Source of the DNA: Synechococcus sp. SynAce01
GTDB lineage: Bacteria > Cyanobacteriota > Cyanobacteriia > PCC-6307 > Cyanobiaceae
Length of the DNA stretch: 64,000 bases
Assembly: GCF_001885215.1 (NCBI RefSeq)
Contig: NZ_CP018091.1
Span: 682,001-746,000 of the forward strand
Reading direction: 5' to 3'
Shown: piece after piece, positions 1 to 64,000 of the stretch
How positions within the stretch are numbered: the stretch's first letter is position 1
How the letters are laid out: each line of letters begins with the position of its first letter
The notes under the pieces: generated by a model
The model's input: only the letters and a program-made list of their open reading frames with translations
Database searches by the model: none
Told to the model about the DNA's origin: nothing
Translations under genes and position numbers: made by a program

Positions 1-1
1 G

Positions 2-664
2 CTGCTGGCCTGGCAGCCGCTGCCGCCACTGCAGGCCAACTGGCCGGCGGTGCTGGCCCTGCCCTGGGCCGCCCTGGTGGCCACCACCCTGGGCCTGACG
101 CTGCTGGCCGCCTGCCTGGCGGTGGGCGTGGCCCCGCTGCTGTTGCTGCTGGTGGCACCCTGGCCCTGGGGTCGCCTGCTGTTGCGGGCCGTCTGGGCCA
201 TGGGCCGGCTGTGGCCGCCACCGCTCACCGCCCTGCTGCTGCTGTTCGTGCTCAAGCCCGGGGTCATCACCGCGGCGTTGGCCCTGGCTTTTCACAACCT
301 CGGGGTGCTGGGCCGGCTGCTGCTGGAGGCCTGCGAAGACACCGCTGATCAACCCGGATCGGGCGGAGCCGAAGTGGCCCTGAGCTGCTCGGGCTGTGGT
401 CCGCGGCTGGCCCTGCTCTACGGCCGCTTCAGTGGCCTGGCCCGCTCCTACCTGGCCTACGGCGCCTACCGGGCCGATGTGATCCTGCGGGAAACCGTGG
501 TGGTCGGGCTGGTGGGGGCCGCCGGGCTGGGCAGCCTGCTGCTGGAGGCCCTCAGTTCGTTTGCCGTCGATGAGCTGATTGCCCTGATCGCGGTGTATGC
601 CCTGCTGACCCTGCTGGGAGAAGATCTCAGCGACCGGGTCCGACAGCGACTGCTCTCGGGCTGA
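2..664 (+). CDS. PhnE-like ABC transporter permease, 5' end missing
   Basis: The reading frame is open from the first bases of the window, so the N-terminus lies outside. About 220 residues are visible. They form several hydrophobic leucine/alanine-rich segments and end in a typical permease loop: ILRETVVVGLVGAAGLGS resembles the EAA/coupling-helix region of phosphonate (PhnE) permeases, which reads RE..VVG.VGAGG.G. In that family the permease pairs with an ATPase (PhnC) and a binding protein (PhnD) in the inner membrane. None of these partners is visible downstream, so they may lie upstream. The substrate (phosphonate, phosphite or other) cannot be decided. Between the membrane segments lies a short loop carrying CSGCGPR, which I do not recognise as a motif. 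Confidence 0.75.
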   Translation: MLAWQPLPPLQANWPAVLALPWAALVATTLGLTLLAACLAVGVAPLLLLLVAPWPWGRLLLRAVWAMGRLWPPPLTALLLLFVLKPGVITAALALAFHNLGVLGRLLLEACEDTADQPGSGGAEVALSCSGCGPRLALLYGRFSGLARSYLAYGAYRADVILRETVVVGLVGAAGLGSLLLEALSSFAVDELIALIAVYALLTLLGEDLSDRVRQRLLSG

Positions 665-681
665 CCCCCCTGCTCCCCGCG

Positions 682-1359
682 ATGCCCGAGGCGATTCCCC
701 GCAAGCTGGTGGTGCTGGGTGACAGCAGTGCCTACGGCTGGGGCGATCCGGACGAGGGTGGCTGGTGCGAGCGGCTGCGCCGGCACTGGATGCAGCTGCC
801 CGGCGGGCCGGTGCTCTACAACCTCGGTGTGCGCGGCGATGGACTCGAGCGGCTGGCGGCTCGCCTGCCCAGCGAGGTGGGTTGCCGCGGCGAACTGCGC
901 CGCCAGCTCCCCCAGGGCATCCTGATCAACATCGGCTTCAACGACAGCGCCCGGGTCGGGCGCCCCGATGGCCGCCACCAACTGGCGCCCGAGGCCTTCC
1001 TCTTTGGCCTGCAGCAACTGTTGCGCCAGGCCAAGGCCCAGGCGCCGGTGCTGGTGATCGGGCTCTCGCCGGTGGATGGGGCGGTGATGCCCTATGCCGG
1101 CTGCCTCTGGTACGAGCTCGCCGCCCTGCGCCGCTATGAGCGCCTGCTTGAGGAGGCCTGCCTCGAAGAGGACGTGCCCTTCCTGCCGCTGCTGGAGCCC
1201 CTGCTGGGCGATCCGCACTGGTTGCGGCTGATCGACGGCGATGGTGTGCATCTCAATGGAGCGGGCCATCAGCGGATCTTTGAGCGGGTGCGGCAGTGGC
1301 CGGCCCTGCTGCGTTGGGCGGGCCTGGAGCCGCTGGTGGCGTGCACGCCATCGGCCTGA
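682..1359 (+). CDS. GDSL/SGNH-family lipase or esterase
   Basis: This 225-residue protein has the SGNH hydrolase blocks in order. Block I is VLGDSSAYGWG near residue 11, with Ser as nucleophile. The block III asparagine is in NIGFND near residue 90, and block V, DGVHLNGAGH with the catalytic Asp/His, is near residue 190. The family hydrolyses ester bonds in lipids, acylated sugars or acyl-CoA, and the substrate here is unknown. There is no clear signal peptide, so it is probably cytoplasmic. It starts 17 nt after the permease and may be co-transcribed with it. The length is normal for the family. Confidence 0.8.
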   Translation: MPEAIPRKLVVLGDSSAYGWGDPDEGGWCERLRRHWMQLPGGPVLYNLGVRGDGLERLAARLPSEVGCRGELRRQLPQGILINIGFNDSARVGRPDGRHQLAPEAFLFGLQQLLRQAKAQAPVLVIGLSPVDGAVMPYAGCLWYELAALRRYERLLEEACLEEDVPFLPLLEPLLGDPHWLRLIDGDGVHLNGAGHQRIFERVRQWPALLRWAGLEPLVACTPSA

Positions 1360-1369
1360 AGGGGGGGCG

Positions 1370-1412
1370 TCTCCCCGAAATGGGGGGAGAAGAAATCCCC
1401 CTTTTGGGGGAT
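1370..1412. terminator. Two adjacent C/G hairpins between the GDSL gene and the sigma factor
   Basis: Two inverted repeats lie side by side. TCTCCCC (1370-1376) pairs with GGGGAGA (1384-1390), and ATCCCCC (1395-1401) pairs with GGGGGAT (1406-1412) around a TTTT loop. A run of seven G (1361-1367) just before could compete for the first C-run. They may terminate the upstream unit or act as a leader structure for the sigma gene 105 nt downstream. No U-tract follows, so an ordinary intrinsic terminator is not certain. Confidence 0.4.
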
Positions 1413-1516
1413 AGCGCTGAGCGGGCCACTCGAAAGAGGGTGAAACCACGGAACTCCACACCCAGGAACTCCACCGACAGCACCACCACCGACAAGCCCC
1501 CCGCCCAAACCACGCC

Positions 1517-2371
1517 ATGCCAGAGACCACCTACGCCAGCCTCAACCCCACCTTGCTGGGCCGCTATCACCGCAGTGCCGACCAACACGAACGCAACAGG
1601 CTGGTGGAACTCAACCTTCCCCTGGTGCGGAAGGTGGCTGATCGCCAGAGCCGCAGCACAAACCTGCCCTTCGACGATTTACTGCAATTGGGCTGCCTCG
1701 GCCTGATCAAGGCGATCGAAAGTTTCGATCCCGGCAAGGGCGTTGCCCTGAGCAGCTACGCCGTTCCCTACATCCGTGGGGCCATGCAGCACCACCTGCG
1801 CGACCAGCACCCGCCCCTGCGCTGCTCACGCCTGCTGCGCGAGCTCCACCGCCGCGGCCAGACCCTGCAGCAGCAATGCCTGCACCAGCAGTTGCCGGCC
1901 CTCGACGGCAAGGCACTGGCGGCAGCGCTCGGCTGCCAACCGGAGCGTTGGCAGGAGGCCTGCGCCCTCCACTGGGCACTGCAGCTGCGCAGCCTCGATG
2001 CCCCCGTGGGCCACGGGGAGGAATCCTCTCTGGCCCTGGTCGACCTGCTCGAAGCCCCGCAGACCCCCCACCCCTGCCGCCCAGACAGCCCGGCTGAATC
2101 GCCCTGCTGCGAACCCGAACCCCAGGACTGGCTGCGGCTGCGGCTGGGCCGCCTCGACCCCGACCTCCGCCAACTGCTGGAAGGACGGGTGTTGGCGGGA
2201 GCGTCGTGGCGCGAGCTCGGCGAAGCCCTGGGCCTGAAGGCCCGGGTGGCCCAGAAGCGCTTTGAGACGTTGGTGGCCCAGCTGCGGCTCGAACTCGGCG
2301 CCGAACTCGGCGAGCTGTTCAGCCCCCAAGACGAGCTGCAGAGCGCTGCCGCTCGGATCGTGCCGGGCTAG
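1517..2371 (+). CDS. Group 3 (alternative) sigma-70 family factor
   Basis: The protein has 284 residues. Region 2 spans roughly residues 25-95: NLPLVRKVADR, then LLQLGCLGLIKAIESFDP and SSYAVPYIRGAMQHHLRD. A poorly conserved middle follows, with a proline- and cysteine-rich linker at about residues 170-205. Region 4 forms a helix-turn-helix near residues 235-260 (ASWRELGEALGLKARVAQKR). The short N-terminus without region 1.1 and the PYIRG motif fit cyanobacterial group 3 sigma factors. In Synechocystis, SigF of this group controls pilin and motility genes, but assigning that role here would be inference. The gene converges with the DUF92 gene, and the two stop codons overlap by 4 nt. Confidence 0.8.
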   Translation: MPETTYASLNPTLLGRYHRSADQHERNRLVELNLPLVRKVADRQSRSTNLPFDDLLQLGCLGLIKAIESFDPGKGVALSSYAVPYIRGAMQHHLRDQHPPLRCSRLLRELHRRGQTLQQQCLHQQLPALDGKALAAALGCQPERWQEACALHWALQLRSLDAPVGHGEESSLALVDLLEAPQTPHPCRPDSPAESPCCEPEPQDWLRLRLGRLDPDLRQLLEGRVLAGASWRELGEALGLKARVAQKRFETLVAQLRLELGAELGELFSPQDELQSAAARIVPG

Positions 2372-3117
2372 GGCAGCAGCAGGGCCAGGCCGATCGCCAG
2401 TAGCGCCGCGATCAGGGTCTGCAGACCGTTGACCAGCTCGTTGCTCAGCCAGCGATAGCGCCCCTGCAGAGTGGCGCCGATCAGGCTCTCGATCAGGGTC
2501 GCCAGCAGGCCCACCAGGGTCACCAGCCCAACGGCCGCCGGAGAAGAGAGCAGGCCCAGGGCCCAGAGCAGCAGGGCCATGGCACCACTGCCCACCAGGC
2601 TGGCCAGGGTTCCCTCCAGGCTGATTGCCCCCTCGGTGCCAGCCGGAACCCGCCGCAGGCTGGTGATCAACACGGTGGTGCGTCCCCAGCGCTTGCCGAT
2701 CTCGCTGCCGCAGGTGTCAGCCAGCTTGGCGGCAAAACTGGCGCTGAAGCCCAGCAACAGCAAGGGCACCGGTGCAGCCGGCGCGGTGGTGAGCAGGGCC
2801 AGGCCAGCGCCGGTCGCCGCCGAACCCCAGACGTTCTCAGGTCCGCGCCGGCCGCCGCGGGCTTCGGCCAGCCCCGCTTGCTGCTTGCGGCGATAGCCCA
2901 GCCTGGTCACCAGCGACCCCAGCAGCAGATAGAGCACCACCGCCAGCCAGCCGCGCCAGCCCAGGGTCCCCCAGAGCAGGCTGCCGAGGATGCCGGCATG
3001 GACCCAGCCGGCAGGGGTGAGCAGGGGCAGGCGCTGGGCCAGGGCGATCAGGGCGGCGTTGAGCCCCAGGGCTAGAAGCCAGTGCACAAGGGTCTGGGTT
3101 GGCAGGGCAAACGGCAC
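2368..3117 (-). CDS. DUF92 / TIGR00297 membrane protein (VTE6-like)
   Basis: This is a 249-residue polytopic membrane protein with about six hydrophobic segments and the family signature around GRRGPENVWGSAATG and SFAAKLADTCGSEIGKRWG. Plant members of the family (VTE6) have phytyl-phosphate kinase activity that recycles phytol for tocopherol and phylloquinone. A similar role is plausible in a cyanobacterium but cannot be read from the sequence. The start is GTG at 3117; the next in-frame GTG lies inside the first membrane helix. The stop overlaps the convergent sigma gene by 4 nt. Confidence 0.75.
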   Translation of the reverse strand: MPFALPTQTLVHWLLALGLNAALIALAQRLPLLTPAGWVHAGILGSLLWGTLGWRGWLAVVLYLLLGSLVTRLGYRRKQQAGLAEARGGRRGPENVWGSAATGAGLALLTTAPAAPVPLLLLGFSASFAAKLADTCGSEIGKRWGRTTVLITSLRRVPAGTEGAISLEGTLASLVGSGAMALLLWALGLLSSPAAVGLVTLVGLLATLIESLIGATLQGRYRWLSNELVNGLQTLIAALLAIGLALLLP

Positions 3118-3211
3118 GACAAGGCGAAGGCGGCTGCTGTTCAGTGTCGATGGCGGTGGCAGTGGCGATGGCGGTGGCTGGGCGATGACTGTGTTGCACT
3201 AGCCCGAGGCC

Positions 3212-3242
3212 TTGGCACCAGGCTCTCGCCCAGGCGGATAAT
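3212..3242 (+). promoter_or_regulatory. Putative sigma-70 type promoter
   Basis: TTGGCA (3212-3217, five of six matches to the -35 box) is followed after 19 nt by GATAAT (3237-3242, five of six matches to the -10 box). The pair lies about 29 nt before the ATG at 3271. The spacer is slightly long. Confidence 0.4.
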
Positions 3243-3270
3243 TGGGAGACCTGCTGCTCCTACCCTCGCC

Positions 3271-3672
3271 ATGGTGTTCAACCGCAAGCCTGCGTTCTTC
3301 CTCAACCTTGACAAGAACGAGCCGAAAGACCCTCTGGCTGTGGCCCCCGTTGCCCCAAAAGCGGACGCAGCCAAGAAGGCCAGTCCGGCCATGGCAGCGA
3401 CTGCGGCGAAACCTGCAGTTGCCTCCGCGCCTGCCGCTGAACCGGCTCGGGCCGCCAGCCCAGCGGTTCTGACCACCGCCAAAGTTCTGACCACCGCCGA
3501 GGTGATCGCCGCCGAGCTTCGCCTCAGCCAGGAGAACAGCCCCCCGCCGTCGACGGTCACCTTTGCGCCGGAACAGCTGATCCCCTCCGCTGCCCTGCCC
3601 CGCCCCCGTCGCCTGGCCGGCGCCAACCTGGCTGGCTTCAAGGCGATCGCCAATTCCCTGACCAGCGGCTAA
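3271..3672 (+). CDS. Alanine/proline-rich small protein, function unknown
   Basis: This protein of 133 residues starts at ATG 3271, which directly follows a promoter-like pair. The N-terminus (MVFNRKPAFFLNLDKNEP) and C-terminus (GANLAGFKAIANSL) look ordered. The middle is low-complexity Ala/Pro/Lys with an imperfect repeat, VLTTAKVLTTAE, encoded by two 15-nt copies (3466-3480 and 3484-3498). It has no membrane segment and I recognise no family. An upstream in-frame start at 3082 would add a low-complexity stretch across the divergent DUF92 gene and is less likely. It is probably a lineage-specific protein of picocyanobacteria. Confidence 0.6.
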   Translation: MVFNRKPAFFLNLDKNEPKDPLAVAPVAPKADAAKKASPAMAATAAKPAVASAPAAEPARAASPAVLTTAKVLTTAEVIAAELRLSQENSPPPSTVTFAPEQLIPSAALPRPRRLAGANLAGFKAIANSLTSG

Positions 3673-3696
3673 ACAGCCGTTGATCAGCGGCTGAAC

Positions 3697-4458
3697 TCAG
3701 CAGCCCCAGCGGGCCGCTCTCCACGCGCTGATCTGGCCCAGTCCGGCGACGGCTGCGGTGGACGTGCGCAGGATGCGCGGACCCAGGTCCACCGCCTGCC
3801 AGCCCGCCGCGATGGCCCGCTCCTCTTCATTCGGGCTCCAACCCCCTTCTGGCCCGATGGCGAGCTTTACGCCCTGGGACGCCAGCGGCGCGCTGAGGGA
3901 GTCGGCCCATGGGCCCAGAAGCTCGCAGAGGCGGGGCAGCTCCTGCCGACGCGAGGTGGCGATCAGGGCCAGGCCCGGCCAGGGCTGCGCCAGCCACTCC
4001 TGGGCCTGCACGGCCTCGCCCAGCTCGGGCAGCCACAGCCGCTCGCATTGCTCGCTGGCCTCGCGCAGGATCGCCGTCCAGCGTTCCGTCCGCCCCGCCT
4101 GAATCCCCCCTGTGCCGCGCTCTGCCAGCAACGGCTGCAGCCGGTCGACCCCCAGCTCGCAGGCCATCCGCACCACCACGTCGCCATCGAGCCGAGGCAT
4201 CGCCACCGCCAGGGTGAGGGCAGGGGCGGCGGCGGCGACGGCTTCAAGGGGTTGGCCGGGCGGTTGCTCCAGCCGGGCGGTGCGCCGATCGAGCAGCACG
4301 GCACTCCAGAGGCGGCCAGCGCCATCAACAACGGCAAAGCGATCACCGTTGCCGTACCGCAGCACGCGCGTGAGGTAGCGGCTCTCCTCGGCATTGAGGG
4401 CCAGGTCGCCGCCAAGCCGGGCGGGATCGATCAGCAGGCGGCGCAGTTCGCGGGCCAT
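3697..4458 (-). CDS. rsmE: 16S rRNA (uracil-1498-N3)-methyltransferase RsmE
   Basis: This 253-residue SPOUT-class enzyme has an N-terminal PUA-like part (residues 1-70, with YLTRVLRYGNGD). The knotted SAM-binding C-terminus carries KLAIGPEGGWSPNEEERAI and DLGPRILRTSTAAVAGL. RsmE methylates U1498 in the decoding region of the 30S subunit. The length is normal. The gene precedes the DUF3531 gene's 3' end on the same strand, with 41 nt between them. Confidence 0.93.
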   Translation of the reverse strand: MARELRRLLIDPARLGGDLALNAEESRYLTRVLRYGNGDRFAVVDGAGRLWSAVLLDRRTARLEQPPGQPLEAVAAAAPALTLAVAMPRLDGDVVVRMACELGVDRLQPLLAERGTGGIQAGRTERWTAILREASEQCERLWLPELGEAVQAQEWLAQPWPGLALIATSRRQELPRLCELLGPWADSLSAPLASQGVKLAIGPEGGWSPNEEERAIAAGWQAVDLGPRILRTSTAAVAGLGQISAWRAARWGC

Positions 4459-4499
4459 GGCAGGGGGGCAGCGGGGTGTGCTGTTGCGGGCAGTGCCGC

Positions 4500-4952
4500 T
4501 CAGTTGTTACCCAGCGGGAAGAGGGCGTCGGCCTGTTCCTCCACGGGCCAGTCCTCGTTGACCCCACCGATCACCAGTTCGGCGATCTCGACGACTTCCT
4601 TGTCGAGCTGGTGCAGGGCATTGATCAGCACGTCGAGGGCCACACCATCGCTGGTGCCGAGATCCAGCCAGCAGCGGGCCCAGTCGTCCTGATACTCCAG
4701 CTCACCCATGTTGTGCATCAGGGCCGGCAACGACTTTTCAGCGCCCTCGCTGTCGTACGTCATCCAGCTCAGATCAGCGCCCTCCTCGTGCACCTGCAGG
4801 TTTTCAGCGTTGAAGGCCCCCAACTTGCCGAGGAAAAACAGACTTTCAAACACCGTGTTCACATAGCCCTGCTCTCCCTGGCCGGGGTTATCGGCGAAAC
4901 GGAGCCAGATCCAGCAGTTGAACGGATCCACGTCCCGAAATCTGACGTCCAT
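4500..4952 (-). CDS. DUF3531 family protein
   Basis: The protein of 150 residues begins MDVRFRDVDPFNCWIWLRF, the usual start of DUF3531 proteins of cyanobacteria and plastids. I therefore chose the ATG at 4952 rather than upstream starts that would run into the divergent ABC ATPase. It has no membrane segment and is acidic. The function is unknown. It shares a strand with rsmE and is divergent from the ATPase gene at 5022. Confidence 0.75.
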   Translation of the reverse strand: MDVRFRDVDPFNCWIWLRFADNPGQGEQGYVNTVFESLFFLGKLGAFNAENLQVHEEGADLSWMTYDSEGAEKSLPALMHNMGELEYQDDWARCWLDLGTSDGVALDVLINALHQLDKEVVEIAELVIGGVNEDWPVEEQADALFPLGNN

Positions 4953-5021
4953 CGGCAGCGCTTTCGCATTGGCCCCCCATCCAACACGGCCACTGCAAGC
5001 TGGTACGACCTGAGGCCCCCC

Positions 5022-5669
5022 ATGCTGGAGCTCCAAGCCCTGCGTTACCAGCCAGCCACCGCCGCTGAAGCCGTGCTCAACGGCCTGGATCTGACGCTCA
5101 AACCAGGGGAGCCGGCCCTGGTGGCGGGCCGCAGCGGCTCGGGTAAGACCACCTTGATGGAGCTGATCTGCGGCCTGGCCACGCCCAGTGGCGGCACGAT
5201 CCGCTGGCAGGGTCAGCCGCTGAACGCCCGCCAGCGCCGCTGGCTCTGCGGTCTGGTTTTTCAGTTTCCTGAGCGTCACTTCCTGGGGTTGAGCGTGGGC
5301 CAGGAATTGAAACTGGGTCAGCGTCGGCTGCCGGCCGAGAAGCTCGAGGCCGTGCTTCACCAGGTGGGTCTGGGCTCTCTATCGCTGCAACAGGCACCGG
5401 AGCGGCTCAGCGGCGGCCAGCAACGGCGCCTGGCGCTGGCGGTGCAACTGGTGCGCGATCCAGCCGTTCTGCTGCTCGATGAACCCACCGCCGGGCTGGA
5501 TTGGTCGGTGCGCCAGGAGGTGCTGCAACTGTTGGCCCAGCTCAGCCGCGACCGGGTTCTGCTGGTGGTCACCCACGAGCCGGAGCTGTTCCGTGGCGTG
5601 ATTGATCGGGGTTGGCTGTTAGAGCAGGGCGCGCTTCGCCCCCTGCCCGCACTCCTTACGATGCTCTGA
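5022..5669 (+). CDS. ABC transporter ATP-binding protein, ECF/cobalt type
   Basis: This is a compact ATPase of 215 residues. It has Walker A GRSGSGKTT near residue 36, the Q-loop FQFPERHF near residue 78, signature LSGGQQRRLAL near residue 130 and Walker B VLLLDEPTAGLD near residue 150. An H-loop follows in VTHEPEL. The Q-loop resembles energy-coupling-factor (cobalt, nickel, vitamin) ATPases and the plastid ABCI11/NAP14 group. No permease or substrate-binding gene is adjacent, so the partner is unknown. The start at 5022 follows from the divergent neighbour and the family N-terminus. Confidence 0.82.
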   Translation: MLELQALRYQPATAAEAVLNGLDLTLKPGEPALVAGRSGSGKTTLMELICGLATPSGGTIRWQGQPLNARQRRWLCGLVFQFPERHFLGLSVGQELKLGQRRLPAEKLEAVLHQVGLGSLSLQQAPERLSGGQQRRLALAVQLVRDPAVLLLDEPTAGLDWSVRQEVLQLLAQLSRDRVLLVVTHEPELFRGVIDRGWLLEQGALRPLPALLTML

Positions 5670-5684
5670 AATGGGGGTGGGCCG

Positions 5685-6599
5685 ATGCCCGATCAGTTGG
5701 TGCGGGCCACGGCGGCCGAGGGCGGGATTCGGCTGGTGGCAGCTACCACCACCGTCACCAGTCGCTATGCGCGCCGGCGGCACAAACTCTCGTATCTCAC
5801 CACGGCCCTGCTCGGCCGGGCGATGACCGCCGGCCTGCTGCTGGCCAGCTCGATGAAGGTGGCCCACGGCCGGGTGAACCTGAGGATCCAGTCCGATGGC
5901 CCGTTGCGCGGCCTGATGGTGGATGCCGGCCGCGATGGCAGCGTCCGCGGCCATGTGGGGGCGCCGGGCCTGGAGCTCGACCTGGTTGAAACGGGCGGAG
6001 GACGGCACGGTTTCGATTTTCGCAAGGCCACCGGCACCGGCTACCTCCACGTCGTGCGCGACCTGGGCAAGGGCGAGCCCTACAGCAGCACCGTGGAGCT
6101 GGTCAGCGGCGGCATCGGGGAGGATGTGGCCTCCTACCTGCTCCACTCCGAGCAGACGCCCTCGGCCCTGTTCGTCGGCGAGCAGATCGACAACAGCGGC
6201 GTGCGCTGTTGCGGCGGTGTGCTGGTGCAGGTGCTGCCCAAGGCGGCCAGCGAGCCGGCGCTGGTGGCCCTGCTGGAGGCGCGCTGCCGGGAGATCACCG
6301 GCTTCAGCCGCCGCCTGGCCGCTTGTGACGGCAACCTGCAATCCCTGCTCGAAGACATCTTTCCGGATCTCGATCCCCACCTGCTCGAAGACGCCGAAGC
6401 CCAGCAGAACGTGACCTTCCACTGCCCCTGCACCCGTCGCCGCAGCGTCGATGCCCTGCGCATGCTCGGCGAGGCGGAACTGAATGCCATCCTCGATGAG
6501 GACGGCCGAGCTGAACTGACCTGCCACTTCTGCAACGAGGTCTACGGGGTGGAGGAAGGGGAGCTGCGGGAGCTGATCCGGGAGCTGGCCCTGGCCTGA
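5685..6599 (+). CDS. hslO: Hsp33 redox-regulated chaperone
   Basis: This 304-residue protein has the Hsp33 substrate-binding fold at the N-terminus ([19 protein letters not shown]) and the four zinc cysteines at the C-terminus. The cysteines sit as CPC in FHCPCTRRR and as CHFC near residue 280. In the family, oxidation of these cysteines releases zinc and activates holdase activity under oxidative heat stress. It starts 15 nt after the ABC ATPase and is probably co-transcribed. The length is normal and all zinc ligands are present. Confidence 0.93.
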
Positions 6600-6623
6600 A
6601 CTCAGGGCATCAACAGCCTGAGC

Positions 6624-7325
6624 TCAGGTGATCATCAGGGCTCCCCAGAGCAGCAGCAGCATGGCCGGCAAGCTCTGCACCTGCTCGGGATCGAGGGGCA
6701 GCCCGAGCGGAAGGGAGGGATCGAGCAGCTGAAGCAGACCGCCACCGAGCAGCAGGCCGACGCACAGCAACGCGAAGCTCCAGCCCACAGCCCCGAGTAA
6801 GCGGCCGTTGCGGCGCTGCAGATTCACCACCGTCACGCCCGTGGCCAGGGCCAACAGCACTTCGGCCGAGCCGGCGGGGGCGACCAGCAGCAGCAGAATC
6901 ACCAGGCCGCCGGCGATCAGCGGAAACCAACGCTCACGATTTTCGGCCAACACCAGGGTCGGCAGGCTCAGTGACGGGCGACTGAGCTTGACGCCACTGA
7001 GCTGGGGCAGGGCGGGCATGGCAGGCAGCGAGGGCCGAGAGGGCGTGCGGCTCGCCACGGCCGGCTTGAGTTCCTCGCGCTTGGAGGCCGTCACCGCCGC
7101 ACTGCTGACCTTGCCTTGCTGGCGCTCGCGCAGCCGTTCCATCAGAACGGCGTCGTAGGCGGTTTCCACCTGAGCACGGGCCTGGGGGTCGTCGCCGACG
7201 GCGCTGAGGCGATCCTTGCGGGCTGCCTGAACGTCATCAAAACTGGCATCAGGGGCAATGCCGAGCCGCTCGTAGGGGCTGGCGCCATCGGCAGCACTGG
7301 GAAATGGGGCGGAACCGTTGGTCAT
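6624..7325 (-). CDS. CPP1-like J-type membrane protein
   Basis: The protein has 233 residues. Residues 15-65 form a J-like helical domain (YERLGIAPDASFDDVQAARK) without the HPD motif of true DnaJ. A charged linker follows, then three to four membrane segments in the C-terminal half. This arrangement matches the CPP1 / cell-growth-defect-factor-like family, whose plastid member stabilises protochlorophyllide oxidoreductase. I chose ATG 7325; a TTG nine nt upstream is also possible. The 3' end converges with hslO. Confidence 0.75.
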   Translation of the reverse strand: MTNGSAPFPSAADGASPYERLGIAPDASFDDVQAARKDRLSAVGDDPQARAQVETAYDAVLMERLRERQQGKVSSAAVTASKREELKPAVASRTPSRPSLPAMPALPQLSGVKLSRPSLSLPTLVLAENRERWFPLIAGGLVILLLLVAPAGSAEVLLALATGVTVVNLQRRNGRLLGAVGWSFALLCVGLLLGGGLLQLLDPSLPLGLPLDPEQVQSLPAMLLLLWGALMIT

Positions 7326-7412
7326 GGCCTCCAATGCAGCGGACAGAGTGATAGCCCGAGCGTATCGAGGCGCGGCGCCGGCGGACGTTCAGGGAAGGTA
7401 CCGAAGCACGAT

Positions 7413-7637
7413 TCAGAAGAGCGGTTCGCTGAATTGATAGCCATCCTCCTGTTGCAGATCACGGCGCCGGGCCTCGGCTTCTTCAGCCGCCAGCCAGTGG
7501 CGGTGCTTGAGCAGGGGCATCTGGGGCGGCAGATGGCTGCCTTCGTGCACTTCGACGGTTTCCTGACGGGGTAAAAAACGCACGTAATCACAGCCCCCGT
7601 CACGGCAGGGACGCACCAGCCAAAGATGGTCGGGCAC
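7413..7637 (-). CDS. Small cyanobacterial protein, DUF1651-like
   Basis: This 74-residue protein begins at GTG 7637, preceded by AAAGGT as a ribosome-binding site. It contains WLVRP, VRFLP and PLLKHRHWLAAEEAEARRR. The pattern resembles the small DUF1651 proteins of picocyanobacteria (WLVS...RFHP...PLLK.R..L....A). The family assignment is from memory of the pattern and is tentative. It has no membrane segment and the function is unknown. Confidence 0.55.
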   Translation of the reverse strand: MPDHLWLVRPCRDGGCDYVRFLPRQETVEVHEGSHLPPQMPLLKHRHWLAAEEAEARRRDLQQEDGYQFSEPLF

Positions 7638-7707
7638 GGTTGTTACCTTTCTTTGTAATCGATTCTGGCGAGGCCCGGCGGGTGCCGTGGCTCAGCGCAG
7701 ACGATCT

Positions 7708-9357
7708 TCAGAGGGCGATCGGCTCGACACCGCTGACCACCGGAGCCACGGCACTGAGGCCGAGTTCTGGGTGGTCCTCGTTGAGCTGGTTGAGGTTCCA
7801 GCTGTTCTTGAACAGCAGCACCGGCCGGCCCCAGGCATCGCGCACGGTCTTGCAGTTGAACAGACGACCGACAACCTCAAGGGCTTCCCAGCCACCGGTT
7901 ACCCAGCGAGCCAGGGAGAAGCCCAGCGGTTCGAGCCGGGTTTCCACGCCGTATTCGTTCTGCAGCCGGTATTGCACCACCTCCAGCTGCAACTGGCCGA
8001 CTGCCGCCAGGATCGGGTCCCGCTTGCTGAGATCGGTGTCGTAGAGCACCTGCACGGCGCCTTCCTCACGCAGCTCATTCACCCCCTTGCGGAAGGCCTT
8101 GAAGGCCGAGGGGTTGGGGTTGCGCAGCCAGGAGAAGATCTCAGGGCTGAAGCAGGGAATGCCTTCGTACTCCACCTTCTGACCCACATAGAGAGTGTCG
8201 CCGATGGCGAACATGCCGGGGTTGTTCAGGCCGATCACGTCGCCGGGGTAGGCGTCTTCGACCACCTCGCGGTCTTGGCCGAACAGCTTCTGGGGGCGCG
8301 AGAGCCGGATCGAGCGGCCGGTGCGGGCATGGCGCACGGTCATGTCCTTGGCGAAGTGGCCGGAGCAGACCCGCACGAAGGCGATCCGGTCGCGGTGGCG
8401 CGGATCCATGTTGGCCTGGAGCTTGAACACAAAGCCGCTGAACTCGGGCCGCAGCGGATCCACCGGGCCGTCCTGGCTGTGGCGGGCCACCGGCCGCTGG
8501 GCCAGCTCCAGGAAGGCATCGAGGAAGGGCCGCACGCCGAAGTTGGTCATCGCCGAGCCGAAGAACACCGGGCTCAGCTCGCCGGCATGGACCAGCTCCA
8601 GATCGAGCTCGGCACCGGCGCCATCGAGCAACTCCAGTTCGTCGAGCGCCTGAGCCAGGAGTTCCGGCTCCACCAGTTCGGCCAGTTCGGGGCTGCCGGC
8701 GGCCAGGTGCCGCTCGCCTGCCTGCCGGCCGCGCTCGGCTCGCGTAAACAGAATCACGTCGCGGCTGCGGCGATCGATCACACCGCGAAAACGATCGCCG
8801 CTACCGATCGGCCAGTTCACCGGCCAGCAGGTGAGCCCCAGCTCGCTTTCGATCTCGTCGATCAGCTCCAGGGGCTCACGCCCCGGCCGGTCCATCTTGT
8901 TGATGAAGGTGAAGATCGGCACGCGCCGCATCCGGCACACCTCAAACAGCTTGCGGGTCTGGGGCTCCAGGCCTTTGGCGGCGTCTTCGAGCATCACCGC
9001 GTTATCGGCGGCGGCCAGGGTGCGGTAGGTGTCTTCTGAAAAATCCTGGTGCCCCGGCGTGTCGAGCAGGTTGATCGTGCTGCCGGCGTAGTCGAACTGG
9101 AGCACGGTGGAGGTGATCGAGATGCCGCGCTGCTTCTCGAGCTCCATCCAGTCGGAGGTGACCTTGCGTTGCTCGCCCTTGGCCTTCACCGCGCCCGCCT
9201 GCTGAATAGCCCCGCCGTAGAGCAACAGTTTTTCGGTGAGGGTGGTCTTGCCCGCGTCGGGGTGGGAAATGATCGCGAAATTGCGGCGCCGGGCCACCGC
9301 TTCGGCCAGGGAGCTCAGGCCCGTGGGCTCACTGGTGCTGCTGGAGCTGCTGGTCAT
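7708..9357 (-). CDS. prfC: Peptide chain release factor 3
   Basis: This 549-residue translational GTPase has G1 HPDAGKTT near residue 34, DTPGHQDF near residue 98 and NKMD near residue 150. The C-terminal domains characteristic of RF3 follow, with [16 protein letters not shown] and the [11 protein letters not shown] region. RF3 recycles RF1/RF2 from the ribosome after peptide release. A poly-serine N-terminus precedes the G domain, which is common in this family. The gene diverges from nrdJ across about 145 nt. Confidence 0.95.
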
Positions 9358-9501
9358 GGAGCCAGCCTGCCAGCAGGCTCACCCGGGCTTTCGCCGCTGC
9401 TGCCTCCACCGCCGCCTTCACCACTGTCTCTGGTGCTTTCGGAACCTTGCCGCCACCACAGGTGGCGTTTAAGCTGAGCCAACCAGACCAGCAGCGCTGC
9501 C

Positions 9502-11844
9502 GTGACCCTCACCCCCACCCGTCTCGACCTGGCTGATCCCAGCCGGCGCGGCACCAGCGAGCACCCCGATTTTCCGGCCACCGCTCCGGCGGCCAATCCG
9601 GTCTTTTACCGCACCTATTCCCGCCGCACCGAAGGCGGCCGCGAGAGCTGGCACCAGGTGTCGGAGCGCAACCTCGAGGGTCTGCGCCAGCTGGGCGACC
9701 TCAGCGCTGAGGAAGTGGCGCTGATCCGCCGCATGCAGACCTACCAGCAGGCCCTGCCCTCGGGGCGCTGGCTCTGGATCGGTGGCACGCCCTGGATTCA
9801 GCAGCGCCACAACTTCTCCGGCGCCTACAACTGCACCTCCACCAACCTGATCGACTGGGAAGCCTTCGGTCTGATGATGGACCTGGCGATGATGGGCTGC
9901 GGCACCGGCGCCATCATCGAACCGCGCTTAATTGAGCGGCTGCCGCTGCTGCGCAACCGGCTGGTGATCGAGAGCGTCAGCCCGATCGGTGTCACCCCCG
10001 CAGCCGAGCGCCAGGAGGCCACCCGCTCCAGCAGCGCGGGCAACCGGGTGACGATCAAGGTGGGGGACACCCGCCGCGGCTGGGTGGACAGCTACCAGCG
10101 TTTGCTGGAACTGAGCAGCGACACCAGCTTCAGCGCCGATGCTGCGATCACGGTGAACGTGGATCTCTCCGATGTGCGGCCAGTGGGCGAAACGCTCAAG
10201 GGCTTCGGCGGCATGGCCAACCCGGTGAAACTGGGCGATCTCTACGGCCGGGTGGCCCAGATCCTCAACAAGGCGAATGGCCGCCAGCTCACGTCGGTGG
10301 AGTGCTGCCTGCTGATCGATGAGGCCGCCGTCACGATCGTGGCGGGCAACATCCGCCGCAGCGCCGGCATGCGCCAGTTCGCCGCCGAGGATGGCTCCGC
10401 CGCTGGCGCCAAGGAAAACCTCTGGCAGCAAGACGCTGAAGGCAACTGGAGCATTGATCCCGACCGCGACGCGCTGCGGATGGCCAACCACACCCGGGTG
10501 TTCCACAACCGCCCCTCCAAAGAGGTGGTGCTCGAAGCGGTGGTCAAGCAGTTCCAGAGCGGCGAAGGCGCGATCCAGTTCGCCCCTGAGGCGATCGCCC
10601 GCTCCAATGCCGACCTGCTGCCCACCGCCGAGCTGCGCAGCGAGTTCATCGACATCTACGTCGACCAGGGCCGCGAGGAAGCCGGCCGCTGGCTCAACCT
10701 CCATCACCCCGAGATCAGCGCCGCCGAGCTGGAGCACCGGCTGGGACGTTATGGGCTCAATCCCTGCGGCGAAATCCTGGGAGCTGATTTCCACTGCAAC
10801 CTGGCCGAAATCCACCTCAACCGCATCGATCCAGCCGACCATCAGGCCCAGGCCGATGCCTTCAAGGCCGCTGGCCTGGCGGTGGCCTGCCTGCTCAACC
10901 ACGATTTCGAGGTGGAGCGTTACCGCCAGAGCCGCGCCTGGGATCCGATTGTGGGCGTGAGCTTCACCGGCCTGTTCGATTTCTTCGTGCATGCCTTCGG
11001 CACCCCCTGGCTGAACTGGTGGGAGGCGGGCCGCCCCGAAACAGAAGCCGGTCTGGCCTTCAAGGCGCAGGAAGCGGAGTATCTGAGCCGCTGGAAGCAG
11101 GTGGTGAACACGGCGGTGTGGGACTACTGCGATCGCCACGGCCTGCGTCGCCCCAATCGTTGCACCACCGTGCAACCGGCCGGCACCAAGAGCCTGCTCA
11201 CCGGCGCCAGCCCCGGCTGGCACCCTCCCAAGGCGCAGCGCTTCATCCGCCGCATCACCTTCCGCAAGAACGATCCGGTGGCCCTGGCCTGCCTCGACTA
11301 CGGCTACACGATCGTGCCAAGCCAATCGGACAAAGACGACAACGGTCGCCTGCTGGATAATCCCTTCGATCCACGCTGCACCGAATGGCTGGTGGAAATC
11401 CCCACCGAAGTGAGCTGGGCGAACATCCCTGGCGCCGATGCGGTGGAGATCAACAACTTCTCCGCCCTGGCCCAGTTCGACTTCTACATGCAAGTGCAGA
11501 CGCACTACACGGCCCACAACACCTCTGCCACCGTCGAGTTTCGCGAGAACGAAATCGAGCCGTTGGCCGAAGCGATCCATCAAGCGATCGATGGCGGCAA
11601 GGGCTATATCTCAGCAGCCCTGCTGGCCCGCTTCGATGCCAACGCCACCTTCCCGCGCCTGCCGTTTGAACCCATCGATCAGGCCACCTACAGCCGCCTG
11701 AGCGAAGAGGTGTTAAGCCGCCGCCGCACCGGTGATTTCTTCGAAGCCCTGCAGCGCTACGACCGCGGCGAACTGGTGGAAGCCGGTCCGGCTGGTTGTG
11801 ATTCCGACAAGTGTTTGCTGCCCCTGGCCAAGCCCACCCCATGA
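9502..11844 (+). CDS. nrdJ: Adenosylcobalamin-dependent (class II) ribonucleotide reductase
   Basis: This monomeric 780-residue enzyme is of the Lactobacillus leichmannii type. The expected cysteines are visible: Cys111 in YNCTSTN, Cys422 in NPCGEI, Cys432 in FHCNLAEIHL, and the C-terminal redox pair Cys766/Cys771 in GCDSDKCLLP. It reduces ribonucleoside triphosphates to deoxy forms using the B12 radical and needs no oxygen. Picocyanobacteria commonly rely on this class. The start is GTG 9502. I looked for a cobalamin riboswitch in the 144 nt upstream and saw none. The stop overlaps the next small gene (ATGA). Confidence 0.95.
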   Translation: MTLTPTRLDLADPSRRGTSEHPDFPATAPAANPVFYRTYSRRTEGGRESWHQVSERNLEGLRQLGDLSAEEVALIRRMQTYQQALPSGRWLWIGGTPWIQQRHNFSGAYNCTSTNLIDWEAFGLMMDLAMMGCGTGAIIEPRLIERLPLLRNRLVIESVSPIGVTPAAERQEATRSSSAGNRVTIKVGDTRRGWVDSYQRLLELSSDTSFSADAAITVNVDLSDVRPVGETLKGFGGMANPVKLGDLYGRVAQILNKANGRQLTSVECCLLIDEAAVTIVAGNIRRSAGMRQFAAEDGSAAGAKENLWQQDAEGNWSIDPDRDALRMANHTRVFHNRPSKEVVLEAVVKQFQSGEGAIQFAPEAIARSNADLLPTAELRSEFIDIYVDQGREEAGRWLNLHHPEISAAELEHRLGRYGLNPCGEILGADFHCNLAEIHLNRIDPADHQAQADAFKAAGLAVACLLNHDFEVERYRQSRAWDPIVGVSFTGLFDFFVHAFGTPWLNWWEAGRPETEAGLAFKAQEAEYLSRWKQVVNTAVWDYCDRHGLRRPNRCTTVQPAGTKSLLTGASPGWHPPKAQRFIRRITFRKNDPVALACLDYGYTIVPSQSDKDDNGRLLDNPFDPRCTEWLVEIPTEVSWANIPGADAVEINNFSALAQFDFYMQVQTHYTAHNTSATVEFRENEIEPLAEAIHQAIDGGKGYISAALLARFDANATFPRLPFEPIDQATYSRLSEEVLSRRRTGDFFEALQRYDRGELVEAGPAGCDSDKCLLPLAKPTP

Positions 11845-12113
11845 ACTGGCGATTGCTGGCGTTGGTGAGTGGCCTGCTGCCGGTGGCTTTGCAGGCTTCG
11901 CCTGGTTGGGCCAACAGTTCACTTAACCCCAGCATCGAAGAGATGTGCGAGGGCTTGGTTGTGATCAACGACAAAATCGGAGCCACTGCCGCCCCAGGAA
12001 CAGCAATGGGAGCGCGCATGCAAACGGAACTCTCACTCTCACCGGCGCAATACGGCGCCCTCTGGTCGTTGATGAAACTCACACCCACCCCCACTTGCAC
12101 AAAGCTCTACTGA
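11841..12113 (+). CDS. Small secreted protein, function unknown
   Basis: This 90-residue protein starts at ATG 11841, overlapping the nrdJ stop by 4 nt. It has a clear signal peptide (about residues 1-25, LLALVSGLLPVALQASPGWA) and a mature part of about 65 residues with two cysteines that could form one disulfide. I recognise no family. The ATGA overlap suggests translational coupling to nrdJ, but a functional link is not evident for an exported protein. Confidence 0.6.
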   Translation: MNWRLLALVSGLLPVALQASPGWANSSLNPSIEEMCEGLVVINDKIGATAAPGTAMGARMQTELSLSPAQYGALWSLMKLTPTPTCTKLY

Positions 12114-12218
12114 AGAAGTCATACCCGCAGTGGCTGGCCAGAAAGTTGCTCTCCAAGGCAGCAGCCCAGGTCCGAAAGCTGACCAGAATCAGTTGAGCAT
12201 TGAAATCTGGAAGGGCCC

Positions 12219-13100
12219 ATGAATCGCCTACTCAAGAGCTATACGGTCATCGTATTTGCCGGGATCCTCTATGCTATTGCCCTCAAATATTTCATTCTTC
12301 CCTCGAAGGTGATTCTAACGGGGACCGAGGGTATTGCCACAGCTTTGTCGTACTACTTCGAAAGCTTCAATCTATTCATTGTCCTCTATGTGATCTTTCA
12401 GGCCCTTTTGCTGGTCTTTGCTTTTACGCGGATCAGCAAGGTATTTGCCCTGCGATCGCTGGTTGTCGTCAGCACCGTTGTGCTGACTCTGTTGATCTTG
12501 CCAGAACAGAGCTTTGCCCGGCCTGAACCCCAGAATGAACGCATCATTCTGGTGATTTTCGGTGGCTTGCTGGCCGGGGTGGCCAAGGCTCTGGCCTTCA
12601 AGAATCGTGGGTCCACCGGCGATGAAGACATCATTGGTGCCTATTACGCCACCAAACACCTCAAGCCAGTTGGATCGATCGCCGTAATCGCCTCGGTTGG
12701 ATCCACCGCCTTCGGGTTGATTGTTGACTTCCTCAAGAATGGTGAGTTTGAGTCTGTGGTCAACACACTGATGTACACCTGCCTCTACATCTTTGTTTCC
12801 ACAGAAACTTTAAATGACCTTTACCACAAGTTCAAGATCACGATGCTGGCGATCATCACGCACCAACGCGATGCCATCGGCCAGGCCATTTGTGATTCCT
12901 CCTCGCATCGCACCTACTCGGCCCACCCGATCACCGGTGGCCGCAGTGGAGACTCCTACTACGTGGTGAGAACGATCATCACCCAGGAAGAACTACCACC
13001 GATGATCACTTCAATCCAAGCCATTGACCCCGATTGCTTCTACTACTATCATGACGTTGAAGGTGTCTCCAGCCAGTACTACATCACACCAATTGGCTGA
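12219..13100 (+). CDS. YitT family membrane protein (DUF161 + DUF2179)
   Basis: The protein has 293 residues. The N-terminal 190 residues hold five to six membrane helices with the YitT signature LKYFILPSKVILTGTEGIA. The C-terminal cytoplasmic DUF2179 domain (about residues 210-293) includes HPITGGRSGDSYYVVRTII. The function of the family is unsettled. The start has a strong GGAAGG ribosome site. Its base composition is visibly less GC-rich than nrdJ, with many A/T-ending codons, which suggests acquisition by transfer. It lies between nrdJ and a tRNA-Ser gene. Confidence 0.85.
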   Translation: MNRLLKSYTVIVFAGILYAIALKYFILPSKVILTGTEGIATALSYYFESFNLFIVLYVIFQALLLVFAFTRISKVFALRSLVVVSTVVLTLLILPEQSFARPEPQNERIILVIFGGLLAGVAKALAFKNRGSTGDEDIIGAYYATKHLKPVGSIAVIASVGSTAFGLIVDFLKNGEFESVVNTLMYTCLYIFVSTETLNDLYHKFKITMLAIITHQRDAIGQAICDSSSHRTYSAHPITGGRSGDSYYVVRTIITQEELPPMITSIQAIDPDCFYYYHDVEGVSSQYYITPIG

Positions 13101-13164
13101 CTCACACCAATAAACTGAAACACAGCCATTGGACAATCAAGACCGATCAAAACCTATGCACTGA

Positions 13165-13299
13165 GGCTGTGGCCAGCTGGCCACCACCATCGCCGCCCGC
13201 CTTCCCCATCAGATGGGCTGCAGCGCTGAGCAGGGCATCGATTTTGTGGATTTCAGCCCCTGGGAAGCCTTTTTGAAGGCCTGGGGCATGGGAAGCTAG
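13165..13299 (+). pseudogene. Possible C-terminal remnant of a lost gene
   Basis: This frame of 44 codons runs from just after a TGA to a TAG. It encodes an ordered-looking peptide ending GIDFVDFSPWEAFLKAWG plus four residues. It has no convincing start or ribosome site unless the internal ATG at 13213 is used, which would give 28 residues. I do not recognise the family. It may be the tail of a deleted gene next to the tRNA-Ser. Confidence 0.3.
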
Positions 13300-13337
13300 G
13301 AGAGCTGCTGGCCGTTACGGGCTCCAGTGGCTATTCT

Positions 13338-13422
13338 GGAGGGGTGGTCGAGTGGTTGATGGCTCTGGTCTTGAAAACCAGCGAGGCGAAAGCCTCCGCG
13401 GGTTCGAATCCCGCCCCCTCCG
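13338..13422 (+). tRNA. tRNA-Ser (anticodon UGA)
   Basis: This is an 85-nt class II tRNA. The acceptor stem GGAGGGG pairs with CCCCTCC, with discriminator G. The anticodon stem is CTGGT/ACCAG with loop CTTGAAA, so the anticodon is TGA at 13372-13374. A serine-type variable arm (GCGAGGCGAAAGCCTCCGC) and the T-loop GGTTCGAATCC are present. CCA is not encoded. Confidence 0.96.
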
Positions 13423-13731
13423 TTGCCCACGAGTCCCACTGCTCCACATCGGGCTCGATTCAGCAGCAGCGGGGAAGGCAGAGTACGGCGAAACAACAGC
13501 CAATTGTATCCGTTGATACCGGCAAAACTTTGCATGCTTGCTTCTCTCACTGAGTCGCAAGAAGCCCTTCCCAATGCCTTGATACCAACTCAAAAAACAT
13601 CAATTCTAGGTTGTTTAGACGCCAGCACTGAAGAGCATTCACAACATAAACTCATCCATTGATTCGAAGATATTCTTGGTTAAGACAAGATTCACTATTT
13701 AAGCTACTGGCCATTGACCATCAAGCCGCTG
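13423..13731 (+). other. AT-richer spacer between tRNA-Ser and rfbA
   Basis: No gene is supported in these 309 nt. The composition is clearly less GC-rich than the flanks. A weak promoter-like pair (TTCTTG 13673-13678, 17 nt, TATTTA 13696-13701) lies about 30 nt before the rfbA start, with a poor -35 match. Nothing else could be read, and no repeat of the tRNA 3' end was seen. Confidence 0.4.
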
Positions 13732-14664
13732 ATGCACACAACCGCACCTGCCCGCAAGGGGCTGATTCTGGCAGGCGGCAATGGCACACGGCTGGCACCG
13801 CTCACAACTGCCGTCAGCAAACAGTTGATGCCCGTCTATGACAAACCGATGATCTATTACCCACTCAGCACCTTGATGCTGGCGGGTATTCGTGAAATTC
13901 TGATCATCACCACACCGGTCGACCGCGCCGCCTTTGAGCGTCTGCTGGGCGATGGCAGTAGCTGGGGAATGGAGATTCACTATGCCGTTCAGCCCAGTCC
14001 TGATGGCCTTGCTCAGGCCTTTCTGATTGGCGAGGACTTTCTAGGTGGAGCAGCCGCAGCCCTCGTCTTGGGCGACAATCTTTTTCATGGCCATGAGCTG
14101 GCCCAGCAACTTCAAACCTCTAACGCCAGCCATGATGGCGCCACGGTTTTCGCCTATGGAGTCGGCGATCCTGAGCGCTATGGCGTCGTCGAATTTGCTG
14201 CTGATGGACGTGTCTTGAGTATCGAGGAAAAACCCGAAAAGCCTAAATCCCGCTATGCCATCACCGGCCTTTACGTGTATGACCACACGGTGGTGGAACG
14301 AGCCAAACAGGTGAAGCCATCAGGGCGCGGCGAACTGGAAATCACTGATCTGAATCGCCAATACCTGGATGAAGGCCTTCTGCGGGTCGAATTGATGGGT
14401 CGCGGCATGGCCTGGCTGGATACGGGCACCCCGGATTCGCTGCATGAGGCCGCCAGTTACATCCGCACCTTGGAGCACCGGCAAGGGCTCAAGGTGGGTT
14501 GCCCTGAAGAAGTGGCCTGGCGGCTGGGGTGGATTGATGACGACCAGCTTGAACGTTTGGCCCAACCACTCAAGAAAAGCGGCTACGGCAACTATCTACT
14601 ACGCCTGCTCAGTGATGGCATGGATTCCGTGCTGACGACTGCCGCGATCAAAGGAGCTGCTTGA
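13732..14664 (+). CDS. rfbA: Glucose-1-phosphate thymidylyltransferase
   Basis: This 310-residue enzyme has the nucleotidyltransferase signature [13 protein letters not shown] near residue 15 and [18 protein letters not shown] directly after. VLGDNLFHG follows near residue 113 and EEKPEKPKS near residue 170. It makes dTDP-glucose from dTTP and glucose-1-phosphate, the first step of dTDP-L-rhamnose synthesis. I chose ATG 13732 because only six residues separate it from an upstream TTG and the family starts close to RKGLILAGG. It shares one base with the rfbC start (TGATG). Confidence 0.94.
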
Positions 14665-15236
14665 TGGAAGCCAAGACTTACGCGATCGCAGGGCCCATCT
14701 TGCTCACACCCAAGGTATTCGAAGATGATCGAGGCTTTTTCTTCGAGAGCTGGAATGCGCGCAGTTTTGCTGCGGCCCTCGGCGTCAGCGAAGCGGAAGC
14801 GCCGATCTTCATGCAGGACAACCACTCCCGCTCGAGCCAGGGAGTGCTGCGTGGTCTTCACTATCAACTGCAGCCAGAACCACAAGGCAAGCTGGTGCGC
14901 TGCGTCGCCGGCGAAATTTTTGATGTGGCCGTCGACATCCGGGGCAGCTCGGCCACTTTCGGGCAGTGGGTTGGTGAGCGCCTGAGCGCCGAAAACCACC
15001 AATTGCTGTGGATACCACCCGGCTTTGCCCATGGTTTTCTCACCCTCAGCCCCTCAGCCGACGTTCTCTATAAGGCCAGTGGCCTATGGAGCAAAACTTG
15101 TGAACGCTCCCTGCTCTGGAGCGACCCAGCCATCGCCATCGCCTGGCTACTGGGCGAACTGAGCGGCGTGGAACCGTTGCTGGCCAGCAAAGATGCGTCG
15201 GCGCCGCTGTTGGTGGATGCCGAGGTGTTTGCGTGA
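14664..15236 (+). CDS. rfbC: dTDP-4-dehydrorhamnose 3,5-epimerase
   Basis: This is a 190-residue cupin-fold epimerase. FFESWNARSF near residue 25, the catalytic histidine in LRGLHYQL near residue 67 and WIPPGFAHGF near residue 115 are all present. It carries out the third step of dTDP-L-rhamnose synthesis. It is translationally coupled to rfbA by a 1-nt overlap and to rfbD by a 4-nt overlap (GTGA). The length is normal. Confidence 0.94.
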   Translation: MEAKTYAIAGPILLTPKVFEDDRGFFFESWNARSFAAALGVSEAEAPIFMQDNHSRSSQGVLRGLHYQLQPEPQGKLVRCVAGEIFDVAVDIRGSSATFGQWVGERLSAENHQLLWIPPGFAHGFLTLSPSADVLYKASGLWSKTCERSLLWSDPAIAIAWLLGELSGVEPLLASKDASAPLLVDAEVFA

Positions 15237-16120
15237 AGGTGATCATCACGGGCAAAGATGGCCAGCTTGGTCAGGCCCTGATCGATTCCGTGCCCCAGGG
15301 GGTGGAACTGATGGCAACGGGGCGGGATCAGCTCAACCTCGCCGATGCCGGGGCCTGCCGCCAAATCGTCTATGAATTCAAACCCGATTGGGTCATCAGC
15401 GCTGGGGCCTACACGGCGGTCGATCGCGCCGAATCAGAACCAGACCTGGCCATGGCGGTGAATGCCAGTGCACCGGGGGCCTTTGCCGAAGCCCTCGCTG
15501 AAACTGGCGGAAAGCTGCTCCAAGTGAGCACCGATTTCGTCTTCAACGGCGCCCAAGGCCATCCCTATGAACCCGCCCAAGCCATGCAACCGCTGGGGGT
15601 CTACGGCAAGACAAAGGCGGCAGGTGAATCCGCCGCACAGGCCGCTTTAACACCAGAGCAGCTCACAATCCTGCGCACCAGCTGGGTCTATGGGCCGGTG
15701 GGCAAGAACTTCTGCCTCACCATGCTGCGCCTGCACCGGCAGAACGCCGAAACGGGAGAACCCCTCGGAGTGGTGGCCGATCAGGTGGGATGCCCTACCA
15801 GCACCCTCACCCTGGCCAGCGCCTGCTGGGCTGCCACCGCAAAGCAAGGGGGTGGAGTGCTCCATTGGTGCGATGCCGGTGCAGCCAGCTGGTACGACTT
15901 CGCCATCGCCATCGGCGAACTCGGTGTCAGCGCCGGACTGCTGCACAAAGCCGCCCAGGTCAAGCCGCTCACAACGGCCGACTACCCGACACCAGCAGAG
16001 CGGCCCAGCTATACCCTGCTCGATTGCACCAGTAGCCGCCAGGCACTCAACCTGCAGGCCACCCACTGGCGAGAAGCTCTGGCCGCTGTGCTCGGAGCGG
16101 TGTCGACACCAAAAAGCTAA
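15233..16120 (+). CDS. rfbD: dTDP-4-dehydrorhamnose reductase
   Basis: This 295-residue short-chain dehydrogenase has a Rossmann glycine motif at the N-terminus (ITGKDGQLGQAL), STDFVFNG near residue 100, and the catalytic YGKTK (YxxxK) near residue 123. It reduces the 4-keto sugar with NAD(P)H to give dTDP-L-rhamnose. The start is GTG 15233 within the rfbC stop. The family context confirms the assignment. Confidence 0.94.
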   Translation: MKVIITGKDGQLGQALIDSVPQGVELMATGRDQLNLADAGACRQIVYEFKPDWVISAGAYTAVDRAESEPDLAMAVNASAPGAFAEALAETGGKLLQVSTDFVFNGAQGHPYEPAQAMQPLGVYGKTKAAGESAAQAALTPEQLTILRTSWVYGPVGKNFCLTMLRLHRQNAETGEPLGVVADQVGCPTSTLTLASACWAATAKQGGGVLHWCDAGAASWYDFAIAIGELGVSAGLLHKAAQVKPLTTADYPTPAERPSYTLLDCTSSRQALNLQATHWREALAAVLGAVSTPKS

Positions 16121-16164
16121 GGCCCATCCTTCAGGAGATCACCCAACACACCACCCACAGGCCC

Positions 16165-17316
16165 ATGGATCATCAGCAGACGACAACCCCAGAAATCGCT
16201 GAGTTGCTGGAAGGCCGCCAACGGATCTTGGTGACTGGTGGCGCCGGCTTCATCGGTGGAGCCGTGGTGCGGCGGCTGTTACGCGAGAGCACGGCCACGG
16301 TATTCAATCTCGACAAGATGGGTTACGCCAGTGACTTGAGCAGCATCGAAGGCGTGCTGAGGGAAGCAGGCGAAGCCAGTGAAGAGCGCCATCAACTGTT
16401 GCAGGTAGATCTCACGAATGCAGAGGCATTGGAAGCGGCCATTCGCCAGGCTGACCCCGATCTTGTCATGCATCTAGCAGCAGAGAGCCACGTGGATCGT
16501 TCCATCGAAGGACCAGGTGATTTCATTGCCAGCAATGTGACAGGAACCTTCAATTTGTTGCAAGCCATCAGAGGACATTGGGATCGCCTCGGTGGTGAAA
16601 GAAAAGAACAGTTCCGATTGCATCACATCAGCACGGATGAAGTGTTCGGGTCCCTGGGGGAAACAGGTCGCTTTTCTGAAACCACTCCCTACGATCCACG
16701 CTCTCCCTACTCCGCCAGCAAGGCTGCCAGTGATCACTTGGTGAGTGCCTGGCATCACACCTATGGCCTGCCTGTTGTTCTCACCAATTGCAGCAATAAT
16801 TATGGGCCGTGGCAATTTCCCGAAAAATTGATCCCCGTCGTGATCCTCAAGGCAGTCGCGGGTGAACCCATTCCGTTGTATGGAGATGGTGCGAACATCC
16901 GCGATTGGCTGTATGTAGAAGATCACGTTGATGCTCTGCTGCTCTCAGCCACAAAAGGACGCCTTGGCCAGAGCTATTGCGTGGGCGGGCATGGCGAGCG
17001 CACCAACAAACAGGTTGTGGAGGCGATCTGCCTCTTACTTGATGAACTTCTACCCAGCAAAGCTGCTCACTCCAACCTGATTACACCTGTCACTGATAGG
17101 CCCGGTCATGATCGTCGATATGCGATCGATCCCAGCAAAATCAGTGACGAATTAGGATGGACTTCAAGCCACAGTTTTGAAGAGGGCCTGAAGAATACGC
17201 TAAAATGGTTCCTGAAAAGTCAAAGTTGGTGCGATAAAGTTCGAAAAAGGGCAAACTATCGGGGGAACAGATTGGGAGTGGTGGAGCATGGCTTGGTCCA
17301 TGCTCAGAACAGTTAA
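16165..17316 (+). CDS. rfbB: dTDP-glucose 4,6-dehydratase
   Basis: The enzyme has 383 residues. It carries VTGGAGFIGGAVVRRLL near residue 24, the HISTDEVFG catalytic loop near residue 153, the YSASK (YxxxK) motif near residue 182 and NNYGPWQFPEKLIP near residue 212. It catalyses the second step of rhamnose synthesis. About 20 extra residues precede the Rossmann motif. The gene follows rfbD by 44 nt, and its last part is less GC-rich than rfbD. The order A-C-D-B completes the pathway to dTDP-rhamnose. No glycosyltransferase or flippase is adjacent, so the sugar acceptor is unknown. Confidence 0.95.
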   Translation: MDHQQTTTPEIAELLEGRQRILVTGGAGFIGGAVVRRLLRESTATVFNLDKMGYASDLSSIEGVLREAGEASEERHQLLQVDLTNAEALEAAIRQADPDLVMHLAAESHVDRSIEGPGDFIASNVTGTFNLLQAIRGHWDRLGGERKEQFRLHHISTDEVFGSLGETGRFSETTPYDPRSPYSASKAASDHLVSAWHHTYGLPVVLTNCSNNYGPWQFPEKLIPVVILKAVAGEPIPLYGDGANIRDWLYVEDHVDALLLSATKGRLGQSYCVGGHGERTNKQVVEAICLLLDELLPSKAAHSNLITPVTDRPGHDRRYAIDPSKISDELGWTSSHSFEEGLKNTLKWFLKSQSWCDKVRKRANYRGNRLGVVEHGLVHAQNS

Positions 17317-17443
17317 ACCTTCTTTCATCGAAGCATTCGAAGAATTTCGACCCACTTTTTGCTGGCCTCACGCCTGCTGAACTGCTCAATTTAAATACCA
17401 CCTTCGAATGGATACTGCCTGGCTTTGCATGCAGTGCCCCCGT

Positions 17444-18295
17444 TCATCTTGAAGCCTCCTCCGCCAATCGATCAAGTTCCAGCTGCATTTCCTGCACCAC
17501 GCGCTGATAGCAGGCCTCCACATAGGGGCGATCACGGCTGGCGGCGTGGCCGGTTCGCCCGAACAGGATCGGCGGGCAGACACGGGTGTGAATTTGTGCC
17601 GGCAGGGGGATATTGGGCAGAGGGCCGAAAGCGATTCCCCAGGGCAGGCCGAGGTAGATCGGAAACACTTCGGGATCGATTCCCAACAGCCAGGGCAGAC
17701 CCAGGGCATGTAATCGCTGGACCCTTGTGTAGCAATCGTCGAGCACGATCAGGGTGTCGTGGCTGCCCCAGGAAATCAGTGGAATGATCGGCAGGGAATG
17801 CCAGAGGGCCAGGCGCAGGAAGCCGGTGCGGCCGCCGAAATGAATCTGGCCACGGTCACGATGGGGGCGAAAGGCGTCGTGACCGCCTCCCGGATACACC
17901 AGCAGGCTGTGGCCCTGATCCAGGATCGCCAGGGCATTTCTGGGATAGAAGGGAATCGCACCCACCCGCGCTGCCAGCTGGGCCATCGGCGCATAGGTCT
18001 GCCAGACCTTGGCGTGGGCGAGTCCGTACACCTGGCGCTTATATCCGAACCGCCTGAACCAGTCGTACAAAAACATCGGCAGGTCGGGGGTGGCCAGGCC
18101 ACCGTTGTGGGAGCCCACCAGCAGCAGCTGCCCCCGGCGCGGGATGTGCTCCCAGCCGCTGGTTTGAACGTGGAAGTAATGGCGGTAGAACCACTCCCAG
18201 ATCGGCATCAATTCCCGGATCAACTGGGGATCGCGCAGCGCTCCAGGGTCTCGATCAAGCGCTCCAGGATCACGATCAAAGGTGGCGTGGGGCAT
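17444..18295 (-). CDS. Lysophospholipid/diacylglycerol-type acyltransferase
   Basis: The protein has 283 residues. Its acyltransferase block I is VGSHNGGLATPD near residue 63, a histidine-glycine motif like the DGAT/TMEM68 group rather than plain HX4D. Block III-like LLVYPGGGHDAFRPH is near residue 130. It probably acylates a glycerolipid at the membrane, with substrate unknown. ATG 18295 was chosen because the region upstream is arginine-rich and unlike the family. Near the N-terminus a 21-nt tandem duplication encodes DRDPGAL twice. The gene converges with rfbB. Confidence 0.75.
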   Translation of the reverse strand: MPHATFDRDPGALDRDPGALRDPQLIRELMPIWEWFYRHYFHVQTSGWEHIPRRGQLLLVGSHNGGLATPDLPMFLYDWFRRFGYKRQVYGLAHAKVWQTYAPMAQLAARVGAIPFYPRNALAILDQGHSLLVYPGGGHDAFRPHRDRGQIHFGGRTGFLRLALWHSLPIIPLISWGSHDTLIVLDDCYTRVQRLHALGLPWLLGIDPEVFPIYLGLPWGIAFGPLPNIPLPAQIHTRVCPPILFGRTGHAASRDRPYVEACYQRVVQEMQLELDRLAEEASR

Positions 18296-18484
18296 CAGCA
18301 GGAGGAAAGCCGGGCGCGCGCGCCAAGGGGAACTCCGGGCAGGCTGGCACCTCGAACCCTGCGCTGGCCCCCGTCTCAGGGAGTGGCTTTCTGCCAGCAG
18401 CATTTCCAGCTCTGAGCGGCAAGGCTTGAGCGATCGGCAACAGGCCAGGGCCCTGAACAGATCGCGAGGTTTTGCAGGCGACCT

Positions 18485-18913
18485 TCAGAAGCTGTCGCGG
18501 GAGCAGCCCTGCTGCTCCAACTGGGCCAGCAGCCGTTGCGCGGCGCGGGCCTGGCTGGCGCCGCTCGGGGTGAAGAAGCGAAAGCCCCCTTGGGCTGTGA
18601 AAAGAAGGGGGCTGGCGGCCTGGACAGCCCGTTCCGCCTGCTGACGACAGGCGAGCAGGCCACCGATATCGAGTTCCTGATCGGGGCCTCTCAAGTTGGC
18701 ACCGCCTTCTCGAGGTGGTTCGAGATCCGGGCAGAGGCGCCGGCGGGTTGCCGAGAGCAGCTCAACCTCCGCTGAGATGGCCTCAGCGAACAGGTGTTGA
18801 TACTCCGCTCGCAACGCCCCGCAGTCACGGAACTCAGCGGCATCGCCAGGTGCAGGGGCAGGCTGGAGGCCAACGAGCACTCCGGCAGCCATCAACCAGC
18901 TGTAGGGGCACAC
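18485..18913 (-). CDS. Secreted cysteine-containing protein, function unknown
   Basis: This 142-residue protein has a hydrophobic N-terminal segment (WLMAAGVLVGLQPAPA) compatible with a signal peptide. The mature part is helical and Glu/Gln-rich, with about four cysteines. Two are in FRDCGAL and RRLCPDL, and two are in LLACRQQ and QQGCSRD. Four evenly spaced cysteines suggest a disulfide-linked helical hairpin. I recognise no family. It lies downstream of a tiny membrane protein on the same strand. Confidence 0.55.
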   Translation of the reverse strand: MCPYSWLMAAGVLVGLQPAPAPGDAAEFRDCGALRAEYQHLFAEAISAEVELLSATRRRLCPDLEPPREGGANLRGPDQELDIGGLLACRQQAERAVQAASPLLFTAQGGFRFFTPSGASQARAAQRLLAQLEQQGCSRDSF

Positions 18914-18920
18914 GCCGCGC

Positions 18921-19082
18921 CTAGGTGAGAATCAGAGAAATGCCGAGAACAGCCACCATCAAGGCGATGGCCGCGACCGCCCAGATCGCATGGGACTGGG
19001 CATCGGCCCTGCTTTCGCCAGCCTGGATGGTTCCTTCCTCAGCGTAGAGATTGTCGTGTTGCTCTCGATCCTGGGTACGCAT
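18921..19082 (-). CDS. Single-span small membrane protein
   Basis: This 53-residue protein starts at ATG 19082 (MRTQDREQHDNLYAEEG). It has a polar N-terminal half and one C-terminal membrane helix (AVAAIALMVAVLGISLIL). A further in-frame ATG lies 24 nt upstream. It may share a transcript with the secreted protein 7 nt downstream. The function is unknown. Confidence 0.5.
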   Translation of the reverse strand: MRTQDREQHDNLYAEEGTIQAGESRADAQSHAIWAVAAIALMVAVLGISLILT

Positions 19083-19226
19083 GGCCGTTCCTCGATCACA
19101 GTTCACTTACCCGATCAGCCTAGAAATGGTCGGCCGTTACGCCCACAGATCGTCACACGGCCCGGCTGGGGGATCGGCCGCCTGTCCGCTCCGCCAGAGT
19201 TGAAGCCCGCTTCCGGCCTGATCCCG

Positions 19227-19532
19227 ATGCCAGCCTCCACGCCCCCCAGCTCCAAAGACCTGATCGCCAGTTCCGCCGGCTGGGTGGCGGTGCTGCTCAA
19301 CCTGGTTCCGGGTCTTGGCACCGGCTACATCTACCAACGCCGCTGGAAGGCTTACTGGATCTGCTCGCTGATCACCACCTCCTGGTTCGTGCTCGGCGCC
19401 GTGCTGGCAGGCGAAGCCACCCTGGCGGCAGAACAACAGAACCAACGGATCGGCCTGGCCGGTCTGCTGCTGGTAGCCGTGGTCACCGCGGTTGAGGCGG
19501 GTCTGGCCACCAAGCGCGCCCGCCAGGAATGA
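19227..19532 (+). CDS. Small polytopic membrane protein, function unknown
   Basis: This protein of 101 residues has three hydrophobic segments. The first contains VPGLGTGYIYQRRWKAYW, which resembles the G-x-G-Y-hydrophobic-RRWK pattern of small cyanobacterial membrane proteins related to the TM2 type. ATG 19227 gives a compact protein; longer upstream frames would be arginine-rich non-family sequence. The stop overlaps the next start by 4 nt (ATGA), so the two are probably co-translated. Confidence 0.6.
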   Translation: MPASTPPSSKDLIASSAGWVAVLLNLVPGLGTGYIYQRRWKAYWICSLITTSWFVLGAVLAGEATLAAEQQNQRIGLAGLLLVAVVTAVEAGLATKRARQE

Positions 19533-20128
19533 GCGAGCCAGCAGACTCTTCGGCCCTTGAACCGGTGCCTGCTCGGGCGTTACCGGCGTGGCCCGATGGT
19601 GCCGAGCTGCTCGAGCGTGAACGGATCAGCCGCCGCAAGGGGAGCGGCATCGCAGCCCCCGATCTGGTTGGCACCTGGCTGCTGCAGAAGGTCTGGCCGC
19701 GCACGTCCAGCCAACCCGCCGCGATCAGCGCAGCCATCCTGCGCAGCCTGGGGGCCAGCCTGACCCTGGTCAGCCCGAGCAGCGATCCTGATGATCCTGA
19801 ACCAGCGGCGCCATTCCAGATCGCCAACATGGTTGGGATCGGGGCCCTGGAGCTGCGTTTCCAGGGCCACGCCTGGCTCGAAGGCAAACGCCCGCTGCTC
19901 CGGTTCCGCTTCGAGCGGCTACAGGTTCGCTTCGGACGTCGCTGCTGGCTTGATCGTCCCCTGGCCGCACCCGGCACGGCCTCCAGCCCATTTTTCGCCT
20001 TGATCGCCACAGGGTCTGGGACTGACTCTGGCTCTGAAGCTGAAACCGTCTGGTTGGCTGCCCGGGGAAAGGGAGGGGGGCTGGCGCTCTGGCGGCGGGC
20101 GGAGGACCCCAGCCATCATGACGATTGA
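19529..20128 (+). CDS. Conserved-looking cytosolic protein, function unknown
   Basis: The protein has 199 residues and no signal or membrane segment. After a proline/alanine-rich start come ERISRRKGSGIAAPDLVGTW (residues 30-50), LELRFQGHAWLEGKRPLLRF near residue 110 and WLAARGKGGGLALW at the end. The G-T-W start and closing strand pattern suggest a lipocalin-like or plastid-lipid-associated (fibrillin-like) beta barrel. That is a guess from the pattern only. It is coupled to the membrane protein upstream by a 4-nt overlap. Confidence 0.6.
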   Translation: MSEPADSSALEPVPARALPAWPDGAELLERERISRRKGSGIAAPDLVGTWLLQKVWPRTSSQPAAISAAILRSLGASLTLVSPSSDPDDPEPAAPFQIANMVGIGALELRFQGHAWLEGKRPLLRFRFERLQVRFGRRCWLDRPLAAPGTASSPFFALIATGSGTDSGSEAETVWLAARGKGGGLALWRRAEDPSHHDD

Positions 20129-20161
20129 ATCAGGCCCATTCCTATTCCTCGCTGAGCCGCC

Positions 20162-20608
20162 ATGCCTGCCTGGCTGATCCTGCTTCTGGTCCAGGTTGGC
20201 GTCAGCCTGGCGCTGAACCCCAGCCGCGAGGATTTCCAGTGGTTTCTGCAGCTGCGCCGGCCGGCCTGGCTGACATTCGAGCGCCTGATCCCCTTGATCT
20301 GGCTGGCGATCTACGCCTGCTTCTATGCCTCCGCCCTGATCAGCTGGCGGGCCGGTAGTGGCTGGTGGGCGATGGCCGGCTACCTGGTGCTGTTGCTGCT
20401 GGTCCAGAGCTACACCTGGCTGATCTGCCGCACCCGCTCGCTCACCGCAGGCACGGCCGTCGGCTTCGCCGGCTGGGTCTGGGGCGTGGCGCTCACGGTC
20501 CTGGTGGCCTCCAGTTCAGGCCTGGCGGCCGTGCTGCTGGTGCCCTACCTGCTCTGGAGCCCCCTGGGCACCCTGCTGACCTGGCAGATGCGTCGCCTGA
20601 ATCGCTGA
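20162..20608 (+). CDS. TspO/MBR-like membrane protein
   Basis: This 148-residue protein has five predicted membrane helices, as in the TspO/MBR family. Family-like features include RRPAWLTFERLIPLIWLAIY in the first loop and second helix, and PYLLWSPLGTLLTWQMRRLN at the end. TspO proteins bind tetrapyrroles and cholesterol-like ligands, and in phototrophs they modulate pigment responses. The match is to the general pattern and several consensus residues differ, so a divergent paralog is possible. Confidence 0.65.
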   Translation: MPAWLILLLVQVGVSLALNPSREDFQWFLQLRRPAWLTFERLIPLIWLAIYACFYASALISWRAGSGWWAMAGYLVLLLLVQSYTWLICRTRSLTAGTAVGFAGWVWGVALTVLVASSSGLAAVLLVPYLLWSPLGTLLTWQMRRLNR

Positions 20609-20692
20609 GACGGGAAGCCAATACAGCCCGCTGGCAGCCCGCTGGATCCGTGGCCAGAATCGCCTCACTGCCGACCACGATGCCTGCTCACG

Positions 20693-21157
20693 ATGGCTTC
20701 TCCCCGTAGCTCGATTCAGCAGATCCGGCCAAACCTGCAACACCAGCGGAACCTGCAACCCCGGCTGAACCGTTGGAGCTGGCCTAACGGCTGGAGCGCC
20801 CTGGTTGCCGTCGTGCTCTGCCTTGGTCTGTGCGCCGGCCTGGCCAGCCCGGCCTGGGGGCAGGTGGTGGAGCTCGACTACCGCTGCGATGGGGATTTGC
20901 TCGCCGCCCGTTACGACAGCGGCCCCGTCGATGATCCGCTGGTGGGGAATGTTTCAGCCGGCACCATCCCCGGGGCGTTCGCGGTGCTGCGCTGGCGCGA
21001 GGTGAGTTTGCAGTTGCCGCGCAGCAATGACGCCGGCCCACCCCAGTACACCGATGGCAAGTGGTTCTGGGGCCTGGAGGACCCGGCCCATCCCCGTTTC
21101 CTGCTCAATAGCGGCGCTCAGTATTCATTTGCCTGCGAGGCCGTCAACGCAGGTTGA
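20693..21157 (+). CDS. Secreted or anchored protein with an MliC-like pattern
   Basis: The protein of 154 residues has a long positively charged N-terminus (about 35 residues), then a hydrophobic signal/anchor segment (SALVAVVLCLGLCAGLASPA) and a 95-residue exported domain. The domain starts ELDYRCDGDLLAARYDSG and ends GAQYSFACEAV. The Y-x-C-D start and SGA.Y pattern recall lysozyme-inhibitor (MliC) folds, but a WFWGLED stretch is not typical. The assignment is therefore weak. Confidence 0.5.
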   Translation: MASPRSSIQQIRPNLQHQRNLQPRLNRWSWPNGWSALVAVVLCLGLCAGLASPAWGQVVELDYRCDGDLLAARYDSGPVDDPLVGNVSAGTIPGAFAVLRWREVSLQLPRSNDAGPPQYTDGKWFWGLEDPAHPRFLLNSGAQYSFACEAVNAG

Positions 21158-21227
21158 GAACGGGCCAGAGAACTTCGCCTCCTACGCTGGCGCTTCGCCA
21201 CTACAGAGCCCGGCAGAGCATTTTTTG

Positions 21228-22907
21228 ATGGACACCCTGCAGACCCAGCTGCGAGGTCATCAGCTGCTGGCCGATCCCCACCTCAACAAAGGCACGGCCT
21301 TCAGCCGCGAGGAGCGCCAGGCGCTGGGGCTCGACGGATTGCTGCCGCTGGCGGTGGAAACCCTGGAGCAGCAGGTGGCCAGGGTCTGGCATGCCTTCAA
21401 CGATCTCTCGGCCGATCTGGAGAAATATCGCTTCGCCCAGGTGCTCAGGGCCAGCAATGCCACCCTCTTCCACCGCTTTCTCGCCGACCACATCGACGCC
21501 CTGCTGCCGATCGTCTACACCCCCACGGTGGGAGCGGCGATTCAGCGCTTCAGCCTGGATTTCCGCAGCCCCTCCGGTGGCGTTTACCTCCACCACCAGG
21601 CCCAGGATCACTTCGACACCATCCTGCGCCAGTCGGCCCGGGGCCCGGTCGATCTGATTCTGGTCACCGATGCCCAGGGCATTCTTGGCCTGGGCGACCA
21701 AGGCATTGGTGGCGTTGAGATCTGCCAGGGCAAGTTGGCTGTCTATACCCTCTGCGCCGGACTTGACCCCAGCCGCATGCTTCCGGTGGTGCTTGATGTG
21801 GGCACCGACAACCCGCAGTTGCGCGACGATCCCCTCTACCCCGGCTGCCGCCAGCCGCGCCTGAGCGGCGGCGCCTACGACGCCGTGATCGCCGCCTTCG
21901 TGGCCGCCGTTCAAGCCGCCTTTCCCGGCGCCCTGTTGCATTGGGAGGATTTCGGCGTCGGCAACGCCCGCCGCAATCTCGACCTCTACCGCGCACAGCT
22001 GCCCAGCTTCAACGACGACATCCAGGGCACCAGCGGCGTGGCCACGGCCGTGGTGCTGGCGGCCTCCCGCGGAGCCGGGATGGCCGTTGAGGATCATCGG
22101 ATCGTGGTGTTCGGGGCCGGCACTGCCGGCTGTGGGATCGCCGAGGGGCTGGTGGGCCTGCTCCAGCGCGCTGGCCTCTCAGAGGCACAAGCCCGCCAGC
22201 GTCTCTGGATGATCGATCGCGACGGCCTGCTGGCGGAAGGGCTCAGCTCGATCCAAGCGATGGCCGCGCCGCTGGCGCGATCGGCGGCCGAGCAGGACAG
22301 CTTCGGGCGGGACCCTCAGGGCCGGATCGGACTGCTGGAGGTGGTGCGTCAGGTGCACCCCACCGTGCTGATCGGCACCTCCACGGTGGCCGGAGCCTTC
22401 GATCAGGTCGTGGTTGAGGCGATGGCCGCCCAGGTGGAGCGGCCGATCATCCTGCCTCTTTCGAACCCCACCCATCTGGCTGAGGCCAGGCCCGGCGATC
22501 TGCTGGCCTGGACCGGCGGGCGCGCCCTGGTGGCCACCGGCAGCCCCTTCGATCCGGTGCAGGTGGGGGGAACGTCGCGCCGGATCGGTCAGTGCAACAA
22601 CTGCTTCCTGTTCCCCGGACTGGGTTTCGCCTGCGTGGCGGTGGGCGCCCGCGAGGTGAGTGAGGCGATGGTGGTGGCCGGCCTTGAAGCCCTGGCTCAG
22701 CGCATCCCAGCCAGCACGGATCCCGAGGCCCCGCTGATGCCCGACCTCAGCGAGGTGGCGGCGGTGGCCAGAGCCGTGGCTGAAGCCGTAGCCATCGCGG
22801 CGGTGCAAGCGGGCCTGGCCCGCCTGGCGACAACACCCGAGCAAGCGATCGAACGGCTGGATCAGGCCACCTGGGAACCCAGTTATCGCCCCGTTGAGGC
22901 GATCTGA
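21228..22907 (+). CDS. Malic enzyme (NAD-type, large)
   Basis: The protein has 559 residues. Near residue 100 is the malic N-domain motif IVYTPTVGAAIQRFS, followed by the substrate loop LGLGDQGIGGVEI near residue 155. Metal ligands sit in LHWEDFGVGNA, then FNDDIQGTSGVATA and the nucleotide site VVFGAGTAGCGIAEG near residue 295. It oxidatively decarboxylates malate to pyruvate with NAD(P)H. ATG 21228 begins the family N-terminus; an earlier in-frame ATG would overlap the previous gene. The type matches E. coli MaeA (SfcA). The neighbouring ferredoxin and transhydrogenase suggest a redox-balance locus. Confidence 0.9.
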   Translation: MDTLQTQLRGHQLLADPHLNKGTAFSREERQALGLDGLLPLAVETLEQQVARVWHAFNDLSADLEKYRFAQVLRASNATLFHRFLADHIDALLPIVYTPTVGAAIQRFSLDFRSPSGGVYLHHQAQDHFDTILRQSARGPVDLILVTDAQGILGLGDQGIGGVEICQGKLAVYTLCAGLDPSRMLPVVLDVGTDNPQLRDDPLYPGCRQPRLSGGAYDAVIAAFVAAVQAAFPGALLHWEDFGVGNARRNLDLYRAQLPSFNDDIQGTSGVATAVVLAASRGAGMAVEDHRIVVFGAGTAGCGIAEGLVGLLQRAGLSEAQARQRLWMIDRDGLLAEGLSSIQAMAAPLARSAAEQDSFGRDPQGRIGLLEVVRQVHPTVLIGTSTVAGAFDQVVVEAMAAQVERPIILPLSNPTHLAEARPGDLLAWTGGRALVATGSPFDPVQVGGTSRRIGQCNNCFLFPGLGFACVAVGAREVSEAMVVAGLEALAQRIPASTDPEAPLMPDLSEVAAVARAVAEAVAIAAVQAGLARLATTPEQAIERLDQATWEPSYRPVEAI

Positions 22908-22931
22908 GCAAAAAAGCTGGCGCCAAGGAGC

Positions 22932-23213
22932 TCAGAGATCCTCTGAAACGCCCGGCTTGATCCTGCAATCACTCATCGGATAGCTGACACAGAGCAACGC
23001 GTAGCCCTGGGCAATCTGATCGTCATCGAGGAAGCTCTGATCGGATTGATCCACGCTGCCCGAGAGAATCTTGCCGGCACAGGTGCTGCAGGCTCCGGCC
23101 CGGCAGGAATAGGGCAGGTCGATGCCCTGCTCTTCGGCGGCATCGAGCACGTACTGGTCGTCGGGACAGCTGAAGCTTTTGCCGTTGTCCAGGGTGATCG
23201 TGAAGGAGGTCAT
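22932..23213 (-). CDS. Plant-type [2Fe-2S] ferredoxin
   Basis: This 93-residue protein has all four cluster ligands: Cys37, Cys42 and Cys45 in [10 protein letters not shown], and Cys75 in LLCVSYP. It is strongly acidic, as usual for electron donors to FNR and similar enzymes. ATG 23213 gives the family start [10 protein letters not shown]. The divergence from PetF1 is unclear, and it may be a secondary ferredoxin. It converges with the malic enzyme gene and diverges from pntAA. Confidence 0.92.
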
Positions 23214-23394
23214 GGCCGGGATGCTGCGGAAGGAAGTCTGTCCTGGATAGGAAGGCCCTGGCGCTGGCGGGGTAGTGCTCGTCACACAGGGCGGGGCCGG
23301 CTCCCATGTGGTGGCATGAACACAAGCCGCCCCAGTCGCTTGCATTGCCACACCCCTGGGCCCGTCAATAGAGGCCAGCTCGTTGAAGGGATAC

Positions 23395-24558
23395 GTGGTC
23401 AGGGTGCTGGTCCCGGCGGAACGACGGAGTCAGGAGCAGCGGGTGGCCGCCTCGCCGGAGACGGTGCGCCGCCTGCTCGCCAAGGGTTGTGAGGTGGCGC
23501 TGGAGGAGCGGGCCGGGCTGGCGGCTGGATTCAGCGACGACGCCTACCGCCAGAGCGGTGCTGCGGTTGTGCCGGTGGGCTGCCCCGAAAGCTGGAGCCA
23601 GGCCGATGTGGCCCTCTGCGTGCAGCCCCCCCTGCCGGAATCCGATGGCGGCAGCGGCGGCCTCGAGCGGCTGCGCTCGGGCTCCCTGCTGCTCGGCCTG
23701 CTCGATCCCTACGCCAACCGTGCCTTGATCGAGCGCTTGAGCGCCGGTGGCGTCTCGACCATTGCCCTGGAGCTGCTGCCCCGCATCAGCCGCGCCCAGT
23801 CGATGGACGTGCTCTCGTCGCAGGCCAACATCGCCGGCTATAAGGCCGTGCTGCTGGCCGCCGCCGAACTCGATCGCTTCTTCCCCATGCTGATGACGGC
23901 GGCCGGCACCGTCCAGCCCGCCAAGGTACTGGTGCTGGGCGCCGGGGTGGCCGGCTTGCAGGCCGTGGCCACCGCCCGCCGCCTCGGCGCGGTGGTCAAG
24001 GTGTCTGACGTGCGGGCGGCCGCCAGGGAGCAGGTGGAATCCCTCGGCGCCCGCTTCATCGATCCCCCCGAACGCGAGGCTCCCGGTGAGAGCGGTGGCT
24101 ATGCCCGCGAGGCGGGTGCCTCCTTCCTGGAGGCGCAGCGCCAGCAGCTGACCCTGCATCTGGCCGAGGCCGATGCGGTGATCACCACCGCCCAGGTGCC
24201 AGGACGCCCCGCTCCGCTGCTGATCACCACGGAGATGCTGGCCGCCCTGCGGCCCGGTGCTGTGGTGGTGGATCTGGCGGTGTCAAGCGGTGGCAACTGC
24301 GCTGGCAGCCAGCCCGATTGCACCGTGGAGATCGGCGGGGTGCGGATCATCGGCGCCTCCAACCTGCCCTCCACCGTTCCTCACCACGCCAGTGCCCTCT
24401 ATTCCCGCAATCTGGTGGCGCTGCTGGAAACCCTGCTCGCCGATGACGGCCTGACACTCAACCCCGAGGATCCCTTGCTCGACTCCTGCCTGATCACCCA
24501 CGGCGGGCTATGCCGCCGCACCGACCTCTGGCCTTCGCTTGAGGAGGTGGTGGCATGA
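23395..24558 (+). CDS. pntAA: NAD(P) transhydrogenase subunit alpha, part 1
   Basis: This soluble NAD(H)-binding domain has about 387 residues. The family N-terminus [19 protein letters not shown] is followed by [17 protein letters not shown] near residue 140 and the nucleotide fold [22 protein letters not shown] near residue 180. GTG 23395 was chosen because AAGGG lies five nt upstream; a TTG 12 nt earlier is possible. It is part of the membrane proton pump that drives NADPH formation from NADH. The stop overlaps the next gene by 4 nt. Confidence 0.93.
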
Positions 24559-24851
24559 GTGGTGAGATCGGCCTTTCCCAAGCCCTCTGGGTGCTCGTGC
24601 TCGGCAGCCTGCTCGGCCTGGAGCTGATCGGCAAGGTGCCGCCCACGCTGCACACGCCGTTGATGTCGGGGGCGAACGCGATCAGCGGCATCACCCTGCT
24701 GGCCGCCCTGACGCTGATCAGCCAGGCCGCCAGCCCCGCCCTGCGGGCGGTGGGTGCCGTGGCGCTCGGCTTCGCCCTGTTCAACGTGGTCGGCGGCTTC
24801 CTTGTCACCGACCGGATGCTGGCCATGTTCCGACGCAAAGAGAGCAGCTGA
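24555..24851 (+). CDS. pntAB: NAD(P) transhydrogenase subunit alpha, part 2 (membrane)
   Basis: This 98-residue protein has three membrane helices and the family signature GKVPPTLHTPLMSGANAISG near residue 25. It corresponds to the C-terminal membrane part of E. coli PntA, which is a separate gene in cyanobacteria. It overlaps pntAA by 4 nt and pntB by 1 nt (TGATG), so the three subunits are probably made in stoichiometric order. Confidence 0.93.
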   Translation: MSGEIGLSQALWVLVLGSLLGLELIGKVPPTLHTPLMSGANAISGITLLAALTLISQAASPALRAVGAVALGFALFNVVGGFLVTDRMLAMFRRKESS

Positions 24852-26263
24852 TGGGCGAACTGACGATCGAACTGGGCGCCGTGCTGCTACTGGCCCTCGG
24901 CCTCAAGGGCCTGGCCAAGATCCGCACCGCCCGCACGGCCAACGGTCTGGCGGCCCTGGCCCTGGCCCTGGCGGTGGTCGGCTTGCTGGCCCAGCAGGGG
25001 CTGGCGGGCTGGCCCTGGATGCTGGGCGGCCTGGCGGTCGGCGGCGGCCTCGGTGCCCTGCTGGCCTTCCGGGTCGCCATGACCTCCATGCCAGAAACCG
25101 TCGCCCTGTTCAACGGCTGCGGCGGCGTCTCCTCCTTGCTGGTCGCCCTCGGCGCCATGCAGCTGCCCGGCGGCCTCAACCTGCTGGGTCAGGTCTCGGT
25201 GCTGGTGTCGGTGCTGGTGGGGGCGATCACCTGCAGCGGTTCGCTGGTGGCGGTGGGCAAGCTCAAGGAATGGATCGGCACGCCGCGCTGGACGCTTCGT
25301 CCCCAGCGCCATGCCATCAATATCCTGATGGCGGTGGCCTGCCTGATCTGCTGCGGCTTCGTGCTCAAGGGATTCACGCTGGCGCTGGTGCCGCTCACCG
25401 TTCTGTCGTTGCTGCTGGGCGTGGGCCTGACCCTGCCCGTCGGCGGTGCCGACATGCCGGTGGTGATCTCCCTGCTCAACTCCTATTCGGGCGTGGCCGC
25501 CGCCGCCGCCGGTTTCGTGGTGGGCAGTGAACTGCTGATCATGGCTGGCGCCATGGTGGGGGCCGCCGGCCTGATCCTCACCCAGGTGATGTGCACGGCG
25601 ATGAACCGCTCGCTCACCTCCGTGCTCTTCGGTGGCGCCCTCGGAGTGGCCGGCCCCACAGAGGCTGGCAGCGAAGGCAAAGAGACCTATACCAATGTCA
25701 CCTCCTGCAGCCCCGAGGAGTGTGCCCTCACCCTCGAGGCCGCCGAGCGGGTCGTGTTCGTGCCGGGCTATGGCCTGGCGGTGGCCCAGGCCCAGCACAG
25801 CCTCAAGGAGCTGGCCCGGCTGCTGGAACAACACGGCGTCGCCGTCAGCTACGCCATCCACCCGGTGGCGGGCCGGATGCCGGGCCACATGAACGTGCTG
25901 CTGGCCGAGGCCGATGTGCCCTACGACCAGCTGATCGAGATGGATGTGATCAACCCGGATTTTCCGCGCACCGACGTGGTGATCGTTCTGGGCGCCAACG
26001 ACGTGGTCAACCCCCGCGCCAAGAGCGATCCGACCAGCCCCCTGTACGGCATGCCCGTGCTGGAGGTCGACCAGGCCCGCTCGGTGTTCGTGGTCAAGCG
26101 CAGCCTTGGTTCGGGCTATGCCGGCATCCGCAACGACCTGTTTGAGCTGCCCCAGACCTCAATGGTGTTCGGCGATGCCAAGCAGGTGCTGCAGGGCCTG
26201 ATCCAGAACCTGCGCGAACTCGGCGTGGGCAAGGTGCCGGTGGCCTCCGGCAAGGGGAGTTAG
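24851..26263 (+). CDS. pntB: NAD(P) transhydrogenase subunit beta
   Basis: The subunit has 470 residues. The N-terminal half holds eight to nine membrane helices with MPETVALFNGCGG near residue 80 and LNSYSGVAAAAAGF near residue 210. The C-terminal NADP(H) domain carries VPGYGLAVAQAQH near residue 305, HPVAGRMPGHMNVLLAEA near residue 335 and VLGANDVVNP. Together with PntAA and PntAB it forms the proton-translocating transhydrogenase. The length is normal. Confidence 0.95.
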   Translation: MGELTIELGAVLLLALGLKGLAKIRTARTANGLAALALALAVVGLLAQQGLAGWPWMLGGLAVGGGLGALLAFRVAMTSMPETVALFNGCGGVSSLLVALGAMQLPGGLNLLGQVSVLVSVLVGAITCSGSLVAVGKLKEWIGTPRWTLRPQRHAINILMAVACLICCGFVLKGFTLALVPLTVLSLLLGVGLTLPVGGADMPVVISLLNSYSGVAAAAAGFVVGSELLIMAGAMVGAAGLILTQVMCTAMNRSLTSVLFGGALGVAGPTEAGSEGKETYTNVTSCSPEECALTLEAAERVVFVPGYGLAVAQAQHSLKELARLLEQHGVAVSYAIHPVAGRMPGHMNVLLAEADVPYDQLIEMDVINPDFPRTDVVIVLGANDVVNPRAKSDPTSPLYGMPVLEVDQARSVFVVKRSLGSGYAGIRNDLFELPQTSMVFGDAKQVLQGLIQNLRELGVGKVPVASGKGS

Positions 26264-26270
26264 CTGGCCC

Positions 26271-26867
26271 TCAGGAGGTTGTCAGACCGGCCTGCAGCCG
26301 ATTCGGCAGCCCAGGATGAGGCGTTGCACTTCTGGCTCGGCTGTTGGCATTCGCCATTCGCCAGGCCTCCCGCCAACTGTGGGCCAGCGCCACGGCGGCC
26401 ACCACTCCATCGAGCAGCACCACCACCATCCAGATCAGCAACGCCACCCCCTTGTGAATGGAGCTTGGCGGTGGCGACGCAGGGCCAGGGGCGAGAAGCA
26501 CAGATGGCTTGGCCGGATTAGCGACGGGATTAGCCACGGTGATGGCTCCTGATTCCTTCCTGTCGATGCTTCTCCGGCTTGCCTCCAGTTCTGATGCGGC
26601 AGAGTTTGCAGCAAGAACGCTTTCTGTAGGCACACTGACCGGCGGAATTCCACTGCCAAAACCGGAAACCGCCTCAACGACAACCTCTGCCATCGCTGGT
26701 TGGATGGGCGGCTTGATCCCTGCACTGATCAGCTGGGGGCCCTGAGCCGGCGCCTGGACGCAGCTGGCCAGTCCCGTGATCTTCTGCCAGGGGCGCAGAG
26801 GAGGGCGCCAGCTGCGCTCGCCGCTCCGGCTCGCCTGACGCAGCCGGTTGTAGAGGGTTGGATTCAT
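26271..26867 (-). CDS. Single-span protein of unknown function
   Basis: This 198-residue protein starts at ATG 26867 (MNPTLYNRLRQASRSG); a start 12 nt upstream is also possible. A basic N-terminus is followed by a long proline/serine/alanine linker, then one membrane helix near residue 150 (ALLIWMVVVLLDGVVAAVAL) and a basic tail. It resembles an anchored, disordered protein. I recognise no family. Its stop is 7 nt from the convergent pntB stop. Confidence 0.5.
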   Translation of the reverse strand: MNPTLYNRLRQASRSGERSWRPPLRPWQKITGLASCVQAPAQGPQLISAGIKPPIQPAMAEVVVEAVSGFGSGIPPVSVPTESVLAANSAASELEASRRSIDRKESGAITVANPVANPAKPSVLLAPGPASPPPSSIHKGVALLIWMVVVLLDGVVAAVALAHSWREAWRMANANSRARSATPHPGLPNRLQAGLTTS

Positions 26868-26926
26868 GGCGGTAGCCAAACAGCGACGGGAGGGGCCCTC
26901 AGGACATGATCTCAGTTCTGCCCACG

Positions 26927-26932
26927 TAGAAT
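26927..26932 (+). promoter_or_regulatory. Putative -10 box of the DEAD-box helicase
   Basis: TAGAAT matches the -10 consensus in five of six positions. No good -35 box lies 16-19 nt upstream. If used, transcription would start near 26939, after the ATG at 26931 and just before the ribosome site GAGG at 26944-26947. Confidence 0.35.
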
Positions 26933-26956
26933 GGAGTTCTTGCGAGGACTTTTCCG

Positions 26957-28345
26957 ATTTCTGTTCTGACCCACCCAGCTCCGGGACAGGAGCAGACCGG
27001 TACGCCCACCCCCTCCGTCGTCGATTTTTCAGCCTTCGGCCTCTCTGAACCGCTGCTCAAGGCGATCGCCGCCAAGGGTTACACCACCCCGTCGCCGATT
27101 CAGGTTCAGTCGATTCCCGCCGTGCTCGGCGGTCATGATGTGATGGCCGCCGCCCAGACAGGCACCGGCAAAACGGCCGGGTTCACCCTGCCGATGCTGG
27201 AGCGTCTCCGGCATGGGCCCCATGCCCGCAACAACCAGGTGCGCTCCCTGGTGCTGACCCCCACCCGCGAACTGGCGGCCCAGGTGGCCGAAAGCGTGCG
27301 GGAGTACGGCCAATACCTCGATCTGCGCAGTGATGTGGTGTTCGGCGGTGTCAAGATCAACCCGCAGATGCAGCGGCTGCGCCGCGGCGCCGACGTGCTG
27401 GTGGCCACCCCCGGCCGGCTGATGGATCTGTACCAGCAGAACGCGATCCGCTTCGATCGTCTGGAAATCCTGGTGCTCGATGAAGCCGATCGCATGCTCG
27501 ACATGGGCTTCATCCGCGACATCCAGAAAATCCTGGCGCTGCTGCCGGCCAAACGCCAGAACCTGCTGTTCTCTGCCACCTTCAACCCCTCGATCCGCAA
27601 GTTGGCCCACGGGCTGCTGCACCAGCCCGTGCAACTGCAGGCCACCCCTGAAAACCGGGCGGCGCCGCTGGTGGAGCAGGTGATGCACCCCTGCGACATG
27701 GCCCGCAAAGGCGATCTGATCAGCCACCTGATCCGCAGCAACAACTGGCAGCAGGTGCTGGTGTTCTCGCGCACCAAACACGGAGCCAACCGGCTCGCCG
27801 ACCGTCTCAGTCAGGAAGGCATCAGCGCCATGGCCATCCACGGCAACAAGAGCCAGGGGGCCCGCACCCGCGCCCTGGCCGGCTTCAAAACAGGCGAGAT
27901 GCGCGTGCTGGTGGCCACCGACCTGGCCGCCCGCGGCCTCGACATCGAGCAGCTCCCCCACGTGGTGAATCTGGACCTGCCCAACGTCGCCGAAGATTAT
28001 GTGCACCGGATCGGCCGGACCGGCCGCGCCGGCCAGAGCGGCCACGCCCTCTCGCTGGTGGCCGCCGAAGAGCATGAACTACTGCGCGCGATCGAAAAGG
28101 TGATCGGCAATCCCTTGCGCCGCCAGGAAGTGCCGGGCTTCGAGCCCACCATCCACTCAGCGCCACCCCTCGATCTCAGCGGTGGTCGCGGCAAGGGCGG
28201 CAGCCGTGGGGGAGGCGGTCGTAGCGGCGGCAGATCAGCCGGAGGCCCCGGCGGGTCGATGCCGCGTCGCAGCGCCTCCTCCCGCACCATTCCCTCGCGC
28301 AGCCAGCCCTCCTCAAGGGACAGCCGGCCGCGGGGCAGGGGCTGA
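26957..28345 (+). CDS. DEAD-box RNA helicase
   Basis: The protein is about 462 residues. From an N-terminal Q motif it reads [14 protein letters not shown], motif [11 protein letters not shown], Ia TPTRELA, II DEAD, III SAT, then [13 protein letters not shown], motif [14 protein letters not shown] and [12 protein letters not shown]. The C-terminal tail (last 60 residues) is a Gly/Arg/Ser-rich RNA-binding tail ([15 protein letters not shown]). In cyanobacteria such helicases help cold and light acclimation. The reading frame is open upstream of the Q motif back to a TAG ending at 26929, but it holds no ATG, GTG or TTG. The best starts are ATT 26957 (9 nt after GAGG) or CTG 26966. The first canonical codon, GTG 27122, would delete the Q motif. 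Confidence 0.85.
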
Positions 28346-28479
28346 GGCTGGGACCCAACCCTATGGATTACCTCGCAACTCGAAGCTCTGTTCTTCCACA
28401 CGAGCCCATCGATGAGCGAACTGCCCCGCGGCTGATGGGTGACCCGGCAGCGATCTAACTCGGTAGCCCTCGTTTTGAA

Positions 28480-28800
28480 TCACGACACCAACAACCCGTC
28501 CCATGGCATGGGCAAAAGTGCCATCGGTTCGACCGGATTCATATGCAAAAACTGAGGATCTTTCGCCATCTCCAGAAGGGGAGCCAAATCAACAGTGTGA
28601 GCCGCCATCATGCTTCCGGCCAAAAACAAATGGCCAAGAAATTTTTAAGCATCCATCTCCCATTCCTCGAAGATTTCCACAAGATTTTCAATATTTTCTG
28701 TCAAGAAAACCGTGGATGGCACAAGGGATCTGGGAGGCGCCAAGAGACCAAGCTCGGGATCATCCAGGAAAGCCTTACGAATGAAGTTCAAGCGGGGCAT
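28480..28800 (-). pseudogene. Interrupted reading frame with one in-frame stop
   Basis: Read on the minus strand from ATG 28800, the frame encodes 51 residues (starting MPRLNFIRKAFLDDPE) to a TAA at 28645-28647. It then continues in the same frame for another 54 residues to a TGA at 28480-28482, including LLEMAKDPQFLHMNPVEPM. Either this is one gene with a premature stop or two tiny tandem genes (the second from ATG 28611). I recognise no family. The composition is less GC-rich than the flanks. Confidence 0.35.
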
Positions 28801-29373
28801 TCAACCAGACTTTCAAAAAGATGCTCCGCCCAACATTCTCTTATCTTGAGAAGGAGAGAGCATTTTACATTTAAATTCACAAGGACTGGGCGCCCCGCTG
28901 CCATTCCTTTGGAGAATAGGTGATTGAGGAAAAGCTGGCACGATTGAGCAGAGTTTCTGCCAAATCAAGGCCGGGGCTTGATCAGGTCGAGGAGTTGCTC
29001 GAGAAGATCAAGGTAGAACCCATGCACTATCCCACCAAAATAATTGGGACTGAATTGCCCACTTTGGCGCGACTCCAAGTCTGATGAGCGGGCGCGCCCT
29101 TCACATTCCCCCATAGTTACACGCCGTTTCTGGAGCTGCCCGGCCACCATCAGCTCCCTGAAATCCTCGGATTCGGGGGACCGCAAGCAGACCTGGAATT
29201 CCCCCCCGGGCTGCCCTAGATGCGTAGTCCCACCATGAGGCCGATCACAACCAGAACCCCCACCGCCGACTTGGTGATCGCGCTTCCTTACCTGGAGGGA
29301 GGGGTGGGCAGAAGAGACATAAGATCAGCCGGCTGTTGCACCAATGGCTCCAATCCACGCGCCTGGAACCTGA
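28801..29373 (+). other. Spacer between the interrupted frame and sat; no firm gene
   Basis: The first part is unusually AT-rich for this genome. A 54-codon frame (28920-29084, start GTG with GGAG five nt upstream, starting VIEEKLARLSRVSAKS) could be a small gene. The opposite strand is also open there (28965-29186), so neither can be preferred. At 29219-29290 the minus strand encodes a short hydrophobic tail, AVGVLVVIGLMVGLRI, without a start. The region looks like decayed genes plus the sat promoter. Confidence 0.3.
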
Positions 29374-30552
29374 ATGTCCGCTGAACGCATCACCGCCGAC
29401 CTGCCCAGGACCGGCCTGATTACCCCGCACGGGGGCAGCCTGGTTGATCTCCAGGCTGCCTCTGAGCAGCACCAGGCGATCAAGGCGGGAGTGGATCGGG
29501 TGGTGGAGTGCTCAGACCGCAACGCCTGCGACGTGGAGCTGCTGGTGGTGGGTGGCTTCTCCCCCCTGCGCGGCTTCATGCACGAAGACGATTACCACGC
29601 TGTGGTGGCCGGCCACCGCACCAGCTCAGGCCTGCTCTTCGGCCTGCCGATCGTGCTGGATACAGACGATGAGAGCATCACGGTTGGGGACCGGCTGTTG
29701 CTCACTTACCGGGGCCAGGACCTGGCTGTGATGACGGTCGAAAGCCGCTGGGAGCCCGACAAGGTGCGCGAGGCGGCTGGTTGCTACGGCACCACCTCGA
29801 TTGAGCATCCCGCCGTGCGGATGATCTGCTGCGAACGGGGCCGATTTTATCTGGGCGGTGCCGTGCAGGGCCTCGAACTCCCCCAGCGTGACTTCCCCTG
29901 CCAGACCCCTGCTGAGGTGAGGGCCAGCTTGCCCAACGACCAGGACGTGGTGGCCTTCCAGTGCCGCAACCCGATTCACCGCGCCCACTACGAACTGTTC
30001 ACCCGCGCCCTGCACGCCAGCAACGTGAGCGCAGCCGCCGTGGTGCTCGTTCACCCCACCTGTGGACCCACCCAGGACGACGACATCGCCGGGGCTGTGC
30101 GCTTTGCCACCTACGAACGGCTGGCCGCCGAAGTGGCCAACCCGCGCATCCGCTGGGCCTATCTCCCCTACGCCATGCACATGGCCGGCCCCCGCGAAGC
30201 GTTGCAGCACATGATCATCCGCAAGAACTACGGCTGCACCCACTTCATCATCGGCCGCGACATGGCCGGCTGCAAATCATCGCTTAGCGGTGATGATTTC
30301 TACGGCCCCTACCAGGCCCAGGACTTTGCCAGAGACAACGCCAGCGAACTGGGCATGGAAACGGTCCCTTCCCTCAATCTCGTCTATACCGAAGAAGAGG
30401 GCTACGTGACAGCCGAGCATGCCGAAGCACGTGGGCTGCATGTCAAGAAACTGAGCGGCACCCAGTTCCGCAAGATGTTGCGGGCCGGGGAGGAAATTCC
30501 TGAATGGTTCGCCTTCCGCAGCGTGGTGGAGGTGTTGCGTGAGGCCAGCTGA
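29374..30552 (+). CDS. sat: Sulfate adenylyltransferase (ATP sulfurylase)
   Basis: The enzyme has 392 residues. The PUA-like N-terminus LITPHGGSLVDL is followed by the ATP-site motif QCRNPIHRAHYEL near residue 192. LVHPTCGPTQDDD comes near residue 222 and GRDMAGCKSSLSGDDFYGPY near residue 293. It forms adenosine phosphosulfate (APS) from ATP and sulfate, the first step of sulfur assimilation. The stop lies inside the next gene (14-nt overlap with cysQ), so the two are co-transcribed. Confidence 0.96.
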   Translation: MSAERITADLPRTGLITPHGGSLVDLQAASEQHQAIKAGVDRVVECSDRNACDVELLVVGGFSPLRGFMHEDDYHAVVAGHRTSSGLLFGLPIVLDTDDESITVGDRLLLTYRGQDLAVMTVESRWEPDKVREAAGCYGTTSIEHPAVRMICCERGRFYLGGAVQGLELPQRDFPCQTPAEVRASLPNDQDVVAFQCRNPIHRAHYELFTRALHASNVSAAAVVLVHPTCGPTQDDDIAGAVRFATYERLAAEVANPRIRWAYLPYAMHMAGPREALQHMIIRKNYGCTHFIIGRDMAGCKSSLSGDDFYGPYQAQDFARDNASELGMETVPSLNLVYTEEEGYVTAEHAEARGLHVKKLSGTQFRKMLRAGEEIPEWFAFRSVVEVLREAS

Positions 30553-31465
30553 TCAGCTCCCCGTCGGCATCGATCCCGAGGTCCTGCTGGCGGTGCTGCG
30601 ACGCCTGGCCTGGGAATCGGCCGCCATCCTGCGCGCCTATGCCCGCGGCGAGCAGCCCCCCTTCGGCTACCCGGCCGTGCTCTCGGTCGATGACAATCCC
30701 AAGGGGCCTGTCTCAGCCGCCGATCTGGCGGTCAATGATCACCTGCTTACCGGCCTTGGCAAAGCCTTTCCCATTGCACCCTGGACCCTGCTGAGTGAGG
30801 AAACGGCCAGCCAGTGGCCCGCCGGCCAGCCGATCGATGCCGAGTGGCTCTGGATCCTCGATCCTCTCGATGGCACCAAGGATTTTCTGCAGGGCACCGG
30901 CGAATACGCCGTTCACCTCGCCTTGATCCACCAGCAGCGTCCCGTCCTCGGGGTGGTGCTGCTTCCCGAGCTTGATCAGCTCTGGTTCGGGGTGGTCGCT
31001 GCTGATCCAGGCGAGTCCCAGGCCTGGTGCGAGTCGCCGTCTGGGGAGCGTCAGCCGGTGCGTTTCAGCAGCCGGGCACACTTGCGGGAGTTGATCCCCG
31101 TCACCAGTCGCAGCCACCGTGATGATCGCCTGGAGCTTCTGATGGGCTCGCTGGGGGTGGCTGCGGGCCTCGCCCGCGGCAGTGTGGGCGGCAAGGTTGG
31201 CGCGATCCTGCGGGGCGAAACCGATCTGTATGTCTCCCTTTCGGGCCGCACCGCCCCCAAAGATTGGGACATGGCCGCGCCGGAAGCCGTGCTGCTGGCC
31301 GCTGGCGGGGCCTTCACCCACGCCGATGGTCGCCCCTTGCTCTACAACACCGGTGATTCCCGTCAGGCCGGCTGCCTGATCGCCAGCCATGGCCGCTCCC
31401 ACGCCGATCTCTGCCAGGCCGCTGCGGCCGCGATGGCGCGGATCGACCCGGCATTCCCTGTTTAA
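30539..31465 (+). CDS. cysQ: 3'(2'),5'-bisphosphate nucleotidase
   Basis: This 308-residue inositol-phosphatase-fold enzyme has metal-binding motifs LLSEET near residue 83 and WILDPLDGTKDF near residue 104, and the closing DWDMAAPEAVLLAAGG near residue 243. It removes the 3' phosphate of PAP, the by-product of PAPS reduction, and relieves its inhibition of sulfur and RNA metabolism. It starts at GTG 30539 within sat. The context with sat and cysC supports CysQ over inositol monophosphatase. Confidence 0.9.
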   Translation: MRPADQLPVGIDPEVLLAVLRRLAWESAAILRAYARGEQPPFGYPAVLSVDDNPKGPVSAADLAVNDHLLTGLGKAFPIAPWTLLSEETASQWPAGQPIDAEWLWILDPLDGTKDFLQGTGEYAVHLALIHQQRPVLGVVLLPELDQLWFGVVAADPGESQAWCESPSGERQPVRFSSRAHLRELIPVTSRSHRDDRLELLMGSLGVAAGLARGSVGGKVGAILRGETDLYVSLSGRTAPKDWDMAAPEAVLLAAGGAFTHADGRPLLYNTGDSRQAGCLIASHGRSHADLCQAAAAAMARIDPAFPV

Positions 31466-31560
31466 GGCGGTCACGCCTAACGCGATCCCGTTCAGGGCGA
31501 TCCAGTCCGCCCCTTCTTGATCCATCCGTTTCCTGATCCATCCCTTCCCCTGACGAGCCC

Positions 31561-32193
31561 ATGCCCCCAAGCCCCAGCGGAAAAGCCACCAACATCGTCT
31601 GGCATCAAGCCTCGATCACCCGCGAGAGCAGGGCTCAGCAACGGGGCCATCGCAGCGCGATCCTCTGGCTCACGGGCCTCTCCGGCAGCGGTAAAAGCAC
31701 CCTGGCCAACGCCCTCAACGCCGAATTGTTCAGCCGCGGCCTGGCCACCTATGTGCTCGATGGTGACAACGTCCGCCACGGGCTCTGCCAGGACCTGGGT
31801 TTCTCCGACGCCGATCGGGAAGAGAACATTCGCCGCATCGGCGAAGTGGCCAAATTGTTTCTCGATGCCGGCCTGATCGTGCTCACCGCCTTCGTGTCGC
31901 CCTTCCGCTCTGATCGCGACAAGGCCCGCTCCCTGGTGGAAACGGCGGATTTCATCGAGATTCATTGCGCCGCCGATCTCGATGTCTGCGAAAGCCGCGA
32001 CCCCAAGGGCCTCTATGCCAAGGCCCGCGCCGGCCAGATCAAAGACTTCACGGGCATCTCCAGCCCCTACGAAGCCCCTGAAGCCGCCGAACTGCGGGTG
32101 GCCACCGGCCTTCAGAGCCTGGAGGAATCCGTTGCCCAGGTGATCGCTTACCTGGAGAAGGAAGCGATCATTGAACCGGCGCCGCGCCCTTAA
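31561..32193 (+). CDS. cysC: Adenylyl-sulfate kinase (APS kinase)
   Basis: This 210-residue P-loop kinase has Walker A GLSGSGKSTLAN near residue 40, DGDNVRHGLCQDLGFSDADR near residue 67 and FVSPFRSDRDKAR near residue 115. KDFTGISSPYEAPE follows near residue 160. It phosphorylates APS to PAPS. Together with sat and cysQ it completes a sulfate-activation cluster. It follows cysQ by about 95 nt and may have its own promoter. Confidence 0.95.
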   Translation: MPPSPSGKATNIVWHQASITRESRAQQRGHRSAILWLTGLSGSGKSTLANALNAELFSRGLATYVLDGDNVRHGLCQDLGFSDADREENIRRIGEVAKLFLDAGLIVLTAFVSPFRSDRDKARSLVETADFIEIHCAADLDVCESRDPKGLYAKARAGQIKDFTGISSPYEAPEAAELRVATGLQSLEESVAQVIAYLEKEAIIEPAPRP

Positions 32194-32355
32194 TCATGGC
32201 TGTATCAATCAGCTGAACCCAGAGGTTTACTGATTTGCCTAGGTGTGTGGTGGGTCAGCCCTGAGCTGGTGGGGTAACCAGATGATCACAGGTGTGAGAT
32301 CGCCAGGGTCAGAGCTCCCTTAGGCCTTCTAGGCAGTCTCGGGAACCTATCGAAA

Positions 32356-32440
32356 CGGAGAGGGTGGGATTCGAACCCACGGAAGGTTTCCCTTCAAACG
32401 ATTTCGAGTCGTTCGCTTTCGACCACTCAGCCACCTCTCC
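32356..32440 (-). tRNA. tRNA-Ser (anticodon CGA)
   Basis: This is an 85-nt class II tRNA on the minus strand. Acceptor GGAGAGG pairs with CCTCTCC, with discriminator G. The anticodon stem AACGA/TCGTT encloses loop CTCGAAA, so the anticodon is CGA (plus-strand 32404-32406). The long variable arm and the T-loop GGTTCGAATCC are present. CCA is not encoded. Confidence 0.96.
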
Positions 32441-32496
32441 CTGTGCGTCCACGGCCGACAGGGCGGAGTGGAGCAGATCTGGAGTTTACGGAGCCG

Positions 32497-34614
32497 TCAG
32501 CCGGCGGGGCTATCGAGCGCTCCACTGCCACCACTGGCTTGCCAGCCACTGGGTGCATCGGGCCATTCCCCACTCACCCAGAGGCGCCGGGGCGCCGCCG
32601 CTGCCACGGCCTGCCGCTCAAGCGGCCAGGGCTGGAAACCCAGCCAGGTGCCGCTCCAGCCATCAGCGCGATCGGAGCCGGGACCGGCCTCCGGACCCAG
32701 CTGCTGTTGCCAGGCCAGCAAAGACTGGCGATCGGGCAGCAGCAGCCAGCGGTGGCTGCCCACCGTTAAAACGTGGGCGTGGCTGTCGGCGCTCAACGGC
32801 GTGAGCGCCAGGCCTGGGCTCTCCAACCGCTGACCCGGCAGCAGGGGCGCTCGGCCTTCGCTGGCGGCCAGCACCAGGGGGCTTTGTTGCTGCCAGCAGG
32901 CGTGCTCGTCGCTCGCCACTGGATCGAGCAGGGCAATCCAGTCGTAGCGGCTGAGGCCGAGGCCGGTGGCCAACCTGGCGGCGCTGGAGCAGCTGAGGCC
33001 ATCGGCGCGAAGGCTGATCAGGGCGCCGCGACCCCGGTGGCGGGCCAGCAGCAGATCGCCCCCCCATTGATGCACCAGTAGCAGCCGGTCGGCGCCCAGC
33101 AGCGAGAGGTGCAACGCCAGGGTGAGGCCCAGGCCAGCCAGCCCCAGCCGGCGCCAGCGCTGCCCCTGCAGCAACCAGGGCAGCAGCGACAGGAAGAGCA
33201 GCAGCACCAACCAGGGAATCGGCCGGCCCACCTGCCACTGGGCCATCGGCAGGGCCGCAAAGCCGCGCACCAGCAGCAGCAGCAGGCCGCACAGTGCCCC
33301 CAGCGGCCAGGCCAGCAGGGGCAGCAGCGCCGGCAGGGTCACGGCGCAGAGGGCCATCGCCATCGCCCCGAGCGTGAGCGGGGTCAGCAGCGGTGCCACC
33401 ACCAGGTTGGCGGGAACGGCATACAGCGGGACAACACCGAAGTGGAGCAGTTGCAGTGGCAAGGTCCAGAGCGAGGCCGCCACCGGCACCGCCAGGCCAG
33501 CACCAATCCAGCCAGACCCCTCCCCAGCCGGCAGCCAGCGCTGCAGGGCCTGCTCCAGGTCGGAGGCGGTGAGGATCAGGCCGGCCGTGGCGGCCACTGA
33601 GAGCTGGAAGCCCACATCCAGCAGCCAGTTCGGACGCACCAGCAGCATCACCAGCACGCTCAGCAGCAACACACCCAGGGGCCGGCTGCGGCCACCGCCT
33701 TCAAGCACCGCAAAGGCGACGCCCCCCATCAACACCGCCCGCACCACCGAGGGCTGGGGGCCGGCCAGCAGCAGGAACAGGAGCATGGCGCCGATCGCCA
33801 GCGCCGCCCGAGGTGGCCGCGGCAGCCTTCGCCCGAGGGCCATCACCGCACCGAGCAGCACGGTGAGGTGGAACCCCGAGGCCGCCAGGGCGTGGGAAAG
33901 CCCGGCGGCCCGGAAGGCTTCGCGCACCTCGGCGGGCAAGGGCACCACGGCACTCCCGAGCACCAGCGCAGCGAGTACCCCGCCGCGTTCCGGGCCGCCG
34001 GAGGCCAGCAGGGCCGCCGCCATCCGCCGCCGCACCTCCGCGATCGGCGGGGCGGGGCGCTCCAGCACCGTGGGGGGATCCTCCAGCCGCAGCTGGCTCC
34101 AGATCCCCTGGCGGGCCAGCCGCTCGGCCGGGCCACTCAACAACGGATGGGGACCGCTGGCCGGCCGGCGCAGCAGGCCATCCACCTCCAGCCGCCAACC
34201 CTGCTGAACGGCGGGGCACTGGCGCCAGAGCAGTTCCGTGCGGCCACCGGTCTGCTCAAGCACGGCGCTGCAGCCGCCCTGATCACCCCGCGGCCTGGGA
34301 TCGGCGACCAAGGTGCCCCGCAATCGCACTTGCTGAGGAACTGCAGACATGGGGGCGGCAGGCAGCAGCCGCACCGGATCGGCGGGGCCGGGCTGGGGCT
34401 GGCGCACCACCCCCCAAAGCAGCAGGGCCGGCACGAGCAGCAGCAGGGCCAGCCGCGCAGCCAGTCCAGCCCCAAGCTGCCCGGCCCGCCACCAGCTGAA
34501 CCCCAGCACCAGCAGGAGGCCAACAACACGCAGCCACTCCCCTGCTGCCCCCTCCAGAGGCAGCACACCCAGGGCCAGGCCGGCCAGCGCCAGCGACACC
34601 GTCAGCAGAGGCAT
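32497..34614 (-). CDS. comEC: ComEC/Rec2 family DNA-uptake channel protein
   Basis: The protein has 705 residues. Several N-terminal helices and a soluble OB-like domain (about residues 95-190) are followed by the competence core from about residue 220 (GLSHALAASGFHLTVLLGAV), GPQPSVVRAVLMGG near residue 285 and about eight further helices. ComEC forms the inner-membrane channel for single-stranded DNA in natural transformation. The C-terminal 180 residues should be a metallo-beta-lactamase-like nuclease. I see no HxHxDH or DVGQGD motif there, only LLARHRGRGALISLRADG and later divergent sequence. No other competence gene is adjacent. Confidence 0.85.
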   Translation of the reverse strand: MPLLTVSLALAGLALGVLPLEGAAGEWLRVVGLLLVLGFSWWRAGQLGAGLAARLALLLLVPALLLWGVVRQPQPGPADPVRLLPAAPMSAVPQQVRLRGTLVADPRPRGDQGGCSAVLEQTGGRTELLWRQCPAVQQGWRLEVDGLLRRPASGPHPLLSGPAERLARQGIWSQLRLEDPPTVLERPAPPIAEVRRRMAAALLASGGPERGGVLAALVLGSAVVPLPAEVREAFRAAGLSHALAASGFHLTVLLGAVMALGRRLPRPPRAALAIGAMLLFLLLAGPQPSVVRAVLMGGVAFAVLEGGGRSRPLGVLLLSVLVMLLVRPNWLLDVGFQLSVAATAGLILTASDLEQALQRWLPAGEGSGWIGAGLAVPVAASLWTLPLQLLHFGVVPLYAVPANLVVAPLLTPLTLGAMAMALCAVTLPALLPLLAWPLGALCGLLLLLVRGFAALPMAQWQVGRPIPWLVLLLFLSLLPWLLQGQRWRRLGLAGLGLTLALHLSLLGADRLLLVHQWGGDLLLARHRGRGALISLRADGLSCSSAARLATGLGLSRYDWIALLDPVASDEHACWQQQSPLVLAASEGRAPLLPGQRLESPGLALTPLSADSHAHVLTVGSHRWLLLPDRQSLLAWQQQLGPEAGPGSDRADGWSGTWLGFQPWPLERQAVAAAAPRRLWVSGEWPDAPSGWQASGGSGALDSPAG

Positions 34615-34700
34615 CCAACGTCCGAAGGGAAGAGCACCCTTCAGCGTTCCCCAGCCATGCCCACTTCAGCCCAGTGAAAACTTCAACCCAGCCCAAACGC

Positions 34701-34883
34701 TTAGAAGCTCGGCAGCTTCAGCAGCAGATCGCAGAGCTCGGGGCTGGGCAGGTCGGCGCCCAGCAGCGGGGCCACCAGGGCGGCGACCGGCCGCAGCCGG
34801 CAGGGCCAGATCGCCCGCTCGCTGAAGCGGCCGGCCTCAAAAGCGCCAACCAGCAGCAATACGCTCAGCAGAACGCGTTTCAC
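34701..34883 (-). CDS. Small exported or anchored protein
   Basis: This 60-residue protein starts at GTG 34883, 11 nt after the glyQ stop. An N-terminal hydrophobic helix (RVLLSVLLLVGAFEAGRF) is followed by a short cysteine-containing tail (WPCRLRP, ELCDLLLKLPSF). It is likely co-transcribed with glyQ. The family is unknown. A longer frame beginning at 35051 would lie over glyQ and was not used. Confidence 0.5.
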   Translation of the reverse strand: MKRVLLSVLLLVGAFEAGRFSERAIWPCRLRPVAALVAPLLGADLPSPELCDLLLKLPSF

Positions 34884-34894
34884 CCGGCCAGCCT

Positions 34895-35764
34895 TCACCC
34901 CTTCAGCAAGGGGAAGCCGAGCTGGCGCCGCTCCTCCAACCAACCCTCCGCCACCTGGCGGGCGAGGTGACGGATCCGGGCGATCGTGGCAGTGCGCTCC
35001 GTCACCGAAATCACGCCACGGGCCTCGAGCAGGTTGAAGGTGTGACTGCACTTGAGCACGTAATCGAGGGCCGGCGCCGGCAGGCCCGCCGCCGCCAGAT
35101 CGCTGGCTTCGGCCTCATAGAGAGCAAACAACTGCTGCAGCCGTTCGGGGTTGGAGGCCTCGAAGTTGTAGCTGCACTGGGCCTTCTCGGAGGCCAGCCA
35201 GAGATCGCCGTAGCTGCGCTCGCCATTCCAGCTCAACTCCCAGATACTCTCCACGTCCTGGAGATACATGGCGAGGCGCTCGAGGCCGTAGGTGATCTCG
35301 ATCGACACCGGCCGGCAATCAAGGCCGCCGCACTGCTGGAAATAGGTGAACTGGGTGACCTCCATGCCATCGAGCCACACCTCCCAGCCCACGCCCCAGG
35401 CGCCGAGGGTGGGCGATTCCCAGTTGTCTTCCACAAAGCGGATGTCGTGGTCAGCGGCGCGGATGCCAAGGGCTTCGAGCGAGGCCAGATAGGTGTCCTG
35501 GATGCCATCGGGTGATGGCTTGATCAACACCTGGTACTGGAAGTAGTGCTGGGCCCGGTTGGGATTGTCGCCGTAGCGGCCGTCGGTGGGACGGCGGCAG
35601 GGCTCGGGATAGGCCACCGCCCAGGGTTCCGGTCCGATCGCCCGCAGCACCGTGTGGGGGCTCATCGTGCCGGCGCCTTTTTCGGTGTCATAGGGCTGCA
35701 GCAACAGGCATCCCTGCTCGGCCCAGAACCGGTTCAAGCTGGTGATGATGTCCTGGAAATGCAT
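34895..35764 (-). CDS. glyQ: Glycyl-tRNA synthetase alpha subunit
   Basis: This 289-residue protein starts [19 protein letters not shown] and has the class II motifs [18 protein letters not shown] near residue 21, [20 protein letters not shown] near residue 60 and [18 protein letters not shown] near residue 130. It is the catalytic subunit of the bacterial alpha2beta2 enzyme. The beta subunit gene (glyS) is not in the window. It follows menG by 23 nt on the same strand. Confidence 0.96.
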
Positions 35765-35787
35765 CGTCTGATCTTCTCAGAGCGGCT

Positions 35788-36501
35788 TCAGGCGACCAGC
35801 TGAAGCAAACCCATCAGCCCACCGGCCACGGGGCGGTGGCGAGCAAAAGCGAAGCCGGCCGCCAGCGCCAGCCGCTCCTGCTCGGGTGCGGTCGGGAAGC
35901 GCTCCAGGCTGGTTTCGAGATAGGCGTACTGCTCGGGCAGCTCAAACCAGCGCGCGGTGGGCACCACCAGATTGCGCAGATAGAAGCGCTGGAACGCGGC
36001 CGTGAGGGCACCGGCCGCCGTGGCCGGATCGGACCGGTTGAAATCCAGCACGGCGGCGCGGCCAGCGGGCCGCAGCAGGCGCCGCAGTTCGCGCAGCCCT
36101 GCGGCCGGATCGGCCAGGTTGCGCAGCCCGTAGGCCATCACTGCCCCATCGGCCGAGCCGGCGGGCAGGCCCGTGGCCAGGGCATCGCCCTGCTGCCAGC
36201 GCAGGGGCAACCAGGGCTGGAGCTGGCTGCGGCGGCGGGCAACGGCCAGGGGCGCGGCGGCGGCATCGAGGCCGAGCACCTCCCCACCGGGCCGCAGCCG
36301 CTCGGCGAGCACCAAGGCCAGATCACCGGTGCCGCAGCAGAGATCGATCAGCCGCTGGCCGGGACGGGGCTGCAGCCAATGCAGCGCCTGACGCTTCCAG
36401 AAGCGATGCAGACCAAGGCTGAGCAGGTCGTTGAGCTGGTCATAACGCGGGGCGATGGCGTCGAACAACTCACGCACCGCCTCGGGATCAGCAGGCTTCA
36501 A
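35788..36501 (-). CDS. MenG/UbiE-type quinone C-methyltransferase
   Basis: This 237-residue class I SAM methyltransferase has FDAIAPRYDQLNDLLSLGLH near residue 13 (UbiE/MenG signature), the SAM loop RLIDLCCGTGDLALVLAERL near residue 50, and NLADPAAGLRELRRLLRPAG later. In cyanobacteria this family makes the last methylation of phylloquinone or plastoquinone precursors. Which quinone is its substrate cannot be decided from sequence. The 3' end lies 23 nt from glyQ. Confidence 0.88.
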   Translation of the reverse strand: MKPADPEAVRELFDAIAPRYDQLNDLLSLGLHRFWKRQALHWLQPRPGQRLIDLCCGTGDLALVLAERLRPGGEVLGLDAAAAPLAVARRRSQLQPWLPLRWQQGDALATGLPAGSADGAVMAYGLRNLADPAAGLRELRRLLRPAGRAAVLDFNRSDPATAAGALTAAFQRFYLRNLVVPTARWFELPEQYAYLETSLERFPTAPEQERLALAAGFAFARHRPVAGGLMGLLQLVA

Positions 36502-36541
36502 GCGGCAGCTGGGGCGAATGACAACTCTGAAACATGGCTGC

Positions 36542-36886
36542 TCAGGAGGATGGCAGACCGGGGCAACGGGCGGGTTCCACCAGACAATCGAGCGAGGTGT
36601 CCCAGGGCAGAGCGACGGAATCGAGGCTGATACCGGTGCCCGTGGCGAACGGTACGTTCGTCAGGCCATCGACCATCAGCCGGTAGGGGGAACTGACAGT
36701 GAGCACCATCACTGTGGCCAGGCCGACGGCGGCGGAGCAGACCATGCAGCCGGCCAGCATCAACGAAAACTCCTGGCGGTCGTTGGCGGCCTGCATCAGC
36801 GAAAGCGCCCAACCCACCAGCGCCACCACAGTTGCAACCACCAGAAGAGCGAGGGTTGTCGAGACGAGTGGGGGCAGAGCCGACAC
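36542..36886 (-). CDS. Small two-span membrane protein, DUF-like
   Basis: This 114-residue protein has two hydrophobic segments (LVSTTLALLVVATVVALVGWAL and LMLAGCMVCSAAVGLATVMVL) flanking a polar loop (MQAANDRQEF). A C-terminal soluble tail with cysteines (SLDCLVEPARCPG) follows, probably periplasmic. I recognise no family. It stands between menG and hisF on the same strand with short gaps of about 40 nt. Confidence 0.55.
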   Translation of the reverse strand: MSALPPLVSTTLALLVVATVVALVGWALSLMQAANDRQEFSLMLAGCMVCSAAVGLATVMVLTVSSPYRLMVDGLTNVPFATGTGISLDSVALPWDTSLDCLVEPARCPGLPSS

Positions 36887-36929
36887 GGTGGCGTCAGAAG
36901 AAAGTGAATCAGGTGTTACAACCTGAGAA

Positions 36930-37730
36930 TCAACTGTAAAGGCTCGTTACAGCCTTTTGCGGCCCCTCCAGCGGACGGATCGCCAGCCCCCTGGCGATCA
37001 GGTCGGTCTTGATCGCTTCGATGCTGAGCACGCCGTCGTGGAGCAGGGAGGCGAGCAGGGAGGCCGAGGCCCCGCCCTGCTCCAGGGCGGCGGCGATGTG
37101 ATCGATGCAGCCGGCGCCTCCTGAGGCGATCACCGGCACCGAGACGGCGCTGGCCACCGCGCTGGTGAGCGCCAGGTCGTAGCCGGCCTGGGTGCCATCG
37201 CCATCCATGGAGGTGAGCAGCAGTTCGCCGGCACCGAGCGCCACCACCTGGCGGGCCCAGGCCACGGCATCGAGGCCGGTGTTCTGCCGGCCCCCTTGCA
37301 CAAACACATCCCAACCCGTGCCCTCGGCGCGGCGGCGGGCATCGATCGCCACAACGATGCATTGACAGCCGAACTGCCGGGCCCCTTGCGCCACCAGATC
37401 GGGATCGCGCACCGCCGCTGAATTGAGGCTCACCTTGTCGGCGCCAGCGCGCAGCAGGGCGGTGATCCCCTCCACGCTGCCAATGCCGCCGCCGACGGTG
37501 AAGGGGATCGTCACGGCTTCAGCGGTCTGGCGCACCAGCTCCACCAGGGTGGTGCGGCCCTGATGGCTGGCGGCGATGTCGAGAAAGACCAGTTCGTCGG
37601 CACCGGCGGCGTCGTAACGGCAGGCCAGGGCCACCGGATCACCGGCATCGCGCAGCCCAACGAAATTGACCCCCTTGACCACCCGGCCGTCAGCCACATC
37701 GAGGCAGGGAATGATGCGCTTGGCGACCAT
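36930..37730 (-). CDS. hisF: Imidazole glycerol phosphate synthase subunit HisF
   Basis: This 266-residue TIM barrel is a cyclase with catalytic Asp11 in [27 protein letters not shown] follows near residue 83, then VVAIDARRR with the second catalytic Asp. [14 protein letters not shown] lies near residue 205. It uses the ammonia from HisH to form imidazole glycerol phosphate and AICAR in histidine synthesis. HisH is not in the window. The length is slightly above the family's 255. Confidence 0.96.
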
Positions 37731-37788
37731 GGAGGGGGGAAACGGGGGGCGCTGTTAGGGTTGCGCGACTTGCCCAGCCGCGCTGGCC

Positions 37789-38013
37789 ATGACTCAGGCT
37801 GCCACCCCAGGATCCATCGACATCGGCTCCCGGGTGAGGATCACCCGCGTGCGCGATCGCATCCCCGCCGATCTGGTTGAAGCGCTCAAGAGCGATGCCT
37901 CCGGCACCGTCAGCGGTTTCAAGATGACCGACGGCAGCGGCATCGGCGTGGTGGTGGAACTCAGCAACGGCAGCAGCGGCTGGTTCTTCGACGACGAAAT
38001 CGCCCCGGCCTGA
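37789..38013 (+). CDS. petP: Cytochrome b6f complex subunit PetP (DUF2862)
   Basis: This 74-residue protein carries the DUF2862 pattern IGSRVRITRVRDRIP, then GTVSGFKMTDGSGIGVVVEL and GWFFDDEIAP. It matches the small SH3-like PetP subunit of cyanobacterial cytochrome b6f, which stabilises the complex and linear electron flow. An N-terminal extension of about 10 residues is typical in picocyanobacteria. The gene lies 57 nt after the start of the divergent hisF and 67 nt before chlG. Confidence 0.85.
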   Translation: MTQAATPGSIDIGSRVRITRVRDRIPADLVEALKSDASGTVSGFKMTDGSGIGVVVELSNGSSGWFFDDEIAPA

Positions 38014-38080
38014 AACCATCCATCCCGCCGATGACGGTCGAGCCGGTTTCGGTCATGCTGGTGATCTCTGCTTCCATCTC

Positions 38081-39070
38081 TTGAGCGACGCCCCCGATTC
38101 CCCCCCCAGCAGCAGCGGCGGAAAAGCCCGCCAGCTGCTGGGCATGAAGGGGGCCGCAGGCACCACCAGCATCTGGAAGCTGCGGCTGCAGCTGATGAAA
38201 CCGGTCACCTGGATCCCCCTGATCTGGGGCGTGATCTGTGGAGCGGCTGCCTCGGGCAACTACGTGTGGAGCGGCCGCGACTTCGGCGCCGCCATCGCCT
38301 GCATGTTGATGAGTGGTCCGTTGCTGGCCGGCTACACCCAAACCATCAACGACTACTACGACCGCGAGATCGACGCGATCAACGAGCCCTACCGGCCGAT
38401 CCCCTCCGGGGCGATCTCCCTGGAGCAGGTGCGGGTGCAGATCTGGGTGCTGCTGCTCTCGGGGCTGGCCGTGGCGGGGGGCCTCGATCTCTGGGCGGGC
38501 CACCGCACCCCGGTGCTGTTGCTACTCGCCCTGGGCGGATCGCTGGTCAGTTACATCTATTCGGCGCCACCGCTGAAGCTCAAGCAGAACGGCTGGCTGG
38601 GCAACTATGCCCTTGGCGCCAGTTACATCGCTTTGCCCTGGTGGGCCGGGCAGGCCCTGTTCGGCCGGCTCACCTGGACCACAGCCCTGCTCACCCTGGC
38701 CTACAGCCTGGCCGGGCTCGGCATTGCTGTGGTCAACGACTTCAAGAGCGTGGAAGGCGACCGGGCGATGGGGCTGAAATCGCTGCCGGTGGTGTTCGGC
38801 ATCGAGCGGGCCAGCTGGATCAGCGCCGGCATGATTGATCTGTTCCAGCTGGCGATGGTGGCTGTGCTGATCGCCATTGGCCAGAACTTCGCCGCGGTGC
38901 TGCTGGTGCTGCTGATCATTCCCCAGATCACCTTCCAGGACATCTGGCTGCTGCGCGATCCGGTGGCCTTTGACGTGAAGTATCAGGCGAGCGCCCAGCC
39001 GTTTCTGGTGCTGGGGATGCTGGTGACGGCGCTCGCGATCGGCCACAGCAGCCTCACGGCCGTGTTGTGA
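38081..39070 (+). CDS. chlG: Chlorophyll synthase ChlG
   Basis: This 329-residue UbiA-family prenyltransferase has the family start KARQLLGMKGAAG near residue 15. The first prenyl-diphosphate motif NDYYDREIDAINEPYRPIPS is near residue 90, and the second NDFKSVEGDRAMGLKSLPV is near residue 225, followed by DVKYQASAQPFLV. It attaches a phytyl or geranylgeranyl tail to chlorophyllide in the membrane. The start is TTG 38081, which gives the family N-terminus MSD; the next ATG (38143) lies inside the conserved part. It overlaps the next gene by 4 nt. Confidence 0.95.
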   Translation: MSDAPDSPPSSSGGKARQLLGMKGAAGTTSIWKLRLQLMKPVTWIPLIWGVICGAAASGNYVWSGRDFGAAIACMLMSGPLLAGYTQTINDYYDREIDAINEPYRPIPSGAISLEQVRVQIWVLLLSGLAVAGGLDLWAGHRTPVLLLLALGGSLVSYIYSAPPLKLKQNGWLGNYALGASYIALPWWAGQALFGRLTWTTALLTLAYSLAGLGIAVVNDFKSVEGDRAMGLKSLPVVFGIERASWISAGMIDLFQLAMVAVLIAIGQNFAAVLLVLLIIPQITFQDIWLLRDPVAFDVKYQASAQPFLVLGMLVTALAIGHSSLTAVL

Positions 39071-41343
39071 CCAGCGAAGTCTCTCGCAAGGGATCCCCCA
39101 CCCGCCTGAGGGGCGAGGAAAGGAAAACGTCGACCCGGCAAAGCCGCAAGAAGCTGCTGCTGGCCGGGCTGTTGGCAGCGGGAGTCGGCAGCGCCGCAGC
39201 CTTCGGCCAAGCGTCGCTGGTGCGCTCGGTCGACGGGATGCTGCCTGACGTGGCGCGGATCAACACCTTCAACCGACCCGGCACGGTGACGATCCTTTCG
39301 GCCGATGGCCAGGTGCTGCAGAAGCTCGGCCCTGCCACCCGCGAGAAGGTGGCTGCCGGTTCGATGCCCGAGCTGCTGCGCCAGGCGTTCGTGGCCGCCG
39401 AAGACCGGCGCTTCTACGAGCACGACGGTGTTGACATCTGGGGGATCGGCCGGGCCATGGTGCGCAACATCCGCCGCGGCGCAGTGGAAGAAGGCGCCAG
39501 CACCATCACCCAGCAGCTGGCCCGCACGGTGTACCTCAGCCAGGACCGCACCCTGGTCCGCAAGCTCAAAGAGGCGGCCCTGGCCGGCAAGATCGAGCGC
39601 CAGCTCAGCAAACAAGAGATCCTCGATCAATACATCAACTATGTGTATCTGGGCTCAGGCGCCTACGGCGTCGCCGATGCGGCCTGGATCTACTTCTCCA
39701 AGGCCGCCGACCAGCTCACCCTGCCGGAAGCAGCCCTGATCGCCGGCCTGCCGCCGGCCCCGTCGGTGTATTCGCCGCTCGTGAACGAAGACCTGGCCCT
39801 ACAGCGGCGAGCACTGGTGCTGGGCCGGATGCGCCAGGCGGGGTTCATCAGCGCTTCCGAGCAGACCGAGGCCGAGGCCACACCGCTCCGGCTCCAACCG
39901 GCCTTGCCCAAGTACTGGAACAGTGAGGCCCCCTACTTCACCAGCTGGGTGGCCCAGGAGCTACCCAATGTGTTAACTCCTGAGCAGCTTGAGGTGGGCG
40001 GACTGACGATACGCAGCAGCCTCAACCTGGCCATGCAGACGGAGGCCCAGAAGGTGATCAGCAGCAGTGCCAGCGGCTCCATGGAGGGGGCGCTAGTCAC
40101 CGTCGAGCCGGGCACCGGCCTGGTGCGTGCCCTGGTGGGCGGTAAGGATTACAACAAAAGCCAGTTCAACCGAGCCACTCAGGCGCTGCGATCACCCGGC
40201 TCCACCTTCAAGCTGTTCGTCTATCTCGCCGCCCTCAAGGAGGGGATGCGGCCAGAAACCGTCTTGGACGACAAGAAGCGCTGCTTCGCTGGCTACTGCC
40301 CCAAGAACTTCGGTGATCGCTACCGAGGCAAGGTGACGATGGCCACGGCCCTGCAGAGCTCTCTCAACGTGGTGGCGGTGAGCCTGCTGCAGCAGGTGGG
40401 CTTCGACAAGGTGATCGCCATGGCTAAGAGCCTGGGAATCACCCGTGAGCTGGGCCGCTTCTACCCGATGGCGCTGGGCGCCTACGAGCAGACCGTGCTT
40501 GACATGACCGCCGCCTATGCCGCCGTGATCAACCGCGGCGTGTTCGTGCCACCCACCCCGTTCGAGGAGATCAGCGGCCCCGACGGCGAACTGCTCTGGA
40601 GCAGGCGCCTGCAGTCGGACCGGGGCCGGCGGGTGGTCGACAGCGACATCGCCGACGCGATGGTCTGGATGCTGCAGCGGGTGGTGACTGGTGGCACCGG
40701 TGGAGCGGCGTCGATCGGCAGGCCTGTGGCCGGCAAGACCGGCACCTCCGAGGGCGCCCGTGACGTCTGGTTCATCGGCGCGATCCCCCAGCTCACCACC
40801 GGCATCTGGCTGGGCTGGGACAACAACCGCTCCTCCAAGAGCGACAGCGGTGCTGCCGCCGCCGCCTGGGGCCGGTACATGCGCGTGATCGCGAAGGATC
40901 TGCCCGTACGGCAGTTCCCGCCCAAGCCCGTGCTCACGGGCAGCTTCAAGGCCAACAAACCCGCCGCGAAGAAGCCAGCCGCCCCAACCGCCAGCCCGGC
41001 CCCCGCCCGCGAGCAGCCCAGGCCGTGGGAGCAGGATCGGCCAGAGCCGACGTCCAGCTTCGAGCCCCGTGACTTCCAGCCCGAGGAACCAATTCCGGCA
41101 CCCACTCGGGCTCCCGCGAGCCGCCCATCCCAACCCCAGTCCAGGCCAGCCCCACAGGCGGTGCCCAGACCGGCCTCGCCACCGAGCCGCCCGCCCCAGC
41201 CAGTCGCTCCTGTTCCGGCGCCAACTCCTGCTGCCCGGCCGCCGGCCAGCCAGCCAGCACCAGCGCCCGCTCCCCCGCCAGCACCACCGCCAACAGCACC
41301 ACCGCCGGTGCTGGCACCAACGGCACCACCGCCACCACCTTGA
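39067..41343 (+). CDS. Class A penicillin-binding protein (PBP1A type)
   Basis: The protein has 758 residues. After a basic cytoplasmic start and one membrane helix (residues 29-46) comes a GT51 transglycosylase domain with catalytic Glu112 in AAEDRRFYEHDGVD and GASTITQQLARTV. The transpeptidase domain follows with Ser379 in SPGSTFK, SLN (Ser432) and KTGT (Lys557). It makes and crosslinks peptidoglycan. From about residue 625 the tail is a long proline/alanine-rich disordered stretch (over 130 residues). It starts at GTG inside the chlG stop and is coupled to chlG, an unusual pairing. Confidence 0.92.
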   Translation: MTSEVSRKGSPTRLRGEERKTSTRQSRKKLLLAGLLAAGVGSAAAFGQASLVRSVDGMLPDVARINTFNRPGTVTILSADGQVLQKLGPATREKVAAGSMPELLRQAFVAAEDRRFYEHDGVDIWGIGRAMVRNIRRGAVEEGASTITQQLARTVYLSQDRTLVRKLKEAALAGKIERQLSKQEILDQYINYVYLGSGAYGVADAAWIYFSKAADQLTLPEAALIAGLPPAPSVYSPLVNEDLALQRRALVLGRMRQAGFISASEQTEAEATPLRLQPALPKYWNSEAPYFTSWVAQELPNVLTPEQLEVGGLTIRSSLNLAMQTEAQKVISSSASGSMEGALVTVEPGTGLVRALVGGKDYNKSQFNRATQALRSPGSTFKLFVYLAALKEGMRPETVLDDKKRCFAGYCPKNFGDRYRGKVTMATALQSSLNVVAVSLLQQVGFDKVIAMAKSLGITRELGRFYPMALGAYEQTVLDMTAAYAAVINRGVFVPPTPFEEISGPDGELLWSRRLQSDRGRRVVDSDIADAMVWMLQRVVTGGTGGAASIGRPVAGKTGTSEGARDVWFIGAIPQLTTGIWLGWDNNRSSKSDSGAAAAAWGRYMRVIAKDLPVRQFPPKPVLTGSFKANKPAAKKPAAPTASPAPAREQPRPWEQDRPEPTSSFEPRDFQPEEPIPAPTRAPASRPSQPQSRPAPQAVPRPASPPSRPPQPVAPVPAPTPAARPPASQPAPAPAPPPAPPPTAPPPVLAPTAPPPPP

Positions 41344-41360
41344 GCTAACGCCTTGAGCCT

Positions 41361-42722
41361 TCAGCCCGGGGCCTGGAGCACGGCGGCGTAGAAGCCATCG
41401 CCGCCGCCCGGCGTGGGCCAGAGCTGAAGTTCCGAACGCTGGCTCCAGCTGGGGTGGCCCGCCAGGAAGGCCGTGACCAGTTCACCGTTTTCACGGGGAT
41501 GGACGGTGCAGGTGGCATAAACCAGCCGACCGCCTGGCTTGAGCAAGGGCACCATCCCCTCCAGCAGGCGGCGTTGCAGCACAACCAGATCATCGATGGC
41601 GGCGGGGGTGATCCGCCAGCGGGCATCGGCATGGCGGGCCAGGGTGCCAAGACCGGAGCAGGGGGCGTCGACAAGAATCCGATCGAAGCTCTCAGCTGGC
41701 AATTCGCTGGCCAGCTCGGCCGCATCGGTCTCGTGCTGCTGAATCGAGGCCAGCCCCAACCGCTCGGCATTGACGCCGACGCGGCGCAGGCGGCCAGCGG
41801 AGCGATCAACGGCCAGCACCACCCCCTGATCGGCCATCAATTCGGCCAGATGGGTGCTCTTGCCGCCGGGGGCCGCGCAGGCATCAAGCAGACGTTCACC
41901 AGGGAGGGGCTCCAGCAAAGGGGCGATCCGCTGGGCGCTGCGGTCCTGAACGCACCAGTGGCCTTCGGCATAGCCGGGCAGGGCGCGCAGATCACCGCAG
42001 CGGCCGTGGAGCGTCAGCCCCCAGGCTTGATCAACAAGGGGTTCAGCGGCCACGCCAGCGGCGGCAAAAGCGGCGAGCACCGCCTCACGGCTTGCCTGCA
42101 GCCGGTTGACACGCAGATCCAGGGAGGGCGGCAGATTGGCCGCCACACCGAACGCCTCAGCGCCTTCGGGCGGCAGCCATTGCAGCAGATCGGCAGCCAG
42201 CCAGTTGGGCAGGGAGTGGCGCAAACCAAGGGCCGCGACGGGTTCGGCAGGCAGCGGTAGGGGGCTGCTGGCAGCGGCGCTACGGCGACGCAGAAAGGCG
42301 CGCAACACACCATTCACCACCGGCGCCAGCCGGGCCAGACCATCCCGTTTGGCCAGTTCCACGGTGGTGCTCACCGCCGCTGAGGCGGGAACCCGTTCGG
42401 TGGCGAGCAGCTGGTAGAGGCCGAGGTGCAGCAGCCAGCGCAGCTTGGGAGGCTGACGTTCGGCCGGCACCTTGCCGAGCTGGTCGAGCCAGGCATCCAG
42501 GCGGCGGCGCTGGCGGATCGCCCCGAAACAGAGCTCGGTCGCCAGGGCACGGTCAGGCGGCGAGAGCGGCAGGCGGCGCAGTTCCCGCTCCAGGGCCAAA
42601 TCGGCATAGGCCCCGGCCGCCACGGCCAGAAGCGCCCGCCAGGCCACCCGCCGCGAGTCGAGTCCGGCGGCTTCTGGCTGCAAGGCAGCCGCAAAAGCAT
42701 CGCGATCCGGCGCAGCGGTCAT
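41361..42722 (-). CDS. rsmB: 16S rRNA (cytosine-967-C5)-methyltransferase RsmB
   Basis: The enzyme has 453 residues. The N-terminal NusB-like domain (residues 20-150) carries LATELCFGAIRQRRRLD and ERVPASAAVSTTVELAKRDG. The C-terminal SAM domain has DACAAPGGKSTHLAEL near residue 270, VDAPCSGLGTLARH near residue 345 and VYATCTVHPREN with the catalytic cysteine near residue 410. ATG 42722 is the first start not overlapping the upstream gene. It shares its strand with the ATL gene 13 nt upstream. Confidence 0.93.
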   Translation of the reverse strand: MTAAPDRDAFAAALQPEAAGLDSRRVAWRALLAVAAGAYADLALERELRRLPLSPPDRALATELCFGAIRQRRRLDAWLDQLGKVPAERQPPKLRWLLHLGLYQLLATERVPASAAVSTTVELAKRDGLARLAPVVNGVLRAFLRRRSAAASSPLPLPAEPVAALGLRHSLPNWLAADLLQWLPPEGAEAFGVAANLPPSLDLRVNRLQASREAVLAAFAAAGVAAEPLVDQAWGLTLHGRCGDLRALPGYAEGHWCVQDRSAQRIAPLLEPLPGERLLDACAAPGGKSTHLAELMADQGVVLAVDRSAGRLRRVGVNAERLGLASIQQHETDAAELASELPAESFDRILVDAPCSGLGTLARHADARWRITPAAIDDLVVLQRRLLEGMVPLLKPGGRLVYATCTVHPRENGELVTAFLAGHPSWSQRSELQLWPTPGGGDGFYAAVLQAPG

Positions 42723-42735
42723 GGTTGGGGAGTGG

Positions 42736-43074
42736 TCATTGCGGCACCCAGAGATAGCTCCGCAGGGCCAGGCGGCCCGCCCCATCCACGGGGATGCCTT
42801 CAGCGATCAGCAGCTCGCGCTGGATCCAATCGCTGCCTTCGCGGCTGAGGCTCATGCTGATCTGGCCTCGGGCGCTGACGACCCGGTGCCAGGGGACCGG
42901 TGAGGGCAGGGCGAGACGACGCAACGACCAACCCACCTGGCGGGCGCAGCCGTAAGCGCCGATCCAGTCGGCAACCTGGCCATAGGTGGCGAGGCGACCC
43001 TGGGGGATGGGCGCCACGACGGCATAGACCCGCTGATCGAAGCCAACGGCGGCGGCAGGCAGGGCAGGCCTCAT
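42736..43074 (-). CDS. Alkyltransferase-like protein (MGMT fold, no catalytic Cys)
   Basis: This 112-residue protein has the DNA-binding part of O6-alkylguanine transferases: VVAPIPQGRLATYGQVADWIG near residue 20, then RQVGWSLRRL. In the active-site motif PxHR the family cysteine is replaced by tryptophan (VPWHRVV, Trp62), as in ATL proteins. Such proteins bind alkylated guanine but do not transfer the alkyl group; they flag lesions for nucleotide excision repair. The start ATG 43074 avoids overlap with divergent trmH. It precedes rsmB by 13 nt. Confidence 0.85.
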   Translation of the reverse strand: MRPALPAAAVGFDQRVYAVVAPIPQGRLATYGQVADWIGAYGCARQVGWSLRRLALPSPVPWHRVVSARGQISMSLSREGSDWIQRELLIAEGIPVDGAGRLALRSYLWVPQ

Positions 43075-43165
43075 CAATTCATGATCCCACCCCTGCTTGC
43101 AGGAGCCGCGCTTGCTGCAGTCAAACCATGATCGAGCCTTAAGGTCTGAAGCTCCGCCCCGTTCC

Positions 43166-43855
43166 ATGCCGCTGCTGCCGCGCCGCTACGAGCGACTCCA
43201 GGCCGTGCTGAATCGGCGCATGGCCGATCTCACGCTGCTGCTGGAGGCGGTGGACAAGCCCCACAACCTCTCGGCAATCTTGCGCAGCTGCGACGCCGTT
43301 GGGGTGCTCGAAGCCCATGCGGTGAGTCTGCCGGGCCGCAGCCGCCGCTTCAACCAGGCCTCCCTGGGCAGCGAGAAGTGGGTGGCGGTGCACCCCCACG
43401 CCACGGTGGAGGAGGGGCTGCAACGGCTGCGGCGGGAAGGGTTCCGGATCTACGGCACCCATCTGGGCGTGAACGCGGTGGACTATCGCCAATGCGATTT
43501 CACCGGACCAACGGCCTTCGTGCTCGGGGCCGAGAAGTGGGGCCTGAGCGCGGCGGCCAGCGCAGGCGTGGACCAGGGTCTGTTTGTGCCGATGGGCGGC
43601 ATGGTTCAGTCGCTGAACGTATCGGTGGCGGCGGCGGTGCTGCTGTTCGAGGCACTGCGCCAGCGGCAGGCAGCAGGGCTTCTGCCCCTGGCCGGCGAGG
43701 GGGTGCCGGCAGAGCGGCGTAATGGCCTGCTGTTCGAGTGGGCCTACCCCCAGGTCGCCGACTGGTGCCGCCGCGAAGGTCGTGCTTACCCAGCGCTCTC
43801 AGCGGAAGGGGCGATCAGCGAAGAGCTGCCGCGCACACTGCGGCTGCGCTGCTGA
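43166..43855 (+). CDS. trmH: tRNA (guanosine-18-2'-O)-methyltransferase TrmH
   Basis: The enzyme has 229 residues. Its SPOUT-class motifs are NLSAILRSCDAVGV near residue 32, FVLGAEKWGLS near residue 120 and MVQSLNVSVAAAVLLFEALR near residue 148. It methylates the ribose of G18 in tRNA D-loops. The start ATG 43166 follows from family length and from the divergent neighbour. The C-terminal extension of about 50 residues is typical of TrmH. Confidence 0.92.
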   Translation: MPLLPRRYERLQAVLNRRMADLTLLLEAVDKPHNLSAILRSCDAVGVLEAHAVSLPGRSRRFNQASLGSEKWVAVHPHATVEEGLQRLRREGFRIYGTHLGVNAVDYRQCDFTGPTAFVLGAEKWGLSAAASAGVDQGLFVPMGGMVQSLNVSVAAAVLLFEALRQRQAAGLLPLAGEGVPAERRNGLLFEWAYPQVADWCRREGRAYPALSAEGAISEELPRTLRLRC

Positions 43856-43884
43856 CACGTCTGAAGTGGTCAGTAGGCCAACAC

Positions 43885-44142
43885 TCAGAATGGAATCATC
43901 ACATCATCGCGATGGGGCTCCGTCCGACCGGCCTGGCCGGAGCGGGCCCGCGGCAACCAGAGGGCCAGAGCCAGACCAGCGAGCTCAAGCAGCAGGAGCC
44001 GACCGCCAAGCAAGACCACAAGCAGCAACCCCACCGCCAGGATGTGCTCCAGCAGAGCGATCACGTCGTCGGCGTTGGCGGAACCAAGCAACCAGAGCAA
44101 GGTGGCGGCAGCGAGCAGAACAAACGTGAGCCAGAGGGGCAT
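43885..44142 (-). CDS. Small membrane protein, function unknown
   Basis: This 85-residue protein starts at ATG 44142 (MPLWLTFVLLAAATLLWLLG), with a second hydrophobic segment at about residues 33-60 (AVGLLLVVLLGGRLLLLEL) and a basic tail. An alternative start 45 nt upstream gives 100 residues. It is a hairpin-like two-span protein of unknown family. Its stop is close to trmH on the convergent strand. Confidence 0.5.
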   Translation of the reverse strand: MPLWLTFVLLAAATLLWLLGSANADDVIALLEHILAVGLLLVVLLGGRLLLLELAGLALALWLPRARSGQAGRTEPHRDDVMIPF

Positions 44143-44173
44143 GGGGAATGTCGAGGCGCCTAGGCGTAGCGGA

Positions 44174-45001
44174 TTAATCCCGGCCATTCATTTTGAGCGG
44201 CTCGGTGGCGCTGCGTGGGTTCAGGGGGAACGTTCCAGCCAGGAGAGTCGCCGGATCAATCAGTACAGCGGCTATGGACGGGCCGTGTGCTGGGCGAAGC
44301 GAGCTGAGAATCACGCAGTTCTGGGCGAAGGTGAGGGTAGAGATCATGGCCGCGGTCGCAGGAGACAGCTGCGCCATCGCCATCAGGGTTTCTACAAAGC
44401 TGTTTCCACAAGGCTGCGGTCGTCAGGTGAGAGAAAGGAGCGATTGGTGTAATCGATACAGAGCTTGAGCACTTCCAGGGCAGACCAGCAATTGTGCAGG
44501 CCTTAGCGGGTGGGATAGCCGTAAATATCGACAGTGATCCAATAGGACGTTTCCACATCTTCAAAGATGTAGAGGCCGCCAGGACGGAGCAACTGATCGA
44601 ACAGAATTGAGAAACTGGAGAGCTGATGGGGCGGAAAATGGGAGCCGTCGTCGACGATCAGATGAACGGGGTGGCGAATGGATGCGATCACGCCCTGCAC
44701 GGCAGCGGGATCCCCCTGATCCACCTGGAACACATCATTGCCAACACCAGAGAGGCTCAGGTCACGATCCAGGCAATACACATGCGCGCGTGGGAATCAA
44801 GAGATGCGAGAAGGGAAGGCTCTTACCCTCCCCATAGCCGATTTCGACAATGGCCAGAGTTTTGCAGCGCCTGAGCGGGGCAAGAAAAAGAGGACAAAAG
44901 CGGACATAGCCGTGATGCGTGGTCTTGTCGGTCCGGCATTCAGCTCCGACCGCCTGCACGAAGGCCTGATCAAAGGTAGGTCGTTTGGACGGAGAGGCCA
45001 T
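44174..45001 (-). pseudogene. Decayed class I SAM methyltransferase gene
   Basis: Pieces of one methyltransferase can be read in order on the minus strand. The N-terminal piece has TDKTTHHGYVRFCPLFLAPL and IVEIGYGEGKSL. The middle piece, in another frame, has VYCLDRDLSLSGVGND, VDDGSHFPPHQLSSFSILFD and LLRPGGLYIFEDVETSYW. Further on in that frame comes FLSPDDRSLVETAL, and the last piece, in a third frame, has ISTLTFAQNCVIL. Between them are a frameshift near 44780, an in-frame TAA at 44503-44505, a TAG at 44392-44394 and a second frameshift. The family (demethylmacrocin-O-methyltransferase-like) modifies sugars or small molecules. The gene is dead. Confidence 0.8.
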
Positions 45002-45146
45002 CGAAACACAGGCATGATCGCCTGCGCACTCAACGTACACACGTTGCAGAGATCCAGACAACCACTCTGGAGGGTCAGAGCGTTACGCACATCGGCATGG
45101 ATGACTGGAAATCAGAATGCAGCAGAAACAGCCTTTTGCAGGCAGA

Positions 45147-45611
45147 CTAGGTCAAAAGACATGTCGTAACTCCATCGGTATTGACATCGATTGTCAGTTC
45201 ATTCGTCGCTGCAATTGTTTCAACGGCCATGCATCGAATACCAGCAGGCCCAGGCTCAAGGGTGACAACAAAAGTACCGCCACCAACGCAGTTATCCACT
45301 GCGTTAACGGCAATAACATTTTGATCACTCGGTTCCGTCATACCAATAGCCAAATCAGAAGCAGCAGATGTTGCACATTCTTTGGCAAGGCCAAGCGCCT
45401 CTCCTATCAGCGCCCCATTGGCAGCCGCTCGGCGGGCTTGAAGATATTGCGGTAAAGCAACGGCAGCAAGCACACCAACGACCGCTACAACGATCATCAG
45501 CTCAACGAGCGTGAAAGCTCGATTCTTGCTGCGGCTTGCATGGATGCCGCGAAGCACACGGAGTTGAGCCTTGGGCAAGAGTTTCATCAGACCAGGAACA
45601 GTTTTGATCAT
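45147..45611 (-). CDS. Type IV pilin (PilA-like)
   Basis: This 154-residue prepilin has a long positively charged leader of about 32 residues, then the class III leader/processing site RA-FTLVELMIVVAVVGVLAAVALPQY. The residue before the cleavage site is Ala, not the usual Gly, and the Glu5 of the mature pilin is present (FTLVE). The globular part of about 120 residues has four cysteines (KECATS, NCVGG, IRCMA, TTCLL) that could pair as disulfides. A start at ATG 45587 would shorten the leader by eight residues. No pilus assembly gene is adjacent. Confidence 0.8.
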   Translation of the reverse strand: MIKTVPGLMKLLPKAQLRVLRGIHASRSKNRAFTLVELMIVVAVVGVLAAVALPQYLQARRAAANGALIGEALGLAKECATSAASDLAIGMTEPSDQNVIAVNAVDNCVGGGTFVVTLEPGPAGIRCMAVETIAATNELTIDVNTDGVTTCLLT

Positions 45612-45739
45612 GAACTGTAAAGGCTTGATCCATTAGAGCCAATGCTCTTTTCCGAAAATCGATGAAGCAATAGCCGACAAGATAGAGAAAGCAAGGTGAA
45701 CGCAAGCTGAGAGAGCACTCTGCTCCGCAGTGCTGAACA

Positions 45740-46618
45740 TCAGCCTCCCTTGCCCCCATCGCCGCCGCTCACCCAGGCCTCCAGGCCCTCGCCCAGGAAC
45801 GAAAGCCCCAGTACCAACACAAACATCGCCAGGCCGGGATAGAGCGCCGTCCACCAGATGCCGGTGGGCAGCGCGGTGAGAGCCTGCTGCAGGTCGGCGC
45901 CCCATTCCGGAATCGATTCGGGGAGCCCCAGGCCCAGGAAGCCCAGGCCGCCCAGCACGAGTACGGCGTCGGCAGCGTTGAGGGTGAGCAGCACCGGCAC
46001 CGAGGTGATCACGTTGCGCAGCAGGTAACGGCGCAGGATCCACAGCGGCCCCGCCCCCAGCGATTGAGCCGCTTCCACATAGAGCTCCGCCTTCACCTGG
46101 GCCGTCTGGTTGCGCACCACCCGGAAATACTGGGGGATGTACACCACACACAGCGCCGCCGCCGCATTGGGAAGGCCGCGCCCCAGCAGGAAGGCGAGCA
46201 CCACCGAGAGCAGCAGCACCGGCAAGGTGTAAAGCGTGTCCATCAGCAGCACCAGGATTCGGTCGAGGCCACCGCCCAGGTAGCCGCTCACCATGCCCAG
46301 CGGCACGCCGATCAGCAGTGCCGTGATCAGGGCCAGCAGCACCACCTGCAACGCCACACCACTACCGGCCAGGGTGCGCACGCAGACATCGCGACCGAGG
46401 CGGTCAGTGCCGCACCAGTGCTGCAGCGAAGGGGTGGCATAAATCTCGTTGGCCAGGCCGGCGTTCGGATCGTCCAGCAGGCCCAGATGAATGAGTAGGG
46501 GCGTGGCCAGGGCCACCAAGCCGTAGGACAACACGATCAGCAGGCCCCAGCGGGCCATGCGGCCAGAAAGGTTCTTCGGGCGCCAGCGCAGCCATTCCCT
46601 GGGCTGGAAGACGGTCAT
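45740..46618 (-). CDS. Peptide/nickel-type ABC transporter permease (OppC/DppC-like)
   Basis: The protein has 292 residues and about six membrane helices. It contains HWCGTDRLGRDVCVR near residue 67 and RTLAGSGVALQVV. The EAA-loop region EAAQSLGAGPLWILRRYLLRN sits near residue 180, and GGLGFLGLGLPESIPEWG near residue 225, typical of OppC permeases. It needs a partner OppB, two ATPases and a binding protein, none of which is in the window. It is probably an orphan permease with its partners elsewhere in the genome. Confidence 0.85.
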   Translation of the reverse strand: MTVFQPREWLRWRPKNLSGRMARWGLLIVLSYGLVALATPLLIHLGLLDDPNAGLANEIYATPSLQHWCGTDRLGRDVCVRTLAGSGVALQVVLLALITALLIGVPLGMVSGYLGGGLDRILVLLMDTLYTLPVLLLSVVLAFLLGRGLPNAAAALCVVYIPQYFRVVRNQTAQVKAELYVEAAQSLGAGPLWILRRYLLRNVITSVPVLLTLNAADAVLVLGGLGFLGLGLPESIPEWGADLQQALTALPTGIWWTALYPGLAMFVLVLGLSFLGEGLEAWVSGGDGGKGG

Positions 46619-46810
46619 GGCGGCAGCTTGAGCGGCGTGAGCGGGCCCAGTGTGGGACCCAAAGCGACCTTTGGGAGCGGTGGCCAGCCAAGAGGCCTAA
46701 CCAGACTTGAAGAAACCCGCATCAAAACCCGGCCTATTGCTACAACAAAGCCAACATGGATCCAGCAAAATCAATGCGCCGAAGCTGAATGTTTCCCAGC
46801 GGGGGAAGTC

Positions 46811-47548
46811 ATGCGCGATACAGTCATGCGCGATACAGAAAGCAGCCCACGCATTCTCATCGTCGATGACGATTTCGAATTGCGCCGTTTCCTCCAGGGG
46901 GAGTTTCTGGTGGAGGGTTTTGCAGTAGGCGAAGCCGATACGGGCCTGAGCGCCCTCACCCAGTTACGCGACAACCCCAACCCCTTCGATCTGGTGCTAC
47001 TCGATTGGACCCTGCCCGATTTCAGTGGTGTCGAGATCTGCCGCCGGCTTCGCTCCAGCGGCGTCACCGTGCCGGTGGTGATGCTCACGGCGCGAGACGA
47101 CATCCGCGACCGAGTTGAGGCGCTGGATTCCGGCGCCGACGACTTCATCAACAAACCATTCTCCATCGAGGAACTGCTAGCCCGCGTCCGCGCCCGCATG
47201 CGCCGCACCGGACTCAACTTGAACGGCAGCGTTGGCGAGCTACTCAGCTATCGCGGCCTGACCATGAACACCGGTAACCGGGAAGTTCGCCGCAATGGTG
47301 CCCCGATTCATCTCACCGTGCGCGAATACGACCTCCTCCAGACCCTGCTGCGCGAACCGAACCGGGTGCAGACGCGCAATCAGATCCTTGCCAGCGTCTG
47401 GGGCGCCAACCATTTCGGTGATGACAACCTGCTCGACGTCTACATCCGTTACCTGCGCAAGAAGGTCGAGCAATCCGGCTGCCCCAGCCTGATTCAGACC
47501 GTCCGTGGTGTCGGCTTCATGCTCAAGGAAGGGGATCCTTGGAACTGA
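46811..47548 (+). CDS. OmpR-family response regulator
   Basis: The protein has 245 residues. The receiver domain has acidic pocket LIVDDD and phosphoacceptor Asp65 in LLDWTLPD, and Lys in FINKPFSIEE. The C-terminal winged-helix domain contains LTVREYDLLQTLLREPNRVQ and VRGVGFMLKEG. ATG 46811 with ribosome site GGGGA follows. A 15-nt tandem repeat (46808-46837) duplicates the start codon, so ATG 46826 is a second possible start but without a Shine-Dalgarno site. It faces a sensor kinase gene that overlaps its 3' end by 26 nt. Confidence 0.9.
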   Translation: MRDTVMRDTESSPRILIVDDDFELRRFLQGEFLVEGFAVGEADTGLSALTQLRDNPNPFDLVLLDWTLPDFSGVEICRRLRSSGVTVPVVMLTARDDIRDRVEALDSGADDFINKPFSIEELLARVRARMRRTGLNLNGSVGELLSYRGLTMNTGNREVRRNGAPIHLTVREYDLLQTLLREPNRVQTRNQILASVWGANHFGDDNLLDVYIRYLRKKVEQSGCPSLIQTVRGVGFMLKEGDPWN

Positions 47549-48995
47549 ACCGGCGCAGCAGCAACTGAAAATCGGAACCGCCCCCTGGGCCGGGGGCATC
47601 CACCACCCGCGCCTCCCCTCCCATCCGCTCCATCAGCAACTTCACCACCGACAGACCAATGCCGCTGCCCCGACGCCTTGAAGAAGCGCTGCCCTGAACA
47701 AACCGCTCGAAGATCCGCTCTTTTTCGGCATCCGCCACCCCAGGCCCGCGGTCACGCACATGCACCACCACCACCTCCGCACTGCAGGCCAGGCTCTCCC
47801 CTGAGGCCTGGGGAGTGGTCTTGGGGGTGCACTGGGAGGTGGCAAACAACTCGATCGGACTGCCTGGATCGGCGTACTTCAGGGCGTTTTCCACCAGGTT
47901 GGTGAGGCACTGCTGCAATCGATCGGCATCACCGCAGGCCACCAGGACCTCAGCCTCGACGGGCGCCAACAGCCGCAGCCGCGAACCGGCATGGTCCACC
48001 AGCTGCTCATAAGTCGCCAGCAGCAGCAGCTCCACATCGATGACCTGGTGGCTCACCTCCAGGTGGCCGGCCTCATCGCGGGCGATGGCGAGCAAGTCGC
48101 TCACCAGCCGCCCCACCCGCTCTGCTTCGCCCTGGATCAACGCCAACGGCGCGATCATTTCCGCAGCAGCCCCATCGCTGTCCACGTCGCTGGCCGGATC
48201 GCGCTCACGGGTCGAGCTGGTTTGTTCTGCCTGGCGCTGCAACCGCTGGGCGTAGCCACTGATCAGCGTCATCGATGTACGCAGCTCATGGGAGACCCCA
48301 TCGACAAAATCCCGCTGGCGCTCGAAGGAGATAGCCAGGCGATCTAGCAAGTCGTCGAAGGCGAGGGCGATCGGTTGAAGCTCCTCGGGTTGGGGTTGCT
48401 CCTGCAACCGTTGGCGGCCGAGGCCATCGGCGCTGATCGCCGCCACGCTGTTGCCAAGCCGCTGCAGGGGCCGCAACCCCCCCTCCATCACCAGCCGCAG
48501 CAGGGCACTGGTCAGCAGGGCTGTCATCCCGGCCATGGCGATCAACAGCAACTGGGTGATCCGCTCCCGCCCAGCATCGGCGCTGAAATCCTCGAGGACA
48601 TGCAGGCGAGCCGGGCCGCTGCTCAGCAGCACCGGGTTGGCATAGGTCAGGAAGATGCCGCCACCCTCCCGGAAGGAGACCGGCCCATCGACTTGCCGGG
48701 CCAGGCGGCTGGCGGTGCTCTCCAAAGGACCGAGGGTCTCCGCCGCCCCTGGAGCACCTTCCAGCCACACCGTGACGCCGGGGAGGAGCATCGAGCTGAT
48801 CCGCCGTTGCATTTCCGTCGAATCGGGAATCTCAGCGGATTCAGTGAGCTTCTTCTGAAGCGCATACACCCCGTCGCTGTGGGCGTCGTAGCGGCTCAGA
48901 GCGGCGAGCTGCCTGTTGGCAAGAAGAAGCACGCCGTAGCCAACAAGCACGGCCAACAGACTGGTGGCTTGAAGTCGACGACGAATCGAACTCAA
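47523..48995 (-). CDS. Two-component sensor histidine kinase
   Basis: The kinase has 490 residues. Two membrane helices (residues 11-27 and 147-169) flank a periplasmic sensor of about 115 residues with no recognised fold. A HAMP-like segment follows, then the H-box FVDGVSHELRTSM (His236), N-box LTNLVENALKYADP, G1 VRDRGPGVADAEKERIFERF and G2 GSGIGLSVVKLL. The phosphotransfer partner is most likely the convergent OmpR-type regulator, whose gene overlaps its 3' end by 26 nt. The signal sensed is unknown. Confidence 0.92.
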   Translation of the reverse strand: MSSIRRRLQATSLLAVLVGYGVLLLANRQLAALSRYDAHSDGVYALQKKLTESAEIPDSTEMQRRISSMLLPGVTVWLEGAPGAAETLGPLESTASRLARQVDGPVSFREGGGIFLTYANPVLLSSGPARLHVLEDFSADAGRERITQLLLIAMAGMTALLTSALLRLVMEGGLRPLQRLGNSVAAISADGLGRQRLQEQPQPEELQPIALAFDDLLDRLAISFERQRDFVDGVSHELRTSMTLISGYAQRLQRQAEQTSSTRERDPASDVDSDGAAAEMIAPLALIQGEAERVGRLVSDLLAIARDEAGHLEVSHQVIDVELLLLATYEQLVDHAGSRLRLLAPVEAEVLVACGDADRLQQCLTNLVENALKYADPGSPIELFATSQCTPKTTPQASGESLACSAEVVVVHVRDRGPGVADAEKERIFERFVQGSASSRRRGSGIGLSVVKLLMERMGGEARVVDAPGPGGGSDFQLLLRRFSSKDPLP

Positions 48996-49118
48996 ATTCG
49001 ATCACCATTCAAGGCCAAAGGTACCTTCAGAATCGCTGGTTTGTCCCTCCTCAGAACACATGGTCCTGAGCGGAGATCTGAGTCAACAGTCGCAAGGGCG
49101 CAGAGCGATCGCATTCGA

Positions 49119-49814
49119 CTAACCGGCACCCGCCAACACTTCGCTGACGATCGTTTGCGCTCTTCCGCCAGCCTCGCTGAAGCTCTGCTCCAGCCGCAGC
49201 GCCACCAGCTGGGTCTCGGGATCGAGGCAAGCCGAGAATGGCAGCCGTGACGAACCATTCAGTTCCACCCCAGCCGCTACCGCGGCTTCGCCGCCGTTGA
49301 GCAACAGGCTGCAGCCCTGCCAGGGCGTGGCCTGGGCAGCCAGCCCGTCCAGCACGACCCGGCTCTGGAACGTCGTGCCGGCGGACACTTGGCCGTCAAG
49401 CCCGAAGGCAGGCCCACAGCGGACCAGCACCCTGCCCTGCCAGAGGCCACTGGGCGCTGCTCCAACCGAATAGGTGATCGTTCCCTCCGGCGTCCTGAGC
49501 TGCAGCACGGCCGGCCGCCCCGCCAGGCCGCAGGCTGAGCCGTAGCGCTCTGGGTCGGGCGCCACCGCCGTGGCCCGCTGCAGATCGGCCTGGATCAGGT
49601 CCAGGGCTCGGCCCTGGTTCGCCCGCTCCCGCAGCAGGCGGCTGAACCGTCCGGCGTTCAGCCCTTCCCCCAACAGCGCCTGGACCACCACCCCGCAGAA
49701 CAGCAGCCCCAGCCCCATCGCCAGCAGCAGCTCCACCAAAGAGAAGCCGCCCCCCTGACGGCGCAAACCCTGCTGTTGGTGTTGAAACGGAATGGACGAC
49801 CCGGCGGTACGCAT
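49119..49814 (-). CDS. Prepilin-like protein (PilW-type), 3' gene of a minor-pilin operon
   Basis: This 231-residue protein has the prepilin processing motif GGGFSLVELLLAMGLGLLFCGVVVQ near residue 22 and a Glu at mature position 5. The soluble domain of about 190 residues carries six cysteines (CGLAG, RCGPA, GCSLL, ACLDP among them), consistent with disulfides. ATG 49814 was preferred to TTG 49829 because the latter gives an atypically longer leader. It is the last of four same-strand pilin-like genes and is separated by 18 nt from the preceding one. Confidence 0.75.
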   Translation of the reverse strand: MRTAGSSIPFQHQQQGLRRQGGGFSLVELLLAMGLGLLFCGVVVQALLGEGLNAGRFSRLLRERANQGRALDLIQADLQRATAVAPDPERYGSACGLAGRPAVLQLRTPEGTITYSVGAAPSGLWQGRVLVRCGPAFGLDGQVSAGTTFQSRVVLDGLAAQATPWQGCSLLLNGGEAAVAAGVELNGSSRLPFSACLDPETQLVALRLEQSFSEAGGRAQTIVSEVLAGAG

Positions 49815-49832
49815 GGTGATGAACAACAACGA

Positions 49833-50378
49833 TCAGAGCGTGGGATCGGGTTGGCAGAGGCTGCTGTCGGGCCTGCTGCCGCTGGCCCCGCCATAGCGGC
49901 CCAGCCGCACGATTCCCAGCGGCAGCGCCATCACCAGACAGCGGCGCAGGGGAGTGCCGCTGCTGGCCAGCACCACCGTGCCGCCATCAAGCACCAGGCC
50001 ATTGCTGCTGAAGCGCAACACCTCTGGCAGGTTGTGGAGCACGTCCACCGCGGTGCTCTCCACCCCCTCACCCAGTTCCATCAGCGTGTCGCGACAGGGC
50101 CTCAAAGCTCCGCCCTGCGGCGGCTGCCAGCCCTGCTCCGAGAGGGTGAGTCCACAGGCTTCCCCCTGCTGTTCGGCCTCACTGCGGCCACGCTCGATGC
50201 CCTGAGCCAAGCGCCGACTCGCCACCTCCAGGCGTTGCCTGGCCAGGCTTTCACCCCCCGACCGCAGGCCCAGGCCAGCCAGCAGGCCGATCACCGCCAG
50301 GGTCACCAGCAGCTCCACCAGGCTGAAGCCAGCCTGGTGGCTGAAGCGGCTCGGCCTGGCCTGCAGACGCTGTCTCAC
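49833..50378 (-). CDS. GspH/FimT-type pseudopilin
   Basis: This 181-residue prepilin-like protein has QAGFSLVELLVTLAVIGLLAGLGL near residue 15, with Gly before the Phe and Glu5. ASRRLAQGIERGRSEAEQQG follows, typical of the FimT/GspH family, which initiates or controls pilus assembly. GTG 50378 starts within the upstream gene's stop (4-nt overlap). It has conserved-type cysteines (GEACGL, LRPCRD, RRCLVM). Confidence 0.75.
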   Translation of the reverse strand: MRQRLQARPSRFSHQAGFSLVELLVTLAVIGLLAGLGLRSGGESLARQRLEVASRRLAQGIERGRSEAEQQGEACGLTLSEQGWQPPQGGALRPCRDTLMELGEGVESTAVDVLHNLPEVLRFSSNGLVLDGGTVVLASSGTPLRRCLVMALPLGIVRLGRYGGASGSRPDSSLCQPDPTL

Positions 50379-50833
50379 GTGCCCTCCTCCAGATCGGAAG
50401 TGGCAGCCGCTGACGGACAGAGGCCATGGGCGGCAGCGGTGAACAGCCGGCGACGCTCCAGGCCCATGGGCTCGATGCGGTAGACGAGCCAGAGCCCATC
50501 CACTCCCGACGACGTCGCGCTCACCTGGCGCTGCACTCCCACCGGCAGAGCTCCAGCCCCGCTCTGGAGCTGCTCCGCCATCCACTGGCCTGCCGCCGCA
50601 CAACCGGCTGCCGGCTGTTCAGGGCCTTCAGCTTCCACTCCAGCCACCACAGCGAGCGCCGCCTGGCGCAGGCCGTGCTCGCGGCGCAGCAAGTCGGCAT
50701 CGACACGGCGCAACATTTCCTGCTGTTCAGCGTTGGCCTGGCTCCAGCGGGCGCTGGAGCTCCACAGTTGCAACGAGGTGTTGGCCGCCAGGGAGAACAC
50801 CAGCATCGCCATCGTGATCTCGATCAGGTTCAT
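50375..50833 (-). CDS. PilV-like pseudopilin without an obvious leader
   Basis: This 152-residue protein begins MNLIEITMAMLVFSLAANTSL, a prepilin-type helix with IEI in place of the usual FTLIE, so the leader is very short. The rest is a soluble region with many Arg/Ala/Gln residues and about two cysteines (GCAAA, LCPSA). It overlaps both neighbours by 4 nt. It is a minor pilin from operon position and helix, since the sequence alone is not diagnostic. Confidence 0.6.
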   Translation of the reverse strand: MNLIEITMAMLVFSLAANTSLQLWSSSARWSQANAEQQEMLRRVDADLLRREHGLRQAALAVVAGVEAEGPEQPAAGCAAAGQWMAEQLQSGAGALPVGVQRQVSATSSGVDGLWLVYRIEPMGLERRRLFTAAAHGLCPSAAATSDLEEGT

Positions 50834-51351
50834 CGCCCCATCCGCCGCACCGTCAGCAGCCGCTCCGGCCGGTCGGGATCAAGCCGCAATCCGAACAGGG
50901 CCTGGGCCCGACTGCCCGTCTCCTCTCCCCCTAACTCCAGCCGCAGCCGAGCCTCCAGTGCCGTCACCGGTTCAGCAGCAGGCCCAGGAGCAGGCCACCA
51001 CTCCACCAGCCTGTAGCGGGAGCTGCCCACCTCCCCTTCACGGAGCCCGGCGAGGCTGGCGCCCGCTCCGCAACCCGCCGGTGGCCACTGCGACGACGGG
51101 ACTTGCAGCAGGCAGCGGTAGGGGCCATGGAGCTGGGCCGCCACCTGCTGGGCGGCCGAAGCCAGGGCGTCGCTGGCCTGGCGTTGCCGCCATTGCCCTG
51201 CCATCTGTCGATGGCCATGCAGGGCAGCGGTTTGCAGCGAGAGGCTGCTGAGCAGCAACACCAGCCCCACGCCGAAGGAGAGGGGCAGAAAGAAGCCCGA
51301 CTGGCCAGCATGCTGGGCGGCCATGGACTTGCTTCGAAGCTGAGAAGGCAT
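50830..51351 (-). CDS. PilX-like minor pilin or membrane-anchored pilus protein
   Basis: This 173-residue protein has a basic N-terminus, then GQSGFFLPLSFGVGLVLLLSSLSL (a prepilin-like helix without Glu5) near residue 17 and a soluble part rich in Gln/Arg with two to three cysteines (YRCLL, AGCGAG). It starts the four-gene run of minor-pilin-like genes, 73 nt after the lepA stop. It is a candidate PilX-type protein by position; the lack of Glu5 is as in some PilX members. Confidence 0.55.
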   Translation of the reverse strand: MPSQLRSKSMAAQHAGQSGFFLPLSFGVGLVLLLSSLSLQTAALHGHRQMAGQWRQRQASDALASAAQQVAAQLHGPYRCLLQVPSSQWPPAGCGAGASLAGLREGEVGSSRYRLVEWWPAPGPAAEPVTALEARLRLELGGEETGSRAQALFGLRLDPDRPERLLTVRRMGR

Positions 51352-51424
51352 CGGTGGCCTCAGGTGGGGATCACGCCTTCAGCGTTCCCCTCCTCTCGCC
51401 GCTTGAACCTGGGCGAGCAGCGGC

Positions 51425-53233
<1,809 letters not shown>

Positions 53234-53318
53234 CGCGTTGGGAAAGCCCGTTCAGGGAAGCCAGTGGGATCAATCCTAGGAATCGGGCGACAAGCCCAAA
53301 GCCATTCCTCTCGATTCA

Positions 53319-53336
53319 ACTAAGCTAAGCCTTAGT
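53319..53336. promoter_or_regulatory. Palindrome ahead of the toxin-antitoxin pair, probable operator
   Basis: ACTAAG (53319-53324) and CTTAGT (53331-53336) form perfect inverted arms around a 6-nt centre, 14 nt before the antitoxin start. Phd/YefM-type antitoxins autorepress through such palindromes, so this is the likely operator. Confidence 0.4.
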
Positions 53337-53349
53337 CCATCGTCGCGCC

Positions 53350-53634
53350 ATGGCGCTTTCAGCCACGCCCAAAACCACGCAGGCAAGCCTCCGCCAGGTG
53401 AACGTGCACGAAGCCAAGACCCAGCTCTCCCGCCTGCTTCAGGAGGTGGAGGCCGGTCAGGCGGTGGTGATCGCCAGGGCTGGTGTCCCCATCGCCCAAC
53501 TGGTCCCCATTCAGGCCCAAGCCTCCGGCGTCGCGCCTCCAGGGGCGATGCGCGGTGAGATCACCATGGCGGACGACTTCGATCGCACCCTGGACGACCT
53601 GTTCACCGTTCTGCAGCTGCCGATCGCCCCTTGA
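53350..53634 (+). CDS. Phd/YefM-type antitoxin
   Basis: This 94-residue protein has the Phd/YefM pattern VNVHEAKTQLSRLLQEVEAGQAVVIARAGVPIAQLVP over residues 17-55. An acidic, helical C-terminal part (TMADDFDRTLDDLFTVLQ) probably binds the toxin. It is followed after 3 nt by a PIN-domain gene, the classic order. It likely represses its own promoter through the upstream palindrome. Confidence 0.85.
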   Translation: MALSATPKTTQASLRQVNVHEAKTQLSRLLQEVEAGQAVVIARAGVPIAQLVPIQAQASGVAPPGAMRGEITMADDFDRTLDDLFTVLQLPIAP

Positions 53635-53637
53635 TCC

Positions 53638-54027
53638 ATGGCCCGGTTGCTCCTCGACACGCACCTGGTGCTCTGGTGGATCGCAGACCACCCACAGTTG
53701 CCCAAGGCTGCGGTCGGCCTGATCCGCGACCCTGAGAACGAGGTTCATGTCAGCCAGGTTTCCCTCTGGGAACTGGCGATCAAAGCCTCCGTGGGGCGGC
53801 TGGATGTGGACCTGGCCAAGCTTGAACGCACCATTCCCGCCCAGGGCTTCCGCTGGCTGGCAATCCGCAACCAGCACCTGCTGGCTGTGGCCGAACTGGG
53901 AACCAGCCCCGTGCATCGCGATCCCTTTGATCGCTTGCTGGTGGCCCAGAGCCGCAGCGAACCGCTGAGGCTGCTCACGGCCGATCGCCAGCTCGCGGCC
54001 TACGGACCGACGGTGACGGTTTTTTGA
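53638..54027 (+). CDS. PIN-domain ribonuclease toxin (VapC type)
   Basis: This 129-residue PIN domain has Asp7 in LLLDTHLV, Glu45 in SLWELAIK, and Asp95/Asp98 in HRDPFDRLLVAQ, the conserved metal-binding acids. LLTADRQLAAYG precedes the end. The variant LDTHLVLWW with a closing tryptophan pair resembles the PIN_Sll0205 group common in cyanobacteria. The toxin would cleave RNA unless bound by the antitoxin encoded 3 nt upstream. All acids are intact, so it is probably active. Confidence 0.88.
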   Translation: MARLLLDTHLVLWWIADHPQLPKAAVGLIRDPENEVHVSQVSLWELAIKASVGRLDVDLAKLERTIPAQGFRWLAIRNQHLLAVAELGTSPVHRDPFDRLLVAQSRSEPLRLLTADRQLAAYGPTVTVF

Positions 54028-54106
54028 ACCCAGACGATCCATGGCCTGGATCCAGGCGACCTCCAGGCTGCCTCCCTAAACTCAAACCACACCTCGAATT
54101 CTGTTG

Positions 54107-54409
54107 ATGAGTCCCGAAACTGCCACCAGCGAAACCACCACTCCAGAGCTGAACGTTGAAGCGGCGATCAGCGACCCCCGGGCCCTCACCATCCCCAACG
54201 TGGAGCGTGTGCTCGATGAGCTGCGCCCGTACCTGATGGCCGATGGCGGCAATGTCGAGATCGTCGAGATCGACGGTCCGATCGTCAAGGTGCGTCTCCA
54301 GGGTGCCTGCGGCTCCTGCCCCAGCAGCACCATGACCCTGAAGATGGGCATCGAGCGCAAGCTGCGTGAATCGATCCCCGAAGTGAGCGAAGTGGTTCAG
54401 GTGCTCTGA
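54107..54409 (+). CDS. NifU-like (Nfu) iron-sulfur scaffold
   Basis: This 100-residue protein has the Nfu domain: [20 protein letters not shown] near residue 37 and the cluster cysteines Cys68/Cys71 in GACGSCPSS. It carries a transient Fe-S cluster to apoproteins; in cyanobacteria, Nfu supports photosystem I. ATG 54107 was used because the preceding TTG gives only one extra residue. It stands alone between the toxin gene and serS. Confidence 0.9.
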
Positions 54410-54523
54410 GGCCCCTGCGCCGAGTGATCACGGCCAGCCTTCGCTGAGGGCTGGTTAAGGGTTGTTGCCCAGAAAACCCTGGCACCACTGAGCCGTAGGC
54501 TTCCCACACTTGCCTGATTGGCT

Positions 54524-55804
54524 GTGCTGGACCTGCGCTTGGTGCGCGATACGCCGGAGCTGATCGTCGAGCAGCTCGGCCGCCGCGGCCTGAAGCTCGA
54601 TCTCACCGCCCTGCAGATGATCGCCCGCCAGGAGCGGGATCTTGAGCAGCAACGCAGCAGTCTCCAGGCCGAGGGCAACCTGGTGGGGCGTCAGGTGGGA
54701 GAGCTGATTCGCTCCGGCGAAGCGCCCCACAGCCCGGAGGTGCAGGCGCTGCGCGACCAGGGCAACCGCCTCAAACAGCAGGTGGGGGTGCTTGAAGAAG
54801 AGGAGAAGAGCCTCGAAACCCGCCTGCGCGACCAACTGCTCGCTTTCCCCAATCTACCGTCGCCCCACTGCCCGGAGGGACGATCGGAAGCCGACAACAT
54901 CGAGGTGCGTCGCTGGGGAACGCCCCGCCAGGGCGAGGGCCTGCAGGAGCACTGGCAGATCGCCGAGAGGCTGGGCCTGATCGACAGCGAGCGCTCGGTG
55001 CGGATTGCCCAGAGCCGCTTTGTCACCCTGCTGGGCCAGGGCGCTCGCCTGGAGCGCGCCCTGATCAGCCTGATGCTCGACCTGCACGGCCGGCGCGGCT
55101 ACCGGGAGGTGATGCCGCCGATCCTGGTGAACAGCGCAAGCCTGATGGGCTCCGGCCAGCTGCCGAAATTCGCCGAAGAAAGCTTTCGCTGCGCCGACGA
55201 CGACCTCTGGCTGACGCCCACCGCCGAGGTGCCGATCACCTCGTTCCACCGCGACGAGCTGATCGCGGCCGAACAACTGCCGCTCAAATACGCCGCTTAC
55301 ACCCCCTGCTTCCGGCGCGAGGCGGGTACCTACGGCCGTGACACCCGCGGCCTGATCCGCCTGCACCAGTTCAACAAGGTGGAGCTGTACTGGTTCTGCA
55401 GCCCAGAAGCGTCGGAGGCCGCCCACGCCCAGCTCACCGGCGACGCCGAGGCGGTGCTGCAGGCCCTGGACCTGCCCTACCGGGTGTTGGAGCTCTGCAC
55501 CGGTGATCTCGGCTTCTCCGCGGCCCGCACCTTTGATCTGGAGGTGTGGCTGCCCGGCGCCGGCGCCTATCGGGAAATCTCCAGCTGCAGCAATTGCGGT
55601 GACTTCCAGGCCCGCCGCTCCGCCATCCGCCAGAAGGATGGCAAGAAGACGCGCCTGCTCCACACCCTCAACGGCAGCGGCCTGGCGGTGGGGCGCACGA
55701 TGGCGGCCCTGCTCGAAACCGGACAGCAAGCCGATGGCAGCGTCCTGCTGCCGCAGGCGCTGGTCCCCTACATGGGCTGTGACCGCCTCGTTGCCGAAAC
55801 CTGA
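54524..55804 (+). CDS. serS: Seryl-tRNA synthetase
   Basis: The enzyme has 426 residues. An N-terminal coiled-coil tRNA-binding arm (about residues 25-100, ARQERDLEQQRSSLQAEG) precedes the class II core: LTPTAEVPITSFHRDE near residue 230, FRREAGTYGRDTRGLIRLHQ near residue 263, and EISSCSNCGDFQARR and NGSGLAVGRTMAALLE near the end. GTG 54524 gives the family N-terminus MLDLRLVRD; TTG 54518 would add two residues. It serves the tRNA-Ser genes of this window among others. Confidence 0.95.
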   Translation: MLDLRLVRDTPELIVEQLGRRGLKLDLTALQMIARQERDLEQQRSSLQAEGNLVGRQVGELIRSGEAPHSPEVQALRDQGNRLKQQVGVLEEEEKSLETRLRDQLLAFPNLPSPHCPEGRSEADNIEVRRWGTPRQGEGLQEHWQIAERLGLIDSERSVRIAQSRFVTLLGQGARLERALISLMLDLHGRRGYREVMPPILVNSASLMGSGQLPKFAEESFRCADDDLWLTPTAEVPITSFHRDELIAAEQLPLKYAAYTPCFRREAGTYGRDTRGLIRLHQFNKVELYWFCSPEASEAAHAQLTGDAEAVLQALDLPYRVLELCTGDLGFSAARTFDLEVWLPGAGAYREISSCSNCGDFQARRSAIRQKDGKKTRLLHTLNGSGLAVGRTMAALLETGQQADGSVLLPQALVPYMGCDRLVAET

Positions 55805-55850
55805 ACCCAGTCTCTTACGGCCTCCCCCACACCTACCCAACCGCCTTCAG

Positions 55851-55866
55851 CCCGCCGGCGGGCGGG
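55851..55866 (+). terminator. GC-rich hairpin after serS
   Basis: CCCGCC (55851-55856) pairs with GGCGGG (55861-55866) around a GGCG loop, followed only by TTGC. This may terminate serS transcripts, but the short U-run makes it weak. Confidence 0.35.
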
Positions 55867-55904
55867 TTGCCCCTCCACAATGAGGGCACTGCGTCACGGT
55901 CTGA

Positions 55905-56999
55905 ATGGGTGTTCTTTCAGCTCTGGCGATCCTGGCCGCCCTGATCGTTGTGCATGAGGCTGGCCACTTCTTTGCCGCCACCTGGCAGGGCATCCGCGTC
56001 AGCGGTTTTTCGATCGGCTTCGGTCCGGTGCTGCTGGAGCGTCAGCGCCGCGGCGTTCAGTTCGCCCTGCGGGCGATCCCGCTCGGCGGCTTTGTCGCCT
56101 TCCCTGACGATGACGAAGACGAGACCAGCGCCATCGCTGCCGACGATCCCGATCTGCTGCGCAACCGCCCCCTGCACCAGCGCGCCCTGGTGATCGCCGC
56201 CGGCGTGCTCGCCAACCTGCTGCTGGCCTGGACGGTGCTGGCGGCCCAGGGAATTGTGGTGGGCATTCCGGCCGGTTTCAGCGCCAACCCGGGCGTGGTC
56301 GTGGCGGCCGTACAGCCTGGCCAGCCGGCGGCCCTCTCGGGCCTGGTCGCCGGCGATCGGATCGTCAGCCTCGGCGGCGTCAGCCTGCTGGGAGGCCAGG
56401 AGGCGGTGGTCGGCCTGGTCGGCGATATCAAGGCCGCCCCCAGCCAGACCCTGGACCTGGTGGCCGAGCGTGACGGCAAGACACTCACGCTCAACCTCAC
56501 CCCCGCCGACAACGACGGCATCGGCCGCATCGGCGCCCAGCTGCAACCCAATGGCAGCGAGGCCTTCCGCCCCGCCACTGGCCCACTGGAGGTGATCAAC
56601 CAGACCAACCGCATCTTCGCCCAGCTCACCGGCCGCACCATCGATGGCTTCGTCGCCCTGGTCACCCGCTTCAGTGAAACGGCTCCGCAGATGTCGGGGC
56701 CGGTCAAGATCGTTGAAATGGGCGCCACGCTGGCCAAGAGCGGCGGCAGCAGTCTCTACCTGTTCACAGCCCTGATCTCGATCAACCTGGCCGTGATCAA
56801 TGCCCTGCCCCTGCCCCTGCTCGATGGCGGTCAGTTCCTGCTGCTGTTGATTGAGGGGGTGCGCGGTCGCCCCCTGCCCCAGCGGCTGCAGATGGTCTTC
56901 ATGCAGTCGGGCTTCCTGCTGTTGGTGGGGCTCAGTGCCGTACTGATCGTTAAGGACACCAGCCAGCTCTCGGTGGTGCAGCAGCTGATCGGCCGCTGA
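55905..56999 (+). CDS. Site-2 metalloprotease (RseP/S2P)
   Basis: This 364-residue intramembrane protease has HExxH in VVHEAGHFF (His17, Glu18, His21), RAIPLGGFVAFPDDDED, a PDZ domain around residues 130-205 (VQPGQPAALSGLVAGDRIVS), and the second metal ligand in NALPLPLLDGGQ near residue 310. It cleaves membrane-bound anti-sigma factors or proteins in stress signalling. It lies 4 nt upstream of nth on the same strand but is probably an independent unit. Confidence 0.93.
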   Translation: MGVLSALAILAALIVVHEAGHFFAATWQGIRVSGFSIGFGPVLLERQRRGVQFALRAIPLGGFVAFPDDDEDETSAIAADDPDLLRNRPLHQRALVIAAGVLANLLLAWTVLAAQGIVVGIPAGFSANPGVVVAAVQPGQPAALSGLVAGDRIVSLGGVSLLGGQEAVVGLVGDIKAAPSQTLDLVAERDGKTLTLNLTPADNDGIGRIGAQLQPNGSEAFRPATGPLEVINQTNRIFAQLTGRTIDGFVALVTRFSETAPQMSGPVKIVEMGATLAKSGGSSLYLFTALISINLAVINALPLPLLDGGQFLLLLIEGVRGRPLPQRLQMVFMQSGFLLLVGLSAVLIVKDTSQLSVVQQLIGR

Positions 57000-57000
57000 G

Positions 57001-57681
57001 GTGAGCGAACGTCTCCGGCGGCCTCGCTTCCCGACGGCGCGGCAGCGGGCTCCGTTGATCCTGGCCCGGCTTGGTGAGCTCTATCCCGAGGCCACCTGTT
57101 CGCTGAACTGGCGCACCCCCTGGGAGCTGCTGGTGGCCACGATGCTCTCGGCCCAGTGCACTGATGAACGGGTCAACCGGGTCACCCCGGCCCTGTTCGA
57201 GCGCTTCGCCGATGCGGAGGCCGCCGCCGCTGCCACCGCCGCAGAGGTGGAGCCGTACGTGCATTCCACAGGCTTCTTTCGCAACAAGGCCAAAAACATC
57301 GTGGCCGCCTCGCGGCTGCTGATCGAGCACCACGGCGGGGCGGTGCCGCCGCGCATGGACGCCCTGCTGGAGCTCCCTGGTGTGGCCCGGAAAACCGCGA
57401 ATGTGGTGCTGGCCCATGCCTTCGGGATCAACGCCGGCGTCACTGTCGACACCCATGTGCGGCGGCTGAGCAACCGGCTCGGCCTGAGCAAGCAGAGCGA
57501 GCCGCGCCGCATCGAACCGGAGCTGATGAAGCTGCTGCCCCAGCCGGAGTGGGAGAACTTCTCGATCCGGATGATCTTCCACGGCCGCGCCGTCTGCAAC
57601 GCCCGCAAACCCGCCTGCGACGGCTGCCCCCTCGCCGACCTCTGCCCCAGCCATCCCGAGCACGGCCGCGCGGTAGACTGA
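57001..57681 (+). CDS. nth: Endonuclease III
   Basis: This 226-residue base excision glycosylase/lyase has the helix-hairpin-helix LPGVARKTANVV with the catalytic Lys, GVTVDTHVRRL with the catalytic Asp, and the [4Fe-4S] motif CNARKPACDGCPLADLC at the C-terminus (C-x6-C-x2-C-x5-C). It removes oxidised pyrimidines from DNA. The start is GTG 57001, just after the S2P stop. Confidence 0.94.
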   Translation: MSERLRRPRFPTARQRAPLILARLGELYPEATCSLNWRTPWELLVATMLSAQCTDERVNRVTPALFERFADAEAAAAATAAEVEPYVHSTGFFRNKAKNIVAASRLLIEHHGGAVPPRMDALLELPGVARKTANVVLAHAFGINAGVTVDTHVRRLSNRLGLSKQSEPRRIEPELMKLLPQPEWENFSIRMIFHGRAVCNARKPACDGCPLADLCPSHPEHGRAVD

Positions 57682-57709
57682 TACATCCCTGAACCAGCTC
57701 TGAAGCCGC

Positions 57710-58012
57710 ATGGCGAAGAAGTCGATGATCGCGCGCGATGTCAAGCGCAAAAAAATCGTGGCTCGCTTCGCCGTTAAGCGCGCCGCCCTGATGGCCGCGT
57801 TCGAGGCCGCCCCAGGCCCGATGGAGCGCCTTGAAGTGCACCGCAAGATCCAGGGCCTGCCCCGCAACAGCGCCGCCAACAGGGTGCGTAACCGCTGCTG
57901 GGCCACTGGCAAGCCCCGTGGCTACTACCGCGATTTCGGTCTGTGCCGCAACCAGTTGCGGGAGATGGCTCACAAGGGTCTGCTGCCCGGCGTCACCAAA
58001 TCCAGCTGGTGA
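57710..58012 (+). CDS. rpsN: 30S ribosomal protein S14
   Basis: This is the 100-residue C- form without zinc cysteines: [17 protein letters not shown] at the start, [20 protein letters not shown] near residue 62 and [18 protein letters not shown] at the end. S14 is part of the 30S head. It lies outside the main ribosomal operons, next to nth and pnp, as commonly seen in picocyanobacteria. Confidence 0.97.
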
Positions 58013-58387
58013 GCCCATTCGGCTGGCAACCAACTCCAGCTGATGAAAAAATCTGGCTGATGGTATGTGGCCGATGCTGAACTGCTCTGTTCCGCTTCAT
58101 TGTCCGCAAACTTTTTGACTGTTGTGTTCTATCGCCCCTTTTTTGCGACCCCATTCGTTGCGAAAAAGTGGCGGCAAGATCAACAGCACGGGTGGCCCTG
58201 ACGCCACCCTCTGTCGGGCGTTTTTGTAGGCCAGCGCTGCCGGCAGGCAAGCAGGCGCAGCCGATATTGATTGCAGGTTTGGGGCCCTGATCACCCCGTT
58301 TTGCCTCTTCACTAGTGGGCGCAGCCCATACGGGGGCAAGACAAAATGCGAGAATCAACAACGTCAACAAAACGGACATAATCAGAA
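58013..58387 (+). other. Spacer between rpsN and pnp
   Basis: No gene is supported in this 375-nt stretch, which is less GC-rich than its flanks. An 11-bp hairpin with G-U pairs lies at 58138-58168, and its stem CTTTTTTGCGA pairs with TTGCGAAAAAG. On the minus strand a 128-codon frame (57993-58379) begins with a signal-peptide-like stretch, MSVLLTLLILAFCLAPVWA, but continues with arginine-rich sequence overlapping rpsN. A small secreted protein or remnant is possible but unproven. Confidence 0.4.
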
Positions 58388-60508
58388 GTGCCAGGAAAAA
58401 TTCAGTCGGTCTCCTTCGATGGTCGGGAGATCCGGCTGACCACAGGGTTGTTTGCCCCTCAAGCAGGCGGGGCCGTGTTAGTTGAATGTGGTGATACGTC
58501 CGTGCTGGTCACGGCCACCAGGGCCAAGGGTCGCGAAGGGATCGATTTCCTCCCCCTCACCTGCGACTACGAAGAGCGTCTCTACGCCGCCGGACGCATC
58601 CCCGGCAGCTTCTTCCGCCGCGAAGGCCGCCCCCCCGAGCGCGCCATCCTCACCACGCGCCTGATCGACCGCCCGATGCGGCCGCTGTTTCCCTCCTGGC
58701 TACGGGACGACCTCCAGGTGGTCGCCACATGCCTGTCGCTGGATGAACGGGTCCCGCCCGATGTGCTCGCCGTGACCGGCGCCTCGATCGCCACCCTGCT
58801 GGCCAAAATCCCCTTCAACGGCCCGATGGCGGCCGTGCGCGTCGGCCTGCTTGGCGACGACTTCGTGCTCAACCCCAGCTACCGCGAGATCGAGCGCAGT
58901 GAGCTGGATCTGGTGGTGGCCGGCACCCCGTCCGGGGTGGTGATGGTTGAAGCGGGCGCCAACCAGCTGCCCGAACAAGACGTGATCGAAGCGATCGACT
59001 TCGGCTACGAAGCCGTGGGCGAGCTGATCAAGGCCCAACAGACCCTCCTCGCCGACCTGGGCATCGAGCAGGTATTCCCGGAAGCGCAGGTGCTCGACGC
59101 CGCCCTGCCGAATTTCCTGGAGCAGGAATGCGGCGCCGGCATCGGCGAAGTGCTCAAGCAGTTCAGCCTCACCAAGGCGGAGCGCGACGCCCAGCTCGAT
59201 GTGATCAAGGCAGGCGTGGCCCAGAAGATTGCCGGTCTCTCCGACGACGATCCGATCCGCCTGGCCGCCACCGGCAAGGCCCTCGGCAACACCTACAAGG
59301 GCATCACCAAGAAGCTGATGCGCGCCCAGATCCTCAGCGAGGGCAAGCGGGTCGATGGCCGCAACCTCGATGAAGTGCGGCCGATCACGGCGGCCGTCGG
59401 CGTGCTGCCCAAGCGGGTGCATGGCTCCGGCCTCTTCCAGCGCGGGCTCACCCAGGTGCTCTCCTGCGCCACCCTCGGCACCCCCAGCGATGCCCAGGAG
59501 ATGGACGACCTCAACCCGATGGGCGAGAAGACCTATCTCCACCACTACAACTTCCCCCCCTATTCCGTCGGCGAAACCCGGCCGATGCGCTCCCCCGGCC
59601 GCCGCGAAGTCGGCCACGGCGCCCTCGCCGAGCGGGCCCTGATTCCCGTGCTTCCCGCCAAGGAGGGCTTCCCTTACGTGATGCGGGTCGTCTCGGAGTG
59701 CCTCAGCTCCAACGGCTCCACCTCGATGGGCTCGGTCTGCGGCAGCACCCTGGCGCTGATGGATGCCGGTGTGCCGCTCAAGGCTCCCGTAAGCGGCGCC
59801 GCCATGGGCCTGATCAAGGAGGGTGATGAGGTGCGCATCCTCACCGACATCCAGGGCATCGAGGATTTCCTCGGCGACATGGACTTCAAGGTGGCCGGCA
59901 CCGAGAAGGGCATCACCGCCCTGCAGATGGACATGAAAATGTCCGGTCTGGCGGTGAAGACCATCGCCGAAGCCGTCAACCAGGCCCGCCCGGCCCGGCT
60001 GCACATCCTCGAGAAGATGCTGGAGGCAATCGAGAAGCCCCGTGAGATCCTCTCGCCGCATGCCCCGCGGCTGCTCAGCTTCCGCATCGATCCCGAGCTG
60101 ATCGGCACGGTGATCGGCCCCGGTGGGCGCACGATCAAGGGCATCACCGAGCGCACCAACACCAAGATCGACATCGAGGATGGCGGCATCGTCACGATCG
60201 CCAGCCACGACGGCGCCGCCGCCGAGGAAGCCCAGCGGATCATCGAGGGGCTGACCCGCCGGATCAGTGAAGGCGAGCAGTTCAGCGGCACGGTCACCCG
60301 GGTGATCCCGATCGGCGCCTTCGTGGAGATCCTCCCCGGCAAGGAAGGGATGATCCACATCTCCCAGCTCTCCGAAGCCAGGGTCGAGAAGGTGGAAGAC
60401 GTGATCAAGGTGGGCGATGCCGTCACCGTGCGGGTGCGCGAGATCGACAACCGCGGTCGTATCAACCTCACCCTGCGCGGTGTGTCCCAGGAACCCGTGG
60501 CGGTCTGA
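58388..60508 (+). CDS. pnp: Polyribonucleotide nucleotidyltransferase (PNPase)
   Basis: The enzyme has 706 residues, with the two RNase PH-like domains ([20 protein letters not shown] near residue 62; [20 protein letters not shown] near residue 332), the KH domain [17 protein letters not shown] near residue 571 and the S1 domain [20 protein letters not shown] near residue 637. It degrades RNA by phosphorolysis. The start is GTG 58388. It is complete, with the catalytic residues of the second PH domain in [14 protein letters not shown]. Confidence 0.97.
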
Positions 60509-61385
60509 GATCGATCGGGCCCCGCTGAAGCTGGATCCCCCGGCTGAACCCGCCGCCGGTGTGCTCTACCTGGTGGGCACACCGATCGGCAACCGGGGCG
60601 ATCTCTCGCCCCGGGCCCGGCAGGTGCTTGAAGGGGTTGATCGCATCGCCTGCGAAGACACCCGCCACAGCGGCCAGCTGTTGGCGGGTTTCGCCATTCG
60701 TGGCCGCCTGCTCAGCTTTCACCAGCACAACCAGCACGGCCGCACCCCCGAGCTGCTCGCGGCGCTGCAGGCCGGCGAAAGCCTGGCGCTGATCAGCGAT
60801 GCCGGCCTGCCGGGCATCTCCGATCCCGGCGAGCTGCTGGTGGCGGCCGTGCGCGCCGCCGGGCTGCCGGTGATCTGCATTCCGGGCCCCTGCGCCGTCA
60901 CCACGGCCCTGGTGAGCAGTGGCCTGCCGACGGGGCGTTTCTGCTTCGAAGGCTTCCTACCCGCCAAGGCCCGCCTGCGCCGCCAGGCCCTGCAGGAGCT
61001 GGCCGCGGAACGCCGCACGCTGGTGCTGTTCGAAGCGCCGCACCGGTTGGTCGAACTGCTGGAGGACCTGCTCGATCTGCTCGGCAATCGACCGCTGCTG
61101 GTGGCCCGGGAACTCACCAAACGCCACGAACAGCAGGTTGGTCCCACGGTGGAGGCGGCCCTGGAGCACTTCCGCCAGGTGCCCCCCCGCGGCGAATGCA
61201 CCCTGGTGCTCGGCGGCGCCCCTGCCCCCGAAGCTCCCCAGTGGAGCGAGCACGAGCTCAGGGCGGAACTGGCGCGGCGCCTGGCAGCGGGCCTCAGTGG
61301 CAGCGACGCCGCCCGCCAGCTCGCCGCCGAAACCGGCCTCTCCCGCCGCAGGATCTACGCCCTGCTCCACCAGCCACCCCCATAG
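60480..61385 (+). CDS. rsmI: 16S rRNA (cytidine-1402-2'-O)-methyltransferase RsmI
   Basis: This tetrapyrrole-methylase-fold enzyme of about 301 residues has [19 protein letters not shown] near residue 28, [30 protein letters not shown] and [21 protein letters not shown] 60480 is the last canonical start before the core; it overlaps pnp by 29 nt and is not certain. The next candidate, GTG 60561, would already lie in the first beta strand. It is co-transcribed with pnp. Confidence 0.93.
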
Positions 61386-61466
61386 CAGCCGCCACTACCA
61401 GTTCGCCTGGCCACTGTTCGCTCGCCCACCAGCAGTCAGAATCACAAGAGCCAACTGTTTTGTCCC

Positions 61467-61709
61467 GTGCTGCTGCGTCTGCGCCTGCTGCTCTCCAGCC
61501 TCGGTGGCGGCCTGTTGCTGCTGCTGATCCTGTGCCTGGGCTCGCAGAACCTCAACGAACGGGCCGTGCTGCAGCTTGGCATTGGCCGCACCGTGCCGCT
61601 GCCCACCGGCTTTTTGGTGGGCGTCGCCCTGGTGGTGGGCGTGATCAGCGGCGGCAGCGCCACCGCCCTGGTGATGCCCAGGGGTGATCAGGATCCCGGC
61701 AGGGAATAG
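61467..61709 (+). CDS. LapA-domain-like small membrane protein
   Basis: This 80-residue protein has two hydrophobic helices (LLLSSLGGGLLLLLILCLGSQN and FLVGVALVVGVISGGSATALV) joined by a polar stretch NERAVLQLGIGRTVPLP. That is the pattern of DUF1049/LapA proteins, which connect membrane and lipopolysaccharide assembly. It starts at GTG 61467. Its 3' end overlaps the convergent HTH gene by 22 nt. Confidence 0.6.
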   Translation: MLLRLRLLLSSLGGGLLLLLILCLGSQNLNERAVLQLGIGRTVPLPTGFLVGVALVVGVISGGSATALVMPRGDQDPGRE

Positions 61710-62476
61710 ACAGCGCCTTCGAGCACGAGTCGGGTGATGCCCTGAACCAGCAGGTAGGGGGCGGTGCGCCGCAACACCTGGCTGTCAGGCAGCTTGATCA
61801 CCCGTTGGGTGCGCCCGCAGTGGCGCTTGGCCTGGCGCGGGTTGGCGAACACCAGCAGCGCCTGACCTTGTTGCTCCCCATCGGGCAGTCGGCCCAGCTC
61901 AGGAAAATCGCTGAGGGGGCGGGCCTGCAGTTCCACCGTCTTGTCGACGAGCATGTAGAGGCTTTCAGGCAGTGGCGCGCTCTCCAGCGGCTGGCGGCAG
62001 GCTGCCGCTGGGCGATCCTCAAGGGCAACGCCCACGGGGACGGCCACAAACAGATTGCCTTCTCGGTCCCGCCCGAAGCCATCGCCGCCATCGCCGCCCT
62101 CGTCGTCGCTGTCGTCGTCCTCACCGAAATCATCGGCATCATCGATCGCCAGCACACCGGGCCTGGTGTCCTCGTCGTCGTCCTCTTGGCCTAATTCAGC
62201 GCCGTCTTCAACGTCTTCAACGTCTTCAGCGCCAGCACCTAGGTCAGCGCCGGCAACAGCAACTGGCGCTGTGGTGGCAAGCGGAGAAGCTTGGGCCTTG
62301 CCCCGTTGCCGCTTGAGCTGTCCGTAGACCTCCTCCCCCAGAGCCGCCTTGACCAGGCGCGTCACCGTGTTGGCGCTGCAACCGAAGGCCGCAGCCAGCG
62401 CCTGGGAGCCCTCGCCCCGCTGATAGCGCCGCACCAAGTCCTGTTTCTGCTCGTCGCTGAGCCGGTTGGCCGCCAT
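61688..62476 (-). CDS. HTH-domain protein with a long acidic linker
   Basis: The protein has 262 residues. An N-terminal helix-turn-helix (residues 5-50, LSDEQKQDLVRRYQRGEGSQALAAAFGCSANTVTRLV) resembles Hin/Tc1-type or sigma-like HTH. A highly acidic linker with repeated EDV/DDD stretches (about residues 85-135) follows, then a globular C-terminus (FVAVPVGVALEDRP, SLYMLVDKTVELQ). The linker DNA carries a 9-nt repeat (cgtcttcaa three times at 62203-62229). I recognise the HTH class but not the family. It starts near the tRNA-Arg gene. Confidence 0.6.
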   Translation of the reverse strand: MAANRLSDEQKQDLVRRYQRGEGSQALAAAFGCSANTVTRLVKAALGEEVYGQLKRQRGKAQASPLATTAPVAVAGADLGAGAEDVEDVEDGAELGQEDDDEDTRPGVLAIDDADDFGEDDDSDDEGGDGGDGFGRDREGNLFVAVPVGVALEDRPAAACRQPLESAPLPESLYMLVDKTVELQARPLSDFPELGRLPDGEQQGQALLVFANPRQAKRHCGRTQRVIKLPDSQVLRRTAPYLLVQGITRLVLEGAVYSLPGS

Positions 62477-62522
62477 GGAACTGGAGAGGGTTGCGTAGCC
62501 GCTCACCTTAGGCTGCCCGGGT

Positions 62523-62596
62523 GGGCCGTTAGCTCAGTTGGATAGAGCATGCGACTTCTAATCGCACGGTCGCTGGTTCGAGTCCAGCACGGCCCG
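62523..62596 (+). tRNA. tRNA-Arg (anticodon UCU)
   Basis: This 74-nt tRNA has acceptor GGGCCGT paired with ACGGCCC, discriminator G, anticodon stem TGCGA/TCGCA and loop CTTCTAA, giving anticodon TCT at 62557-62559. The D-loop (AGCTCAGTTGGATAGAGC) and T-loop (GGTTCGAGTCC) are normal. CCA is not encoded. Confidence 0.96.
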
Positions 62597-62729
62597 TTGA
62601 ACAGCTCCAGCCCTGCCGGCCAGCAGAAGACGCCAGGGTTCGCTCACACCCGAACGGTTCGGTGATAAACAAGTCATTGGGCGCAACGTTTTGTAACCAG
62701 AATTGACGAATCAACGCGCTCACCCGTCA

Positions 62730-63218
62730 ATGGCCCTTTCGCCATCCGTCGAGGTCGTACAGCTGGAGCGCAGCTGTACCGGCCGCACCACCTTCTGCGC
62801 AGCCCAATCCAGCGACCAGACCCTGATTGCCGAGTTGGCACCGCAACAACCCTGGGAGCTGTTCTGCCATCGCCACCAGACCGATCAGCTGATCCTGTTG
62901 CGTGGCTCCCTCGACTTAGTCGTGCTCCACAACGGCCGCTTCGAGCGGATCACCCTGCGCGAAGACGACCCGGTGATGGTGCGCATTCCCCCCGGCGTGC
63001 CGCACGGGGCAATCAACCAGGGTCGTTACTCCGCCACCCTGGTTAACGCCGTGCTGCGCCATGGACCCGCCGCTGCCGGCGATTACCGGCCCCGGCCGAT
63101 TCCAGCCGGCCTGCTTGGTCAGTGGCAGAAACTGCTGAACGTGCCCGATTCAACAGCTCACCTTGGCTTGGAACAATCAGGCGAGACGCCAGGCCGCAGC
63201 GTTCCAGGAAACGGATGA
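62730..63218 (+). CDS. Cupin-fold protein
   Basis: This 162-residue protein carries a cupin pattern: HRHQTDQLILLRGSLDLVVL near residue 50 and VRIPPGVPHGAIN near residue 87, including histidines that could bind a metal. The first and second cupin motifs are present in weakened form. The last part overlaps the convergent desaturase gene by 176 nt. ATG 62730 follows GTCA rather than a clear Shine-Dalgarno site. The substrate is unknown. Confidence 0.7.
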   Translation: MALSPSVEVVQLERSCTGRTTFCAAQSSDQTLIAELAPQQPWELFCHRHQTDQLILLRGSLDLVVLHNGRFERITLREDDPVMVRIPPGVPHGAINQGRYSATLVNAVLRHGPAAAGDYRPRPIPAGLLGQWQKLLNVPDSTAHLGLEQSGETPGRSVPGNG

Positions 63219-64000
63219 AGCCATAGGTGGGATCCGGCAGCACGCAAACCTGGCCCGCCTGCAGGGTGAACCCTTGCCGCGCCGATGACTGGAAGGCGTG
63301 GTGCAGGTTGTGCCATCCCTCGCCGAGGGTCAGCAGCGCCACTAAGCCATTGTTGCGGCTGTGATCATCGGTGCGAAACGGCTGGTCGCCCGCTAGGTGG
63401 GCCAAGGAATTCACGGTCGCCACGCCGTGGAACAGCACTGTGGTGCTGAGGCAGTAGGCCGCCAGCAAGGGAAGGCCGCCCAGGGCGAACGACAACCAGC
63501 CCAGGCCTACGGCCGGCAGGACATGCAGCCGGTCGATCAGGCGCAGCACCGGATCAGCCTCCACGTCCGGGGGGAGCCGCTCGGGGAAAAAGGAAGGCCG
63601 CAGCAGCCAGCCGACCTGGGAACGCCAGAAGCCTGCCCAGCCCCTGAGGGGCGCCAGGGGGCTGTGGGGATCCCGATCGGTGTCGACGTAGCGATGGTGA
63701 CTGAGGTGGTGAGCCTTCCACCAGCTCGGGCCCATCTGCCCTGCCGAAGCCCCCACCAACGCCCCAAGCCAGAGCACCAGTTTGGGGGCCTGGTAGCTGC
63801 GATGGGTGATCAGGCGGTGATAGATCGCCGTTGTGGCCAGCATTCGCAGCAGATAGAGCGTCACGGCCCAGGCGATCGCGCCGAGCCCGAGGCCCGTGGC
63901 CAGCAGCAGCAGGCAGCCCAGATGGACAGCCACGATGAACACCGGTCCGAGGACGTAGAGGAAACGGGTAAGAACGGAGTACAGAACAGGCCTTGCACCA
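63043..64000 (-). CDS. Acyl-lipid/acyl-CoA desaturase (DesC-like), 5' end missing
   Basis: The frame is open to the window end, so the start lies outside. About 318 residues are visible. The three histidine boxes are HRLITH, HHLSHHRYVDTDRDPHSP and EGWHNLHHAFQ, characteristic of delta-9 type fatty acid desaturases. It is a di-iron membrane enzyme introducing a double bond in acyl chains. The last 40 or so residues (after LERCGLASRLIV) are unlike the family and overlap the cupin gene, so the stop codon may have shifted. Confidence 0.88.
   Translation of the reverse strand, partial: GARPVLYSVLTRFLYVLGPVFIVAVHLGCLLLLATGLGLGAIAWAVTLYLLRMLATTAIYHRLITHRSYQAPKLVLWLGALVGASAGQMGPSWWKAHHLSHHRYVDTDRDPHSPLAPLRGWAGFWRSQVGWLLRPSFFPERLPPDVEADPVLRLIDRLHVLPAVGLGWLSFALGGLPLLAAYCLSTTVLFHGVATVNSLAHLAGDQPFRTDDHSRNNGLVALLTLGEGWHNLHHAFQSSARQGFTLQAGQVCVLPDPTYGFIRFLERCGLASRLIVPSQGELLNRARSAVSATDQAGRLESAGAGNRRQRRVHGAARR

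Follow-up and report, generated by a model that had tools for sequence, protein, structure and literature searches.

Can a core minor pilin be made without the leader that defines a prepilin? The question is raised by four consecutive minus-strand open reading frames at 49119-51351 of the window, a term used here for the whole 64,000-nucleotide stretch of DNA that was analysed. Gene X (50830..51351) encodes a putative PilX/GspK-like minor pilin of 173 amino acids with a 19-residue leader whose last residue is glycine; its mature sequence begins with phenylalanine at +1 (FFLPL) and, on inspection, lacks the glutamate at position 5 (Glu5) that is present in the other three. Gene I (50375..50833), a candidate PilV/GspI-like minor pilin of 152 amino acids, carries glutamate at +5 and is leaderless. 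Gene H (49833..50378; 181 amino acids, GTG start), a GspH/FimT-type minor pilin, and gene W (49119..49814; ATG start, with an alternative TTG start possible at 49829), a candidate PilW/GspJ-like minor pilin, both have leaders ending in glycine, that of H being 17 residues long, and both mature sequences begin FSLVE. X and I share four nucleotides (50830..50833, minus strand), an ATGA formed by the stop codon of the one and the start codon of the other; a second 4-nt overlap joins I to H, and 18 nt separate H from the ATG start of W. The initial annotation of this DNA, which had reported four consecutive genes behind lepA with these overlaps and this gap, one PilX-like member without Glu5 and one with IEI at the start of its helix (gene I begins MNLIEI), was borne out in each of these respects. 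It had also given prepilin-like starts to all four; X, H and W are prepilins, whereas I, despite its pilin helix, lacks a prepilin leader.

The host's family was surveyed with a profile of H, which found the gene in 173 of 400 family genomes at E <= 1e-12, the host's own included; by its named matches, the host groups with Cyanobium, Synechococcus, Vulcanococcus and Prochlorococcus. The 175 loci read collapsed to 133 distinct loci by H sequence, and because the order X-I-H-W was kept in 123/123 distinct loci holding all four genes, the block is beyond chance. Directly upstream, lepA (51425..53233, minus strand) is a neighbour outside the pilin system: of the 131 loci tested, 61 have it upstream in the same orientation, at most 400 nt from the mature start of X in 23 of those 61, and it is therefore a frequent, not a constant, close neighbour of the block (it was absent from 59 loci with less than 2.5 kb of upstream sequence and from 10 with more, and lay elsewhere in one). 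Beyond lepA the window holds a VapB/VapC-like pair, named by resemblance (53350-54027), which is also present in some relatives. Extra prepilin-like genes were seen near the X-I-H-W block in three other loci (L043, 14909-16050; L044, 10505-11633; L039, 6236-7980).

Within the block only H passed curated cut-offs, matching the GspH model (PF12019, E = 2.4e-7), in keeping with the single GspH/FimT-type gene of the initial annotation, and the N-methylation model (N_methyl, PF07963, E = 7.2e-7). W scored 17.8 bits against N_methyl (E = 0.0024; cut-off 21.2) and 21.5 bits in the genome search, in which its neighbours in the frame were included. X and I had no Pfam match and no curated family match above cut-off; 50 members of I yielded weak matches only (gspJ 9, ComGE 5, gspI 3, PilV 2), and members of X and W gave no PilX or PilW match in Pfam. 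Neither family profiles for X, I and W nor profile-based screening of PDB sequences returned a usable identity. The searches with PilV, PilW, PilX and GspH models proposed by the initial annotation thus succeeded for GspH in H, but PilV, PilW and PilX gave nothing above cut-off, in line with the strong divergence and partial family matching that it had described. The PilW type that it had named retains the support of the position, size and Glu5 of W, features by which we tentatively assign W as PilW/GspJ-like, but not that of a Pfam match; the W profile itself matched in 128 of 133 distinct loci, leaving five without a match. By elimination and size, gene I is placed in the PilV/GspI position. 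Mean column identity over 50 members was 31% for I, 40% for X and 46% for W, and two cysteines of I were invariant across the 50 aligned members.

Predicted structures of the two most elusive members are consistent with pilins. The AlphaFold2 model of I (mean pLDDT 89) comprises a helix at residues 3-66, a second at 76-91 and three strands, and that of X (mean pLDDT 87) a helix at 3-56 plus strands; both predicted folds follow the pilin plan of a long N-terminal helix and a globular beta head. Foldseek comparison of the two models with the PDB gave no match at E <= 0.001. In a second structural comparison, X aligned with a chain of the XcpGHIJK pseudopilus (Z 6.9, 134 residues aligned, rmsd 4.5), with FimA (Z 6.4, 118 residues, rmsd 4.2) and with a Thermus competence pilin (Z 5.2, 108 residues, rmsd 3.9); the next, unrelated entries stood at Z 3.6, and values of Z below 8 can reflect a common arrangement. 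For I, Thermus PilA4 (6xxd; Z 4.9, 99 residues, rmsd 4.2) came up mixed in with unrelated entries and was outscored by some of them (up to Z 6.2).

Within the window, the class III leader test found a glycine-ending leader in X, H and W and none in I, and a prepilin test of I likewise detected no cleavable leader with glycine or alanine at -1. The start codon of gene I, the ATG at 50833-50831, is itself mature residue +1, four codons ahead of Glu5; the nearest upstream in-frame stop lies 16 codons away, and no start-like codon (ATG, GTG, TTG, CTG, ATT, ATC or ATA) falls in between. This arrangement recurs in the family. The N-terminus of I could be read in 129 of the 133 distinct loci (I had no match in two, and its N-terminus was uncovered in two), and in 116 of these the start codon stood at +1 (ATG in 108, GTG in seven, TTG in one). 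At +5 the 116 leaderless genes carry glutamate (113) or aspartate (3), and because this residue anchors the alignment the +1 position of I is fixed. A start at +1 was seen in 17/132 H genes, 0/127 W genes and 1/125 X genes; since the other three genes are thus rarely or never leaderless, the missing leader is a property of I and not of annotation or base composition. Genes were counted as leader-bearing when they had glycine at -1 together with an ATG, GTG or TTG 4-35 codons upstream; without this rule leaderless H rises from 17 to 22 of 132, and its changes on trees of 124 loci from four to seven, while I is unchanged at 116/129.

Since the I profile was seeded with sequences beginning at Met+1, the +1 assignment rests on Glu5, upstream stops, gene overlaps and Shine-Dalgarno sites. 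A stop occurs within 35 codons upstream of +1 in 53 of the 116 leaderless genes, and in 34 of these 53, the window included, none of the seven start-like codons lies between stop and +1; in L039 the stop codon immediately precedes the ATG. No other ATG, GTG or TTG is found 4-35 codons upstream in 102 of the 116. Among 101 strict leaderless loci with X, the start of I and the stop of X share 4 nt in 87 cases and a single nucleotide in 12. Shine-Dalgarno-like 4-mers precede the +1 start in 55/116 cases, compared with 157/1127 internal ATGs of the same four genes (p = 8e-16, a value that is too small because the loci are related). On this sequence evidence, translation of gene I appears to yield a protein with no leader, leaving three of the four genes as prepilins.

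The history of this trait was traced on a FastTree tree of H and W, built from the 124 loci at which I, H and W were all readable and rooted with eight of ten loci from other cyanobacterial families. At all ten, every profile match to H, I or W (E < 1e-3) has glycine at -1 and an ATG, GTG or TTG no more than 45 codons upstream; three of the ten (L227, L232 and L234) include genes for which the I profile is the best match. The split between ingroup and outgroup was supported at 0.999. Five loci in which I and H both carry leaders (L046, L127-L130) diverge first, and the remaining 119 group together with support of 0.94. The minimum number of changes was three for I (a single loss, a return and a broken gene) and four for H, suggesting a single loss of the I leader, later than the first split among carriers in the family. 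For H, leader loss is seen in four separate groups on the tree (13 loci), the start again falling at +1. The return of a leader to I is placed at four loci on the tree (L041, L133, L193 and L199; support 1.0) and three off it (L044, L132 and L214); in these seven, I has glycine at -1 and phenylalanine at +1, six have no ATG, GTG or TTG 4-35 codons upstream, and it is H that lacks the leader. In 123 of 129 loci one or both of I and H are leaderless, the exceptions being the five early-branching loci and L035. At L035, from a same-genus relative (9480-9760 of that locus), part of the block has been lost next to the remaining H and W: X is gone, and with the opening codons of I replaced, its translation would begin at +8.

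Two explanations would deprive the missing leader of its meaning. Gene I might be an ordinary prepilin whose leader is supplied from a start inside X or by ribosomal frameshifting out of X. Room for this exists, because the reading frame of I stays open beyond 35 codons upstream of +1 in 63 of the 116 loci, and an ATG, GTG or TTG lies 4-35 codons upstream in 14, so that sequence inspection by itself does not exclude another start there; in the seven loci where I keeps glycine at -1 and phenylalanine at +1, six of them without an upstream ATG, GTG or TTG, a leader from an unclear start is indeed likely. For the leaderless genes at large we consider this improbable: the window and 33 other loci have no start-like codon between stop and +1, the stop at L039 directly precedes the ATG, only four of 83 genes with a start at +1 have glycine at -1 (in a first set of 95 loci), and initiation at +1 agrees with both the ATGA overlap and the enrichment of Shine-Dalgarno sites. 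Alternatively, leader loss could be a step in the decay of a degenerating, non-functional I, as might be suggested by the relative in which X and the 5' end of I have been lost, along with the lower identity of I than of X or W. We regard this as highly improbable: 116 loci have preserved the open reading frame, the position of the start and Glu5 or Asp5 since what the tree makes a single old loss, two cysteines never vary in the alignment, and the leader of H was lost in four groups with the start once more at +1.

Residues around the start offer suggestive hints only. At +2, leaderless I has N, Q or H in 50 of 116 genes and T, S or P in the other 66, whereas N, Q or H is found at this position in 0/246 leader-bearing H, W and I genes. 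Methionine aminopeptidase would be expected to remove Met+1 before T, S or P, and N, Q or H at +2 should keep it; the 50 genes may retain their methionine, and in the 66 its removal would make the glutamate position 4. Mean lysine plus arginine content at positions 21-38, compared with kinship ignored, is 1.43 in leaderless I, 2.42 in leader-bearing I (12 genes), 2.21 in W, 2.97 in X, 3.05 in H and 3.14 in leaderless H. The low charge behind the helix could fit an easier orientation of leaderless I, although leaderless H shows no such drop.

Pilus motor genes, on whose presence elsewhere in the genome the initial annotation had made its reading depend, were found: the 2.75-Mb, single-contig genome has pilB, pilT and pilC side by side, a PilD N-terminal domain and a secretin. 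As had been annotated, the window also contains comEC (32497..34614, minus strand; PF03772, E = 2.2e-54) and a lone PilA-like candidate for the major pilin, AFTLVELMIVVAVVGVLAAVALPQYLQ (45147..45611, minus strand; N_methyl, E = 1.4e-8). A search of the whole genome for the N_methyl motif gave three matches, all of them inside the window: H, W and the lone PilA-like pilin. X and I are missed by this model, which could overlook further divergent pilins as well. Between the lone pilin and the operon lie convergent genes with overlapping 3' ends (46628-48995) that resemble, and are named after, a response regulator and a histidine kinase; homologues are found near pilin genes in several relatives.

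Across 399 other family genomes, searched with cut-offs of 1e-12 for H, 1e-80 for pilB and 1e-8 for comEC, H was present in 172: 164 had H and pilB, eight had H only and 80 pilB only, and the eight genomes with H but no pilB are all 58-85% complete. The operon thus tracks pilB. The 244 pilB carriers divide into 152 with H and comEC, 12 with H alone, 20 with comEC alone and 60 with neither, an odds ratio of 38 with kinship ignored. The link is strong and not strict: 14 of the 172 carriers have the operon but no comEC, six of these 14 being at least 90% complete, and one genome of the same genus (G003) has pilB, the PilD domain and comEC but no H match.

From this co-occurrence, it is quite likely that the tip complex serves DNA uptake. 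Marine Synechococcus strains with PilA3 also encode ComEA and ComEC (PMC7994388), and in Synechococcus elongatus PCC 7942 pilA3 and pilW are needed for transformation, strains missing both being non-transformable yet still piliated (PMC7125226). The operon might instead serve a general or flotation pilus, with comEC co-occurring since small genomes lose both; PilA1 pili of Synechococcus WH7803 have been tied to avoiding sinking (Aguilo-Ferretjans et al. 2021, PMC7994388), 12 pilB-positive carriers lack comEC, the operon is missing from 20 genomes that have comEC and pilB, and an association in which kinship is ignored could owe much to a few streamlined lineages that lost both. The 60 pilB-positive genomes with neither, the strength of the association among pilB carriers and the S. 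elongatus phenotype speak against such a pilus, which we consider possible but rather unlikely; a role in DNA uptake remains our preferred reading.

The block invites comparison with PilHIJK, FimU-PilV-PilW-PilX and GspHIJK, which are likewise four adjacent genes, three with Glu5 and one, the cap, without. Like these HIJK-type sets it has a GspH domain in one member and pilin-like predicted folds of I and X, and the host genome has PilB, PilC and a PilD domain. Unlike them, its gene I has no class III leader, its I, X and W are too divergent to match PilV, PilW and PilX models, and its gene order differs from those of other HIJK-type sets. Gene X has a proline near the start of its helix, as does ComGG; gene I matched ComGE weakly (E = 0.086, far below cut-off), and the ComGE and ComGG proteins of Gram-positive competence pili have leaders, unlike gene I. 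By description, the PilA3-PilW pair of S. elongatus PCC 7942 and WH7803, a pilin beside a PilW-like pilin, resembles H-W; the passages of those accounts drawn on here describe neither X and I partners nor a leaderless pilin (PMC7125226, PMC7994388). Among the papers listed by searches of open-access literature, no title or abstract opening describes a leaderless type IV pilin. The new element would be a conserved leaderless core minor pilin.

The minor-pilin priming complex put forward in the initial annotation accords with the gene order, the Glu5 pattern, the predicted folds of X and I, and the co-occurrence with pilB and comEC. Together, sequence facts, conservation, start-codon evidence, phylogeny, co-occurrence and the two predicted folds form the basis on which we propose that the block probably encodes the H-I-J-K core minor pilins that seed the pilus, with I made mature and independent of the peptidase. 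Prepilins are defined by a class III signal whose leader ends in glycine or alanine; pilin orientation obeys the positive-inside rule, with the leader cytoplasmic; Glu5 pairs with the N-terminal amine of a neighbour; and pilus assembly begins from minor pilins, with a cap subunit lacking Glu5 (all PMC10191384). Gene I would be translated, probably by coupling at the stop codon of X, from the start codon that is residue +1, and its helix would enter the inner membrane via SRP/Sec with no cationic leader, in an orientation presumed to be that of a pilin. The amine of its methionine, or of the next residue after methionine removal, would replace the N-terminus normally made by PilD; synthesised mature, I would therefore need no PilD cleavage before joining X and W. 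X would cap the pilus tip, I (whose incorporation is presumed), W and H would join it there, and PilB would then add PilA from below.

On balance we favour the view that a core minor pilin, I in most carriers and H in four groups of relatives, is made directly mature, and that tip seeding can be uncoupled from PilD maturation of the other pilins. If so, PilD would be dispensable for a subunit that starts the filament, and membrane orientation would be reached without a cationic leader. Programs that search for prepilins look for the class III signal (PMC10191384) and would miss real pilins like I. The family would also provide a natural test system for the parts played by leader, cleavage and N-methylation in the insertion and orientation of pilins and in filament seeding.
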